From Bacteroidota bacterium (GTDB lineage Bacteria; Bacteroidota; Bacteroidia; AKYH767-A; OLB10), in the NCBI GenBank assembly GCA_947453935.1, contig CANGJU010000007.1, forward strand, positions 1 through 51,534: a stretch of DNA of 51,534 nucleotides, read 5' to 3'. Both the position numbers and the translations under genes were made by a program. Each line of letters opens with the position of its first letter. Within the stretch, counting starts at the first letter, position 1. The notes under the pieces are model-generated. The model searched no databases. It saw only the letters and a list, made by a program, of their open reading frames with translations, and was not told the DNA's origin. Positions 1 through 51,534 of this stretch are shown one piece after another.

Positions 1-1245
1 TACCGCGAAGATGTGAACTCGCCTTACTTCATGGGATTGATGGAAGCGAAAAAGCTCATTGGACTATCGTACAATGTAGCTGCGCGAGGTGTGTCTAATA
101 AAGAAATGATCCGTATTCTAAAAAGAGGTGTTAGTCTTTCTGAAAAATTTGAATTGTATGATGAGTGGATTTGTTTCGTCAATTTGAAATTTTTATTGAA
201 TGCTTCGCTGTTTCCTGATAATGACCCCGCAGGTTTATTAATTGAAATGAAAAATTTACAGCAGCGAAAAAATACACTGAACGAAGCACAGTATTTTGTT
301 TATAAACTTATTCGTACGTTTCAAGATCAATCATCTATTCGAAAAGATATTCGTGATGATTTATTTGATGCGATTGAGAAATTAGAACATGAAAACAAGT
401 CGTTATTCAGTTGGAATGTCTATTATAATATTGCCCTTTTGAAATTGCAGTTGTTTCATACTGATGAAAAATATGATGATGCTGAAGTTTTATTGCATGA
501 GCTGATTACCAATTTACAATCGCAACCATCGCTTAAACAGTTTACAAGAATTGCGGAGGCCTATACAAATCTCGCAGCAACGCAAATGAATAATTTCAAG
601 TTTACTGATGCAGTAAATAGTAATGAAGAAGCCTTGCGTTTCCCCGGATTACGTCCATCAGATAAAAATTATTATAAAGAGTCGCTGGCATTTTTGAATA
701 TTTATTTAGGTCATTATGCAAAAAGCAATAAGGCATTAAAAGAAATTATTGCAGAAGATTTAATAGGTAATACCGAAGAAGAATTATCACGACGAAAATA
801 TCTTTTAGCGGCTACCTTGTTTTTGCAGGGCGAGTATAAAAAATCAAATTTTCAGCTTCAGGATACTAAGGAGATTGAGAATGAAAAGGAGGGATGGAAT
901 ATTGGAATACGTTTATTGCAGATTTTTCTCACATTGGAAACAGAGAAAGTCGATTTAGCAGATCAGCGCATTGAAAGTTTGCGTAAACATATTGAACGTA
1001 CGTCAAAAATGAAATCTGTTCGTAAGCGCGATGTCGTTATATTTCGAATTCTTCGTCACCTGGCCATGAATGGCTTCGATTTCAAAGAAACATGGATCGA
1101 CAAAAAGAAAGATTTTCTATTGCTTCAGTCGGATAAGTCCGAATATAAATGGATTCCTCGAAGTCATGAGTTGATTGTCTTTCATCAATGGTTTGAATCC
1201 AAAGTGCGACATAAAAAATACCAGCCTGAGTTCGATAATAAATAA
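1..1245 (+). CDS. TPR-like helical protein, 5'-truncated
   Basis: The reading frame is open from the first base of the window (Y-R-E-D-V before the first possible start, a GTG at 13), so the true start lies outside and at least 414 codons are visible. The protein is almost entirely alpha-helical, with pairs of helices of about 35 residues (for example residues 170-290, with motifs such as AEAYTNLAATQMNNFKF) typical of tetratricopeptide-type repeats. There is no recognisable catalytic motif and no signal peptide in the visible part. TPR proteins usually act as protein-binding scaffolds, and no partner can be inferred here. It converges on the minus-strand gene after it with one base between the stop codons. 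The function is unknown. Confidence 0.6.
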   Translation, partial: YREDVNSPYFMGLMEAKKLIGLSYNVAARGVSNKEMIRILKRGVSLSEKFELYDEWICFVNLKFLLNASLFPDNDPAGLLIEMKNLQQRKNTLNEAQYFVYKLIRTFQDQSSIRKDIRDDLFDAIEKLEHENKSLFSWNVYYNIALLKLQLFHTDEKYDDAEVLLHELITNLQSQPSLKQFTRIAEAYTNLAATQMNNFKFTDAVNSNEEALRFPGLRPSDKNYYKESLAFLNIYLGHYAKSNKALKEIIAEDLIGNTEEELSRRKYLLAATLFLQGEYKKSNFQLQDTKEIENEKEGWNIGIRLLQIFLTLETEKVDLADQRIESLRKHIERTSKMKSVRKRDVVIFRILRHLAMNGFDFKETWIDKKKDFLLLQSDKSEYKWIPRSHELIVFHQWFESKVRHKKYQPEFDNK

Positions 1246-1246
1246 A

Positions 1247-1774
1247 TTAGGATGTCTTTTCTCCTTTAAAATAATCGTCCGTTTCTTTAAACAGCGCATT
1301 GAAGGTCGTTAATGATCCGTATATACGTGTCAGGTATTGCTGTAGATTAATTTTATCTTCTTCCGTTAATTTATCGTGTGCATTTATGCGTTGCTCCATC
1401 ACACGTAAGCGATCACGCACCATGATGATTTTATTGAAGAATACATCAATAGGCACTTCTTTGCCTTGTAACCCCGCATTGCCTGGCTGTAATATCATTT
1501 TGCCTCCTGTCCACTTAGCACCCATCGGAACCGTCTCCTGAATATCGCTGTAACGCTTAATGATGTTGGTTAAACTGCGTTCAACATCATATAGACTAAC
1601 TAAATCAGTATCTGGTTCAACAGCTTCAATGGTCTCCAGCGAAATATAGGTTTTAGCCACTTCTATCTGACCTTTTTCAATAAATACAATCAAGTAAGTA
1701 CGAGCCTTAACATTGATAATTACTCCAGCACCAAATTCTGGATGTCTTACTCGTGAACCTATTCCTAATTCCAT
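1247..1774 (-). CDS. Conserved protein with N-terminal Tudor/SH3-like domain
   Basis: This 175-aa cytoplasmic protein starts with G-S-R-V-R-H-P-E-F-G-A-G-V, the signature of the small SH3/Tudor-like fold found at the C-terminus of UvrD/PcrA-type helicases (DUF3553-like), where it contacts RNA polymerase. Residues 60-175 are helical with no known motif. By analogy it may bind nucleic acid or RNA polymerase, but this is inference. No helicase domain is attached and the ORF is complete. It lies downstream of the yceI-like gene on the same strand, separated by a hairpin terminator, so it is probably a separate transcript. Confidence 0.55.
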   Translation of the reverse strand: MELGIGSRVRHPEFGAGVIINVKARTYLIVFIEKGQIEVAKTYISLETIEAVEPDTDLVSLYDVERSLTNIIKRYSDIQETVPMGAKWTGGKMILQPGNAGLQGKEVPIDVFFNKIIMVRDRLRVMEQRINAHDKLTEEDKINLQQYLTRIYGSLTTFNALFKETDDYFKGEKTS

Positions 1775-1811
1775 TTTTCTTTTTTTGCTAAAATAATTTT
1801 ATCCAATAAAA

Positions 1812-1836
1812 AAGACCTCCGAATTTCGAAGGTCTT
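1812..1836 (-). terminator. Intrinsic terminator downstream of the yceI-like gene
   Basis: Arms AAGACCT (1812-1818) and AGGTCTT (1830-1836), with an inner CGA/TCG pairing, form a hairpin. On the minus strand it is followed by a T-rich run (complement of the A-run at 1807-1813). It sits just after the stop of the minus-strand YceI gene. Confidence 0.7.
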
Positions 1837-1865
1837 GGAAAAATTAATTCAGACTCAATTGTTAA

Positions 1866-2450
1866 TTATTTTGCTTTCGCTACTTCAATATTGAACATGA
1901 TAGATACTTCATCACCTACAACCATTCCACCTGCTTCTGTTAACGCACTCCATGTTAAACCATAATCCATTCGCTTGATGCTTCCTTTTACTTTAAATCC
2001 TGCTTTAATATTACCATATGGATCTTTTACAGTTCCGCCGTATGTAACATCAAACGTAACTTTTTTAGTAACTCCTTTTATGGTTAAGTTTCCGTCTAAT
2101 TTATAATTGTTACCTGTCGTCTTCTTGAACGATGTGCTTTTGAAATTCATCGTTGGATATTTAGCTACATCAAAAAAATCTGGACTTTTTAAATGTCCAT
2201 CGCGTTGTTCGCTGTTGGTGTTTATACTTCCAACGTTTACACTAAAATTAATTGATGAATTGTTGAAGTCTGCTCCCGGAGCATCTAATGTTCCTTCATA
2301 TCCAGAGAAAGATCCTTCTACTTCTGAAATTACCATGTGTGAAACAGAAAATTTAACATTTGAATGCGATGGGTCTACATTCCATTTGCTTTGTGCTGAT
2401 GCGGCAAATCCGATTGCCGTAGCTAGTAATGATAAGATTATTTTTTTCAT
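1866..2450 (-). CDS. YceI family periplasmic lipocalin-like protein
   Basis: The protein has 194 aa, with a Sec signal peptide ending near A-S-A-Q (residues 16-20). The YceI hallmark follows: W-x-V-D-P-S-H-S-x-V-x-F at residues 23-34, then the H-M-V-I-S-E-V-x-G-x-F segment and a predicted beta-barrel to the C-terminus. YceI proteins bind polyisoprenoid or other amphiphilic ligands in the periplasm, and the exact ligand is unknown. The length is normal for the family (about 190 aa). It is monocistronic, with its own -7 element upstream and a terminator downstream. Confidence 0.9.
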   Translation of the reverse strand: MKKIILSLLATAIGFAASAQSKWNVDPSHSNVKFSVSHMVISEVEGSFSGYEGTLDAPGADFNNSSINFSVNVGSINTNSEQRDGHLKSPDFFDVAKYPTMNFKSTSFKKTTGNNYKLDGNLTIKGVTKKVTFDVTYGGTVKDPYGNIKAGFKVKGSIKRMDYGLTWSALTEAGGMVVGDEVSIMFNIEVAKAK

Positions 2451-2467
2451 AGGTCTTTAATTTTTTA

Positions 2468-2475
2468 CAAATATA
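2468..2475 (-). promoter_or_regulatory. Bacteroidota -7 element (TATATTTG) of the yceI-like gene
   Basis: The minus strand reads TATATTTG 17 bases before the start codon, matching the TAnnTTTG -7 consensus. No TTG triplet is seen at exactly 19-20 bases upstream, so the -33 box is weak or displaced. Confidence 0.45.
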
Positions 2476-2551
2476 TGTATATACAACAATAGTTATGACA
2501 TGTGAGAGTCCAATATGATTTAACTTATTGAAAAATAGTATTATAAATTTA

Positions 2552-3535
2552 TTAAACTTCGATTTTTATGCTATTCCCACAGTCGAAATGGCCTAGGGGA
2601 CATGATTTATAACCATGTAATCCGCATGGTTTGCAGTCTAACTTTTTCTCACTTTCAATAATAAAAGATTGGTCAGATAGAGGGCCGAATCCGAAGTCGG
2701 GAGTAGTGGAGCAGAAGAAAGCTGTTACCGGTGCATTCATAGCAGAACAAATATGTAACGGACCAGAGTCATTCACATAATTCATACATGCCCCTTTCAT
2801 TAAAGCCGCACTTTGCATGAAGCTTAATTGTCCGCAGAGGTTTTGAACCGACTCAGAATGAACGGCCTTTTCAATGGTAGTAGCTAATTCGTAATCGCCC
2901 TTTCCTCCTAAAATGTAAAGCTGGCGCGATGGGTATTTAGCCTGATACTTTTGAATTAATGCAATCCATTTATCAATTGGCAATTGTTTGGTAAACCATA
3001 TGCTTGCTGGTGCGAGACAAATGTATTCACCCGATTTCCATTTTTCAATCGATTTAAAATCAGCTTCCGATGGATATAAAGCGGGGCGTTGAATAACGTC
3101 GTCACATAAATCAGCAACTACAGAAAAATTTCTTCTGATTTCATGAGTGGGATTAGCTGTATTGATTTGATGCTCGTAATTGTTTGTAAAGAAAAAGGAG
3201 AATGGATTTTTACTAAACCCCCTTGTTTCTTTTGCTCCTCCTAAGATAGTCATGATTCCCGATGAAGCAAAGCGCTGCAGATTAATTATTAAATCGTATT
3301 TTTCTTTTTGAATTGTTTTTACAATTTGATAAATACTGCTGATTTTATTTTTTGATTTATCCCATGTATGAATGGAGCGAATACTTGGATTGTTGCTTAA
3401 TAGCGATTCGTTTCCCTTTCTAACTAAAACATCTATCGAATAAGCCGGATTGCTAACTTTTAAAGAGGAGATTAAAGATGTGCTTAATATCACATCTCCA
3501 ATAAATGCTGTTTGTATGACAAGTATTTTTTTCAA
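2552..3535 (-). CDS. Glycosyltransferase family 9 (heptosyltransferase-like)
   Basis: This 327-aa protein has the GT9 layout. An N-terminal Rossmann domain opens with I-L-V-I-Q-T-A-F-I-G-D-V-I-L-S (the IGD motif). A C-terminal nucleotide-sugar binding domain carries N-D-S-G-P-L-H-I-C-S-A-M-N-A-P-V near residue 255, matching the (G/N)DSGPLH motif of ADP-heptose:LPS heptosyltransferases. It probably transfers a sugar during lipopolysaccharide core or surface glycan assembly at the inner membrane; the donor cannot be read from sequence. The C-terminal tail has four cysteines in about 20 residues (CKPCG...CPLG...C), seen in part of the family. It stands alone, with a -7 element upstream. Confidence 0.85.
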   Translation of the reverse strand: MKKILVIQTAFIGDVILSTSLISSLKVSNPAYSIDVLVRKGNESLLSNNPSIRSIHTWDKSKNKISSIYQIVKTIQKEKYDLIINLQRFASSGIMTILGGAKETRGFSKNPFSFFFTNNYEHQINTANPTHEIRRNFSVVADLCDDVIQRPALYPSEADFKSIEKWKSGEYICLAPASIWFTKQLPIDKWIALIQKYQAKYPSRQLYILGGKGDYELATTIEKAVHSESVQNLCGQLSFMQSAALMKGACMNYVNDSGPLHICSAMNAPVTAFFCSTTPDFGFGPLSDQSFIIESEKKLDCKPCGLHGYKSCPLGHFDCGNSIKIEV

Positions 3536-3554
3536 TCGGATGTTATCAGGACTT

Positions 3555-3562
3555 CAAAGATA
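3555..3562 (-). promoter_or_regulatory. -7 element (TATCTTTG) of the GT9 gene
   Basis: The minus strand reads TATCTTTG, a TAnnTTTG match, 19 bases before the start codon. TTG triplets lie 16 and 22 bases further upstream, near but not at the ideal spacing. Confidence 0.45.
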
Positions 3563-3665
3563 AGATTGTTTTAACTCGCAACAGCAAAAAAGTCAAGTGG
3601 ATACTTGATACTAAATTTAACTTTTATTTGAAGCAGCATTTGTTTTATCTGAAATATTAATTTCC

Positions 3666-3673
3666 TATTTTTG
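3666..3673 (+). promoter_or_regulatory. -7 element (TATTTTTG) of the phoH-like gene
   Basis: TATTTTTG matches TAnnTTTG and would give a leader of about 50 bases before the phoH-like coding region. No clear -33 TTG is present. Confidence 0.35.
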
Positions 3674-3727
3674 AAAGGTCGTTATGACGAATAGAATTGT
3701 GAAAATAATAATTAAATAATTTTTTGA

Positions 3728-4789
3728 TTGAAAGAGGTAATAATTCCCATTGAATTTGCAAATGCAGTCGATTTTTATGGTGTAAATGATGGAAACATCG
3801 AAGTGCTGCGCAGAAAATTTCCAGCCTTGAAAATTGTAGCGAGAGGTAATGAAATAAAGTTAATTGGCGAAGCAAATCAGATAACTTTACTCGAAACGAA
3901 ACTGTATCAGTTAATCGATTATTTTAAAGAGCATTCTATTCTTACTCCTACAGAAGTCGACTTTATTTTATCAGGTCGTATTTCAACTGAAAAAGATACA
4001 GATTCAGCAAGTAAGCCTCATGTACCTCAAGCTGCTGAGCAGAAAGATGTATTGGTATTTGCACCTGGTGGACTCATTGTTAAAGCACGCACACCTAATC
4101 AGCGTAAGCTGGTGAATGCTTCAGAAAAAAATGATATCGTCTTCGCAATCGGTCCTGCTGGTACAGGAAAAACATATACAGCTGTTGCACTCGCAGTTCG
4201 TGCCTTGAAGAATAAAGAAATCCGTAGAATAATTTTAACTCGACCAGCAGTAGAAGCAGGAGAGAATCTTGGTTTTCTTCCAGGCGACTTAAAAGAAAAA
4301 ATTGATCCTTACTTACGTCCCTTGTATGATGCGTTGTTTGATATGGTACCCGGAGAGAAGTTAAAAACCTTTTTAGAGAACGGTGTTATTGAGGTAGCTC
4401 CGCTTGCGTTTATGCGTGGTAGAACTCTCGATAATGCATTTGTGATTTTAGATGAAGCGCAGAATGCAACAGAAAGTCAGTTGAAGATGTTTCTAACGCG
4501 TATGGGACCTTCTGCAAAATTTATTGTAACAGGAGATACCACACAAGTTGATTTACCAAAATATCAGCCTTCGGGTTTAATACAAGCAACTAGATTGCTT
4601 AAAAATATTGATGGAATTGAATTCGTAACCTTAGATGCTACCGATGTTGTTCGTCACCGTTTAGTGCGCGATATCATTCATGCTTACGATAAAGAGCCTG
4701 CTAAGGAGAAAGATAACAATCGCGATTTTAAAGGCCGTCGACCTTCAAAGAGAAGCGATAAAGAACAATCAGAAAAAGAAACAGATTAA
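3728..4789 (+). CDS. phoH: PhoH family ATPase (YbeZ type)
   Basis: This 353-aa protein has an N-terminal KH-like segment (residues 1-75), then the PhoH P-loop domain with Walker A G-P-A-G-T-G-K-T near residue 144 and Walker B F-V-I-L-D-E-A-Q-N near residue 240. The tail is basic and acidic. PhoH/YbeZ proteins are cytoplasmic ATPases linked to RNA metabolism and ribosome maturation with YbeY; no ybeY is visible here. The first in-frame codon after an upstream stop (TGA at 3725-3727) is TTG at 3728, and the sequence from it already matches the family N-terminus, so TTG is the best start. No Shine-Dalgarno is seen. purC follows after 22 bases and is probably co-transcribed. Confidence 0.9.
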   Translation: MKEVIIPIEFANAVDFYGVNDGNIEVLRRKFPALKIVARGNEIKLIGEANQITLLETKLYQLIDYFKEHSILTPTEVDFILSGRISTEKDTDSASKPHVPQAAEQKDVLVFAPGGLIVKARTPNQRKLVNASEKNDIVFAIGPAGTGKTYTAVALAVRALKNKEIRRIILTRPAVEAGENLGFLPGDLKEKIDPYLRPLYDALFDMVPGEKLKTFLENGVIEVAPLAFMRGRTLDNAFVILDEAQNATESQLKMFLTRMGPSAKFIVTGDTTQVDLPKYQPSGLIQATRLLKNIDGIEFVTLDATDVVRHRLVRDIIHAYDKEPAKEKDNNRDFKGRRPSKRSDKEQSEKETD

Positions 4790-4811
4790 GATTATAAAAC
4801 CGAATTGAATT

Positions 4812-5780
4812 ATGTTGCAAAGTGAAATGCAAAACTGCTTACATCATACCGATTTTAAATTTGAAAGAACAACTTCTATTTATAACGGAAAAGTACGTGA
4901 CGTCTATGTGATTGATAATACTTGGATGTTAATGGTAGTTAGTGATCGTATTTCAGCTTTTGATTTTGTAATGCCACGACCAATTCCTTATAAAGGTCAG
5001 GTATTAAATCAATTGGCAGCTCATTTCTTAGAAGCAACAAAAGATATTTGTCCGAATTGGGTGTTATCAGTGCCAGATCCTAATGTAACTATTGGGAGAT
5101 TATGTCAGCCATTTAAAGTAGAGATGGTTATTCGTGGTTATTTAACGGGACATGCATGGCGCGAATACAGCGTGGGTAAGCGTATTATATGCGGTGTTGC
5201 AATGCCTGACGGAATGAAAGAGAATCAAGCTTTTCCTGAGCCAATTATTACGCCTACAACTAAGAGTGATCACGGCCATGATTTAGATATTTCAAGGGAA
5301 GAAATATTAAAGCAAGGAATCGTAAGTGAAGCAGATTATTCGGTGCTTGAAAGTTACACACGCGCATTGTACAAGCGAGGAAGTGAAATGGCAGCTGAAA
5401 AAGGATTGATATTGGTCGATACGAAATATGAATTTGGAAAAGCAAACGATACAATTTATTTAATCGATGAAATCCATACGCCTGATTCTTCTCGCTATTT
5501 TTATGCTGACGGATATGCGCAACGTTTAGAGAACAATGAACCTCAGCGTCAGTTGTCGAAAGAGTTCCTGCGCCAATGGTTAATTGCTAATGATTTTCAA
5601 GGTAAGGAAGGTCAGGTCATTCCTACATTCTCTGATGAATTCATTCATGAAATCAGTGAGCGTTACATTGAACTTTACGAGCAGGTGAGTGGTAAAAAAT
5701 TCGTGAAGGGCAATGATGAAGATATTCAAACACGCGTTTTGAATAATTGTAATGAAGCGATTAAAGGTTTGATTAAATAA
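4812..5780 (+). CDS. purC: SAICAR synthase (purine biosynthesis)
   Basis: Phosphoribosylaminoimidazole-succinocarboxamide synthase joins CAIR and aspartate using ATP in de novo IMP synthesis, in the cytosol. Family motifs are clear: Y-N-G-K-V-R-D-V-Y near residue 24 (nucleotide binding), S-D-R-I-S-A-F-D near residue 44, and [11 protein letters not shown] near residue 110. At 322 aa it is of the longer, single-domain ADE1-like type. It lies 22 bases after phoH on the same strand. Its last codons overlap by 8 bases the 3' end of the convergent acyltransferase gene, so the two transcripts are antisense at their ends. Confidence 0.95.
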
Positions 5781-6321
5781 TCGCACCTACATTTCGGTGC
5801 TTACCGGTTTTGTCTTTATAGAATTCAGCTATTATTAAACTGTCCTTAGTTAAATCGCCTTTCGGATAAAAGGGTGGGGCAAAGGTGACTTCTTTCTTTT
5901 TATAATCTAATCCTACCATTACAATAGCAACTTTTGCCCGACATGCTATCTGATAAAATCCTGTTTTAAATTTAGGCACAGCCTTCCTTGTTCCTTCCGG
6001 AGCTAATGCTAATGAAAATGTTTTATCATTGGCAAATTGCATACTGATATCTGAAACCAAATCATGCTTGTTAGTTCTGTCAACTGGAACTCCGCCAATC
6101 GCTTTTAAGAATATATTGAATGGAAAAAAGAACAGTTCTTTTTTTGCGAAGAAGTGGGGATGTATTTTAAGAATATTCTTTACTGCAAGGCCAACAAAGA
6201 AATCCCAATTACTCGAATGCGGTGCTGCTATCAAAACATACTGAAAAGAACTAAGGTCTGGAGCATTAATAATTTTCCAATTAAACAAATTAAATAAAAA
6301 CTGATAGATCGTTTTCTTCAT
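5773..6321 (-). CDS. PlsC-like 1-acylglycerol-3-phosphate acyltransferase
   Basis: The protein has 182 aa. The acyltransferase HX4D motif is seen as H-S-S-N-W-D near residue 35 and the substrate-binding block A-P-E-G-T-R near residue 107, the two hallmarks of the PlsC/LPLAT fold. It probably acylates a lysophospholipid or related lipid at the cytoplasmic face of the inner membrane. It is short compared with PlsC (about 240 aa) and lacks an obvious N-terminal transmembrane helix, fitting the small LPLAT subgroup common in Bacteroidota. The start at 6321 is only 18 bases from the terminator hairpin of the upstream gene. Confidence 0.85.
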
Positions 6322-6338
6322 AATTTCCTCTAAAATAA

Positions 6339-6366
6339 AAAAGGCATCCGATTAAAGATGCCTTTT
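6339..6366 (-). terminator. Strong intrinsic terminator downstream of the coiled-coil lipoprotein gene
   Basis: A perfect 10-bp stem, AAAAGGCATC (6339-6348) with GATGCCTTTT (6357-6366), has an 8-base loop and a T-run on the minus-strand side. It ends transcription of the minus-strand lipoprotein gene at 6386. Confidence 0.85.
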
Positions 6367-6385
6367 CTAAATTATTTTAAAATGC

Positions 6386-7252
6386 TTATTCAGCAACTAC
6401 TACTAAATACTTCGATGCTTTCCAGAAGTTTTCAGGGTCAGTAATTTCAATTGACGTTACTTTTTCGTTTTCCTTCTGGATTTTATAAGTACCGCTAGGG
6501 TGTGTGCTAACTAATTTCGCATCTTTCTTATTGATAGAAATAGTTTTTGTTGAAGTATAATCAATTTGTGTAAATGCAGTTTGGTTGAAATCAGGCACTA
6601 CTGATTTTGCTTTTCCTATTCCTAAGAACCCACCTTGTTTCGACAATACTTTCTTATCTCTTAACTCTCTGTATGACCCAACTGTATAAAATGCAGTATG
6701 TAGCTTAGTTGTTTTATCAGCAATTTCATTCGCTTTAACTTGGTTTTCTGCTTTTACAATATCAATCTCACCTTGCATATTTGTGATAGTTCCATTTAAA
6801 GCAACCACCTTTTCATTAAGTGTATTAATGCTTGAGTCACGCATTGCTAATTGTTCGTTAAGTCCTAAAATGATTTTTTCCATCTCCGTAATCTTAACAT
6901 TTGAACGACGGATTTTAGCTTGTAGGTCAGCTAGTTTATTCTTGTTCTCTTCAATTAATTGCTTAATCGATTCAACATTGTTAAGAATGTTTTGCTTTGC
7001 TGTAGTAGTAGCTTCAGGATTGTTCATGTCACTCTTGTTGATCATGGCTTCCTGCTGCGTTAAGTTTTCAATGCTTGCCTGAATCTCTGCGATGTCCTGC
7101 ATATAACCATTAATCATTGAATCTTTTGCATCATATTGCGTCATTAAACTGTCGCGCTCTTTCATCATGCGCTCCACTTCTGATTTGTAATCAGGTCCGC
7201 CACATCCATACAATAGAGTGGCAACGGAAATAATACCTAGTAGTTTTTTCAT
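6386..7252 (-). CDS. Coiled-coil lipoprotein
   Basis: The frame is open to 7312, but the ATG at 7252 is preferred. It begins M-K-K-L-L-G-I-I-S-V and leads to the lipobox L-Y-G-C at residues 14-17, and a -7 promoter element lies between the two candidate starts. The mature protein (288-aa precursor) has a long heptad-rich coiled coil over about residues 20-180 and a compact beta-rich C-terminal domain (about 185-288, with K-Q-G-G-F-L-G-I-G-K). It is probably anchored in the outer membrane or periplasmic leaflet. The family is common in Bacteroidota without a defined role, and I cannot assign a function. It is monocistronic with a clear terminator. Confidence 0.75.
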   Translation of the reverse strand: MKKLLGIISVATLLYGCGGPDYKSEVERMMKERDSLMTQYDAKDSMINGYMQDIAEIQASIENLTQQEAMINKSDMNNPEATTTAKQNILNNVESIKQLIEENKNKLADLQAKIRRSNVKITEMEKIILGLNEQLAMRDSSINTLNEKVVALNGTITNMQGEIDIVKAENQVKANEIADKTTKLHTAFYTVGSYRELRDKKVLSKQGGFLGIGKAKSVVPDFNQTAFTQIDYTSTKTISINKKDAKLVSTHPSGTYKIQKENEKVTSIEITDPENFWKASKYLVVVAE

Positions 7253-7270
7253 GGGATTAAAAATTTTAAT

Positions 7271-7278
7271 CAAAGATA
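7271..7278 (-). promoter_or_regulatory. -7 element (TATCTTTG) of the coiled-coil lipoprotein gene
   Basis: TATCTTTG on the minus strand lies 18 bases before the ATG at 7252 and inside the longer ORF, which supports the shorter start. Confidence 0.45.
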
Positions 7279-7336
7279 ATGAAACTTTCACCATTAAAAA
7301 CGCATCATTCACCTAAATATTATGAACAATTTAAGT

Positions 7337-8728
7337 TTAATAACCTAAGATTTTCATCATATTTTTGGCGCTTTGCTCTTTAGCGAATAAACGTGTTGTA
7401 TATTCACCATCCTCATCGCGGTCAATCAAGACATGCTTAGGCGCTGGAATTAAGCAATGCTGAATGCCGCCGTAACCTCCTAAACTTTCCTGATATGCAC
7501 CTGTGTGGAAGAAGCCTAAATATTGGGTTTCTCCTTCTGCACTTTTAGGTAAAAAGACACGGTTTCTGATCGACTCCATAATATAATAATCATCACTATC
7601 GCAGGTTATTCCGCCAAGATTTACACGTTGAAATTCATGTTCCCAGTTATTTATTGCCAATAAAATGAACTTCTGTTTAATGCCCCATGTATCTGGAAGA
7701 GTGGTTATGAAAGAGGAGTCAATCATGCTCCATAGCTCGTTATCGTTTTGTTGCTTTTGTCCAACAATGCTAAATAAAATAGCTCCACTTTCTCCAACAG
7801 TAAAGGAGCCGAATTCTGTGACTATTGTTGGTTCTTCTACTTCCTTGGAGTCGCAAGCAACTTTAATCTGTCGAATAATCTCATCGGCCATGTACTGATA
7901 GTCGTAGCTAAAGTCAAGTTTCGTTCTGATAGGGAAGCCACCACCAATATCTAATAGTTCTAATTCAGGGCAAATCTTTCTTAAATCGCAATAAAGATTA
8001 ATGTTCTTTTGTAACTCCGACCAATAATAAGCAGTGTCCTTAATGCCTGTGTTAATGAAGAAGTGAAGCAGCTTCAGTTCTACTCGAGGATTGTTCTGTA
8101 TATTGGCCTTATAAAAATCGATAATCTCATTATAACGAATTCCTAATCGTGAGGTATAAAATTCAGCATTAGGCTCTTCCTCCGCTGCAATACGAATCCC
8201 GATTTTAACCTTTCCTTCGAAGTTGTTTAAATAATAATCCAGCTCTTCCTTATTGTCGAGAATAGGAATTATATTCGTGAATCCATCGTTCATTAACTCA
8301 ATAATGCCATCGGTATAGTTCTCTTTCTTAAATCCATTGCACAAAACATAGCGTTCTTTATCAATCTTGTTGTTCTCGTGCAGATTTTTAATAATGGAAA
8401 TATCAAAGGCGGATGAGGTTTCTAAATGGATGTCGTTCTTTAAGGCTTCATTTAATACAAATTCAAAGTGTGAACTTTTTGTACAATAACAATACATATA
8501 GTTACCTTTGTACCCGGCTTTGGCCATAGCTACATTGAAAAGTCGTGTTGACTTTTGAATTTGCTCGCTGATTTTAGGAAGGTATGTTATTTTAAGTGGT
8601 GTTCCGTATTGTTCGATAATGTCCATCATTGGAACTCCATTAAAATAAAGACAACCATCCTTCACTTCAAAACCTTCTTGTGGAAAGTCGAAGGTTTGTT
8701 CAATCAGGTCAGTGTAGCGATTTTTCAT
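7337..8728 (-). CDS. speA: Arginine decarboxylase, fold-III PLP type
   Basis: This 463-aa enzyme probably converts arginine to agmatine, the first step of polyamine synthesis, in the cytosol. It matches the Bacteroidota arginine decarboxylases of alanine-racemase/ODC fold: the PLP lysine lies in Y-C-Y-C-T-K-S-S-H near residue 80, the glycine-rich phosphate loop is L-L-D-I-G-G-G-F-P near residue 257, and the C-terminal active-site block is F-H-T-G-A-Y-Q-E-S-L. It is shorter than E. coli SpeA (about 630-660 aa) but normal for this clade. It is divergent from an arginase-family gene 171 bases away, whose product would be expected to act on arginine or agmatine. Confidence 0.85.
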   Translation of the reverse strand: MKNRYTDLIEQTFDFPQEGFEVKDGCLYFNGVPMMDIIEQYGTPLKITYLPKISEQIQKSTRLFNVAMAKAGYKGNYMYCYCTKSSHFEFVLNEALKNDIHLETSSAFDISIIKNLHENNKIDKERYVLCNGFKKENYTDGIIELMNDGFTNIIPILDNKEELDYYLNNFEGKVKIGIRIAAEEEPNAEFYTSRLGIRYNEIIDFYKANIQNNPRVELKLLHFFINTGIKDTAYYWSELQKNINLYCDLRKICPELELLDIGGGFPIRTKLDFSYDYQYMADEIIRQIKVACDSKEVEEPTIVTEFGSFTVGESGAILFSIVGQKQQNDNELWSMIDSSFITTLPDTWGIKQKFILLAINNWEHEFQRVNLGGITCDSDDYYIMESIRNRVFLPKSAEGETQYLGFFHTGAYQESLGGYGGIQHCLIPAPKHVLIDRDEDGEYTTRLFAKEQSAKNMMKILGY

Positions 8729-8759
8729 AATCTAAGTGAGTTACATTGTATTAATTCTG

Positions 8760-8767
8760 CAAATGTA
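8760..8767 (-). promoter_or_regulatory. -7 element (TACATTTG) of the arginine decarboxylase gene
   Basis: TACATTTG on the minus strand matches TAnnTTTG 31 bases upstream of the start codon. No TTG lies at the ideal distance. Confidence 0.45.
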
Positions 8768-8899
8768 AGTAACTTACTTTCTTTATGAAAGCAATAATGT
8801 TAGTTCATTGAAAAAAAATAATTTCGGTGAGTTGTATTAAAATAAAGAGTAGAGCTAAATTATTTAAGTAGCAGAAAAACAGTTAAATATAATTATTAT

Positions 8900-9844
8900 A
8901 TGCATAAAAAGATTAGGTTAATTGAAGTAAAATCAGAGCTTGGTGCTGGAACTCGAGGTGCCAGTTTGGGTCCGGATGCCATTAAAATAGCCGCGTTCGA
9001 TTATGGTTCGAACTTGTTTAATAAGTTACCTTCTGTATCGATTCCAATCGATAACAAGATGTTATTCCAACCCCAAGGTAGTCCCTATGCAAAGCGCTTA
9101 AATGGAATTCTCAATATATACGAGAATCTAGGTAAAGCAGTATCGGATACTATGAAAGCGAAGGAGTTCCCTATCGTTTTGGCAGGTGATCATAGCACTG
9201 CTGGTGGTACCATTGCGGGTATTAAAATGGCGAATCCGAAAGCTCGTATTGGTGTAATCTGGATCGACGCACATGCCGATTTGCACTCGCCTTATACAAC
9301 CCCAACTGGTAATGTACATGGCATGCCGCTCGCCGCGTCATTGGGTGAAGATAATATTGCGAATAAGCTAAATAAGCCAGATAAAGAAACTGTTGACCTA
9401 TGGAATAAGTTGAAAAAAGTAGGTGGTATCTCGCCTAAGGTGCAGTATTCCGACTTAGTTTATATCTCTGTTAGAGATGTTGAACCGGAAGAAACATTCC
9501 TGATGAAGAAGCATAAAATCAAAACATTTACTACAAGCGATGTTAAACGCCATGGAGTGGAGAAGATTGCTCGTGATGCCTTAGCTTATCTGAATAACTG
9601 TCAGTTGATCTATGTTTCGTTTGATGTAGACAGCATGGATAGCTCTATTTCTAAAGGAACCGGAACACCAGTTCGTAATGGAATTACGGAGAAGGAAGCA
9701 GGTTCGTTATGTGTTCGCTTGATACAAAATGAAAAGGTATGCTGTTTCGAAATCGCGGAAGTAAATCCAACACTCGATAAAGAAAATCTGATGGCAGAAA
9801 ATACCTTTGAGATTTTACAACGAGTCGTAGCTCAGATTGCCTGA
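8900..9844 (+). CDS. Arginase-family ureohydrolase (arginase-type signature)
   Basis: The protein has 314 aa. All binuclear-manganese ligand motifs are visible: G-D-H-S-T-A-G-G near residue 97, D-A-H-A-D-L-H near residue 122 and S-F-D-V-D-S-M-D near residue 244. After the second motif it reads T-T-P-T-G-N-V-H-G, the arginase-type (S/T)GN-x-HG loop that grips the alpha-amino acid end of arginine; agmatinases usually have a different loop. Motif reading therefore favours arginine to ornithine plus urea. The neighbour is arginine decarboxylase, whose product agmatine would need an agmatinase, so agmatine as substrate cannot be excluded. argS follows after 42 bases on the same strand. Confidence 0.85.
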   Translation: MHKKIRLIEVKSELGAGTRGASLGPDAIKIAAFDYGSNLFNKLPSVSIPIDNKMLFQPQGSPYAKRLNGILNIYENLGKAVSDTMKAKEFPIVLAGDHSTAGGTIAGIKMANPKARIGVIWIDAHADLHSPYTTPTGNVHGMPLAASLGEDNIANKLNKPDKETVDLWNKLKKVGGISPKVQYSDLVYISVRDVEPEETFLMKKHKIKTFTTSDVKRHGVEKIARDALAYLNNCQLIYVSFDVDSMDSSISKGTGTPVRNGITEKEAGSLCVRLIQNEKVCCFEIAEVNPTLDKENLMAENTFEILQRVVAQIA

Positions 9845-9886
9845 TTCTCTTTATCAAAACAAAGAAAGTAGATTAATTAATAGATT

Positions 9887-11680
9887 ATGTTATTTGAAGA
9901 TTCGTTAAAAGAAGCCGTTGCCGTTGCATTGCATAAACTTTATGGCATTAATATAACACCATCAGAAGTTTCAATTAATAGTACCCGAAAAGATTTTGAA
10001 GGTGACCTGACAGTTGTTGTGTTCAACCTGGCAAAGGCCGCACGAATGAGTCCGGATGCATTAGGTAATGCCTTGGGCGAAGAACTTTTGAATTCCTTTG
10101 ATAAAGTAAATGCATTCAATGTGGTAAAAGGATTCTTAAATCTATCCTTCAAAAATGAAAACTGGCTTTCTGAGTTAAATGCGTTTGCCTCAAATAATTA
10201 TCCGGTGTCAGTATCCGATGCTTCAAAGAAACTGGTAGTAGAGTATAGTTCTCCGAACACGAATAAACCTTTGCACCTTGGTCATCTCCGTAATAATTTC
10301 CTTGGGTATAGTGTTGCTGAAATTTTGAAAGGTTGTGGTTATAATGTTTCAAAGGTAAATCTGGTTAACGACCGCGGTATACACATCTGTAAATCGATGT
10401 ACGCATGGCAACAATTAGGTAAAGGAGAAACACCTGCATCTTCAGGAATGAAAGGCGATCACCTCGTTGGTAAGTATTATGTGGAGTTTGATAAGCTTTA
10501 TAAAGCGCAGATAAGTGAACTTGTTGCTAACGGCCAGTCCGAAGAGGATGCAAAGAAAAATGCACCTGCAATGTTGGCTGCGCAGGAAATGCTACGTCTT
10601 TGGGAGGCCGGCGATGAATCAACTGTTGCTTTATGGAAAACGATGAATGGTTGGGTGTATGATGGATTTGAAAAGACCTATCAAACCATGGGGGTCGACT
10701 TTGATAAGTTTTATTATGAGTCAGAAACTTATTTACTCGGTAAGAATATCGTTCAGGAAGGTTTATCAAAAGGTGTATTTTATCAGAAAGAAGACGGGTC
10801 TGTGTGGGTTGATTTAACAAACGACGGACTTGATCATAAATTGGTTTTGCGTGGTGATGGTACTAGTGTTTATCTCACACAAGATTTAGGAACAGCTCAA
10901 TTACGTTATAACGAATTTCATTTCGATAAACTCATCTATGTAGTCGGTAACGAACAGGATTATCACTTCAAAGTATTAAAGTTAGTCATGCAAAAAATGG
11001 GATACGACTGGTGGAATAACCTTCATCACTTATCCTATAACATGGTCGATCTTCCTTCCGGGAAAATGAAATCGCGAGAAGGGACCGTAGTTGATGCTGA
11101 TGACTTGATGCAAGAGATGATGGGTGAAGCTGAAAAGATTACACGTGAATTGGGTAAGATTGAAGACTTCGATTCAGAGGAAGCAGCCAACTTATATAAA
11201 GCAATCGGGATGGGTGCATTAAAGTACTACATTCTGAAAGTAGATCCAGAAAAACGTATGTTGTTTAATCCTGCAGAGTCCATCGACTTTAACGGAAACA
11301 CAGGACCGTTTATTCAATATACCTACGCACGTATTCAGTCGGTAGTGAGAAAAGGAAACTCGATTGAAGAATTAAAAGGTAATCAGTTTGATGTAGCTAA
11401 CTATTCATCAATGAATGAAAAGGAGAAGCTGGTTGTAAAATCGATTTTAGATTATCCGTTTTCATTACAAACTGCTGCGGAAAAATATGCACCTTCTGTA
11501 ATTGCTAATTATGTGTACGAGCTCGCTAAAAACTACAATCAGTTTTATCACGAAAATCCGATTGTTGATAAAGCACAGCTGGAAACAACAGCATTCAGAA
11601 TTTATCTTTCAAAAGTAACGGGTGACATCATCAAGAAATCACTCTTGTTATTAGGTATTCAGGTTCCTGAACGAATGTAA
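9887..11680 (+). CDS. argS: Arginyl-tRNA synthetase
   Basis: This 597-aa class I aminoacyl-tRNA synthetase charges tRNA-Arg. The N-terminal ArgRS additional domain is at about residues 1-90. The HIGH motif appears as H-L-G-H-L-R-N-N near residue 130 and the KMSKS motif as K-M-K-S-R-E-G near residue 400. The C-terminal helical anticodon-binding (DALR) domain ends in the typical V-P-E-R-M. The length is normal. It follows the arginase gene and is followed by the next gene one base later, so this strand forms an operon of arginase-argS-envelope genes. Confidence 0.97.
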   Translation: MLFEDSLKEAVAVALHKLYGINITPSEVSINSTRKDFEGDLTVVVFNLAKAARMSPDALGNALGEELLNSFDKVNAFNVVKGFLNLSFKNENWLSELNAFASNNYPVSVSDASKKLVVEYSSPNTNKPLHLGHLRNNFLGYSVAEILKGCGYNVSKVNLVNDRGIHICKSMYAWQQLGKGETPASSGMKGDHLVGKYYVEFDKLYKAQISELVANGQSEEDAKKNAPAMLAAQEMLRLWEAGDESTVALWKTMNGWVYDGFEKTYQTMGVDFDKFYYESETYLLGKNIVQEGLSKGVFYQKEDGSVWVDLTNDGLDHKLVLRGDGTSVYLTQDLGTAQLRYNEFHFDKLIYVVGNEQDYHFKVLKLVMQKMGYDWWNNLHHLSYNMVDLPSGKMKSREGTVVDADDLMQEMMGEAEKITRELGKIEDFDSEEAANLYKAIGMGALKYYILKVDPEKRMLFNPAESIDFNGNTGPFIQYTYARIQSVVRKGNSIEELKGNQFDVANYSSMNEKEKLVVKSILDYPFSLQTAAEKYAPSVIANYVYELAKNYNQFYHENPIVDKAQLETTAFRIYLSKVTGDIIKKSLLLLGIQVPERM

Positions 11681-11681
11681 T

Positions 11682-12293
11682 ATGAAGCTCTTCAAGTGGA
11701 TTTTCCTTTTGACGTTAGTAGCTAATGTTGCCTTGGTATTATTGATTAAATCAAACAATCAGGAAGACTATCAGGTTAACATCAATTTGAATTCAGTTCA
11801 AGATGGTGATATTGTTCTTCGCGATAGCAGAAGTTTAATCGGTTCGCAATTTAAAATGATGTCGCAACACGATAAACGTTATTCGCATGCAGGAATTATA
11901 CGCAAAGAGAATGATGTTCTGTATGTATATCACATGGCCAATGAAAATGGACAATCTGGCTTGATAAAAACTCCTTTCAACGCATTTACAAATAATGCTG
12001 TCTGCTGCGCATACGAAATCGTTCGTTATCCAATGCAAGAACAAGCTCGATCAAGTTTTTTAAATCGAATCGAGTTTGTAATTCAACATAAAATTCACTT
12101 CGATGATGAATTCCTTTTGAATAATCAGTCGTATTATTGCAGTGAATTAATTGCCGATTTAGTGAATAGGTATAGTAATATTCATATTCCTTACTCTCAG
12201 ATTGTCGATTATAAGTATTACGCGATTGATAATTTATATTACCATTTACCAATTCAATTAATTTACAAAAGCAATGAAAGTAAAATCAATTAG
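11682..12293 (+). CDS. YiiX/YebB-like NlpC/P60-superfamily cysteine hydrolase
   Basis: This 203-aa protein has an N-terminal membrane segment (residues 4-22), so it is probably anchored with its catalytic part in the periplasm. Motifs of the circularly permuted papain-like (YiiX/YycO) group are seen: D-G-D-I-V-L-R near residue 42, Y-S-H-A-G-I-I with the catalytic His near residue 70, and Y-Y-C-S-E-L-I with the catalytic Cys near residue 150. These enzymes are thought to cleave amide or ester bonds in peptidoglycan or lipids; the substrate is not known. It starts one base after argS and overlaps the next gene by 20 bases. Confidence 0.8.
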   Translation: MKLFKWIFLLTLVANVALVLLIKSNNQEDYQVNINLNSVQDGDIVLRDSRSLIGSQFKMMSQHDKRYSHAGIIRKENDVLYVYHMANENGQSGLIKTPFNAFTNNAVCCAYEIVRYPMQEQARSSFLNRIEFVIQHKIHFDDEFLLNNQSYYCSELIADLVNRYSNIHIPYSQIVDYKYYAIDNLYYHLPIQLIYKSNESKIN

Positions 12294-12726
12294 TTTTTTA
12301 TTCCTATTGGCAACACTATTTTTTTCGTGTAGTTCAGAAACAGATACTCCCAAAAAAGTAGCTTCTCAGTTTCTTCAGGCAATGGAAAACAGGAATTACG
12401 AAGAAGCCATGTCGTATTCAACACGTTCTACACAAAAGCTGTTAACACAATTAAAAAGGTTAGAGGAGTTGACAGGCGAAAACGATGCGGTGAAGCCTAA
12501 CAAAGTAACCATCGTTTCCGAAGAGATTCAAGGCGATAAGGCCATTGTTTATTTTAAAGAAGAGGGTAATGAATTACAACAGCGCATTTCATTGAAGCGA
12601 ATTGCAGATGAAAAGAACAACAAGGTCTGGAAAGTAGATTTGCTTAAAGAAGAATTGCAATTGAATCGCGATGCAGGGCTTGATGCTGGCGCCGATCAAA
12701 AAGAAAGCATGAAAACACCAGTATAA
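12274..12726 (+). CDS. DUF4878-like lipoprotein
   Basis: The precursor has 150 aa with a lipobox L-F-F-S-C (Cys about residue 19). The domain after it (V-A-S-Q-F-L-Q-A-M-E-N-R-N-Y-E-E-A) resembles the NTF2-like DUF4878 fold of small secreted lipoproteins. The role is unknown. It overlaps the hydrolase gene by 20 bases and precedes the next gene by one base, so translation is probably coupled. Confidence 0.7.
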   Translation: MKVKSISFLFLLATLFFSCSSETDTPKKVASQFLQAMENRNYEEAMSYSTRSTQKLLTQLKRLEELTGENDAVKPNKVTIVSEEIQGDKAIVYFKEEGNELQQRISLKRIADEKNNKVWKVDLLKEELQLNRDAGLDAGADQKESMKTPV

Positions 12727-12727
12727 T

Positions 12728-13216
12728 ATGTTAGTTGAATTTAATCAGTTACCACCTCATACGCGATTTTGGATGTTTACGTCCAATCGTTTGTTAAATC
12801 AAGAAGAGCTTGTTTATTTAAATAATGAGTTGTCGTTGTTTATTCAAAAGTGGACCGCTCACAAGCAGGAATTAAATGCATCTTTTTCGGTAATAGATAA
12901 TGCTATACTAGTAGTTGGTGTCGATGAATCACAAACTGGTGCAAGCGGTTGTTCCATCGATTCAATGACGAAGGAAATTACACGGCTTGCTCAACAAATG
13001 AATATCGATTGGTTGAATCGTTTTTCAATTGTAATTAAATCTTCAGAAGGTAATATGGCTGCCAATGCAAATAGTTTAAAAGAACTATTCTTAGATGGTA
13101 AAATTAACGAGGAAACACTGGTTTCTAATTCTTTGCTTTCCAGTTTTGATGAATTACAAACTAACTTGTATTTGCCAATTAAAGATACCTGGATGAACCG
13201 TTATTTAGCTGGGTAA
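12728..13216 (+). CDS. Conserved Bacteroidota protein, often mislabelled 'ABC transporter ATPase'
   Basis: This 162-aa cytoplasmic protein has the family's F-W-M-F-T-S-N-R-L-L start (about residue 14), the W-T-A-H block near residue 42, A-S-G-C-S-I-D near residue 77 and a final W-M-N-R-Y-L-A-G. I recognise it as a widespread Bacteroidota orphan family. It has no Walker A or B motif, so the label 'ABC transporter ATPase' that such genes often carry is not supported. The conserved Cys and Asp in A-S-G-C-S-I-D hint at a functional site, but the role is unknown. Confidence 0.75.
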   Translation: MLVEFNQLPPHTRFWMFTSNRLLNQEELVYLNNELSLFIQKWTAHKQELNASFSVIDNAILVVGVDESQTGASGCSIDSMTKEITRLAQQMNIDWLNRFSIVIKSSEGNMAANANSLKELFLDGKINEETLVSNSLLSSFDELQTNLYLPIKDTWMNRYLAG

Positions 13217-13217
13217 A

Positions 13218-13340
13218 ATGAGAAAGTCGATTTTGAAAATAATACAAATCCTAATCGTACTTTTTTTAATAGTTATGATTGCTGTATTCTTAATACACAA
13301 ATTGGAACAGCATTTCGAAATGCAAATTATTCCTTCTTAA
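13218..13340 (+). CDS. Small single-pass membrane protein (40 aa)
   Basis: The ATG comes one base after the stop of the previous gene, in the same compact operon. The 40-aa product has positive residues first (M-R-K-S-I-L-K), then a hydrophobic helix over about residues 8-26 (I-I-Q-I-L-I-V-L-F-L-I-V-M-I-A-V-F-L-I), then a short polar tail, so a single membrane span with N-in topology. Support is positional and compositional only. It could be a chance ORF, though its close coupling and its end three bases before the convergent terC-like gene argue otherwise. Confidence 0.5.
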   Translation: MRKSILKIIQILIVLFLIVMIAVFLIHKLEQHFEMQIIPS

Positions 13341-13343
13341 TTA

Positions 13344-14066
13344 TCAGGTATTACTTTTCTTTCTCATTCGGATATTCAACAACTCAACTGTTAATGAGAA
13401 AGCCATTGCAAAGTAGATATATCCTTTTTCAACTTCGTGATGAAAGGCTTCTATTATCAACATGAATCCGATAAGCATCAGAAATGATAAGGCAAGCATT
13501 TTAATGGTCGGGTGACGATTAACGAAATCCGAAACAGGTCCTGCAGCTGCAAGCATAATCAGCATCGAAATTATAACTGCAAGAACCATAATCAGAATAT
13601 GATTAACTAATCCTACTGCTGTTAAAATTGAATCGAACGAAAACACAATGTCTAACCCAATAATTTGAAGAATTGCAGTGTTTAAACTAATTTTCTTTAA
13701 ATCAGGATTTTTATGGTCTTCTTCACCTTGAACTTTACCATGAATTTCAGTTGTGCTCTTCGCTAATAAAAACAATCCCCCTGCTAAAAGAATGATATCC
13801 TTGCCTGTAAATTCTAATCCAAAAGGAAGCGGCAGATTCTCTTTTAAGCCAATAATCCAGCTTAATGAAAACAAAAGCATGATGCGAATAATTAATGCCA
13901 TGAATAATCCAATTCTACGTGCCTTCTTTTGTAAATTCTTCGGAAGTTTATCTGCCAGAATGGAAATGAAAATGATATTATCAATTCCAAGTACAATCTC
14001 CATTACGATTAGTGTAAAAAGACTAATCACACCCGCTGCGCTAAATAAATAAGCTGTTTCTGTCAT
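13344..14066 (-). CDS. TerC family integral membrane protein
   Basis: The protein has 240 aa from the ATG at 14066 (M-T-E-T-A-Y-L-F). The longer frame to 14105 is not preferred because a -7 element overlaps it. About seven transmembrane helices are predicted. TerC hallmarks are E-I-V-L-G-I-D-N-I-I-F in helix 1 and I-V-F-S-F-D-S-I-L-T-A-V-G later, where conserved acidic residues in the membrane probably bind or move metal ions. TerC/Alx proteins are linked to tellurite resistance and manganese export. No other ter genes are present, so metal handling in the inner membrane is the safest call. It is monocistronic. Confidence 0.9.
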   Translation of the reverse strand: MTETAYLFSAAGVISLFTLIVMEIVLGIDNIIFISILADKLPKNLQKKARRIGLFMALIIRIMLLFSLSWIIGLKENLPLPFGLEFTGKDIILLAGGLFLLAKSTTEIHGKVQGEEDHKNPDLKKISLNTAILQIIGLDIVFSFDSILTAVGLVNHILIMVLAVIISMLIMLAAAGPVSDFVNRHPTIKMLALSFLMLIGFMLIIEAFHHEVEKGYIYFAMAFSLTVELLNIRMRKKSNT

Positions 14067-14084
14067 TGCTAAATAATTACATTG

Positions 14085-14092
14085 CAAATTTA
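14085..14092 (-). promoter_or_regulatory. -7 element (TAAATTTG) of the TerC gene
   Basis: The minus-strand TAAATTTG is a TAnnTTTG match 18 bases before the ATG at 14066. No -33 TTG is seen at 19-20 bases. Confidence 0.45.
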
Positions 14093-14193
14093 GACTAAAA
14101 AACAATATTCCTATTTAAATGTTTTCAATCAGAAATCCGATATTATTAACATTAAATCAGATTTGTTTTTCATTTCCTTCTTAATTTCGCACC

Positions 14194-16632
14194 ATGAAAA
14201 AATTGTTTGCCCTTTGTGTTTTTAGTTTTTTTGTTTTAATCAATAATTGCTTCGGACAAGAACCTAATACTTCCAAAATTACAGTGAGTGGTTATGTTTC
14301 TGATGCTTCAACGGGTGAACGAATGATAGGAGCTGTTGTTTATTTTAAGGAAATTGAAAAAGCGGTGAGTTGTAATGCCTACGGATTTTATTCAATGTCG
14401 GTGGCGCCTGGTGCTTATACTATCGTTGTTTCTTATGTTGGATTTGTGACTAATGAATCTAAATATACTCTCACAAAAAATCAGTCAATCAATGTAGAAT
14501 TGAAACCCCGTGTAATTGAAACTCAAGAAGTGGTTGTTACAGCGCAGAAGAAAGAGAAGAATGTTCAGTCGACAGAGATGAGTAAGATTGAAGTGGGTAT
14601 TGATCAGATTAAAGCCTTACCTGCATTAATGGGAGAAGTAGATGTGCTTAAAGCAATTCAGTTGTTGCCAGGAGTTAAATCGGCAGGAGAGGGTAGCTCT
14701 GGTTTTTATGTGCGTGGTGGAGGACCTGATCAAAATTTAATTTTATTGGATGAAGCAGTGGTTTACAATGCTTCGCATCTGTTTGGATTCTTTTCCGTTT
14801 TTAATTCGGATGCTATTAAAAATATTTCTTTAACAAAAGGTGGGATGCCTGCGCAGTATGGCGGACGATTATCTTCTGTATTGGATATTTCGATGAAGGA
14901 CGGAAATAGTAAAGAAGTTCATGGAGAAGGAGGTATCGGTTATATTGCTTCGCGATTTACGCTCGAAGGTCCTATTGTAAAAGATAAAGCTTCGTTTATT
15001 GTATCTGGTCGCAGGACGTTTATCGATTTGTTTTTGCGTGAACCATTTGTCCCTGCTAACTCACGAATTGCTGGGAACAGTTATTACTTCTTCGATTTAA
15101 ATAGTAAAATCAATTATACCATTTCTAATAAAGACCGATTGTATTTTTCAAGTTATCTCGGAAAAGATATTTTTAATTTTAGAAGTCCTGAGACAGGATT
15201 TAAAGTTAAAATACCTTGGGGAAATGCAACTGCAGCATTTCGCTGGAATCACTTGTTTAATGAAAAATTATTCGTGAATAATTCACTCATCTTTACAAAT
15301 TACAATTTCGAATTTGGTGCAGCACAACAACAATTCGATTTTAAAATTTTCTCCGGTATTCGTGATTATTCGTTAAAGTCCGATTTCAATTGGTATCCAA
15401 ACGCACTGCACAATGTGAAGTTCGGTATGAATTACATCTATCATCGATTTACTCCAACAAATGTTTCTGCTCGTTCGGGCGATGTGCAATTTGATCTTGG
15501 AGAAGTTAAGCGTTACTACGCGCATGATCTTGCTGTATATATTAACGATGACTGGGAAATTGATGATCAGTGGAAGGTGAGTGGAGGACTTCGCTTTTCT
15601 GCTTTTGAACATGTAGGACCTTTTACAAGATATATTCAGGATCCTTTATTTCCGTCTAATATTATTGATTCTGTTCGTTATGCTACTGGCGAAAAAGTAA
15701 AAATGTATGCGAATGTAGAGCCGCGATTCAATGTGCGTTATCAGATTAATAATAGTTCATCTATCAAAGCAGCGTTCACACAAAACTATCAATACATTCA
15801 TCTTGCTTCATTCGGATCGGTGAGTTTGCCAACTGATGTTTGGGTTCCTTCAACAGATAAAGTGAAGCCGCAATTTTCTACGCAGTATGCAATTGGTTAT
15901 TTCAAGAACTTAAAGAAGAATACTTATGAGACATCTGTTGAGCTATATTATAAAACAATGGAGAACCTGATCGAATATCGTGAAGGTGTTACTCCTGATC
16001 AGGATGTGAAGAACAACGCCGATAATAATTTCGTTTTCGGTAAGGGGGATAGTTATGGTGCAGAGTTTTTTATTAAAAAGAATGAAGGTAAGTTAACAGG
16101 TTGGGTGGGATATACGCTCTCGTATACGAATCGTCAGTTTGCAGAAATAAACAACGGATTAGAATTCCCTGCTAAATATGATCGCCGCCATGATTGTTCA
16201 GTGGTGTTGAATTATCAGAAAAGTAAGAAGTGGACATTCGGTGCGGTATGGGTATATTCTACCGGGGATGCATTAACCCTTCCGTCTCAAAAGTATTTTG
16301 TATCGTCAACACCGCCTATCTCAGTAGGTTCTAACGGACAAATTGATTTAAATAATAATTTTAATGTATTGAGTTTATACCAGCAGCGCAATAGTTTCCG
16401 TCAGAAGGCTTATCATCGTCTTGATATTTCCGCAACATATACTGGTAAAAAGCATAAACACTACGAAGGAAGTTGGGTGTTTTCTATTTACAATGTATAT
16501 AGTAGAAAGAATCCGTATTTCATTTATTTCAATGTAGCTGGTAACTCTGTTGATGGCAATTTAAGTGTGCAAGCTAAGCAAGTTTCTTTATTTGGTTTGA
16601 TTCCTTCTGTAACCTATAATTTTAAATTCTAA
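14194..16632 (+). CDS. TonB-dependent outer membrane receptor
   Basis: The precursor has 812 aa with a signal peptide (to about residue 22). A carboxypeptidase-regulatory-like beta-sandwich follows at about residues 30-110 (V-S-G-Y-V-S-D-A-S-T-G-E), then the plug (about 120-230, with G-F-Y-V-R-G-G-G-P-D-Q-N-L-I-L-L-D) and a 22-strand barrel ending in an aromatic residue (Y-N-F-K-F). It imports a ligand across the outer membrane with TonB/ExbBD energy. It lacks SusC-type length and pairs instead with a DUF4249 lipoprotein three bases later, a combination seen repeatedly in Bacteroidota and usually of unknown substrate. A TAATTTCG box at 14181-14188 is a possible -7 element. Confidence 0.9.
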   Translation: MKKLFALCVFSFFVLINNCFGQEPNTSKITVSGYVSDASTGERMIGAVVYFKEIEKAVSCNAYGFYSMSVAPGAYTIVVSYVGFVTNESKYTLTKNQSINVELKPRVIETQEVVVTAQKKEKNVQSTEMSKIEVGIDQIKALPALMGEVDVLKAIQLLPGVKSAGEGSSGFYVRGGGPDQNLILLDEAVVYNASHLFGFFSVFNSDAIKNISLTKGGMPAQYGGRLSSVLDISMKDGNSKEVHGEGGIGYIASRFTLEGPIVKDKASFIVSGRRTFIDLFLREPFVPANSRIAGNSYYFFDLNSKINYTISNKDRLYFSSYLGKDIFNFRSPETGFKVKIPWGNATAAFRWNHLFNEKLFVNNSLIFTNYNFEFGAAQQQFDFKIFSGIRDYSLKSDFNWYPNALHNVKFGMNYIYHRFTPTNVSARSGDVQFDLGEVKRYYAHDLAVYINDDWEIDDQWKVSGGLRFSAFEHVGPFTRYIQDPLFPSNIIDSVRYATGEKVKMYANVEPRFNVRYQINNSSSIKAAFTQNYQYIHLASFGSVSLPTDVWVPSTDKVKPQFSTQYAIGYFKNLKKNTYETSVELYYKTMENLIEYREGVTPDQDVKNNADNNFVFGKGDSYGAEFFIKKNEGKLTGWVGYTLSYTNRQFAEINNGLEFPAKYDRRHDCSVVLNYQKSKKWTFGAVWVYSTGDALTLPSQKYFVSSTPPISVGSNGQIDLNNNFNVLSLYQQRNSFRQKAYHRLDISATYTGKKHKHYEGSWVFSIYNVYSRKNPYFIYFNVAGNSVDGNLSVQAKQVSLFGLIPSVTYNFKF

Positions 16633-16635
16633 GCA

Positions 16636-17526
16636 ATGAAAAAGTTTTTATATCTGATATTCGCTTCTGTTTTATTTGCTTCTTGCGAAGAAAATATTTC
16701 TCTTGATTTACCTCGTGAAGATCCTCGTGTGGTAGTTGATGGTTATGTAGAAACAGGATTACCTCCTTATGTAATTTTAAGTCGTTCTTCTTCGTATTTC
16801 GATCCTATTAATCCAACAGCATTAAATTCATTCGCGGAGAGTGGTGCCATAGTAACACTGAATGATGGATTTACCACAGTCCGTTTGTTTGAGCTGGATA
16901 CAATTGTAAATGGAATTAATCTGAAAGGATTTTACGCAGCCTTAGATTCCGTTACTAAATTGCCAACCATGTTTGGTGTTGAAGGTCGTAAGTATCAATT
17001 AACGATAACAACTAAAGCTAATGAGCAGTTAACCTCTACTGCTAAATTGCAACCTCATATTGTCTTAGATAGTACCTGGTTTAAAGTGCAAGAGAATTTA
17101 GATTCGTTGGGACTTGCTTGGGCGCGTCTGAGTGATCCTGATTCGGTAGGCAATTGTTATCGTTGGATGGCTAAGCGTATCACTAAAGATGATTTGTTTT
17201 TAGCACCATTAGGTTCTGCTTTTGAAGATAAATTCATCAACGGGCAATCGTTTGATTTTAATGCGCTACGCGGACAGATACCTAACTCCACAAAGCCAGA
17301 CGATATTAAGGAAGAAGCAGGTTTGTTTAAGAAGGGCGATACAATTATTGTGAAATTCTGTGCAGTCGACAGAGGTACATTTGAATTTTGGCGCGATGCG
17401 GAAACACAAATATCGAATAACGGAAGTCCGTTTGCTGTTCCTTCCAACATCAAAACAAATATCAACGGCGGACTAGGTGTATTTGCAACGTATAGTCCTG
17501 CTTACGATACGATTATTGCTCAGTAA
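16636..17526 (+). CDS. DUF4249 lipoprotein, partner of the TonB receptor
   Basis: The precursor has 296 aa with lipobox L-F-A-S-C (Cys about residue 17), followed by the DUF4249 start (R-V-V-V-D-G-Y-V-E-T-G-L-P-P-Y-V). The fold is mostly beta. DUF4249 proteins are encoded next to TonB receptors and probably act as surface-exposed or periplasmic accessory subunits, by analogy with SusD. The gene begins three bases after the receptor stop. It ends three bases before the convergent higA-type gene, so the accessory stretch starts abruptly here. Confidence 0.8.
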   Translation: MKKFLYLIFASVLFASCEENISLDLPREDPRVVVDGYVETGLPPYVILSRSSSYFDPINPTALNSFAESGAIVTLNDGFTTVRLFELDTIVNGINLKGFYAALDSVTKLPTMFGVEGRKYQLTITTKANEQLTSTAKLQPHIVLDSTWFKVQENLDSLGLAWARLSDPDSVGNCYRWMAKRITKDDLFLAPLGSAFEDKFINGQSFDFNALRGQIPNSTKPDDIKEEAGLFKKGDTIIVKFCAVDRGTFEFWRDAETQISNNGSPFAVPSNIKTNINGGLGVFATYSPAYDTIIAQ

Positions 17527-17529
17527 AAT

Positions 17530-17886
17530 TTAATATTCCCTTAGTAAGACTTCGGTAGGAATGCCTAAGGTGATATGTAGCTTTCTAATCATATCCAAGG
17601 TAAGTTTTCGCTTACGATTTAAAATTTCACTTACTCGACTCTTTAACCCGATAGCTTCTGCTAAATCTTTTTGCTTATATCCCAATTGTTCCATTCTGAA
17701 TTTGATTGCTTCAATTGGATCTGGTAAATCAATAGGACTTTTTTCGTTTTCGTATTTTTCAATTAATAGCGAAAGTAACTCCAATTCATCTGCTGTTTTA
17801 GAACCTTTTTTTGAATCAAAAATTTCTTCAAGTCGCTTTAATGCTTCTTGATATTGTTTTTCAGTTTTAATTACTTTTAGTTGCAT
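17530..17886 (-). CDS. higA: HigA-type antitoxin with C-terminal HTH
   Basis: This 118-aa protein has a helical N-terminal half (residues 1-55) and an XRE-type helix-turn-helix at about 62-115 (Q-K-D-L-A-E-A-I-G-L-K-S-R-V-S-E-I-L-N). It fits the long HigA group of Bacteroidota and Proteobacteria that neutralises HigB and represses the operon. It lies four bases after higB, giving the toxin-first order typical of higBA. The HTH probably reads the inverted repeat in the promoter at 18201-18217. Confidence 0.85.
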   Translation of the reverse strand: MQLKVIKTEKQYQEALKRLEEIFDSKKGSKTADELELLSLLIEKYENEKSPIDLPDPIEAIKFRMEQLGYKQKDLAEAIGLKSRVSEILNRKRKLTLDMIRKLHITLGIPTEVLLREY

Positions 17887-17890
17887 ACGC

Positions 17891-18184
17891 TTAAATTGTT
17901 AAAGCATTTATTTTATCATATTCCGTGTGAGTTCCAATAAATCGTATCCATACAATTGAATAGTCATAATTGATTTTTACAATCAAACGGTAGTTGTTCC
18001 CTTTGATATTAAAAACTACTCGATTATTTGCTAAAAAACTTGCCGAAGGATATTCCTTCTTGATGTCTTTCGGGGTCTTCCACATAGCTTCTTCTGCTTC
18101 TTTGTGCCACGATTTTAATCGTTCCTCACAATCACGGTGCTTAACCCAAAAGTCTCGTAAAGTCTTTTTTGAAATAACTCTCAC
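17891..18184 (-). CDS. higB: HigB-type mRNA interferase toxin
   Basis: HigB toxins are RelE-fold ribosome-dependent mRNA endonucleases. From the GTG at 18184 the protein has 97 aa and starts (M/V)-R-V-I-S-K-K-T-L-R-D-F-W, as the family does. The conserved N-N-R-V-V-F-N-I-K-G-N-N-Y-R-L-I block and the final I-G-T-H-T-E-Y-D-K-I are present. An ATG at 18259 would add 25 residues unlike the family and would run through the promoter, so I reject it. There is no Shine-Dalgarno, and the GTG is about five bases after the -7 box, so the message may be leaderless or nearly so. Confidence 0.88.
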   Translation of the reverse strand: MRVISKKTLRDFWVKHRDCEERLKSWHKEAEEAMWKTPKDIKKEYPSASFLANNRVVFNIKGNNYRLIVKINYDYSIVWIRFIGTHTEYDKINALTI

Positions 18185-18188
18185 ACTG

Positions 18189-18219
18189 CAAATATACAAA
18201 GTTCCCAAATGTGGAACAA
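18189..18219 (-). promoter_or_regulatory. higBA promoter with embedded inverted-repeat operator
   Basis: On the minus strand, TTG (18217-18219), a 20-base spacer and TATATTTG (18189-18196) form a near-ideal Bacteroidota promoter. Between the boxes lies the inverted repeat GTTCC-N7-GGAAC (18201-18217), a likely HigA operator placed where it would block sigma binding. Confidence 0.65.
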
Positions 18220-18288
18220 GTGTTTTTATAAATTTATCATCTGCGAGATATTCATTCATAAAGCATTTGTGCTAATTTCGACCTTGTG

Positions 18289-18909
18289 ATGCGAATTGAA
18301 CAACTCATAGTGCAGGGCGAAGGACCGATGCTCGACTTTAAGAAGGAAATTTCTTCGGTGCATCGCATTGCTAAATCGATGGTGGCTTTTGCGAATCATC
18401 ATGGAGGCACTTTGTTGGTGGGTGTGAATGACAATGGAAGTATCAATGGAGTGAAAGCAGAGGAGGAGAAATTTATGTTGGAAGAAGCGGCTAGGCATTA
18501 CTGTTACCCTGAACTCGATTTGCAAATTCATGAATGGAATGTGAGAGGTAAAATTGTCCTCGAAGTGTTTATTCCTGATGGAAAAGAGAAACCCTATTAC
18601 GCCATTGATGAAAAAGGAAAGAAATGGGTATATGTTCGTCAGGCTGATCAATGTTTACTGGCGAGTAAAGTAGTTGTTGAAGTATTAAAACGACAACATG
18701 GCTCACGTCAAACCATCATCAATTACACCGATAAAGAAAAGGCACTACTTACATATCTCAGCAATCATCCGCGTATCACCTTAAAGGAGTTTTGCAAACT
18801 AGTTAATATTAGTCGCTGGCGAGCCATGAAAATATTAGTGGACTTAGTTAGCGTAGGTGTGATAAGAGTCTATCAAATGGAGAATCCTGAATATTACACG
18901 TTGGCATAA
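18289..18909 (+). CDS. AlbA_2/Schlafen-type putative DNA-binding protein with winged helix
   Basis: This 206-aa protein (start ATG 18289; a GTG directly before it is possible) has the AlbA_2 (Schlafen AAA_4) fold at about residues 10-125: L-D-F-K-K-E, then I-A-K-S-M-V-A-F-A-N-H-H-G-G-T-L-L-V-G-V-N-D-N-G, then the R-x-x-D-Q block (Y-V-R-Q-A-D-Q). A predicted winged helix follows at about 140-206 (R-I-T-L-K-E-F-C-K-L-V-N-I-S-R-W). Related proteins are described as ATP-binding transcription regulators or Schlafen-like nucleases; I cannot tell which. It is divergent from higBA with about 100 bases between the starts. Confidence 0.75.
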   Translation: MRIEQLIVQGEGPMLDFKKEISSVHRIAKSMVAFANHHGGTLLVGVNDNGSINGVKAEEEKFMLEEAARHYCYPELDLQIHEWNVRGKIVLEVFIPDGKEKPYYAIDEKGKKWVYVRQADQCLLASKVVVEVLKRQHGSRQTIINYTDKEKALLTYLSNHPRITLKEFCKLVNISRWRAMKILVDLVSVGVIRVYQMENPEYYTLA

Positions 18910-18913
18910 TCAA

Positions 18914-19654
18914 TTAATCAAACGCATCGAGTAACTGCAATTCAGGATAAGAAAATTCCTGAATGAGCGATTCATCATTCACATAATTTTTACGATCAGT
19001 TATTTTTCTTGAAATTGTATGTGCATGCATTAATTGCTCGTCGTAAGGTGTTACCATCGATAACACATCTTCACGGTTAAGGTCTTTATCGAGCCAATGG
19101 TTTAAGTTGTTTTGAGGAAGAATGAGGGGCATTCGTTTTTTTGTATTGTGAATCTTAGCCAGAAGGGGATTAGCCTCGCAGGTAAGAATTGAAAATGTTT
19201 TTAATAAATCATTGTTTGCTGGATTTACCCATTCATCATAAACGCCGCCTAAAAAGAAATAATCATCGTTATTCGGAAATATATAATAGGGATATTTAAT
19301 TCCATTTTCGGTTCTCCATTCATAAAAACCAGACACAGGAATTACACAACGATTAGTACGAATCGGTTTACGAAACGAAGGTTTTTCAAAAGCTTCTTCC
19401 CCGATACAATTACCCGTCATGGTCGAAATTTTTACAGCTGCTTCCCAATCTTTGGTGAAGGAAGGGATAAGTCCCCAACGAAAAAAATCAATCTGCCATT
19501 CTTGCTCGTGCAACAGCACAGGCCAATACGGATGCGTGAACGCAGAAGCATGAAAGAGCGGAGGGTGAAAGATAGGTCCGTGAATAGTACCCACATTAAA
19601 CCGCTTAGCTAGCTGCTCTAATTTCTTTTCGATAAAGGCGATGTTGTAGCACAT
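18914..19654 (-). CDS. SRAP domain protein (HMCES/YedK, abasic-site DNA-protein crosslinker)
   Basis: The start is set by the family: after Met removal the catalytic Cys must be residue 2, which holds for the ATG at 19654 (M-C-Y-N-I). The 246-aa protein shows the SRAP active-site blocks S-G-F-Y-E-W (Glu), the I-H-N-T-K-K-R-M-P-L-I-L block (His and RMP) and a C-terminal H-A-H-T-I-S-R segment. SRAP proteins form a thiazolidine crosslink through Cys2 to abasic sites in single-stranded DNA and shield them. It is convergent with the AlbA-type gene, four bases apart. Such genes often sit on mobile or accessory DNA, which fits this stretch. Confidence 0.92.
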   Translation of the reverse strand: MCYNIAFIEKKLEQLAKRFNVGTIHGPIFHPPLFHASAFTHPYWPVLLHEQEWQIDFFRWGLIPSFTKDWEAAVKISTMTGNCIGEEAFEKPSFRKPIRTNRCVIPVSGFYEWRTENGIKYPYYIFPNNDDYFFLGGVYDEWVNPANNDLLKTFSILTCEANPLLAKIHNTKKRMPLILPQNNLNHWLDKDLNREDVLSMVTPYDEQLMHAHTISRKITDRKNYVNDESLIQEFSYPELQLLDAFD

Positions 19655-19798
19655 GAGGGAAACTATTAAGCTGAATTTGCTCTTTCTTGAAATGATATTG
19701 CATAATTCATTTTTTGATGATTTTGCATCACACAATTGTACAAAAAAACAAGCTAAAATAAAACCTCGATTAGGGTATTAGGTTTCACAGTTTAAAGG

Positions 19799-19913
19799 AT
19801 TATAATGGGAAATTATTCATTTAATTGGTTTTATTGTGGAAAATAATTGCCATTTATAATGCTATTATGGAAAAAAATATCATAATTTTGATAAAACTCA
19901 AATTATAATGGAA
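19799..19913 (+). repeat. Four phased repeats related to ATTATAATGGA upstream of the AbiEi-Fic gene
   Basis: Related copies read attataatggga, ttattgtgga, ctattatgga and attataatgga. Their TGG triplets begin at 19806, 19837, 19868 and 19909, giving spacings of 31, 31 and 41 bases, close to whole helical turns. The last copy contains the ATG start codon of the Fic gene. Inverted relatives (CCATTTATAAT at 19850-19860) are also present. The arrangement suggests a multi-site operator, possibly read by the protein's own N-terminal domain. Confidence 0.5.
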
Positions 19914-21389
19914 AAATCTTTACCAATTCACTTGAGAGAAGTTCTTTTTGGTTCGAAAGAACCTAAAACATCAAAACAAATTTTAAGTTTACTTAAAGCA
20001 GGTGAAATACGAAAAATTTCTCCAAGGGTTTATACATCTAATTTAATAGAACCTGCTGAGGATATTATCCGCAGAAATTTATTTATCATCATTGGTAATT
20101 TGTATCCTGGTACAGTTTTAAGTCATCGATCTGCCTTTGATTTCCAACCTACAAAGACTGGTCAATTGTTTCTAACGAGTAGTTACACAAAAAAGATAAA
20201 GCTTCCTGGAATTACACTTCATATTTTAAAAGGGTATGGACCCATTGAAGGTGATACATTGTTTTCTGGAGAATTATATGTTTCACAAAAAGCAAGAGCT
20301 TTTTTAGAGAATTTACAAATAGCGAAGAAGTCAGGCAGTAGTTCAAAATGTTTGAGTGCTACTGAAATTGAAGAAAAGTTAGAACAAATAATCAGAGTGT
20401 ACGGTGAAGGTGAAATAAATAAAATCAGAGACCGAGCGCGAATAATTTCCAAAAAATTTAAAATGACTTATGAATTTGAAAGGTTAAATCGTTTGATAAG
20501 TGCTCTTTTAACTACAAAGTCATCTCGTATATTAACAACTCCACTAGCCAAAGCTAGAGTATTTGGATTACCTTACGATCCAGTAAGGCTAACATTGTTT
20601 GAAAAATTATTTCGAGAATTAAATAATCAAGATTTCCCTTTTCTAGACGATAAAAATGCAACACCTACATCGTTTCGAAATTTCGCTTTTTTTGAAAGTT
20701 ATTTTTCCAATTACATAGAAGGGACGGTTTTCGAAATTGATGAGGCAAAAAAAATTATTAAAACCAATAAACCATTAGCTACAAGAAATGATGATAGTCA
20801 TGATGTTTTAGGTACTTATGCAATTGTTTCCAATCGAAAAGAAATGGAAATTGTTCCTAATACACCTGAAGATTTTATTAAAATTATCTGTTTGCGACAT
20901 TCTATATTGTTAAGTGCAAGGAAGGATAAAAATCCAGGTGTTTTCAAAGACAAAAATAATTTTGCTGGAAGTACATCTTTTGTAGATTTTAATTTAGTCA
21001 AGGGTACACTCCAACAAAGTTTTGATTATTATCAAGCATTAAAACATCCATTTGCAAGAGCTGCATACATTATGTTTGTGATGAGTGAAGTCCATCCTTT
21101 TCTTGATGGGAATGGCCGAATTGCCCGTGTAATGATGAATGCTGAATTAGTCAAGGCTGGTCAAGCAAAAATAATCATTCCGACTGTTTATAGAGATGAC
21201 TATATGGGCGCTTTGAAAAAGCTGACAAAAAAAGGCATTTGCGATACCTATATAAAAATGTTGCAAAAAGCACATGCTTTTAGTGCGAATGTTCATGACG
21301 AAAAAATGGATTATATGCAAAAGTATTTAAGTAATTGTAATGCGTTTTCTTCGGATAGTGATGTGATTTTAAAAATTGCAACTCGGTGA
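19908..21389 (+). CDS. Fic domain protein with N-terminal AbiEi-like domain
   Basis: The protein has 493 aa. Residues 1-190 resemble AbiEi-type antitoxins of type IV toxin-antitoxin systems: a winged-helix start (S-K-Q-I-L-S-L-L-K-A-G-E-I-R-K-I-S-P-R-V-Y) and the G-T-V-L-S-H-R-S-A-F-D block. Residues 210-490 form a Fic domain with the complete active site H-P-F-L-D-G-N-G-R-I-A-R near residue 402 (catalytic His, ATP-binding GNGR). Upstream, near residue 271, S-N-Y-I-E-G fits the inhibitory (S/T)xxxE(G/N) motif, so the enzyme is probably an autoinhibited AMP transferase. Targets are unknown. No separate toxin or antitoxin gene adjoins it. Phased repeats cover the promoter and start codon. A plausible role is regulated stress or phage response, which is inference. 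Confidence 0.8.
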   Translation: MEKSLPIHLREVLFGSKEPKTSKQILSLLKAGEIRKISPRVYTSNLIEPAEDIIRRNLFIIIGNLYPGTVLSHRSAFDFQPTKTGQLFLTSSYTKKIKLPGITLHILKGYGPIEGDTLFSGELYVSQKARAFLENLQIAKKSGSSSKCLSATEIEEKLEQIIRVYGEGEINKIRDRARIISKKFKMTYEFERLNRLISALLTTKSSRILTTPLAKARVFGLPYDPVRLTLFEKLFRELNNQDFPFLDDKNATPTSFRNFAFFESYFSNYIEGTVFEIDEAKKIIKTNKPLATRNDDSHDVLGTYAIVSNRKEMEIVPNTPEDFIKIICLRHSILLSARKDKNPGVFKDKNNFAGSTSFVDFNLVKGTLQQSFDYYQALKHPFARAAYIMFVMSEVHPFLDGNGRIARVMMNAELVKAGQAKIIIPTVYRDDYMGALKKLTKKGICDTYIKMLQKAHAFSANVHDEKMDYMQKYLSNCNAFSSDSDVILKIATR

Positions 21390-21446
21390 TGTGTAGAGTT
21401 CGTTAGTGTTTTTTTATATATTTGATAAACCTTCTTTTGATTATTT

Positions 21447-22181
21447 GTGAAATCAACTCGCCTAGCCATTTTGTTATTGTTCATTTTAACAGTAGCCATT
21501 ACTTCTTGCTCTGATGATAATTCACCGGGTGGAAGTAGCAATAATAACGGTGGTGGTGCTAACACTGGAGGTTGTGCTGGCGGACCATCAACAGTAACTG
21601 ATATTGATGGCAATGTTTATCATGTAGTGAGTATAGGAAATCAATGTTGGATGAAGGAGAATTTAAAAACAACGCATTATAAAAATGGTGCAGCTATCCC
21701 TAGTAATTTAACAGATGCCCAATGGCAAGCAACTACAAGTGGAGCAAGCGCAGATTATAATAACGACCCAACAAATACAGCAGTTTATGGTAAACTATAC
21801 AATTGGTATGCGGTGGCCGATCCTCAAGGGCTTTGTCCAACTAATTGGCATGTACCCACTGATGCTGAATTTGATACCCTTTTTAATTATTTAGGAGGTG
21901 ACTCTGTTTGCGGAGGTGCCATGAAAGAAATTGGCACTACGCATTGGGCAATTCCAAATACTGGGGCGAACAACAGTAGTGGTTTTTTGGGCCTTCCAGG
22001 TGGTGTTCGTTATGGCAGCGGGGTATACGGATTTGTTGGCTACTATGGTTACTGGTGGAGTGCTACGCAGTTCTCGTCAGCAGATGCGTACTTCCGTTAC
22101 CTGAATTGCAGCAGTAGCGGTGTGAGTAGGAGCAGCTACGAAGTGGCCTTCGGGTTTTCTGTGCGTTGCGTTAGGGATTAG
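21447..22181 (+). CDS. FISUMP-domain lipoprotein with DGR-like variable C-terminus
   Basis: The precursor has 244 aa from a GTG start, with a lipobox V-A-I-T-S-C (Cys about residue 21), a Gly/Asn/Ser-rich linker (25-45) and a FISUMP (Fibrobacter succinogenes major paralogous) domain from about residue 50 to the end (G-N-Q-C-W-M-K-E-N-L, L-Y-N-W-Y-A-V, C-P-T-N-W-H-V-P-T). It is probably a surface-exposed lipoprotein. The final 55 codons differ sharply from the rest: rich in AGC, TAC, TTC, TGC and GCC codons and ending in the fixed G-F-S-V-R-C-V-R-D. An inverted repeat follows one base after the first two stop-codon bases. This is what a DGR variable region would look like (see findings). Confidence 0.8.
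   Translation: MKSTRLAILLLFILTVAITSCSDDNSPGGSSNNNGGGANTGGCAGGPSTVTDIDGNVYHVVSIGNQCWMKENLKTTHYKNGAAIPSNLTDAQWQATTSGASADYNNDPTNTAVYGKLYNWYAVADPQGLCPTNWHVPTDAEFDTLFNYLGGDSVCGGAMKEIGTTHWAIPNTGANNSSGFLGLPGGVRYGSGVYGFVGYYGYWWSATQFSSADAYFRYLNCSSSGVSRSSYEVAFGFSVRCVRD
22005..22181 (+). other. Candidate DGR variable region (VR)
   Basis: This covers the last ~59 codons of the FISUMP gene. By my count about 40 percent of codons end in C here against about 10 percent in codons 50-150 of the same gene, and they are mostly of the form NNC that AAC template codons would give after adenine mutagenesis. The 3' end (GTGCGTTGCGTTAGGGATTAG) would be the invariant initiation-of-mutagenic-homology segment. No template repeat or reverse transcriptase is in the window. 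Confidence 0.45.
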
Positions 22182-22205
22182 CCATATAGGTCGGTTCCTG
22201 TATGG
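22182..22205 (+). repeat. Inverted repeat directly after the candidate VR
   Basis: CCATATAGG (22182-22190), a 6-base loop TCGGTT and CCTGTATGG (22197-22205) pair over 8 of 9 positions. The hairpin starts at the base after the stop codon. DGR variable regions are typically followed within a few bases by a hairpin or cruciform that aids retrohoming. There is no T-tract, so a terminator is less likely. Confidence 0.6.
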
Positions 22206-22285
22206 TAAGGTTGTAGCCTTCACTGAGAGAGGCTTGGGGGTATATGTTTTTGAACAAATTGGATATCTAACCACTTACCCATTTT

Positions 22286-22423
22286 ACAATTTGTAAAGTA
22301 AAAACATTACAATTCGTAAAGTAAAATCCTCACAATTTGTAAAATAAAATCCTTATAATTTGTAAAGTAAAAACCTCGCAATTTGTAAAGTAAATAGTTG
22401 TTAATTTGTAAAATAAGCCTATA
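22286..22423. repeat. Six tandem copies of a 23-bp repeat
   Basis: Units start at 22286, 22309, 22332, 22355, 22378 and 22401, always exactly 23 bases apart. The shared core is close to ACAATTTGTAAAGTAAAA followed by a variable 5-base part. The first copy, with its flank, contains the palindrome TTTACA-ATT-TGTAAA. There is no spacer between the units, so this is not a CRISPR array. The rest of the gap 22182-22712 holds the VR hairpin and AT-rich DNA with the next operon's promoter, and I see no gene in it. Confidence 0.9.
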
Positions 22424-22587
22424 GAATATTGGAATTCAATATTTTATAAGTGTAATAGTAATAGTTTTTTCAGGTCTTCAAGGAAATAATTTTTTATCAT
22501 TGATAGTCGTCAACCTACATTAATAATGTAATAATGAATTAGACAATTAAACAATATTTTGGGTTTGATATTTTACCCCCATTTTAT

Positions 22588-22638
22588 GTAAAAAATTAAT
22601 TTTTACTACTTTAAAAAGAATTTTACATTGTATATTTG
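22588..22638 (+). promoter_or_regulatory. Promoter region of the ParE-type TA operon
   Basis: TATATTTG at 22631-22638 matches the -7 consensus. A 19-base near-palindrome, GTAAAAA-N5-TTTTTAC, lies at 22588-22606 just upstream and could be an operator. No TTG is found at the ideal -33 position. Confidence 0.4.
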
Positions 22639-22712
22639 TGAAGATAGATAAAATAAATTTTCAATAGTGTTGTTTTAATTATGCAATACGAAATATAAAA
22701 GATTTTACAAAT

Positions 22713-22949
22713 ATGGATTTGCAAACCCGAAAATTGAACTTTATTAGAGACTTTCTTAAATTAGAAAGTGAGAAAGCTATATCCCATTTAGAAAAATTAT
22801 TGCAAAAGGAAACAATAAGTGATTCTGAAATAAAGCCAATGTCAACAAAAGAATTTCAGAAAAGAATAAATCAATCTACCAAAGATTCTAAGAGCGGAAA
22901 ATTAATTGAAAACAACAAATTGATTTCTCAGATTGATAAATGGATTTAA
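22713..22949 (+). CDS. Putative antitoxin of a ParE/RelE-type module
   Basis: This 78-aa charged, helical protein (S-E-K-A-I-S-H-L-E-K-L-L-Q-K-E, then M-S-T-K-E-F-Q-K-R-I-N-Q-S) lies directly before the toxin gene and overlaps it by 10 bases. Size, charge and position fit a type II antitoxin; many Bacteroidota ParE partners have this K/E-rich form ending in a motif that wraps the toxin. No DNA-binding fold is obvious, so autoregulation is uncertain. The call rests mainly on context. Confidence 0.65.
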   Translation: MDLQTRKLNFIRDFLKLESEKAISHLEKLLQKETISDSEIKPMSTKEFQKRINQSTKDSKSGKLIENNKLISQIDKWI

Positions 22950-23257
22950 TAATTTATTGGACAGATTTTTCAAAGAACGAGTTAAAAAAAATTTTTAATT
23001 TTTATAAAAAAGAAGCAAACCAAAATGTTGCAAAATCGCTCGTAATAGGAATTGCCAACGAAGTCAATAAGCTTAAAAATCATCCTAAAATTGGTCAACA
23101 AGAAGAACTATTAGCAAGTGATATTAGAGATTTTCGTTACCTCGTCTTTAGAAATTATAAAATAATTTATTGGGTAAATTCAGCAGAAAACAGAATTGAG
23201 ATTTTTGATGTTTTTGATACTAGAAGAAACCCAACCAAGCTTGTAAATAGGAAATAA
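22940..23257 (+). CDS. ParE/RelE superfamily toxin
   Basis: The protein has 105 aa with the ParE/RelE fold pattern: I-Y-W-T-D-F-S-K-N-E-L-K-K-I at the start, two helices, then L-K-N-H-P-K-I-G-Q-Q near residue 52, D-I-R-D-F-R-Y-L-V-F-R-N-Y-K-I-I-Y-W in the central strands and I-F-D-V-F-D-T-R-R-N-P at the end. The D-x-R-(Y/F) and F-D-T-R-(R/Q)-(N/D)-P blocks are typical of the family. ParE members poison gyrase and RelE members cut mRNA on the ribosome; the final T-R-R-N-P favours ParE without proving it. The 10-base overlap with the antitoxin indicates translational coupling. Confidence 0.88.
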   Translation: MDLIIYWTDFSKNELKKIFNFYKKEANQNVAKSLVIGIANEVNKLKNHPKIGQQEELLASDIRDFRYLVFRNYKIIYWVNSAENRIEIFDVFDTRRNPTKLVNRK

Positions 23258-23462
23258 AATCAAGTTTTTTTTTATGATTTGAAAAATTGTTCCTTGTAAT
23301 TTATAATCTTTATTTAATATTTCGCGATATAACTCCATTTAATATAAGTCGTTTAAGTCGTTTTTCAGTTTGTTCAAAGGCTAAAGCTCGCAATAATGGC
23401 ATTTTACGTTTTTAGCAATTATTTTCCTATTTTTATTCTCTTCAAAACATTTTAATTTATCT

Positions 23463-24548
23463 ATGAAATTGCGATATCTATCTTCGTTTGTTTTAGTATT
23501 TCTTTTTGTTGGAAACACACTTTCTCTTCAAGCCCAAAATGATGAGGGCAGCAAGGTGAAGTGGATGACCCTGCAAGAGGCCATGCAAAAAATGCAAACT
23601 CAGCAGCGTCCTGTTATCCTCGATTTTTATACCGATTGGTGTGGCTGGTGTAAGCAGATGATGAAAACTACGTATGCCAATGAAGGCCTCGCGGGTTATA
23701 TCAATCAGAATTTTTATCCCGTAAGCTTCGATGCGGAGAGTAAAGACACCATCGAGTTCCTCGGAGAGATTTATAAGCCTACAGGCACTGAGAAGAGAGC
23801 AACGCATGAGTTAGCGATTAAATTGCTAAACGGAAGCCTGATGTATCCAACTACCATTTTTATGAATGGCTATGAAAAGGATAAAAACAAATTCAATCTG
23901 AATTTAATCGTGCCCGGTTATTTAGATATTCCTAAAATAGAACCTATCCTCATTTTTACCCTCGAGAATGTTTACAAATCCTGCAACTTTAACGATTTCG
24001 AAAAGCTGTACGATAAAGCCATGAAGGATTCAACGATAATCGATCAAATAAAATTAACCAATTGGAAATCGGCGACAAATTACCTCGATGGTCAGCATTC
24101 GAATAACAAAAAAACAATTGTTTTACTCGAAGCAGAGTTTTGCAATAGCTGTAAGATTATGAAGTCAACCAGCTTTACAGATTCTTTAAATCTAAATTAT
24201 TTACGAGAGAAATTTAATTGCATCAACTTTAATGTGCTGGGTAATGATACGGTCAACTACAAAGGACAAATTTTTGCGCCAGGCGCTCAATCCGGATCTT
24301 TGCATCCGTTCACGCAAACTATCACACGCGGCAGCATCGGATTTCCAGAGGTGGTCATCCTTGATGAGAAACTTGATATCCTCGATGTGATTCCTGCTTA
24401 TTTAAATCCAGAGGTGTTAAACAATATTATTCGTTTTTACGGAGAGAATATTTATCAGAAGAAATCGTGGATGGAATATTTTAATGAGCTGCAAGCAAAG
24501 AAAAACGATTCGGTAAAAACAGAACAAAAATCCAATGAAAAGAAATAA
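23463..24548 (+). CDS. Secreted protein with two thioredoxin-like domains
   Basis: The precursor has 361 aa with a signal peptide to about residue 25. Domain 1 carries the redox motif C60-G-W-C63 (T-D-W-C-G-W-C-K). Domain 2 carries C227-N-S-C230 in a second thioredoxin-like fold (L-L-E-A-E-F-C-N-S-C-K). It is probably a periplasmic thiol oxidoreductase or disulphide carrier; the WCGWC form resembles DUF255/thioredoxin_7 proteins. It is the first gene of the SusCD operon and overlaps susC by 14 bases. A folding role for the cysteine-containing PNGase F-like protein made downstream is an attractive inference. No strong promoter was found in the 205-base gap before it. Confidence 0.8.
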   Translation: MKLRYLSSFVLVFLFVGNTLSLQAQNDEGSKVKWMTLQEAMQKMQTQQRPVILDFYTDWCGWCKQMMKTTYANEGLAGYINQNFYPVSFDAESKDTIEFLGEIYKPTGTEKRATHELAIKLLNGSLMYPTTIFMNGYEKDKNKFNLNLIVPGYLDIPKIEPILIFTLENVYKSCNFNDFEKLYDKAMKDSTIIDQIKLTNWKSATNYLDGQHSNNKKTIVLLEAEFCNSCKIMKSTSFTDSLNLNYLREKFNCINFNVLGNDTVNYKGQIFAPGAQSGSLHPFTQTITRGSIGFPEVVILDEKLDILDVIPAYLNPEVLNNIIRFYGENIYQKKSWMEYFNELQAKKNDSVKTEQKSNEKK

Positions 24549-27500
24549 ACTGTTACTATCTAAATTACTTTTCATTCTTCTAATTTTATTTTCTTGTATT
24601 CAACTTAACGCACAATCAGTCAAAGTGAGCGGTGTGGTTTTATCAATGGATGATAAACAGCCTTTGCCGTTTACAGTTATCAATGTAAAAGGGACTACCA
24701 TTTCAACCGCTGCGAATGAAAATGGTAAATTTGAGATCACCGTTCCTCATACTAACGATACATTAATTTTTGTAATGGTTTCCATGCTTCGCGAAGTTGT
24801 TCCGGTGAATGGTAAATCGAATCTTGTCGTTTACCTGAAAAAGGATAAGGTCGAATTAAAGGAAGTAGTTGTAACGGCCCTTGGAATTAAAAAGGAAAAG
24901 AAGGCCCTCGGTTATGCAGTTCAGGAAGTAAAGGGCGAGGACCTGCAAACAGCAAAAGATGCGAGTGTGATTAATCAGTTGTCAGGAAAGGTGGCAGGGT
25001 TAAATATTACTTCTACTACTGGCGGACCAGGTTCTTCGAGTAGAATTGTGTTACGTGGTGTTACTTCTTTGTCGGGTTCTAATCAGGCGTTGATTGTTAT
25101 AGATGGTGTTCCAATTGAAAATAATACCAACAATACCACTACGCAATGGGGTGGAAGAGATTACGGAAATGGTATCAGTGACATTAATCCCGATGATATT
25201 GAATCGGTGAATGTATTAAAAGGTCCGAATGCCGCTGCTCTCTATGGTTCACTCGCTGCGAATGGAGTGATCGTTATTACTACAAAGAAAGGAACTAAGG
25301 CTAACGGTATCGGAGTAACGTATAATTCATCTACGAGCTTAGAGCTTCCGTACGTTCATATTAAGTTTCAGGATGTGTATGGCGCAGGTCGTAATGGAAA
25401 GTTTGAAGGGCCTTGGTTATTACAAGATGGAATCTATACTTACAACACAGCCAGCGCATCTGCGTTTGGTAGCTGGGGACCAAAAATGCAAGGACAAACT
25501 ATTAAAGACTGGGACGGACAGGTTCGAAGTTTTTCTCCGCAGGCAGATAACTACAGCTCCTTTTTTCAAACTGGAATCACAGCAGTAAACAATGTTTCTT
25601 TAAGCGGTGGTTCTGATAAAATGACGTATCGTTTGTCGGCTGGTAATTTTAATACGAAGGATATTGTGCCAGGAACAACACTGAACAGAACTAATCTAAC
25701 GGCACGTACAGCCGCTATGATAAGTGATCGTATTAGTTTGGATGTAGGAATCACCTACAGCAATCAGGTGGCTAAAAATCGTTTAGGCTTAGCGAATAGT
25801 TTTAGTGCGCCTCGTAACTATGTGATGATGCCTCGTAACATCAGCGCGGAATCATTAGAGAATCATCAAATGGATGCTGCAGGTCACGAGCAAACATGGT
25901 ACACCAACTGGAATTGGATGAACAATCCGTATTGGTCTATCAATTACGATTTGAATGAAGATACCCGCGATCGATTATTGGGAATTGCCTCTGTGAATTA
26001 TAAGATTCAGGATAATTTCAATTTGATGGTGCGTACAAATGCCGACATTAATTTATTTCAGAACAATGATCGCGAAGGATACAATAGTATTTCTAATTCA
26101 TCGGGTTCTTATTCAAAAGGCTGGTCGAATGAAAAGCAATATCAAAGTGATTTCTTGTTGAGTTATTCAGATAGTATTAATTCTGATATATCTTATTCTG
26201 CCAATGTAGGAGGAAGTACATTACAAAAGGAAAGCAATTCGTTTTCTTCTCGCACTGATGGTGGATTAGCTATTCCGTATTTCTATTCGATTGAGAACAG
26301 TGTTAATCGTCCAACGGTTTCAAATTTCATATCAAAGCGTCGTACGAATGGTTTGTATGCATTCGGACAAGTATCCTATAAAGAGTTTTTATATGTAGAT
26401 GTAACAGCTCGTAACGATTGGAGTTCTACCTTGCCTAAAGATGCTCGTTCGTATTTCTATCCATCAGTAAGTACAGGATTTGTTTTTTCGGAGTTAATGA
26501 AGAATGATAAATCGAAATTCACCTTTGGTAAAGTACGTTTGTCGTGGGCGAAGGTTGGAAGAGATACGGATCCATATCGTGCAACATTCAGCTATCCAAC
26601 TGCTGGTTCTTTTAATGGTGCTACCATGTACCAATTAGATCCGACATTACCCTTGTTAAATTTGAAACCTGAAATCACATCCAACATAGAGGCAGGAACC
26701 GAGTTGTATTTTTATAATCGTAGATTAGGTGTTGATTTTACCTATTACCGCTCTGATACAAAAAATCAGATTCTACCGGCTAGCGTATCCGCTACTTCAG
26801 GATTTGTAAATGCTATCATCAATAGCGGAGAGATTTTAAACAAGGGAATTGAATTGCAGATTAAAACTATTCCAATTGAGAAGACAAATTTCAAATGGAA
26901 TTTAGATATCAATTTAGCGCATAACAGAAACAAGGTTGTTTCATTAACAGAAGGATTAGAAGCCTATCAGTTATTTTACCAATGGAATTTAACCATTGAA
27001 GCTCGTCCCGGTCATGAGTATGGAGATATTGTAGGTTATGGAATCAAGCGCGATGCAAATGGAAATAAATTAGTCGATGAGCATGGAATGTACATTCGTG
27101 ATGATAAACCCAAAGTGCTTGGAAACTATAATCCGAAAATGACAGGTGGTATTTACAATAACTTCATGTATAAAAATTTCTCATTAGGTGTATTGGTAGA
27201 TTATCGCATCGGTGGACAAATGTTTAGTGGAACAAATATGTATGCGAGTGGATATTCAGGTAATCTCGCAAGTACATTAGAAGGTCGTGATGCATGGTAT
27301 GCAAGTGAAGCGGCACGATTAGCTGCGGGAGTATCGCCTGAAAATTGGGTAGCAACTGGCGGTTATCTTGCAGATGGTGTAACAGCAGATGGGACTCAAA
27401 ATACAGTATATGTAAATCCTGAATTGTACTGGGGACAATTTTCCGACTGGACGAATGAAATACATGAACAATTTATTTATGATGCAAGCTTTGTAAAGCT

Positions 27501-27726
27501 TCGTGAATTCACGTTCAACTATCGATTTAATAAATCTGTTACTGATAAACTACACATGAAAGGATTAAGCATTGCTTTAACTGGTCGTAATTTATGGTTG
27601 ATTTATAGCGGTGCTCCGAATATAGATCCGGAATCGTCCTATACTAACGGTAACGGACAAGGGTACGAGATCTACTCATGGCCTACAAGAAGAAGTGTTG
27701 GTTTTAACATTAAAGTGACGCTGTAA
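24535..27726 (+). CDS. SusC/RagA family TonB-linked outer membrane protein
   Basis: The precursor has 1063 aa with a signal peptide to about residue 27. A carboxypeptidase-regulatory-like domain is at about 28-105. The SusC linker L-K-E-V-V-V-T-A-L-G-I-K-K-E-K-K-A-L-G-Y is near residue 111, the plug (G-K-V-A-G-L-N-I-T) is at about 135-245, and a large 22-strand barrel ends R-R-S-V-G-F-N-I-K-V-T-L. SusC proteins import glycans or peptides captured by SusD. It overlaps the thioredoxin gene by 14 bases and precedes susD by one base, so it is part of a tightly coupled operon. The ligand is not readable, but the PNGase F-like neighbour points to glycoprotein-derived material. Confidence 0.95.
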   Translation: MKRNKLLLSKLLFILLILFSCIQLNAQSVKVSGVVLSMDDKQPLPFTVINVKGTTISTAANENGKFEITVPHTNDTLIFVMVSMLREVVPVNGKSNLVVYLKKDKVELKEVVVTALGIKKEKKALGYAVQEVKGEDLQTAKDASVINQLSGKVAGLNITSTTGGPGSSSRIVLRGVTSLSGSNQALIVIDGVPIENNTNNTTTQWGGRDYGNGISDINPDDIESVNVLKGPNAAALYGSLAANGVIVITTKKGTKANGIGVTYNSSTSLELPYVHIKFQDVYGAGRNGKFEGPWLLQDGIYTYNTASASAFGSWGPKMQGQTIKDWDGQVRSFSPQADNYSSFFQTGITAVNNVSLSGGSDKMTYRLSAGNFNTKDIVPGTTLNRTNLTARTAAMISDRISLDVGITYSNQVAKNRLGLANSFSAPRNYVMMPRNISAESLENHQMDAAGHEQTWYTNWNWMNNPYWSINYDLNEDTRDRLLGIASVNYKIQDNFNLMVRTNADINLFQNNDREGYNSISNSSGSYSKGWSNEKQYQSDFLLSYSDSINSDISYSANVGGSTLQKESNSFSSRTDGGLAIPYFYSIENSVNRPTVSNFISKRRTNGLYAFGQVSYKEFLYVDVTARNDWSSTLPKDARSYFYPSVSTGFVFSELMKNDKSKFTFGKVRLSWAKVGRDTDPYRATFSYPTAGSFNGATMYQLDPTLPLLNLKPEITSNIEAGTELYFYNRRLGVDFTYYRSDTKNQILPASVSATSGFVNAIINSGEILNKGIELQIKTIPIEKTNFKWNLDINLAHNRNKVVSLTEGLEAYQLFYQWNLTIEARPGHEYGDIVGYGIKRDANGNKLVDEHGMYIRDDKPKVLGNYNPKMTGGIYNNFMYKNFSLGVLVDYRIGGQMFSGTNMYASGYSGNLASTLEGRDAWYASEAARLAAGVSPENWVATGGYLADGVTADGTQNTVYVNPELYWGQFSDWTNEIHEQFIYDASFVKLREFTFNYRFNKSVTDKLHMKGLSIALTGRNLWLIYSGAPNIDPESSYTNGNGQGYEIYSWPTRRSVGFNIKVTL

Positions 27727-27727
27727 G

Positions 27728-29215
27728 ATGAAGAATAAATTTACTAAACGAATAGTTGCTTGCCTGTTTTTAATGTTGCTTGTTGTTCCATTCTCTTGCA
27801 AGGAATCGATGGATGAATTAAATGTTAATCCGAATTCACCAACCAATACCAACCCTGATTACTTATTTACATTCTCTGTGGTAAAAGGAATGGGTAGTTA
27901 TATCACCAACGCCAATTTTAACTATTGGACAGTTATGAATTGGGATATGTACTTTGCTACATTGGGCGGAGTAGATGCAGGAAAGGAATATGATAGCAAC
28001 GATGGGAAAGATGCTTGGTGGAATGAAGTCTATGCACAAGGATTGATGAATGCTCGTGAAGTACAAAACCTGACTAACGGAGATGCCTATCTGATTAATA
28101 AAAATGCAATTGCTAAAATTTGGGAGTGCTATTTATTTTCACAACTTACCGATGCCTTTGGTGATATTCCGTATTCTCAGGCTTTAAATGGAAAAAACTT
28201 GAATCTATCTCCAGCTTACGATCGTCAGTCAACGATTTATACTTCTTTACTCAGTGAATTAAAAAATGCTTCGGCTGCATTAGATGTTTCCAAACCAACG
28301 TTTGCTGGTAATAGTGATCCAATCTTCAAAGGTTCTGTTATAAAGTGGAAGCAGTTTGCGAATTCTCTGCGTTTACGTTTAGCGATGCGTATATCTAACG
28401 TAGTACCTGCTCAAACGCAGCAAGTTTTAACTGAATTAGTAAATCAACCATTATTGCTTACGAATTCCGATAATGCTTACTTCCCTTACAATGGAGAAAT
28501 CAGAAATCCTTTGTTTGATTTAATCAATAGTGGACAAAGCGGAGGCAGAACATATCCAAGTAAATATTTAATCGACCTTTTAAAAAATACGAATGATCCA
28601 CGCATCAGTGTATTTGCACAATACACTACTGAGTCGTTGATTATTGGATTTCCTGATTATGAGGGTGTGCCGAATTTAGTTCCTTCTGGTTCTTCTATTT
28701 GGAATAATTATAATAGTGATGCAAGCGATGTTTCAAAAATTGGCACCTGGTTTTTACGTCAGGATGCACCCGGAGTGATTATGTCGGCAGCAGAGGTGAA
28801 CTTTTTATTAGCAGAAGCAGCTCTTAATGGATGGTGGTCTTTGAATAGTGCGCAGCAGTACTATTTTGAAGGCATTAGTTTAAGTATGAATTCGTATCCG
28901 AATAGTTCAATTACAAGTACTCAAATTGCGAATTATTTAAGTGTATGCTTTCCTGTAACACTCGAGAGGATTATTACGCAGAAGTTTGTTTCATATGCTT
29001 TTCAGAATGGATTAGAGAGCTATTCCGAGTTTCGCCGCACAGGCTATCCTGTTTTAACAGATTACTCCAATAATTCAATCAATTTAGTTAATTTTCCAAA
29101 CCGTTTGACTTATCCCGCAAAGGAGGCGAGCTTAAATGGTAACAATTACAACCAAGCAATAATCCAACAAGGTCCTGATGTACCAGCAACGAAAGTCTGG
29201 TGGGATGTAAACTAA
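27728..29215 (+). CDS. SusD/RagB family surface lipoprotein
   Basis: The precursor has 495 aa with lipobox V-P-F-S-C (Cys about residue 24). The SusD-like start M-D-E-L-N-V-N-P-N-S-P-T is followed by helical TPR-like elements. It has the features of the SusD-like_2 subgroup (shorter loops, I-W-E-C-Y-L-F-S-Q-L-T-D-A-F-G-D-I-P-Y near residue 140). It forms the lid of the SusC transporter and binds the incoming ligand at the cell surface. Spacing to susC is one base and to the LamG gene five bases. Confidence 0.92.
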   Translation: MKNKFTKRIVACLFLMLLVVPFSCKESMDELNVNPNSPTNTNPDYLFTFSVVKGMGSYITNANFNYWTVMNWDMYFATLGGVDAGKEYDSNDGKDAWWNEVYAQGLMNAREVQNLTNGDAYLINKNAIAKIWECYLFSQLTDAFGDIPYSQALNGKNLNLSPAYDRQSTIYTSLLSELKNASAALDVSKPTFAGNSDPIFKGSVIKWKQFANSLRLRLAMRISNVVPAQTQQVLTELVNQPLLLTNSDNAYFPYNGEIRNPLFDLINSGQSGGRTYPSKYLIDLLKNTNDPRISVFAQYTTESLIIGFPDYEGVPNLVPSGSSIWNNYNSDASDVSKIGTWFLRQDAPGVIMSAAEVNFLLAEAALNGWWSLNSAQQYYFEGISLSMNSYPNSSITSTQIANYLSVCFPVTLERIITQKFVSYAFQNGLESYSEFRRTGYPVLTDYSNNSINLVNFPNRLTYPAKEASLNGNNYNQAIIQQGPDVPATKVWWDVN

Positions 29216-29220
29216 TATTT

Positions 29221-30708
29221 ATGAGATTTAATAAATTACTCTTCACAATTTTTACAGCATGCGCTATTGGAAATGTACAGGCGCAAACAACAGCAGGTAA
29301 TAGTTTTTACATTGACTATCCAACATGGAATGCAGGTACTAAGCCTCCTGTATATTTTAACTGCGGAACGAATAATATTTTAAATACGGGTAACGAACTA
29401 ACCATGGAAGTGTGGGTTCGTATGTATAACTCAACATGGAATCAGAAAATCATGGGTAAGGTAACGCCTTCCTTTGATAATGGATATTTGATGGCGGTGC
29501 AATTAGGTCAGAATTATTCTGAAATTTGGAATCCAGGTGTGAATACAATTCAAGCGGGATCATCTCCGATTGATTCTGCATGGGTGCATTTTGCTACAAC
29601 GTTTGGTTCCGGTGGACAAATGCTTTGTTACATCAATGGAGTTCAAGTTGGTGGATTACCGCTCACAGGCAATGCGATTGCATCAAGTACAAATCCGTTT
29701 GTAATTGGAATTGCTCCGTGGGACTTAACCAACTTTCAAAGCTTTGGAAGTATTGATGAAGTTCGTTTATGGAGTGTTGTTAGAACTCCCGATGAAATCA
29801 AATCGACCATGCATAAACACTTGCAAGGAAATGAAATTGGTTTAGTGGGGTATTGGGATTTTAATCAAACATCAGGTACAAGCTTACCTGACTTAACGGG
29901 TAACGGAAGTGATGGTACGTTGAATGCATCAGCAAATTATTATTCATGGCAACCTTCGTATGCAGCAGTTGGTAATGATGGAATGTATAACATGAATGAT
30001 GTAAACGGGGTTTGGTTTGGAAAAGATCCTACGCTTTATAATTACAGTACAACGACTAACGGCTTAAATATTATTGCATCAATCGAATCAAAGAAATTTG
30101 ATTACGCTGTTTACGGACATAATGATTCATCAGGTGTATCTACCAGCTATCTACCAGCTAATGCTCCGTTAGATTTTAAAAGAACATCGCGAGAGTGGTT
30201 ATTTAACAAAGGTGGAAATGTAAATGCTGATTTATATTTTAATTTAAGTTATGCTGCTAATGGTGGCGATTCATTAACGAAGAATTTGCCAGTTCAGAAT
30301 TATACATTATTAGTTCGTGATTCGATGAATCAAAACTATTCAGTTGCTGGTTCAGCAAGTTCATTATTAGCAAATGGAACTATTGTGAAATTTACTGGAG
30401 TGAATCTTCAAAATAAATATTATGCAATAGGAGTTGGAAGTTCTCCACTTACATCAGTTCAACAGTTGAATGCTGATAATAAAAATATATTATTACTTCC
30501 GAATCCGAATAATGGAAACTTCAACTTATACAATGTTGCAGATGCTTCAATTATGATATTCGATGCGAATAGAAAATTAGTAAAGTCATTTTATTCGGAT
30601 GATATTTCTATGAATGTTTCTACGAATGATTTAGCGAACGGACTTTATTTCGTTCAGATTATTCAATCAGGAAAAGTTTCATCAAAAAAATTAATGGTCA
30701 ATAAATAA
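29221..30708 (+). CDS. LamG-domain secreted protein with T9SS sorting domain
   Basis: The start at ATG 29221 gives 495 aa with a signal peptide ending Q-A-Q (residues 19-21); the longer frame from 29200 lacks a proper signal. A LamG/concanavalin-like jellyroll covers about residues 40-235 (E-V-W-V-R-M, F-G-S-I-D-E-V-R-L-W, G-Y-W-D-F-N). A middle beta-rich region follows, and the final ~80 residues form a type A T9SS C-terminal domain (L-P-N-P-N-N-G-N-F, L-A-N-G-L-Y-F-V, K-K-L-M-V-N-K). It is probably secreted by the Por system and attached to the surface, where it may bind glycans. It follows susD by five bases. Confidence 0.85.
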   Translation: MRFNKLLFTIFTACAIGNVQAQTTAGNSFYIDYPTWNAGTKPPVYFNCGTNNILNTGNELTMEVWVRMYNSTWNQKIMGKVTPSFDNGYLMAVQLGQNYSEIWNPGVNTIQAGSSPIDSAWVHFATTFGSGGQMLCYINGVQVGGLPLTGNAIASSTNPFVIGIAPWDLTNFQSFGSIDEVRLWSVVRTPDEIKSTMHKHLQGNEIGLVGYWDFNQTSGTSLPDLTGNGSDGTLNASANYYSWQPSYAAVGNDGMYNMNDVNGVWFGKDPTLYNYSTTTNGLNIIASIESKKFDYAVYGHNDSSGVSTSYLPANAPLDFKRTSREWLFNKGGNVNADLYFNLSYAANGGDSLTKNLPVQNYTLLVRDSMNQNYSVAGSASSLLANGTIVKFTGVNLQNKYYAIGVGSSPLTSVQQLNADNKNILLLPNPNNGNFNLYNVADASIMIFDANRKLVKSFYSDDISMNVSTNDLANGLYFVQIIQSGKVSSKKLMVNK

Positions 30709-30726
30709 AATACACCTTACCATACA

Positions 30727-33700
30727 ATGAAAAATCTATACACCAAACTATTGATTGTTGTCGCAATGCTGATAAGCACAACAACCTATGCACAATACCA
30801 TTTGAATCTCGATGGCACGAATGATTACGTGCGCGTTCCAACGTACGCATCACTGCAAGGCGCAACAGGAGTAACGGTAGAAGCATGGATTAATGCAACT
30901 GCATGGAAAACTCCAATTTACAAAGGCAGCGTAATCTGTACTGGGAATAATGTCGGTCAAAATAATGGTTTCGATTTACGTGCTGCAGAGAATGGAAAAG
31001 CAGAATTTAATTTAAGTATTGCGGGTAACTGGACAACAGCTACATCTGCACCCATCATGCAAACAGGTACCTGGTATCATGTTGCAGGTGTGTACTCTGG
31101 TGATTCCATCATGATTTACATTAATGGAGTTTTAAGAGGATTGACCATTGTGAGTGGAGGGATGGTTCCTTCAACTGGAAATTTATGTATTGGTGAGTCA
31201 CCAGGTTGGTTAGGTCGTTCGTTTAACGGACGTATCGATGAAGTTCGTTTTTGGAACTATGGAAGAACACAATCACAAATTACATCAACTATTTGTTCTT
31301 CTTTAACAGGAACAGAACCAGGTTTAGTTGGCTATTGGAAACTAGATGCAAACAACGGTACAACTACCGCGATTAATACAGTTGTAGGTGGTAACAACGG
31401 AATTTTAATCAATACAACTTTAGCATCTGTATGGCAAGGTGGCGATTACAATTGTACATTAAGTAGTCCTGATGTAGGTGTGAGTGCGATTGCAGGACCT
31501 GCATCAAATTTTAATTTGACCAATGCAGAACAAATTAGTTTGGTGGTGAGTAATTACTCTACTAATCCTATAACAGGTTTTCCTATCAGTTATAAAATCG
31601 GAAACAATCCTGCTGTAACTGAAACAATGAATGGAGTAGTTCCACCTTTCGGAACTTATACGTATACATTCTCTCAAACAGCCGATTTATCGGTTTATCA
31701 GAATTATAACGTAAAGGCCTATACGAGCTTAACGGGTGATGTGGTAACCACGAATGATACCATCAATAAAGTCATCAGTAACTTTGCTACTGGAACAAAT
31801 TTCGGAGTGAATTTCGATGGATTAGATGATAAGATTATTATCAATAATGCACCGCAATTAAATCCAACCAATGCAATTACAGTTGAAACATGGATTAATG
31901 CATCAGCATGGAAGAATAGTATCTCCGATGGATCAATTATCGCAAAAGATATTAATGCTCCCAACAGAGGTTATATTTTACGTTGTGGAAATAATGGAAG
32001 TATTGAATTTATGATTTCTGATGGTGGAACATGGAAGTCCGCTTCATCACCATCTATCCTTTTAACGAATCGCTGGTATCACATTGCAGGGGTTTATGAC
32101 GGAACAAATGTGATGTTATATGTGAATGGAGAAAAGGTTGCTTATACACCTGCGTTTTCATTTTCGCCTTCTCCAACAAACTTGTATATCGGGGAGAGTC
32201 CTACCTACAGTGGAAGAACGTTCGCTGGAACCATTGACGAAGTTCGTATCTGGAATATTGCAAGATCAGCAACGGATATTCAATCAAACATGACTACTTC
32301 ATTCACAGGTAATGAACCAGGACTTGTTGCATATTATAAATTAGATGAGGGTTTAGGCAACGCCGTTATTAATGATCAGACAGCTAATGCTAATTCAGGA
32401 ACGCTTACCAATTTTGTTTTATCAAACGCTTGGGTAAGTGGTTACGAATTGATGCAAAACGATGTGACTGTTTTAGGTCTTGATGCTCCAAATAATTTAA
32501 CAGCCTTTGCAGGTGCTTCGCGTATTAAAGTGAAAGTAAAGAATACAGGATTTAATTCTGTTTCAAATATTCCTGTTTCATATCGTGTGAACAACGGTAA
32601 TACTGTTAACGATACAATTTATACAACGCTACAGCCTAATCAAGTTTATACAGCATTGTTTAATAAAGTCGAAGATATGTCGGCTTTAACAACTTCGACT
32701 ATTTCAGCTCGTGCGCAATTAGCGAATGATAATGACTTTAGAAATGATTCATCCTTCATCTCTTTAACAAAGCCAGGAACCAACAATACAATCATTGCAT
32801 TTAATAATGTGCAACATGATTTTGCTGCTAACGGACAAACACGTTTTGCAGATGTAATCTTCCCTGAGGGTCCTGAACAATGGAGTCAGATTATTATGCA
32901 TGTTTCTGTTGCTTGTCCTACAACAGGCTGCGACCCTTGGGATCAGGCTGGTAAAGTATCAATCTTTAAAAACGGACAAGAATATGAATTAGGTCGTTTT
33001 ATTACTCCTTACGGAATGGGTTGTGGTCCTTGGGATATTGATGTAACAGATTTTAAAACGTTATTGGTAGGTAAGCAAAAATTGCAATCGTTCATTCAAG
33101 TATGGGGTGCGTCAGGCTGGTTATTAAAAGTTACCTTTGAATTTATTGCAGGAAATAATCCTTATCCGTTCCAGAAAATTACTCCACTTTGGAATACCGA
33201 TTATCATATTTATGGTGACCCGACGATTCCATACACATTACCTAATTTCAATATTCCTTTTGAAGCAAAAACAAAAACATCAAATTTAAGAATGACGATT
33301 ACTGGTCATGGGCAAGGAAATACGAGCAATGCAGCGGAATTCTATAATGCAACACATAGCGTGAAAATAAATGGAACTACGGCATTCAGTCACAATGTTT
33401 GGAAGAATAACTGCGGACAAAATTCATGTGCTAATCAAAGTGGAACATGGACGCTTTCTAGAGCAGGCTGGTGCCCTGGGCAAGGAGTAACACCAATTGA
33501 GAACAATCTAACGGGTAGCATTACCCCAGGATCAACTTCTTCAATCGGATATACACTTCAAACATATACCAATGCCTTAAATACTGGATACAATGGAGGA
33601 AGTCATACAGAACCTTATTTCCGTATTCATGCTTACGTAGTTGAGAGCAGTGATTCTGCACAAAACTTTTCTGATTACATCAATGCTACAGCAACAAGAA

Positions 33701-34269
33701 TTACAGCGCCGACATTTGCTCCTCAGTTATCTGCTAATGAAGTAGTGAAAGTGATGATAAAAAATTCGGGATCTATCGATTTAATACAACCAGAAGTAAG
33801 TTGTTTTGTAAATGGTAATTTGATTGTAACTGATATTATCAACACAACCATTTTAGCAGGCGATAGTTTAGAATATACATTTAGTCAGACAGCGGATATG
33901 TCGCTTGTAAATGATTATACCATTCACGCACTAGTAACTAAAACAGGAGATGCCAATGCTGCGGATGATATTGCAACAAAACGAATTTTCCAGATTACTG
34001 GTATTGATGAAATGAACAAGTCGATTAATATTTCTGTCATTCCAAATCCGAATAATGGTTCATTTACCTTGAAAGTAGATGATGCAATCGGTAAGGTAAT
34101 TGTAACGGTGGTGGATATCCATGGTAAAGAAGTTTATTCGTCTTCTGAAACAAATACATCTGCAGTATATCAAACACAAATCAATTTGAGCAATGTAGCA
34201 AAGCAAATGTACTTTGTGAAAGTGAAAACTGATAAAGGAATTACTATTCAAAAAGTAAGTGTTCAATAA
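30727..34269 (+). CDS. LamG-LamG-PNGase F-like protein with T9SS sorting domain
   Basis: The precursor has 1180 aa with a signal peptide to about residue 22. LamG domains are at about 25-225 and 355-560 (both with I-D-E-V-R-(F/I)-W-N), each followed by a CARDB-like beta domain. A region resembling peptide-N4-(N-acetyl-glucosaminyl)asparagine amidase F spans about 690-985, and a T9SS type A domain about 1095-1180. Against Flavobacterium PNGase F by eye, C-P-x-x-x-C-D-x-W-D739 matches the Cys51-Cys56/Asp60 block, R-A-G-W-C-P-G matches near its C-terminus and E871 aligns with Glu206. The Glu118 position appears to be Q791. PNGase F removes N-glycans from glycoproteins; activity here is uncertain. 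It is probably surface-displayed, in the SusCD operon. Confidence 0.82.
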   Translation: MKNLYTKLLIVVAMLISTTTYAQYHLNLDGTNDYVRVPTYASLQGATGVTVEAWINATAWKTPIYKGSVICTGNNVGQNNGFDLRAAENGKAEFNLSIAGNWTTATSAPIMQTGTWYHVAGVYSGDSIMIYINGVLRGLTIVSGGMVPSTGNLCIGESPGWLGRSFNGRIDEVRFWNYGRTQSQITSTICSSLTGTEPGLVGYWKLDANNGTTTAINTVVGGNNGILINTTLASVWQGGDYNCTLSSPDVGVSAIAGPASNFNLTNAEQISLVVSNYSTNPITGFPISYKIGNNPAVTETMNGVVPPFGTYTYTFSQTADLSVYQNYNVKAYTSLTGDVVTTNDTINKVISNFATGTNFGVNFDGLDDKIIINNAPQLNPTNAITVETWINASAWKNSISDGSIIAKDINAPNRGYILRCGNNGSIEFMISDGGTWKSASSPSILLTNRWYHIAGVYDGTNVMLYVNGEKVAYTPAFSFSPSPTNLYIGESPTYSGRTFAGTIDEVRIWNIARSATDIQSNMTTSFTGNEPGLVAYYKLDEGLGNAVINDQTANANSGTLTNFVLSNAWVSGYELMQNDVTVLGLDAPNNLTAFAGASRIKVKVKNTGFNSVSNIPVSYRVNNGNTVNDTIYTTLQPNQVYTALFNKVEDMSALTTSTISARAQLANDNDFRNDSSFISLTKPGTNNTIIAFNNVQHDFAANGQTRFADVIFPEGPEQWSQIIMHVSVACPTTGCDPWDQAGKVSIFKNGQEYELGRFITPYGMGCGPWDIDVTDFKTLLVGKQKLQSFIQVWGASGWLLKVTFEFIAGNNPYPFQKITPLWNTDYHIYGDPTIPYTLPNFNIPFEAKTKTSNLRMTITGHGQGNTSNAAEFYNATHSVKINGTTAFSHNVWKNNCGQNSCANQSGTWTLSRAGWCPGQGVTPIENNLTGSITPGSTSSIGYTLQTYTNALNTGYNGGSHTEPYFRIHAYVVESSDSAQNFSDYINATATRITAPTFAPQLSANEVVKVMIKNSGSIDLIQPEVSCFVNGNLIVTDIINTTILAGDSLEYTFSQTADMSLVNDYTIHALVTKTGDANAADDIATKRIFQITGIDEMNKSINISVIPNPNNGSFTLKVDDAIGKVIVTVVDIHGKEVYSSSETNTSAVYQTQINLSNVAKQMYFVKVKTDKGITIQKVSVQ

Positions 34270-35093
34270 TGACATTAAAAGAAAGATTTTTGCAGGATGG
34301 TTATTTAATCCTTCCTGATTTTAATACTTCGGAAGCATGTGATGAATTAATGTCTCAGGCAGAAAAACTGTCGAGAGCTTTTGATTACAAAGGACATGCT
34401 TCCGTATTTCAAACTTCGGAGCAGACAAAAACGAGCGATGATTACTTTCTGAATTCAGGAGGGAATATTTCTTTCTTTTTTGAGAAAGATGCGTTTGATG
34501 ATAAGGGTGAATTAAAAAACGATGTATTTCATTCGTTGAATAAAATCGGACATGCCATGCATGATTTAGATCCGGTTTTTAATGCATTTACACGTTCACC
34601 ACAAATGAAAAAATTAGCTTCTGATTTAGGATTAGGACATTGGTTAATTATTCAAAGTATGTACATCTTTAAGCATGCGAAGATAGGAGGAGTGGTAGAT
34701 GTTCATCAGGATGCAAGCTTTCTTTATACCGAACCAGCATCATGTATAGGATTTTGGTTTGCGTTAGAAGATGCTACCATTGAAAATGGTTGTATGTGGG
34801 CAAAGCCTGGCGGACATAAAACATCGTTACGAACTTGGTTCAAAAGAAAAGAGGGTGGTGGAACAGAAATGATAACTCTCGATGATGCACCTTATGACTT
34901 AGCTGATATGATTCCATTAGAAGTAAAGAAAGGAACATGTATCGTATTAGATGGTTATTTGCCACATTATAGCAAGCCCAATACAAGCGGAAAGTCGAGG
35001 CATGCCTATGCCATACATACGATTAATAAAGACGTGAATTATCCTGAAACAAATTGGTTGCTTCGCGATATGAAAACTGTAACAGGTTTTTAA
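34269..35093 (+). CDS. Phytanoyl-CoA dioxygenase (PhyH) family protein
   Basis: This 274-aa cytoplasmic Fe(II)/2-oxoglutarate oxygenase-fold protein has the metal motif H-Q-D near residue 146 (V-D-V-H-Q-D-A-S-F). The distal His is probably in L-P-H-Y-S-K-P-N near residue 236, with an Arg (S-R-H-A-Y-A-I-H) for 2-oxoglutarate. The closest known layout is PhyH and related hydroxylases; the substrate is unknown. Its ATG shares one base with the stop of the PNGase F-like gene (TAATG), so it is translationally coupled to a secreted glycosidase operon, an unusual partner. Confidence 0.85.
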   Translation: MTLKERFLQDGYLILPDFNTSEACDELMSQAEKLSRAFDYKGHASVFQTSEQTKTSDDYFLNSGGNISFFFEKDAFDDKGELKNDVFHSLNKIGHAMHDLDPVFNAFTRSPQMKKLASDLGLGHWLIIQSMYIFKHAKIGGVVDVHQDASFLYTEPASCIGFWFALEDATIENGCMWAKPGGHKTSLRTWFKRKEGGGTEMITLDDAPYDLADMIPLEVKKGTCIVLDGYLPHYSKPNTSGKSRHAYAIHTINKDVNYPETNWLLRDMKTVTGF

Positions 35094-35167
35094 GTTTCAT
35101 CGTAATAAGGCAGTTCAAAAACAATAACAATTAGTTCAAATAAAAACTCAATCAATTAAATAAAATT

Positions 35168-35914
35168 ATGAATAGTCAGGCAAGATCGATACTGGTACTT
35201 ATGATATTTATATTCATTTGTAATACTCAGTTTTGTTTTTCTAAACAAATTGAAAAAAAATCTCCGGGTGATACAATTCCAACTACAGTAAAAGATGTAG
35301 AGGGACATGTTTATCACACAATTAAAATTGGAAATCAAGTGTGGTTGCAAGAAAACCTTAGGACAAAAAAATATCGTAATGGAAAGTCTATTTCTAAAAA
35401 TATTACGAAGGCACAGTGGACCGCTGATAAAACGGGCGCGTGTTCTGTTTATGATAATGACTCAATAAAAGAAAATGCTTTCGGATTACTTTATAACTGG
35501 TATGCAGTTGCTAATCCTGCAGGATTATGTCCCACAGGTTGGCATGTGGCTAAGGATTCCGAATGGAATCAAATGGTAAAGTACCTTGATGATTACGCTG
35601 ATACCACAGAACAAAAAAGAGTTCAAAGTGAAGTCGCCGGAGGACAATTGAAGGAGATTGGTATCACTCATTGGGCTAGTCCAAATACTGGTGCAACCGG
35701 TACTGCAAATTTTTTAGGCTTCGCAGGAGGAAATAAAAGTGGTGATGGTAAGTGCAATGATGTCGGTGCCTATGGATATTGGTGGACTGCTACATCATCT
35801 TCAGCAGCCGAAGCTTATGGTCGTTTGTTAAGTTATTTTAACGGGAATATTGATCGTTTTAAAACATCGAAGAATTTAGGTTTTTCTGTTCGATGTATTA
35901 TGAATAAAAAGTAA
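35168..35914 (+). CDS. FISUMP-domain secreted protein
   Basis: The precursor has 248 aa with a signal sequence (residues 1-25). A FISUMP domain from about residue 40 to the end shows G-N-Q-V-W-L-Q-E-N-L, L-Y-N-W-Y-A-V-A-N-P-A-G-L-C-P-T-G-W-H-V and a final G-F-S-V-R-C-I. It is paralogous to the FISUMP protein at 21447, but its 3' end uses the same AT-ended codons as the rest of the gene, with no VR-like codon block and no hairpin at the stop. It follows the PhyH gene by 74 bases and is followed by a strong terminator, so it may be the last gene of that operon or a separate unit. Confidence 0.8.
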   Translation: MNSQARSILVLMIFIFICNTQFCFSKQIEKKSPGDTIPTTVKDVEGHVYHTIKIGNQVWLQENLRTKKYRNGKSISKNITKAQWTADKTGACSVYDNDSIKENAFGLLYNWYAVANPAGLCPTGWHVAKDSEWNQMVKYLDDYADTTEQKRVQSEVAGGQLKEIGITHWASPNTGATGTANFLGFAGGNKSGDGKCNDVGAYGYWWTATSSSAAEAYGRLLSYFNGNIDRFKTSKNLGFSVRCIMNKK

Positions 35915-35935
35915 TAAATGAATTTTATTTTATTA

Positions 35936-35958
35936 GGGAGGTTAAGCCTCCCTTTTTT
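35936..35958 (+). terminator. Intrinsic terminator after the second FISUMP gene
   Basis: GGGAGG (35936-35941) and CCTCCC (35947-35952) pair around a 5-base loop, followed by six T (35953-35958). This ends the 23.4-35.9 kb transcription unit. The rest of the gap to 36291 holds the direct repeats at 36022-36069 and AT-rich DNA, with no gene seen. Confidence 0.85.
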
Positions 35959-36021
35959 ATGCGGTAAAATCATATAATTGGACTTTTATAATTCTCCGAT
36001 TAAATAAATTAATTACGTTTT

Positions 36022-36069
36022 TTAATGCAGGAAAGTGGTTTCGTAACAAATTAATGCAGTTTCGTAACA
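36022..36069 (+). repeat. Paired direct repeats TTAATGCAG / TTTCGTAACA
   Basis: TTAATGCAG (36022-36030 and 36051-36059) and TTTCGTAACA (36039-36048 and 36060-36069) each occur twice, in the same order, with an 8-base insert in the first copy only. This small composite repeat lies about 220 bases upstream of the giant protein gene, where it could be a regulatory site or a relic of slippage. Confidence 0.6.
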
Positions 36070-36291
36070 TTCTTTTTCACTATATTATTGTTTTTTAATT
36101 TGTTCTAACAAAGAATTGGATAAGAAAATATTGTAAAATCATATTTTTAAGCTAAATTGCATCAGACTACTAAATGCTATTTAATAATTGTTTTAGAAAT
36201 AAATATCTCAAGATGCTTAAACCTATAGGCTATTATTCTTAACTTAAAACTATTAACCTCCATTTAAACCTAACCGCAAATTATATACTTC

Positions 36292-39200
36292 ATGAAAATT
36301 TTTACTAAAGACCTAAAAAACTGGTCTTCGAAACTATTGGTAATAACCACTTTCTTCTTTTTAGCTTCTGAAAATGTTTTCTCGCAAGGACCTCCGCCTA
36401 TTTTAGCGGACACTTTACGATTTGAATCGGGTTTTCCCGGTAATAGCAATTGGACAGAAAATGGATTTGCCTGGGATGCTTCTATTGGAAATGGTCACAT
36501 TGATGGATTTGCACCCAATGCATTTGCTGGTAATCAATCCTTGCAATTTGGTGCCCCTGGTGGTACATTAAGTACTTGTGGAGTTTTTGATTTAATGAGT
36601 CTGAAAATTTTTGTTCCTCAAAATTTTAATGATTTATCTTATTTCAGTATTTATGGATTAGATTCTTTGGGTAACACGGTTGATAGTATAAGTTTTACTG
36701 ATTCGTTATTTGTTCTGGGTAATGGATATTATTCAGTCAATGTTAACTGGCAAAACATCTCCAAAATTCAATTTGATTTTAATGGGAACATTGGTACGGG
36801 ACCATTTGCTCCAAATGGGGATTACTTTGATGTCAATATAGATCAGATTGTTTATAATCCACATCCATGTGCTCCTCCAATTGTGTATCCACTATTATCT
36901 CAAATAGTGGCTTCCTATAATGTTCCTAAATTAATATCTGCTCAAGTTCAAAGTCCACCAAACTGTACAAGTTTTATTTGGGAACTAAACGATGGGACCG
37001 GTAATGGTTTTACAACAATTTTTGATGATTATATGTATAGCGGGATGTATACGAATACACTAACTATAAACTTTCCTGATACTGCTATGAATGGGTATCA
37101 GTATCGTTTAAGAGTTATTGGGATGTGTGATACTGTATTTTCGACAAATGTTATTTTAAATGTATTGCCTCCTTGTAATTTCAATCCTGAAATCATAGCT
37201 AATTCGCAAAATAATAATTACTGTTCCGGCGAGCTAGTAACATTATCAGTTGTTTCAATTCCAAATGCAACTTATACTTGGTCAACTGGAGACAATTCTA
37301 ATATTATTTCTTTTAATGCCGATGCTAGTTTAATTATTGAAGGCGTTCCAGTATATAATCAAACATATACTGTTACAATTGATAGTGCTGGTTGCATTGC
37401 TACACCTTCGATTGTAATAACAACTCATGAAAATCCAACAATTACAATTTATTCAGAAGGAGGAGGATGTTACGGTACGCCAGTTTCAGTAAACGTTTCA
37501 GCATTTATTAATGAAGACGTATCGTTGTCGGGTGTTGGTGATTTTTCGGGAATTATTTTTACTGGATTAGATACAACAATTACATATGTTGTATCAAGTA
37601 GTCAGGGATGTTCTACAACAGATTCAATTACATTAAACCAGTTTAGTGCAATAGATTTAGGAACACTTAACAGTACCGATGAAACTTGTGAAGGATTAGG
37701 GGATGGAGTAATTAACATAGTAGGTGCTACTGGAGGGAATAATCAAAATGGTGGATATAATTATAGTATCAATGGTCCTGATGGATATACAAATCTATCA
37801 AGTGATCCTGTTTTCTATGGCTTATCGCCAGGTAGTTATTCGGTAATGGTAACAGATGCTTCAGGGTGTTCAAGTAATCTGTTGTCTGCAACAATTAATG
37901 CAGGTGGTACACCAATAGCACTAACTGCTACGCCTATACTTTCTTCGCTATGTCCTGGAAATACCACCTCTGTTACTTTACAAGTAAGTGGTGGTACGAA
38001 TAATTATACAATTTCAGGTGATGATACTTTAAATCTCTCAATAGGAACCTACAATTACAATGTAACAGATCTGGGCGGATGTCAAAATACAGCAACTGCT
38101 TCAGTAGAAATAACTGCAAGTAATAACTGCACATTGCCATGTTCATTTAATCCTGTTATAACATCAAATTCAGAAAGTGGTAATTATTGTAATGGTGATC
38201 TAGTGGTGTTGACCGTTGATTCAATCGAAAATGCTACGTATAGCTGGTCAACAGGTGATACACAAACTCAAATTACTTTTAATGCAAATGCATCAGAAGG
38301 AAATACACCAGGACCTCAAACAATAACTGTAAATGTTGATAGTGCTGGTTGCGTTGTTACAACTTCAATTACTATTAACGTTCACGAAAATCCTAATGTT
38401 AATATTACATCATCTGGTGGCGGATGTTATTCATCACCATTTACGATTAATGTTTCTGAAGCTTCAAATAATAATTCAATAATAGTGGTAGATCCAATTG
38501 CATCGCCGGTTACTCTTGATGCAGCAACAAGATTTATTACATATACAGGCGTTTCTATTAATGGCGGATCTAACGCTGCTGCTGTATCTCCGGGAGCAAC
38601 AGTTACGCTTTCTTACAGTATGTCGGTTGTGTTTGATAATATTAATGGGGCATGTCCTAGTTGTGTTGAACAATCTTACATAGGATTGGGAGGAACGTCA
38701 AACACAATTCAGTGTGAACAATCGATAAATAATGGTTATGCTAACTCATTTAATGGATCTTTTATAGCTCCAACTACTCCTGGTGTATATTATTTAACAC
38801 AGAGCGAAACATGGGATTTCACTTGTCAGCCAATCAACTATTTAAATAATAGTAGTAAAGCCATTGGTTCTATTATAGTAGGGCAAGCAAATAACACTAC
38901 AACTTTTACGGGAACTGGAGTTTTTACTGATATCACATTTGTTGGATTAGATACAACATTGTACTATACGGTTACATCAAACTTTGGTTGTTCAACAACT
39001 GATTCGATTGTACTATTGCAAGCAGCTCCGTTATCATATGATTCGATTTCTGTTACCAATGCAAGTTGTGATAATATTGCTGATGGTGCAATTTTGATTA
39101 ATGGAGTAATTGGTGGAAACTTACAAGGTGGCTCCTATAGTTATGTGTTATCTGGTCCAGGAGATTATTATAGTCAATCAACGGATAGTGTTTTTTCAAA

Positions 39201-42200
39201 TTTATATTCTGGAGAATATTTTTTAAATATTACCTCACTTTCTGGATGTACATTGTCATCATCACCAATAACAATTCAGAGTGGTGGAACTCCAGTTTCT
39301 ATTTCTGCTAGTTCGTTATTAACTGAATTATGTCCAGGAGAAACAACTTCTGTTGTTTTAGAAATAAGTGGTGGAACAGGTAATTATTCATTAACAGGGG
39401 ACGATACATTAAACTTGTCAATAGGTATATATAATTATATTATTACTGATGTAGGCGGTTGTCAAAATACAGATACTGCAACAGTAGAAATTATAGCATC
39501 AACAGCATGTATTGCTCCTTCATTTCCTGCACCTGATGGTGGTAAAGTTGATGAAGTAATTGGAGCAGAGTTAACTTCTTTGTTTGATAATTTCAATACC
39601 ATTATAACTGATTCGACAGTTGTAACTGATTCTACTGAAGCTTCAGAAGTTACTGCTCCTGTTAATCAAGTGTTCTTATTAAGAAATGATAGTGTAGTTA
39701 TTGAAGTCATTGCTAACGATGGTTATTACTATGATTTGTTAGCGTTATTGCAAACTTCCGATTATGGAATGGTTAATATTATTGACAATGGAGATCAAGA
39801 ATATATTATCACAGGAAAATACCCGATTGCTAAACTTAAAAAGTTAGATAGTATTCCTGATATGATCAACTTTGTTCGTCCATATTATCCTCCAGTTTCA
39901 AATACAGGATTAATATATACAAAAGGGGATATGGCTCAATTTTCAGATTCAGCCCGTAAAGTATTTAATGTATCAGGTGATGGTGTTAAGATTGGTGTTA
40001 TATCCGATAGTTATAATACGACCAAAGGAAACAAAGCATTAATCGATATTAATAATGGTGACTTGCCAGGAGTAGGTAATACAATTAATACTACTCCGGT
40101 ACAAGTAATTAAAGAGTATCCTTATGGACGAAAAACAGATGAAGGACGCGCAATGTTGCAATTAATACATGATGTTGCTCCTAAAGCTAACCTTGCTTTC
40201 AGAACTGGTTTTATTTCCGCAGGTGATTTTGCAGAAGGAATAAAAGATCTAGAATCGAATGGTTGTGATATTATTGTTGATGATGTTACATTCATTACAG
40301 AACCATTCTTCCAGGATGGCGTTGTAGCAAAAGCCGTTGATTATGTTGCATCACAAGGTGTATCATATTTCTCAGCTGCTGGTAATTTTTCTGGTAAATC
40401 ATACGAAGGAGAATATAATGGTGTAGCAGTTTCATCTGGATATTCAGGTACAGTACATGATTTTGGTGGTGGAGATATATTGCAAGGTGTAACACTAGCT
40501 GCAGGAACTTATACAATCGTATTACAATGGGATGATTCTATTTATTCATTAGGTCAATTGCCAGGTGCTGAAAACGATTTAGATATTTATTTAACAGATG
40601 ATGCAGGAAATAAATTGTTTGGTTATAACAGGAACAATAGATTCGGGGATCCAATAGAAGTATTGCCATTTAGTGTAAATGGTGGTGGTCATGCAAATAT
40701 TTTAATCAATCGTACTTATGGTTCTGGTGCTTTACGATTTAAATATGTTGTTTTCAGAGGTGATATCACTATTGAAGAATATTTACAGGGCGGTTCAACT
40801 ATCGTCGGACAAGCAAATGCCGAAGGTGCAATGGCAGTAGGTGCAGTGTTATATGCAAACTCACCACGCTTTAATGTTAATCCTCCAACAATTGCTTCAT
40901 TCTCATCAGTTGGTGGTACACCAGTTTATGGTGTAGTTCGTGAGAAACCAGATTTCGCGGCACCTAATGGTGGAAATACTTCAGTTAATTTCAAATCTCC
41001 AGATTTTGATGGTGATGGTCTTCCGAATTTCTATGGTACATCTGCTGCTGCTCCACACGCTGCTGCTGTTGCTGCATTATTAGAAGAGGCTAAACAAAAA
41101 TATTTTTCACAAGACATAACTCCTGAAGAAACTAGAACTGTACTTCAGAGTACTGCAAAAGATATGTACTCACCAGGATTTGATTATAAAACTGGTTATG
41201 GTTTAATTCAAGCTGATAAAGCACTTATGACATTTGCTTCACCTTCTGCTGTTATTAATAGTGTTGTTCTTCCTTACACAGTAACTCCATCAGCCATTAC
41301 ACCTACTTCACCAATGACGGTTGTTGTTTATGGTAATTATTTATTGCCAACTACAATGATTTATTTGCGTGGTGTATTACTGAATTCAACTTATATTAAT
41401 CAATATCAGGTTTCTGTTGAGATTCCATCTGTGATTGGTAATCCTCCAATTTTAGCATATAATCCTCCTATAACTTCAAGTAATTTAGATGGTGGTTATT
41501 CGGATACGTTGTATTTATTTAGTCCTATTAAAAAGCAGGTAGAAGTAATTGCTGATACCAAGAGTAAGTATTACGGAGAGGCAGTACCGTCATTCACTTC
41601 AACGGTAAAAGTTGATGGCGTTGCCTTGGCTTCTTCCGGTTATACATTAAATGATCTTGGATTAACAAATATTTATTTTAATACAACTGCAAATACTTCA
41701 AGCAATACGGGTGATTATTCAATTACTCCTTCTTCCGATCCGTTAGATATGAATGATAGTGTTGATGTCGCATTGTCGGAGCAATTTAATTATAAGTTTA
41801 CCCAAGGTGTTTTACGAGTTAATAAAATGCCATTACTTATTACGCCAAAAGACACATCAGTTATTTATGGCAATGCAATTAAAAATCTGAAGTTTGATTA
41901 TACGTATGATGATTCAAATATTCCGGTAGCAAATCGCACAGACTTCTTAACAGCGCTGGAGTCTGAACATGTGGATTCAATCGCTGAGGCTATAGGGCTT
42001 ATGGATGATCAGACATTAATCAACGGACGTGCTATCGTAAATAGTGATTTGATAAATATGAGTTTCTTAACTAGTGGACGTGCTATTGTTAATGGACGTG
42101 CTATTGTTAATGGTCGAGCAATAGTTAACGGAGCTCAGTTTGCAGATACTAATTTGGTTATTGATGTTTCTCCTGCTTCAGTTTTTAGCTATCAGCTTGA

Positions 42201-45200
42201 TTCAAATGAAACTAGTTTAGTAAATGGTCGCGCTATTGTAAATGGTCGTGCTATTGTAAACGGACGAGCTATTGTAAACGGACGTGCAATCGTAAATGGA
42301 CGCGCGATAGTAAATACTTCTTCTGTTAATGATAGTACCAACACTAATATGGTTGTAATTATTGATGATGGTGATGTGAATGCCCCTGCAGATGATTCTT
42401 TATCAAATATTTCTTCAATCAATTTAATTACTGGCTTAAATGTAGGTAGTCATTTAATAGTACCGGGAGCATTTTTGTCAGATAATTTCGAGGTGAATTA
42501 TGGCCTAGGTAATTTAATTATTACACCGGCACCATTAACTGTTACAGCTAAAAATGCAACAGCAAATTGTAATAGTGCTTCTAATTTGGAGTATACTATT
42601 TCAGGATATCAATACAATGATTCCACATCATCTGTTATTAGTCAGAGTCCAACGCTTAATATTTATGATAGTAATAATAATTTAGTACCATCACAAAATA
42701 TTCCTGGTGGCAGTTATATTATTAAACCTTCAGGCTTACAATTTATTAATCCATCGAATTATGCTGCTATTTATGTTAATGGAAGTTTATCAGTGGCAGA
42801 AAAGCTATTATTAAGTGCTTCAGCAACTCAGCCATTATGTTTCGGTAGTAATGGTTCTGTTATATTAATACCTTCTGGTGGTACAGCTCCTTATACAATT
42901 TCTGGTAGTGCTTTAGTTAATTTATCTGTGGGTACATATAATTATTTAGTTACAGATAATAATGGTTGCACAGCATCTGCTTCAGCAACTATTAATGCAG
43001 CACCTACTCAGTTAGTGTTAACAGCAACAGCAACACAGCCTACATGTTTTGGAACGAAAGGTTCAGTATTATTAAGTGCTACTGAAGGAACGAGTCCATA
43101 TAATTATAGTGGTGATGCCGTCGTAAATTTATCAGCAGGGACTTATAATTATTTAGTTACAGATAATAATGGTTGCACAGCATCTGCATCAGCAACTATT
43201 AATGCAGCACCTGCTCAATTAGTATTAACAGTAACAGCAACACAACCTACATGCTATGGAACAAAAGGTTCAGTATCATTTAGTGCAACTGGTGGTACTA
43301 GTCCTTACAGCTACAGCGGTGAAGCAATTGTAAATTTATCTGCTGGGACTTATACCTATGATGTAACAGATAATAACGGATGTACTTCAAGTTCATCAGC
43401 TACAATTAATGCAGCACCTGCTCAATTAGCATTAACAGCAACAGCAACACAGCCTACATGTTTTGGAACAAAAGGTTCAGTAGTATTAAGCGCTACTGGA
43501 GGAACGAGTCCTTATAACTATAGTGGCGATGCAACTTTAAATTTATCAGCTGGGACATATAATTATTTGGTTACGGATAATAACGGATGTACTTCAAGTT
43601 CATCTGTAACAATTAATGCCGCACCTGCTCAGTTAGTATTAGCAGCAACAGCAACACAGCCTACATGCTTTGGAACAAAAGGTTCAGTAGTATTAAGCGC
43701 TACTGGAGGAACGAGTCCTTACAATTATAGTGGTGATGCTGTCATAAATTTATCAGCAGGAACTTACAATTATCTTGTTACAGATAATAAAGGATGTACT
43801 TCAAGTTCATCAGCTACAATTAATGCAGCACCTGCTCAATTAGCATTAACAGCAACAGCAACACAGCCTACATGTTTTGGAACAAAAGGTTCAGTAGTAT
43901 TAAGCGCTACTGGAGGAACAAGTCCTTATAATTATAGTGGTGATGCTGTCATAAATTTATCAGCAGGAACTTACAATTATCTTGTTACAGATAATAAAGG
44001 ATGTACTTCAAGTTCATCTGTAACAATTAATGCCGCACCTGCTCAGTTATTATTAGCAGCAACAGCAACACAGCCTACATGCTTTGGAACAAAAGGTTCA
44101 GTAGTATTAAGCGCTACTGGAGGAACGAGTCCTTATAATTATAGTGGTGATGCAACTATAAATTTATCAGCAGGATCTTATAATTATCTTGTAACAGATA
44201 ATAAAGGATGTACGGCTTCAGCATCAGCGAATATAAATGCTGCACCTGCTCAGTTAGTATTAACAGCAACAGCAACACAGCCTACATGTTTTGGAACAAA
44301 AGGTTCAGTAGTATTAAGTGCTACTGGAGGAACAAGTCCTTATAATTATAGTGGTGATGCTGTCATAAATTTATCAGCAGGAACTTATAATTATCTTGTT
44401 ACAGACAATAAAGGATGTACGGCTTCAGCATCAGCAACTATTAATGCCGCACCGGCTTTATTGGTAGCCTCAGCAAACGTAACTGCGCCAACATGTGTAA
44501 CTAATCAGGGGGCAGTGGTGGTTTCTGCAATAGGAGGAACTTCACCTTATATTGGAACGGGTTCTTATTTGGTTAATGCCTCTTCCGCTTATTCATTTAC
44601 TGTAACGGATAATAAAGGTTGTACTTCAACTGTCGCTGGGGTAATGCCTGGTACAACACCTATTTCTGTGAATGCAGGTGCTAACGTTACTATTTGTTCT
44701 GGTTCAAGTGTAACATTAACTGCTACTGGAAATGCAACTACTTATTTATGGAATCCAGGAAACAAAGCTGGTGCAACTGTTTCATTTACTCCAACAACAA
44801 CCACTACCTATACAGTATTGGCAACAAGCGCTTCTGGTTGCACGGCAACATCTTCAGTAACTGTAACTGTCTCAAAAATACCTACAAAACCAGGAGCTAT
44901 TAATGGACCTTCATCAGGAGTTTGTGCTTCAAATGGTTTAGTATATTCTATTGCGCCAGTTGCTGGTGCTACTTCTTATTTGTGGACAGTGCCTGCAGGA
45001 TTTACAATTGTAAGTGGGCAAGGAACTACTACTTTAACTATTAATGCAGGAATTGTGGCTAGTAGTGTTTATATTCAGGTGAAATCAGTGAACAGCTGTG
45101 GTAAAAGTGATGAATCAAAATTGACAATATCTTCAGCACTTCAAACTCCTGTCGCAATTACAGGACCTGTGAATGGGGTTTGTCAACAACAAAATGTAAA

Positions 45201-45939
45201 CTATACAACTACTGTCGTTGCTGGTGCAACAAGTTATACATGGACTGTTCCATCTGGTGTTACCATTGTGTCTGGTCAAGGTACAACTTCATTGTTTGTT
45301 AAGTTCAACTCCACATTTACTAGTTCAGGTTCAATTACTGTTAAGTCTGTAAATGCATGTGGAAGTAGTAGTGCCAGATCAGTTACCGTTAATGCAAAAT
45401 CTTTAACTCCTACGGTAATTACTTACCCTGCTACTATTTGTAAAAATCAGTCTGGCGTAGTATTCAGCACTCCTGCTATTTATGGTGCAACATCTTATAC
45501 ATGGACATTCCCTTCAGGAACCATAATACAATCAGGAGCAAATACAAATACGGTCACTGTGAAATTCGGAACAACAGCAGGAACGGTGAAGGTTACCGCT
45601 AACAATGCTTGCGGAGCAAATGCATCTAAATCAATTTCTATTGCATTCTCCTGTCGTGAGTCTAATCCTTCGTTGAAAGATGAGGTGTTTATCTTAAATG
45701 CTTATCCTAATCCTTCAAAAGGAATGGTGAAAATTGAATTTACTTCAGACATTAATGCGGATGGGTTAATGAAAGTTGTTGATTTAACAGGTCACTTAAT
45801 ACAAACACAAAGAATCGTAATGATAGAAGGATTTAATAATTTTGATTTGGACCTTTCAGATCTAACAAGTGGAATGTATTTAGTTGTTCTTGAATCATCA
45901 TCAAAACCAGCAAGCTATTTACGAATTTATAAAGATTAA
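36292..45939 (+). CDS. Giant secreted T9SS protein: SprB-type adhesin repeats with an internal S53-like peptidase
   Basis: The precursor has 3215 aa with a signal peptide to about residue 32. In order: a beta-rich N-terminus; SprB-like and Ig-like modules to about residue 1085; a propeptide-like segment and subtilase-fold peptidase (about 1110-1640) with D1239 in I-S-D-S-Y, D-E-G-R-A-M-L at 1283-1289 where subtilisins have H-G-T, N1365 and nucleophile S1584 in G-T-S-A-A-A-P; MBG-like domains (about 1745-2170) with two runs of the hexapeptide NGRAIV; eight 69-residue SprB repeats (2172-2723) plus a degenerate ninth; Ig/PKD-like modules (about 2790-3125); and a T9SS type A domain (A-Y-P-N-P-S-K-G, S-G-M-Y-L-V-V-L). 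It is probably a cell-surface adhesin with proteolytic activity, possibly for gliding or attachment to polymer. Confidence 0.88.
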   Translation: MKIFTKDLKNWSSKLLVITTFFFLASENVFSQGPPPILADTLRFESGFPGNSNWTENGFAWDASIGNGHIDGFAPNAFAGNQSLQFGAPGGTLSTCGVFDLMSLKIFVPQNFNDLSYFSIYGLDSLGNTVDSISFTDSLFVLGNGYYSVNVNWQNISKIQFDFNGNIGTGPFAPNGDYFDVNIDQIVYNPHPCAPPIVYPLLSQIVASYNVPKLISAQVQSPPNCTSFIWELNDGTGNGFTTIFDDYMYSGMYTNTLTINFPDTAMNGYQYRLRVIGMCDTVFSTNVILNVLPPCNFNPEIIANSQNNNYCSGELVTLSVVSIPNATYTWSTGDNSNIISFNADASLIIEGVPVYNQTYTVTIDSAGCIATPSIVITTHENPTITIYSEGGGCYGTPVSVNVSAFINEDVSLSGVGDFSGIIFTGLDTTITYVVSSSQGCSTTDSITLNQFSAIDLGTLNSTDETCEGLGDGVINIVGATGGNNQNGGYNYSINGPDGYTNLSSDPVFYGLSPGSYSVMVTDASGCSSNLLSATINAGGTPIALTATPILSSLCPGNTTSVTLQVSGGTNNYTISGDDTLNLSIGTYNYNVTDLGGCQNTATASVEITASNNCTLPCSFNPVITSNSESGNYCNGDLVVLTVDSIENATYSWSTGDTQTQITFNANASEGNTPGPQTITVNVDSAGCVVTTSITINVHENPNVNITSSGGGCYSSPFTINVSEASNNNSIIVVDPIASPVTLDAATRFITYTGVSINGGSNAAAVSPGATVTLSYSMSVVFDNINGACPSCVEQSYIGLGGTSNTIQCEQSINNGYANSFNGSFIAPTTPGVYYLTQSETWDFTCQPINYLNNSSKAIGSIIVGQANNTTTFTGTGVFTDITFVGLDTTLYYTVTSNFGCSTTDSIVLLQAAPLSYDSISVTNASCDNIADGAILINGVIGGNLQGGSYSYVLSGPGDYYSQSTDSVFSNLYSGEYFLNITSLSGCTLSSSPITIQSGGTPVSISASSLLTELCPGETTSVVLEISGGTGNYSLTGDDTLNLSIGIYNYIITDVGGCQNTDTATVEIIASTACIAPSFPAPDGGKVDEVIGAELTSLFDNFNTIITDSTVVTDSTEASEVTAPVNQVFLLRNDSVVIEVIANDGYYYDLLALLQTSDYGMVNIIDNGDQEYIITGKYPIAKLKKLDSIPDMINFVRPYYPPVSNTGLIYTKGDMAQFSDSARKVFNVSGDGVKIGVISDSYNTTKGNKALIDINNGDLPGVGNTINTTPVQVIKEYPYGRKTDEGRAMLQLIHDVAPKANLAFRTGFISAGDFAEGIKDLESNGCDIIVDDVTFITEPFFQDGVVAKAVDYVASQGVSYFSAAGNFSGKSYEGEYNGVAVSSGYSGTVHDFGGGDILQGVTLAAGTYTIVLQWDDSIYSLGQLPGAENDLDIYLTDDAGNKLFGYNRNNRFGDPIEVLPFSVNGGGHANILINRTYGSGALRFKYVVFRGDITIEEYLQGGSTIVGQANAEGAMAVGAVLYANSPRFNVNPPTIASFSSVGGTPVYGVVREKPDFAAPNGGNTSVNFKSPDFDGDGLPNFYGTSAAAPHAAAVAALLEEAKQKYFSQDITPEETRTVLQSTAKDMYSPGFDYKTGYGLIQADKALMTFASPSAVINSVVLPYTVTPSAITPTSPMTVVVYGNYLLPTTMIYLRGVLLNSTYINQYQVSVEIPSVIGNPPILAYNPPITSSNLDGGYSDTLYLFSPIKKQVEVIADTKSKYYGEAVPSFTSTVKVDGVALASSGYTLNDLGLTNIYFNTTANTSSNTGDYSITPSSDPLDMNDSVDVALSEQFNYKFTQGVLRVNKMPLLITPKDTSVIYGNAIKNLKFDYTYDDSNIPVANRTDFLTALESEHVDSIAEAIGLMDDQTLINGRAIVNSDLINMSFLTSGRAIVNGRAIVNGRAIVNGAQFADTNLVIDVSPASVFSYQLDSNETSLVNGRAIVNGRAIVNGRAIVNGRAIVNGRAIVNTSSVNDSTNTNMVVIIDDGDVNAPADDSLSNISSINLITGLNVGSHLIVPGAFLSDNFEVNYGLGNLIITPAPLTVTAKNATANCNSASNLEYTISGYQYNDSTSSVISQSPTLNIYDSNNNLVPSQNIPGGSYIIKPSGLQFINPSNYAAIYVNGSLSVAEKLLLSASATQPLCFGSNGSVILIPSGGTAPYTISGSALVNLSVGTYNYLVTDNNGCTASASATINAAPTQLVLTATATQPTCFGTKGSVLLSATEGTSPYNYSGDAVVNLSAGTYNYLVTDNNGCTASASATINAAPAQLVLTVTATQPTCYGTKGSVSFSATGGTSPYSYSGEAIVNLSAGTYTYDVTDNNGCTSSSSATINAAPAQLALTATATQPTCFGTKGSVVLSATGGTSPYNYSGDATLNLSAGTYNYLVTDNNGCTSSSSVTINAAPAQLVLAATATQPTCFGTKGSVVLSATGGTSPYNYSGDAVINLSAGTYNYLVTDNKGCTSSSSATINAAPAQLALTATATQPTCFGTKGSVVLSATGGTSPYNYSGDAVINLSAGTYNYLVTDNKGCTSSSSVTINAAPAQLLLAATATQPTCFGTKGSVVLSATGGTSPYNYSGDATINLSAGSYNYLVTDNKGCTASASANINAAPAQLVLTATATQPTCFGTKGSVVLSATGGTSPYNYSGDAVINLSAGTYNYLVTDNKGCTASASATINAAPALLVASANVTAPTCVTNQGAVVVSAIGGTSPYIGTGSYLVNASSAYSFTVTDNKGCTSTVAGVMPGTTPISVNAGANVTICSGSSVTLTATGNATTYLWNPGNKAGATVSFTPTTTTTYTVLATSASGCTATSSVTVTVSKIPTKPGAINGPSSGVCASNGLVYSIAPVAGATSYLWTVPAGFTIVSGQGTTTLTINAGIVASSVYIQVKSVNSCGKSDESKLTISSALQTPVAITGPVNGVCQQQNVNYTTTVVAGATSYTWTVPSGVTIVSGQGTTSLFVKFNSTFTSSGSITVKSVNACGSSSARSVTVNAKSLTPTVITYPATICKNQSGVVFSTPAIYGATSYTWTFPSGTIIQSGANTNTVTVKFGTTAGTVKVTANNACGANASKSISIAFSCRESNPSLKDEVFILNAYPNPSKGMVKIEFTSDINADGLMKVVDLTGHLIQTQRIVMIEGFNNFDLDLSDLTSGMYLVVLESSSKPASYLRIYKD
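42019..42315 (+). repeat. NGRAIV hexapeptide repeats inside the giant protein
   Basis: There are two clusters of an 18-base, six-residue repeat. One is broken, at 42019-42140 (residues about 1910-1949). The other is unbroken, at 42220-42315, with five copies of NGRAIV. Adjacent copies use different synonymous codons for Gly-Arg-Ala (ggtcgc-gct, ggtcgt-gct, ggacga-gct, ggacgt-gca, ggacgc-gcg), so the repeat is kept at protein level. Confidence 0.9.
42805..44460 (+). repeat. Eight tandem 207-bp SprB repeats
   Basis: Units begin at 42805, 43012, 43219, 43426, 43633, 43840, 44047 and 44254, each exactly 207 bases (69 aa), and a diverged ninth follows at 44461. Each unit reads Q-P-T-C-F-G-T-K-G-S, then G-G-T-S-P-Y-N-Y-S-G, then L-V-T-D-N-x-G-C, the SprB repeat pattern. 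Units 4-8 are nearly identical at DNA level, which indicates recent duplication or gene conversion and makes copy-number change or assembly collapse likely. Confidence 0.92.
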
Positions 45940-45957
45940 AAATCGATATTGAATAAT

Positions 45958-45992
45958 GATGGCGGCAAATGTATTTGCCGCCATCGCTTTTT
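45958..45992 (+). terminator. Strong intrinsic terminator after the giant protein gene
   Basis: GATGGCGGCAAAT (45958-45970) and ATTTGCCGCCATC (45973-45985) form a perfect 13-bp stem with a 2-base gap, followed by GCTTTTT. It lies 18 bases after the stop codon. Confidence 0.92.
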
Positions 45993-46058
45993 ATAACTTT
46001 TTTTACGGTAGTATTGAAATCATCATTATTATTGTTTAGTAATTCTGAAAATGTGTTT

Positions 46059-47990
46059 ATGAATTTTAATCTAAAAAGTCTCTGTTCTTTTCTGTTATTG
46101 GCTATAATAGCTCATAATAGTTTTGGTCAACTGAAGGAGATTGATAGTATAAAATTAGCTATCAGGTCGGCTAAAGAAGACACAAACAAAGTGAATTCAC
46201 TTCTTTTGCTAAGTAAAAAGTACTTTAGTGAAGAACCTGGTGAGGCAATTAGAATAGCTACACAAGCACGAAATCTTTCAGAAAAAATAAAATTCAAAAG
46301 AGGCGAAGCCTATGCATTAAAAAATATCGGAATAGGATATTATATGCAAGGTAAATATCTCGAGACTTTTGAAAATTGGAATAAATCAATGAAATGCTTT
46401 GATGCATTAGCTGATAGAAAGGGAGTAGCAAATATTTTAAGTAATATCGGATCAGTTTATTTTGATCAAGGTGATGACGCTAATGCATTAGATAATTACC
46501 TTAAATCATTGAAAATATCAGAACAGATAAGTGATAGTTTTCGAATTGCCACCGCTTTAGGAAATATTGGAAATGTGTATTTGAATAAAAATGCAACACT
46601 TGATAAAGCGCTATCTTATTATTTAAGAGCATTGCCAATCAGTTATAAACTAGGAGATGATAATCTTGTTGGAACAACAACAGTAGGAATAGGCGAGGTA
46701 TATTTCAAAAAAGAAAATTTTGATTCTGCATTGTATTATTTTAATAAATCACTTATTGCATATAACGGTACCGAAGCTGTGCCTTATTCTTTAAATCAAA
46801 TTGGAAGAGTATATACAAAGCGGAAAAATTTCGATTTAGCAATTCAAAATCATTTACAGGCTTTTAATCTTGGGAGAAAACTTGATGCTAAATTGGATAT
46901 GATTCAGTCGTTGCTTGGATTAGGTGTTGCATATGAAGCAGCAAAAGACTTTAAGAAAGCAATTGAATCATATAGTGAAGCTGAAATTATTTCGCTTTCA
47001 ATAGGTTCGAAAGGCGATGAATTGAAAGAAACATATCAAGGGTTGGCATCATGTTTTTCACAGGTAAACGACTATAACAATGCATTTAAGTATCAAACAT
47101 TGTTAACGGGATTAAAAGATACTTTGTATAATATAGCTTCTGATAAAAAATTAGCTAGTCTTCAATTTGATTTTGATATTCAGAAAAAGCAAGGTCAAAT
47201 AGATTTGTTGACAAAGGATCAGGAGTTGAAGGAAAAAGAAATCAGCAGACAAAAATTAGTGCGTAATGGATTTGTTGGAGGTTTCTTGGTTGTGCTGATT
47301 TTTGGAGGCGTTGTTTTTAAGCAAAGAAATAAAATTGCGAGTGCTAAGAAACGTAGCGATGAATTGTTGCTAAATATTCTTCCAGAAGAAACAGCGGAAG
47401 AGCTAAAAGCAACTGGAACAGCAAAAGCCAAAGGATTTGAAATGGTCACAGTGCTTTTTACAGATTTTAAAAACTTTACTCTGGCGAGTGAAATTTTAAG
47501 TCCTGAGGAATTAGTAGAAGAAATAAATCATTGCTTCTCAGAATTTGATCGTATTATATCAAAGTATAATATTGAAAAAATTAAAACCATTGGAGATGCT
47601 TATATGTGTGCTGGGGGATTACCAGTCGCGAATACAACAAATCCTATTGATGTGATTCACGCAGGACTAGAAATGGTAGATTTTATTGCGCGTAATAAAG
47701 CTGAACGACAAGCTAATGGACAACCTTTTTTTGAATTGCGGTTAGGAATTCATACAGGTCCTGTTGTAGCAGGCATTGTAGGGATAAAGAAGTTTGCCTA
47801 TGATATATGGGGCGATACCGTGAATACAGCTTCACGTATGGAAAGTAGTGGAGAAGTAGGACGTGTTAATATTTCTGGAACTACATATGAAATTGTAAAG
47901 GATAATTTTAATTGCATTCATAGAGGTAAAATTGAAGCAAAAAATAAAGGTCAAATTGATATGTACTTTGTAGATTCTGCTAAAACATAA
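46059..47990 (+). CDS. Secreted/membrane TPR protein with class III adenylate cyclase domain
   Basis: The start at ATG 46059 gives 643 aa with a signal sequence (S-L-C-S-F-L-L-L-A-I-I-A); the longer frame begins inside the terminator hairpin and is rejected. TPR repeats lie at about residues 50-340, a coiled coil at about 345-390, one transmembrane helix at about 403-422 (G-F-V-G-G-F-L-V-V-L-I-F) and the cyclase at about 455-640. Metal Asp is in V-L-F-T-D-F. Substrate residues are Lys in I-E-K-I-K-T-I-G-D and Asp in A-Y-D-I-W-G-D, the adenylate (not guanylate) pattern, and N-T-A-S-R holds the transition-state Asn and Arg. It probably makes cAMP in the cytosol in response to a periplasmic signal or protein contact. 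Confidence 0.88.
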   Translation: MNFNLKSLCSFLLLAIIAHNSFGQLKEIDSIKLAIRSAKEDTNKVNSLLLLSKKYFSEEPGEAIRIATQARNLSEKIKFKRGEAYALKNIGIGYYMQGKYLETFENWNKSMKCFDALADRKGVANILSNIGSVYFDQGDDANALDNYLKSLKISEQISDSFRIATALGNIGNVYLNKNATLDKALSYYLRALPISYKLGDDNLVGTTTVGIGEVYFKKENFDSALYYFNKSLIAYNGTEAVPYSLNQIGRVYTKRKNFDLAIQNHLQAFNLGRKLDAKLDMIQSLLGLGVAYEAAKDFKKAIESYSEAEIISLSIGSKGDELKETYQGLASCFSQVNDYNNAFKYQTLLTGLKDTLYNIASDKKLASLQFDFDIQKKQGQIDLLTKDQELKEKEISRQKLVRNGFVGGFLVVLIFGGVVFKQRNKIASAKKRSDELLLNILPEETAEELKATGTAKAKGFEMVTVLFTDFKNFTLASEILSPEELVEEINHCFSEFDRIISKYNIEKIKTIGDAYMCAGGLPVANTTNPIDVIHAGLEMVDFIARNKAERQANGQPFFELRLGIHTGPVVAGIVGIKKFAYDIWGDTVNTASRMESSGEVGRVNISGTTYEIVKDNFNCIHRGKIEAKNKGQIDMYFVDSAKT

Positions 47991-48053
47991 TCAGATATTT
48001 TATTGGAAATAAATTAGCTCAAAAAGGAATATTACTATAAAAATTAAAATTTA

Positions 48054-48728
48054 TTATTTCTTTTTTCTAGAAATAACTTGTGTATAGCTAATTTGAGGCA
48101 TTATCAAATTTGTATGATTTACCCATTTTTCTGTGTAGTAAGGTGTGTCATAAATCATCGGTCCACTTTTTAAAAACAAACATCTAAAATCAAACATTCC
48201 ATCCGAATTTTTATTTTTTGGTATTATTTTAAATCCAACACCTAATCCGTAACTGAATAAACTTGAGGTCCTGCTTTTTAATGTCGAATAATCTGCGTTT
48301 TCGTTTAGAAAATTAAATAAATTATTGTTGTAATGAGTTGCTATAATAAAAACTTTAGTGCCAATTAGTACATCCATATAAGTCATGATTCTGCCTTGTG
48401 AAGGACCTTTTACTCTCGTAATTAAATTTATTGTATAAAGGTTATTGTTTGTTTTGAATAATGAATCTTTTACCATTCCAAAATAACCAATGGAGAAATC
48501 GATTCCAGTTTGAATATTATCATTTTTTTTAAAAGGAGTAAAAGAAAATCCTAAATCAATTCCAACGCCTAAGGTTATTTCTGATTTTTTTGCAAAATCT
48601 CCTAACGGTGATATAGTTTGAAATCCCATCCAGAATTCCCTTTTAAATATGGTGCTGTCGCTTTTTTGTGCACATACATTTAAAGTGGAAATCAACATAA
48701 AAAAAAGTAAAGACTTATAGATTTTCAT
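48054..48728 (-). CDS. Secreted beta-rich protein, probable outer-membrane barrel
   Basis: The precursor has 224 aa with a signal peptide ending V-C-A-Q (residues 17-21). The rest alternates hydrophobic and polar residues in strands (I-T-L-G-V-G-I-D-L-G-F-S-F, S-Y-G-L-G-V-G-F-K-I-I-P), as in small outer-membrane porin-like or OmpA-like barrels, and ends in a lysine-rich tail. I do not recognise a family. It is convergent with the cyclase gene and stands alone. Base composition is as AT-rich as its neighbours. Confidence 0.6.
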   Translation of the reverse strand: MKIYKSLLFFMLISTLNVCAQKSDSTIFKREFWMGFQTISPLGDFAKKSEITLGVGIDLGFSFTPFKKNDNIQTGIDFSIGYFGMVKDSLFKTNNNLYTINLITRVKGPSQGRIMTYMDVLIGTKVFIIATHYNNNLFNFLNENADYSTLKSRTSSLFSYGLGVGFKIIPKNKNSDGMFDFRCLFLKSGPMIYDTPYYTEKWVNHTNLIMPQISYTQVISRKKK

Positions 48729-49045
48729 AACTCGAAATTTTTATTCCTTTAACAATAGGATATTTGAAACAAAGGGGTTAGTCTTTAATGACAGGAAAAC
48801 GATTGATAAGTTATTGAGTCTAAGGTATGGGTAAAAAGTTAGAAATAAATTTTTTATTCAATTTTTTCGTTGTTGCGAATCGGAGATTAATTTAAATGAA
48901 GGTAAAAGATGCTATTTTATGTATAATAATAAATTCTAATTGAGGATAATCCCTAAATCGATGAGTTGCGAATAAAAGCTTAAATTCTTTGAGGATTGAC
49001 TTCGCTTCGCAACGTCTGATGTTTCATTTCGATCGAAGCATCGGA

Positions 49046-49253
49046 ACCCAGCTTATCCATTTTGAAAATGAAATGCAAGTCACCAAAGGTGGCTACTTTT
49101 GTTTTTCTGTGATCCCACTGTCCCGCCCGTGTCCTCCGATGAATTATAGGGATTGCGATGTCGTTTGCGCAAGCTTTTACTACATCGCGGACCCAGCTTA
49201 TCCATTTTGAAAATGAAAAGTAAGCCACCAAAGGTGGCTATTTTTGTTTTTCT
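49046..49253. repeat. Two direct copies of a 63-bp hairpin-bearing repeat
   Basis: Copies at 49046-49108 and 49191-49253 differ at only a few bases. Each contains the palindrome CATTTTGAAAATG and a hairpin (A)GCCACC-AAA-GGTGGC(T) followed by a T-rich run. They lie in a 612-base gene-free gap (48729-49340) upstream of the tRNA terminator. The short ORFs in this gap on both strands arise from the repeats and show no coding features. Confidence 0.85.
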
Positions 49254-49300
49254 TACATGCAATCTACAAGCAAGCTTGTGTTGCCTAGAAGAAAAACAAA

Positions 49301-49323
49301 AAGGCCTTCAATCCGAAGGCCTT
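49301..49323 (-). terminator. Intrinsic terminator of tRNA-Lys
   Basis: AAGGCCTTC (49301-49309) and GAAGGCCTT (49315-49323) form a 9-bp stem with a 5-base loop. The minus strand continues into TTTTTGTTTTT. It lies 17 bases after the tRNA 3' end. Confidence 0.85.
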
Positions 49324-49340
49324 CTCTTTTCATCTATCTG

Positions 49341-49413
49341 TGATCCCGCTGGGACTCGAACCCAGGACCCATACATTAAAAGTGTATTGCTCTACCAACT
49401 GAGCTACGGAATC
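49341..49413 (-). tRNA. tRNA-Lys (anticodon TTT)
   Basis: The 73-base minus-strand sequence folds as a full cloverleaf. The acceptor GATTCCG pairs with CGGGATC, with one G-T pair. The D-arm is GCTC-AGTTGGTA-GAGC, the anticodon arm ATACA-CTTTTAA-TGTAT with anticodon TTT, and the T-arm CTGGG-TTCGAGT-CCCAG, with discriminator A. CCA is not encoded. A consensus promoter and a terminator flank it, so it is transcribed alone. Confidence 0.95.
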
Positions 49414-49457
49414 CTATTTTTTGGTTAGCTGTTGGTCATGTAGGCCAAACGCGGGTG

Positions 49458-49488
49458 CAAATGTAGTATTTCATTCTTCCTTACCCAA
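49458..49488 (-). promoter_or_regulatory. Promoter of tRNA-Lys
   Basis: On the minus strand, TTG (49486-49488), 20 bases and TACATTTG (49458-49465) match the Bacteroidota TTG-N19/20-TAnnTTTG promoter. The 5' end of the tRNA lies 44 bases downstream of the -7 element. The rest of the gap to 49580 shows nothing further. Confidence 0.75.
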
Positions 49489-49580
49489 GAAATCACAATG
49501 TTTTTTTACACATCGAGTGATTTTATTGATTTTCAATATGAATTTATCTAAATCGAAGAGTCAATAACAGATAGATTAGC

Positions 49581-50747
49581 CTATTCTACAATTGGAGCCC
49601 TCTCAAATGGTATCGTTCTGTCGAATTGAAAGCGATAGGTCTTGTACGTTCTCCATAATTTAGCCCCGAGATTTTCAGTAACATGGAGCATTTTTGGATT
49701 AAAATCTCCTATCCAGGTTAATACAGTATCTTCATATTTTAACTTGTCGACAATGAATTTTTCACCATGAACTACCAACGCAGCTTCTATACCTTTTCCT
49801 TGCCATTCTTTCACAACACCAAATACAAGCCCAATCATTCGTTTACGCTTAGTTGTGAACTTATAAAACAAAAACTTAATAGTTCCCCACCAGTTCATTT
49901 TGCCGTCTACATATTTGAATAATTCATTCAGTTCTGGGATGTTTACATAAAATGCGATTGGTTCTCCTTTGTAATAAACGAAGAGTATGATATCCCTGTC
50001 AATAATAGGTTTTAAGGAACTCATAATCTTTTGCGCTGTACTCGATAGCATCGGTTTGAAATGACTATGACCGCCCCATGCACCGTTATAAACTGTCCTA
50101 AAGTCTTCCGCCACTTGCGACAACTTCATTCCGTGAATGTTCTTTATAATAAAATCAGGATTATCTTTTATCTGATTGTATTTTCGATGAAAAATTGGTT
50201 GTGTCGCTTCACGCAAGGATCTCCAAAATACCAATTGGTTGAAGTATGTACCAAATCCATATTCTTCGAAAAATGTACTGTAATATTCAGGATTATAGTT
50301 CATCTGATAAACAGGTGGATTGTCGAAGTTACTCGTCAAACAACCCCAGAATTGATTTCTATCCCCAAAGTTTATTGGTCCATCCATCGCTTGCATGCCT
50401 CTTTCTGCTAACCATTTTTGGCAATTATCAAAAAGGTAAAAAGCTGCATCTTTATCGTTAATGCAATCAAAGAATCCTAATCCTCCTGTCGTAATAGGAG
50501 TGGTGTTCATCGTACGCGGATTAACAAACGCGGCCACACGTCCTATTAACATGCCTTTATCGTCTTTTAAAACCCAGCGGATTGATTCGCCCCCTTCTGC
50601 ATAAAGTTTATTATGCTTCATATCAAAAACCTTCTCGATATCATTTTCTAAATAAGCTACCCAATTGGGGTCATTCTTATAAAGAACAGATACAACTTTG
50701 TGAAATTCCTTTACATCGGCCTTCGATCTTACTTCGTATAACTTCAT
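49581..50747 (-). CDS. GNAT-fold acyltransferase-like protein
   Basis: The ATG at 50747 gives 388 aa; the longer frame would need a TTG at 50759 and is not preferred. The N-terminal part (I-R-W-V-L-K-D-D-K-G-M-L-I-G-R-V-A-A-F) and C-terminal part (V-F-G-V-V-K-E-W-Q-G-K-G-I-E-A-A-L-V-V-H-G) look like halves of GNAT acetyltransferase domains; the latter resembles the Q/R-x-x-G-x-G/A acyl-CoA loop. A conserved block (F-G-D-R-N-Q-F-W-G) lies near residue 125. I recognise it as a long GNAT-like family common in Bacteroidota, with unknown substrate. It is divergent from the SDR gene, 53 bases apart. Confidence 0.7.
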   Translation of the reverse strand: MKLYEVRSKADVKEFHKVVSVLYKNDPNWVAYLENDIEKVFDMKHNKLYAEGGESIRWVLKDDKGMLIGRVAAFVNPRTMNTTPITTGGLGFFDCINDKDAAFYLFDNCQKWLAERGMQAMDGPINFGDRNQFWGCLTSNFDNPPVYQMNYNPEYYSTFFEEYGFGTYFNQLVFWRSLREATQPIFHRKYNQIKDNPDFIIKNIHGMKLSQVAEDFRTVYNGAWGGHSHFKPMLSSTAQKIMSSLKPIIDRDIILFVYYKGEPIAFYVNIPELNELFKYVDGKMNWWGTIKFLFYKFTTKRKRMIGLVFGVVKEWQGKGIEAALVVHGEKFIVDKLKYEDTVLTWIGDFNPKMLHVTENLGAKLWRTYKTYRFQFDRTIPFERAPIVE

Positions 50748-50784
50748 ATAATTCAACAATAGGGCTGAAAGTTACCAAATAAAT

Positions 50785-50792
50785 TATTTTTG
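50785..50792 (+). promoter_or_regulatory. -7 element (TATTTTTG) of the SDR gene
   Basis: TATTTTTG matches TAnnTTTG and lies 8 bases before the ATG at 50801, giving a very short or no leader. No -33 TTG is seen. Confidence 0.4.
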
Positions 50793-50800
50793 TAGAGAAT

Positions 50801-51534
50801 ATGGAAACAAAAGTTGTTGTTATTACCGGAGCTTCATCAGGAATAGGCCTCGCATGCGCAAAGAAATTCTATCAAGAAGGCTTTCATGTAGTCATTACTG
50901 GTCGAGATGAAAAAAGGCTTCATGAAGCAATAGTAAATCTTAATAATCGCAAAAATCAGGTCTTATCAATTGTAGCCGATGTAAGCAATGAAGCAGATTG
51001 TAAACGTGTGATGGAGGAAACAATCAATACCTTCGGACGCATTGATATACTCATTAACAACGCAGGGATTTCTATGCGTGCTTTGTTTGAAGACCTTAAT
51101 CTCGATGTTATTAGAAAAGTAATGGATACTAATTTCTGGGGTGCTGTTTATTGTACTAAATATGCGTTGCCTTCTATTCTTAAAAATAAAGGGAGTGTAG
51201 TAGGAGTGTCCTCTATCGCAGGAAAAAAAGGATTGCCTGGCCGTACTGGCTATTCGTCATCTAAATTTGCCTTGGAAGGATTTCTCGAAACATTACGAAC
51301 AGAGAATATTAAAAAAGATTTACATGTGTTAGTAGCTTGCCCCGGATTCACGGCATCGCGTATCCGTCAAACAGCTCTTGCTGCAGATGGTAATACGCAA
51401 GGGGAGTCGCCGCGCGATGAACAAAAAATGATGTCAGCTGAGCAAGTAGCAGACGAAATTTTTGTTGCAGTAAAAAAAAGAAAACGAGATTTAGTATTGA
51501 CCTTTAATGGTAAGTTGACAGTTTTCCTAAATAA
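50801..51534 (+). CDS. Short-chain dehydrogenase/reductase, 3'-truncated by the window end
   Basis: An ATG at 50801 opens a frame that runs off the window after 244 full codons. Classical SDR motifs are all present: T-G-A-S-S-G-I-G (cofactor loop, residues 9-16), N-N-A-G near residue 87, catalytic Ser in V-S-S-I-A-G and Y-S-S-S-K near residue 155, and C-P-G-F near residue 187. The residue after the second strand (T-G-R-D) suggests NADP(H) preference. It is probably a cytosolic oxidoreductase on a lipid or keto substrate. The family is usually about 250-270 aa, so only the last few residues are missing. Confidence 0.9.
   Translation, partial: METKVVVITGASSGIGLACAKKFYQEGFHVVITGRDEKRLHEAIVNLNNRKNQVLSIVADVSNEADCKRVMEETINTFGRIDILINNAGISMRALFEDLNLDVIRKVMDTNFWGAVYCTKYALPSILKNKGSVVGVSSIAGKKGLPGRTGYSSSKFALEGFLETLRTENIKKDLHVLVACPGFTASRIRQTALAADGNTQGESPRDEQKMMSAEQVADEIFVAVKKRKRDLVLTFNGKLTVFLN

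Follow-up and report, generated by a model that had tools for sequence, protein, structure and literature searches.

FISUMP proteins have already been described as targets of diversity-generating retroelements (DGRs) (PMC4159848), and bacterial DGR targets can be remote, located more than 370 kb from the reverse transcriptase (RT) (PMC3521204). Large DGR surveys begin at the RT and overlook targets that do not adjoin it, as has been stated for remote targets (PMC8144416). Here, we analysed a stretch of 51,534 nucleotides (the window), which is contig C7 of a 2.23-Mb Bacteroidota genome assembled in 203 contigs and 79.9% complete. A FISUMP lipoprotein gene in the window ends in a tail that we read as a variable region (VR) made by a DGR whose machinery is no longer resident, so that the VR is orphaned; we assign this reading a probability of about 0.5. 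The locus shares with DGRs that have Fib_succ_major targets, namely the published example (PMC4159848) and two reference systems described below, the same C-terminal domain, a VR in the last ~60 codons and C-ending codons at template-Asn positions. Like the published example, it encodes a lipoprotein. However, all of those systems have an RT and a template, whereas neither was found for the window, and its bias was measured on the templates of other species.

Of 80 related loci, one, L078, holds a complete DGR that comprises a FISUMP target, Avd, an AAC-rich template and an RT. Its cis VR is mismatched at 19 of 58 template adenines and at 0 of 125 other bases, and the cis VR of the second reference system, in genome G069, has mismatches at 31 of 69 adenines and at 0 of 116 other bases. 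Both pairs served as positive controls. FISUMP genes on three other contigs of G069 have mismatches at 36/69, 37/69 and 32/69 adenines versus 9/116, 7/116 and 16/116 other bases, respectively. Because these genes on other contigs share the adenine bias, remote FISUMP targets are a real arrangement. A DGR RT is present in G067, with no AAC-rich template found near it, and the DNA examined around the RT in G076 and G072 yielded no template. Two further loci, L087 and L060, showed a weak bias when compared with template candidates of their own genomes. AAC-rich FISUMP-type template candidates are also located beside DGR RTs on two contigs of a 7-Mb assembly (G085:C430 and C1183; L202, L203).

The features of the window locus are listed in Table 1. 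The lipoprotein gene matches PF09603 with 147.7 bits (cut-off 33.9, E 6e-43) and TIGR02145 with 115.9 bits (cut-off 41.65, E 3e-33), both above the curated cut-offs. Its N-terminus is readable as a signal followed by the lipobox, and the acidic SDDN behind the lipobox cysteine is similar to the signals for surface export in Bacteroidota lipoproteins. A search by sequence for a solved structural relative of the protein gave none. The AlphaFold model, with a pLDDT of about 96 over residues 51-244, is C-type-lectin-like, and it matches the C-terminal domain of Lcl (Z 8.2), TaqVP (Z 6.6) and BACOVA_04982 (Z 5.1), although these Z-scores are middling. The sequence identity to TaqVP, other C-type-lectin-fold DGR variable proteins and Lcl is about 11-16%. 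The predicted model thus agrees with the first-pass annotation of this DNA, in which FISUMP had been likened to a C-type-lectin-like display scaffold. This common fold supports a display role but is no proof of one. The VR is placed at the 3' end of the C-type-lectin-fold gene, the same position as in L078.

Table 1 Features of the FISUMP locus in the window.
Feature	Position	Strand	Description
FISUMP (Fib_succ_major) lipoprotein gene	21447..22181	+	244 aa; GTG start; lipobox ITSC near the N-terminus (lipobox read from sequence)
Putative DGR-type variable region (VR)	21990..22151	+	bounds by homology to the L078 VR/template pair, beginning at the ALPGG codons; A-biased mismatch to heterologous templates; excess of C-ending codons and of GC
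Fixed GFSVRCVRD end, in the position of the IMH-like segment of DGR targets	22152..22178	+	30-nt end 87% identical in the nearest species (VR 53%); similar ends in many FISUMP genes
Hairpin directly past the stop codon	22181..22206	+	stem 22181-22190/22197-22206; 6-nt loop TCGGTT

The composition of the gene changes towards its 3' end, and the break falls at the start of the VR. C-ending codons make up 33% of the final 58 codons versus 14% earlier in the gene. In these 58 codons, 19 were observed against 8.6 expected from the codon usage of the window itself, corrected for amino acid content (z 3.94), a value reached in 10 of 1336 58-codon stretches of other genes. The GC content of 22005-22181 is 52% versus 42% in the remainder of the gene, and only 0.16% of the 177-nt stretches in the window are as GC-rich. 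The switch to C-ending codons that the first-pass annotation had noticed is therefore real, though the 40% and 10% that it gave were slightly overstated. The GC-richer GFSVRCVRD segment, which it had described as a fixed end, is present and is part of the FISUMP domain. Among assemblies whose FISUMP ends are C-rich, 4 of 15 have a detected DGR RT, versus 1 of 13 among those with C-poor ends. Taken by itself, codon bias is therefore weak evidence, and the excess of C-ending codons was rejected as a stand-alone DGR marker.

The tail was compared with the AAC-rich templates of other species, real ones being available from complete DGRs that have FISUMP targets elsewhere in the Bacteroidota. Against template G071_C87, mismatches are found at 40 of 61 adenines versus 40 of 128 other bases (31%), and against template G071_C237, at 35 of 53 adenines versus 31 of 107 other bases; the p-value is 8e-6 in each case, but such values assume independent sites and are obtained on other species' templates, and thus they are better suited to ranking genes than to proving origin. 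Of the remaining FISUMP genes in this genome, those with a long enough alignment show no adenine bias. When 32 FISUMP ends from the genus were compared in codon alignment, the window gene and L019 of congener G004 ranked top, a ranking that is independent of template G085_C1183, which was disregarded as a non-template copy. The kind of substitution is also similar to that of the reference systems. At mismatched template-A positions, C is found once in 40 in the window tail, and in 1/31 and 0/19 in the two cis VRs; among the first and second bases of the 24 template-Asn codons, C occurs at 0 of 48 in the window and at 1 of 48 in fresh cis VRs. Of the window codons at these 24 positions, 21 end in C or T. 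The remaining three are A-ending, which suggests either that the template was another one or that the codons have drifted since they were last rewritten. Judged from these alignments, an adenine imprint is present in the tail, with a non-A divergence too high to name a template. The first-pass claim of a DGR variable region stands as regards the anatomy and the adenine imprint, the latter as measured on heterologous templates.

The inverted repeat reported past the stop codon is real. As DNA, its fold has a z-score of -3.9, which 0 of 200 shuffles equalled, and the post-stop fold of the FISUMP gene (34 nt, -12.4 kcal/mol as RNA) is the most stable among 32 genes. Like the target hairpin of phage BPP-1, it is located just 3' of the VR, and its stem of 9-10 pairs compares with a reported 7-10; unlike that hairpin, it has no GRNA in its loop, and the stem is AT-richer (PMC3240598). 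The chances are about even that it plays no role in DGR targeting and is an ordinary structure of the mRNA 3' end or of transcription termination. The 6-nt loop and the AT-rich middle of the stem, where phage DGRs have GRNA loops of 4 nt and stems rich in GC, are consistent with such a structure, as is the less stable stem in the nearest species. On the other hand, no T run directly follows the hairpin, and its position, immediately past the stop codon, is the one in which a hairpin is found in DGR targets.

The first-pass annotation had seen no RT in the window, and for DGR RTs this holds across the whole 79.9%-complete assembly. A search with the BPP-1 RT as query found none in this genome or in the genus, including six congeners that are 84-99% complete. 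Congener RTs found by the Pfam model were rejected as non-DGR by their motifs. In the whole family, a DGR RT was detected in G018 only, and this RT, used as a query, detected none in G004 and G005. The sole RVT_1 protein detected in the own assembly (L001, contig C3) has the motifs GAPTSPVISN and VTGLVVN and matches retron RT profiles at about 1e-94; it was rejected as a DGR RT, being retron-type by profile (1.6e-94). The gene of this retron-type RT (L001 1258-2415, G000:C3) lies between DnaB-like helicase and glycoside-hydrolase-25-like lysozyme genes, as read from the translations, and the same arrangement is repeated in congener G004. The own genome, at its 79.9% completeness, gave no Avd, and in the search for a template by blastn in this incomplete assembly the sole match was the VR itself. 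A template-compatible pattern, in which every VR base is itself or A and 3 mismatches are tolerated, likewise matched only the VR in 42 genomes of the order. Phage records searched by blastn with the FISUMP gene gave no match, and two scans of IMG/VR, one for an AAC-rich end pattern and one for the template-compatible pattern, gave nothing. Relatives of the FISUMP protein in IMG/VR are two FISUMP genes, which are without an RT or a C-rich end. Since the retroelement was not found in the genome or in close relatives, the gene probably represents the orphaned target of an already known type of system.

The first-pass annotation had favoured a target that is diversified at present by an RT elsewhere, in which case a DGR RT and its template would be located in the fifth of the genome that is unassembled, on a phage or on a plasmid, and the VR would still be diversified in trans. 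At 79.9% completeness, the RT machinery is possibly just unassembled, which counts against an orphaned VR. Remote FISUMP targets exist in G069 and the published distances are large, and the GC-rich VR, the hairpin and the intact reading frame are what an active target would have. Furthermore, the gene resembles the remote bacterial targets in that its VR is far from any RT and that it belongs to a larger paralogous family with most members undiversified; those targets, however, have a matching template within their own genome (PMC3521204). We consider active remote diversification rather unlikely, given the lack of a DGR RT in the six congeners and of a template in the 42 genomes of the order, and an orphaned VR fits these results better.

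The same locus in the nearest species (L038, genome G005) is syntenic with the window, with an identity of about 90-92% over 12 kb, and 3' of the gene (22240-23430) the identity is 97-100%. With one genome compared per species, the FISUMP gene is 74% identical 5' of the VR and 53% identical in the VR. The VR differences are about equal at codon positions 1, 2 and 3 (26, 22 and 28, respectively), while those in the gene upstream of the VR favour the third position (39, 29 and 72). Few third-position changes would be expected from one AAC-type template, and thus the two look like old alleles that were swapped here, with faster amino acid change in the VR, rather than like two rewritings from a single template. 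The differences are not confined to the positions that one shared template could make variable. The 28 third-position changes out of 58 also argue against a remote target under active diversification. Ordinary FISUMP hypervariability without a DGR, with the ligand-binding face under diversifying selection and the GC-rich end imported by homologous recombination from paralogues or other species, would agree with the divergence of the whole gene, and not of the VR alone, between flanks that are 90-99% identical, with the similar GFSVRC ends in genomes without a detected DGR and with the common C-rich ends in assemblies without a DGR RT, but it is improbable in view of the absence of adenine bias in the other tested FISUMP genes of this genome, the scarcity of C at template-A positions and the coincidence of the VR start with the composition break.

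For an orphaned VR, we infer that a DGR made it, that this DGR was lost rather than left unassembled, and that the protein has a ligand-display role. A FISUMP-targeting DGR would have written the VR here or in a source lineage. Reverse transcription of an AAC-rich template RNA would have introduced mutations at adenines, and the resulting cDNA would have replaced the VR as far as the fixed GFSVRC end. The RT machinery would later have ceased to be resident, leaving the VR as an orphan display surface on a C-type-lectin-like scaffold, which may now be altered by point mutation, selection and recombinational exchange of whole alleles. More tentatively, FISUMP receptors with DGR-made binding faces may persist without a DGR in the genus and be swapped between species as ready-made alleles that recombine at their conserved ends. 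The locus illustrates that a target is recognisable from its own composition when this is combined with other species' templates. It also illustrates that display genes with the shape of DGR targets are present where no DGR is detectable. Should orphaned VRs persist and be moved by recombination, DGRs would affect the surface diversity of bacteria more widely than RT counts suggest.

A DGR remnant was found in the genus. Contig C244 of G002 (L197, 844-1349) encodes an adhesin of the collagen/DUF1566 (Lcl_C) type that has a VR-like end. Next to it lies a truncated Avd, in which the similarity ends after about 42 residues and unrelated genes come next. No RT was found in the G002 genome. The L197 tail has mismatches to the G018 template at 25 of 49 adenines versus 22 of 82 other bases (p 0.005). 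This remnant, with its VR-like end, truncated Avd and no RT, indicates that a DGR was probably once present in the genus and then lost; it was probably of a DUF1566-targeting rather than a FISUMP-targeting kind. Elsewhere in the window genome, a tandem array of four FISUMP genes, none of which has a C-rich end, occupies one 3.4-kb contig (G000:C186; L010, L013, L014, L017), and similar arrays are found in congeners G001 and G005.

Several smaller features were observed around the locus. The stretch 22240-23430, whose identity to L038 exceeds the about 90% of the wider region as if recently exchanged, contains a ParE-type toxin gene (PF05016, 22940-23257) preceded by a small antitoxin-like ORF (22713-22949). 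Between the FISUMP gene and this toxin-antitoxin pair, an AT-rich 23-bp repeat, TTACAATTTGTAAAGTAAAAACC, occurs five to six times in tandem at 22284-22416, and a 23-base gap within 22240-22299 of the alignment with L038 corresponds to one repeat unit. Upstream, a Fic-family gene (19908-21389) lies inside 19661-21399 of the window, where L038 has about 500 unrelated bases. Near the synteny break, upstream of its FISUMP gene, L038 carries at 5524-5553 an isolated non-coding 30-nt FISUMP gene end, GGGTTTTCTGTCCGTTGCGTTCAGGAATAA, which is possibly a recombination footprint.
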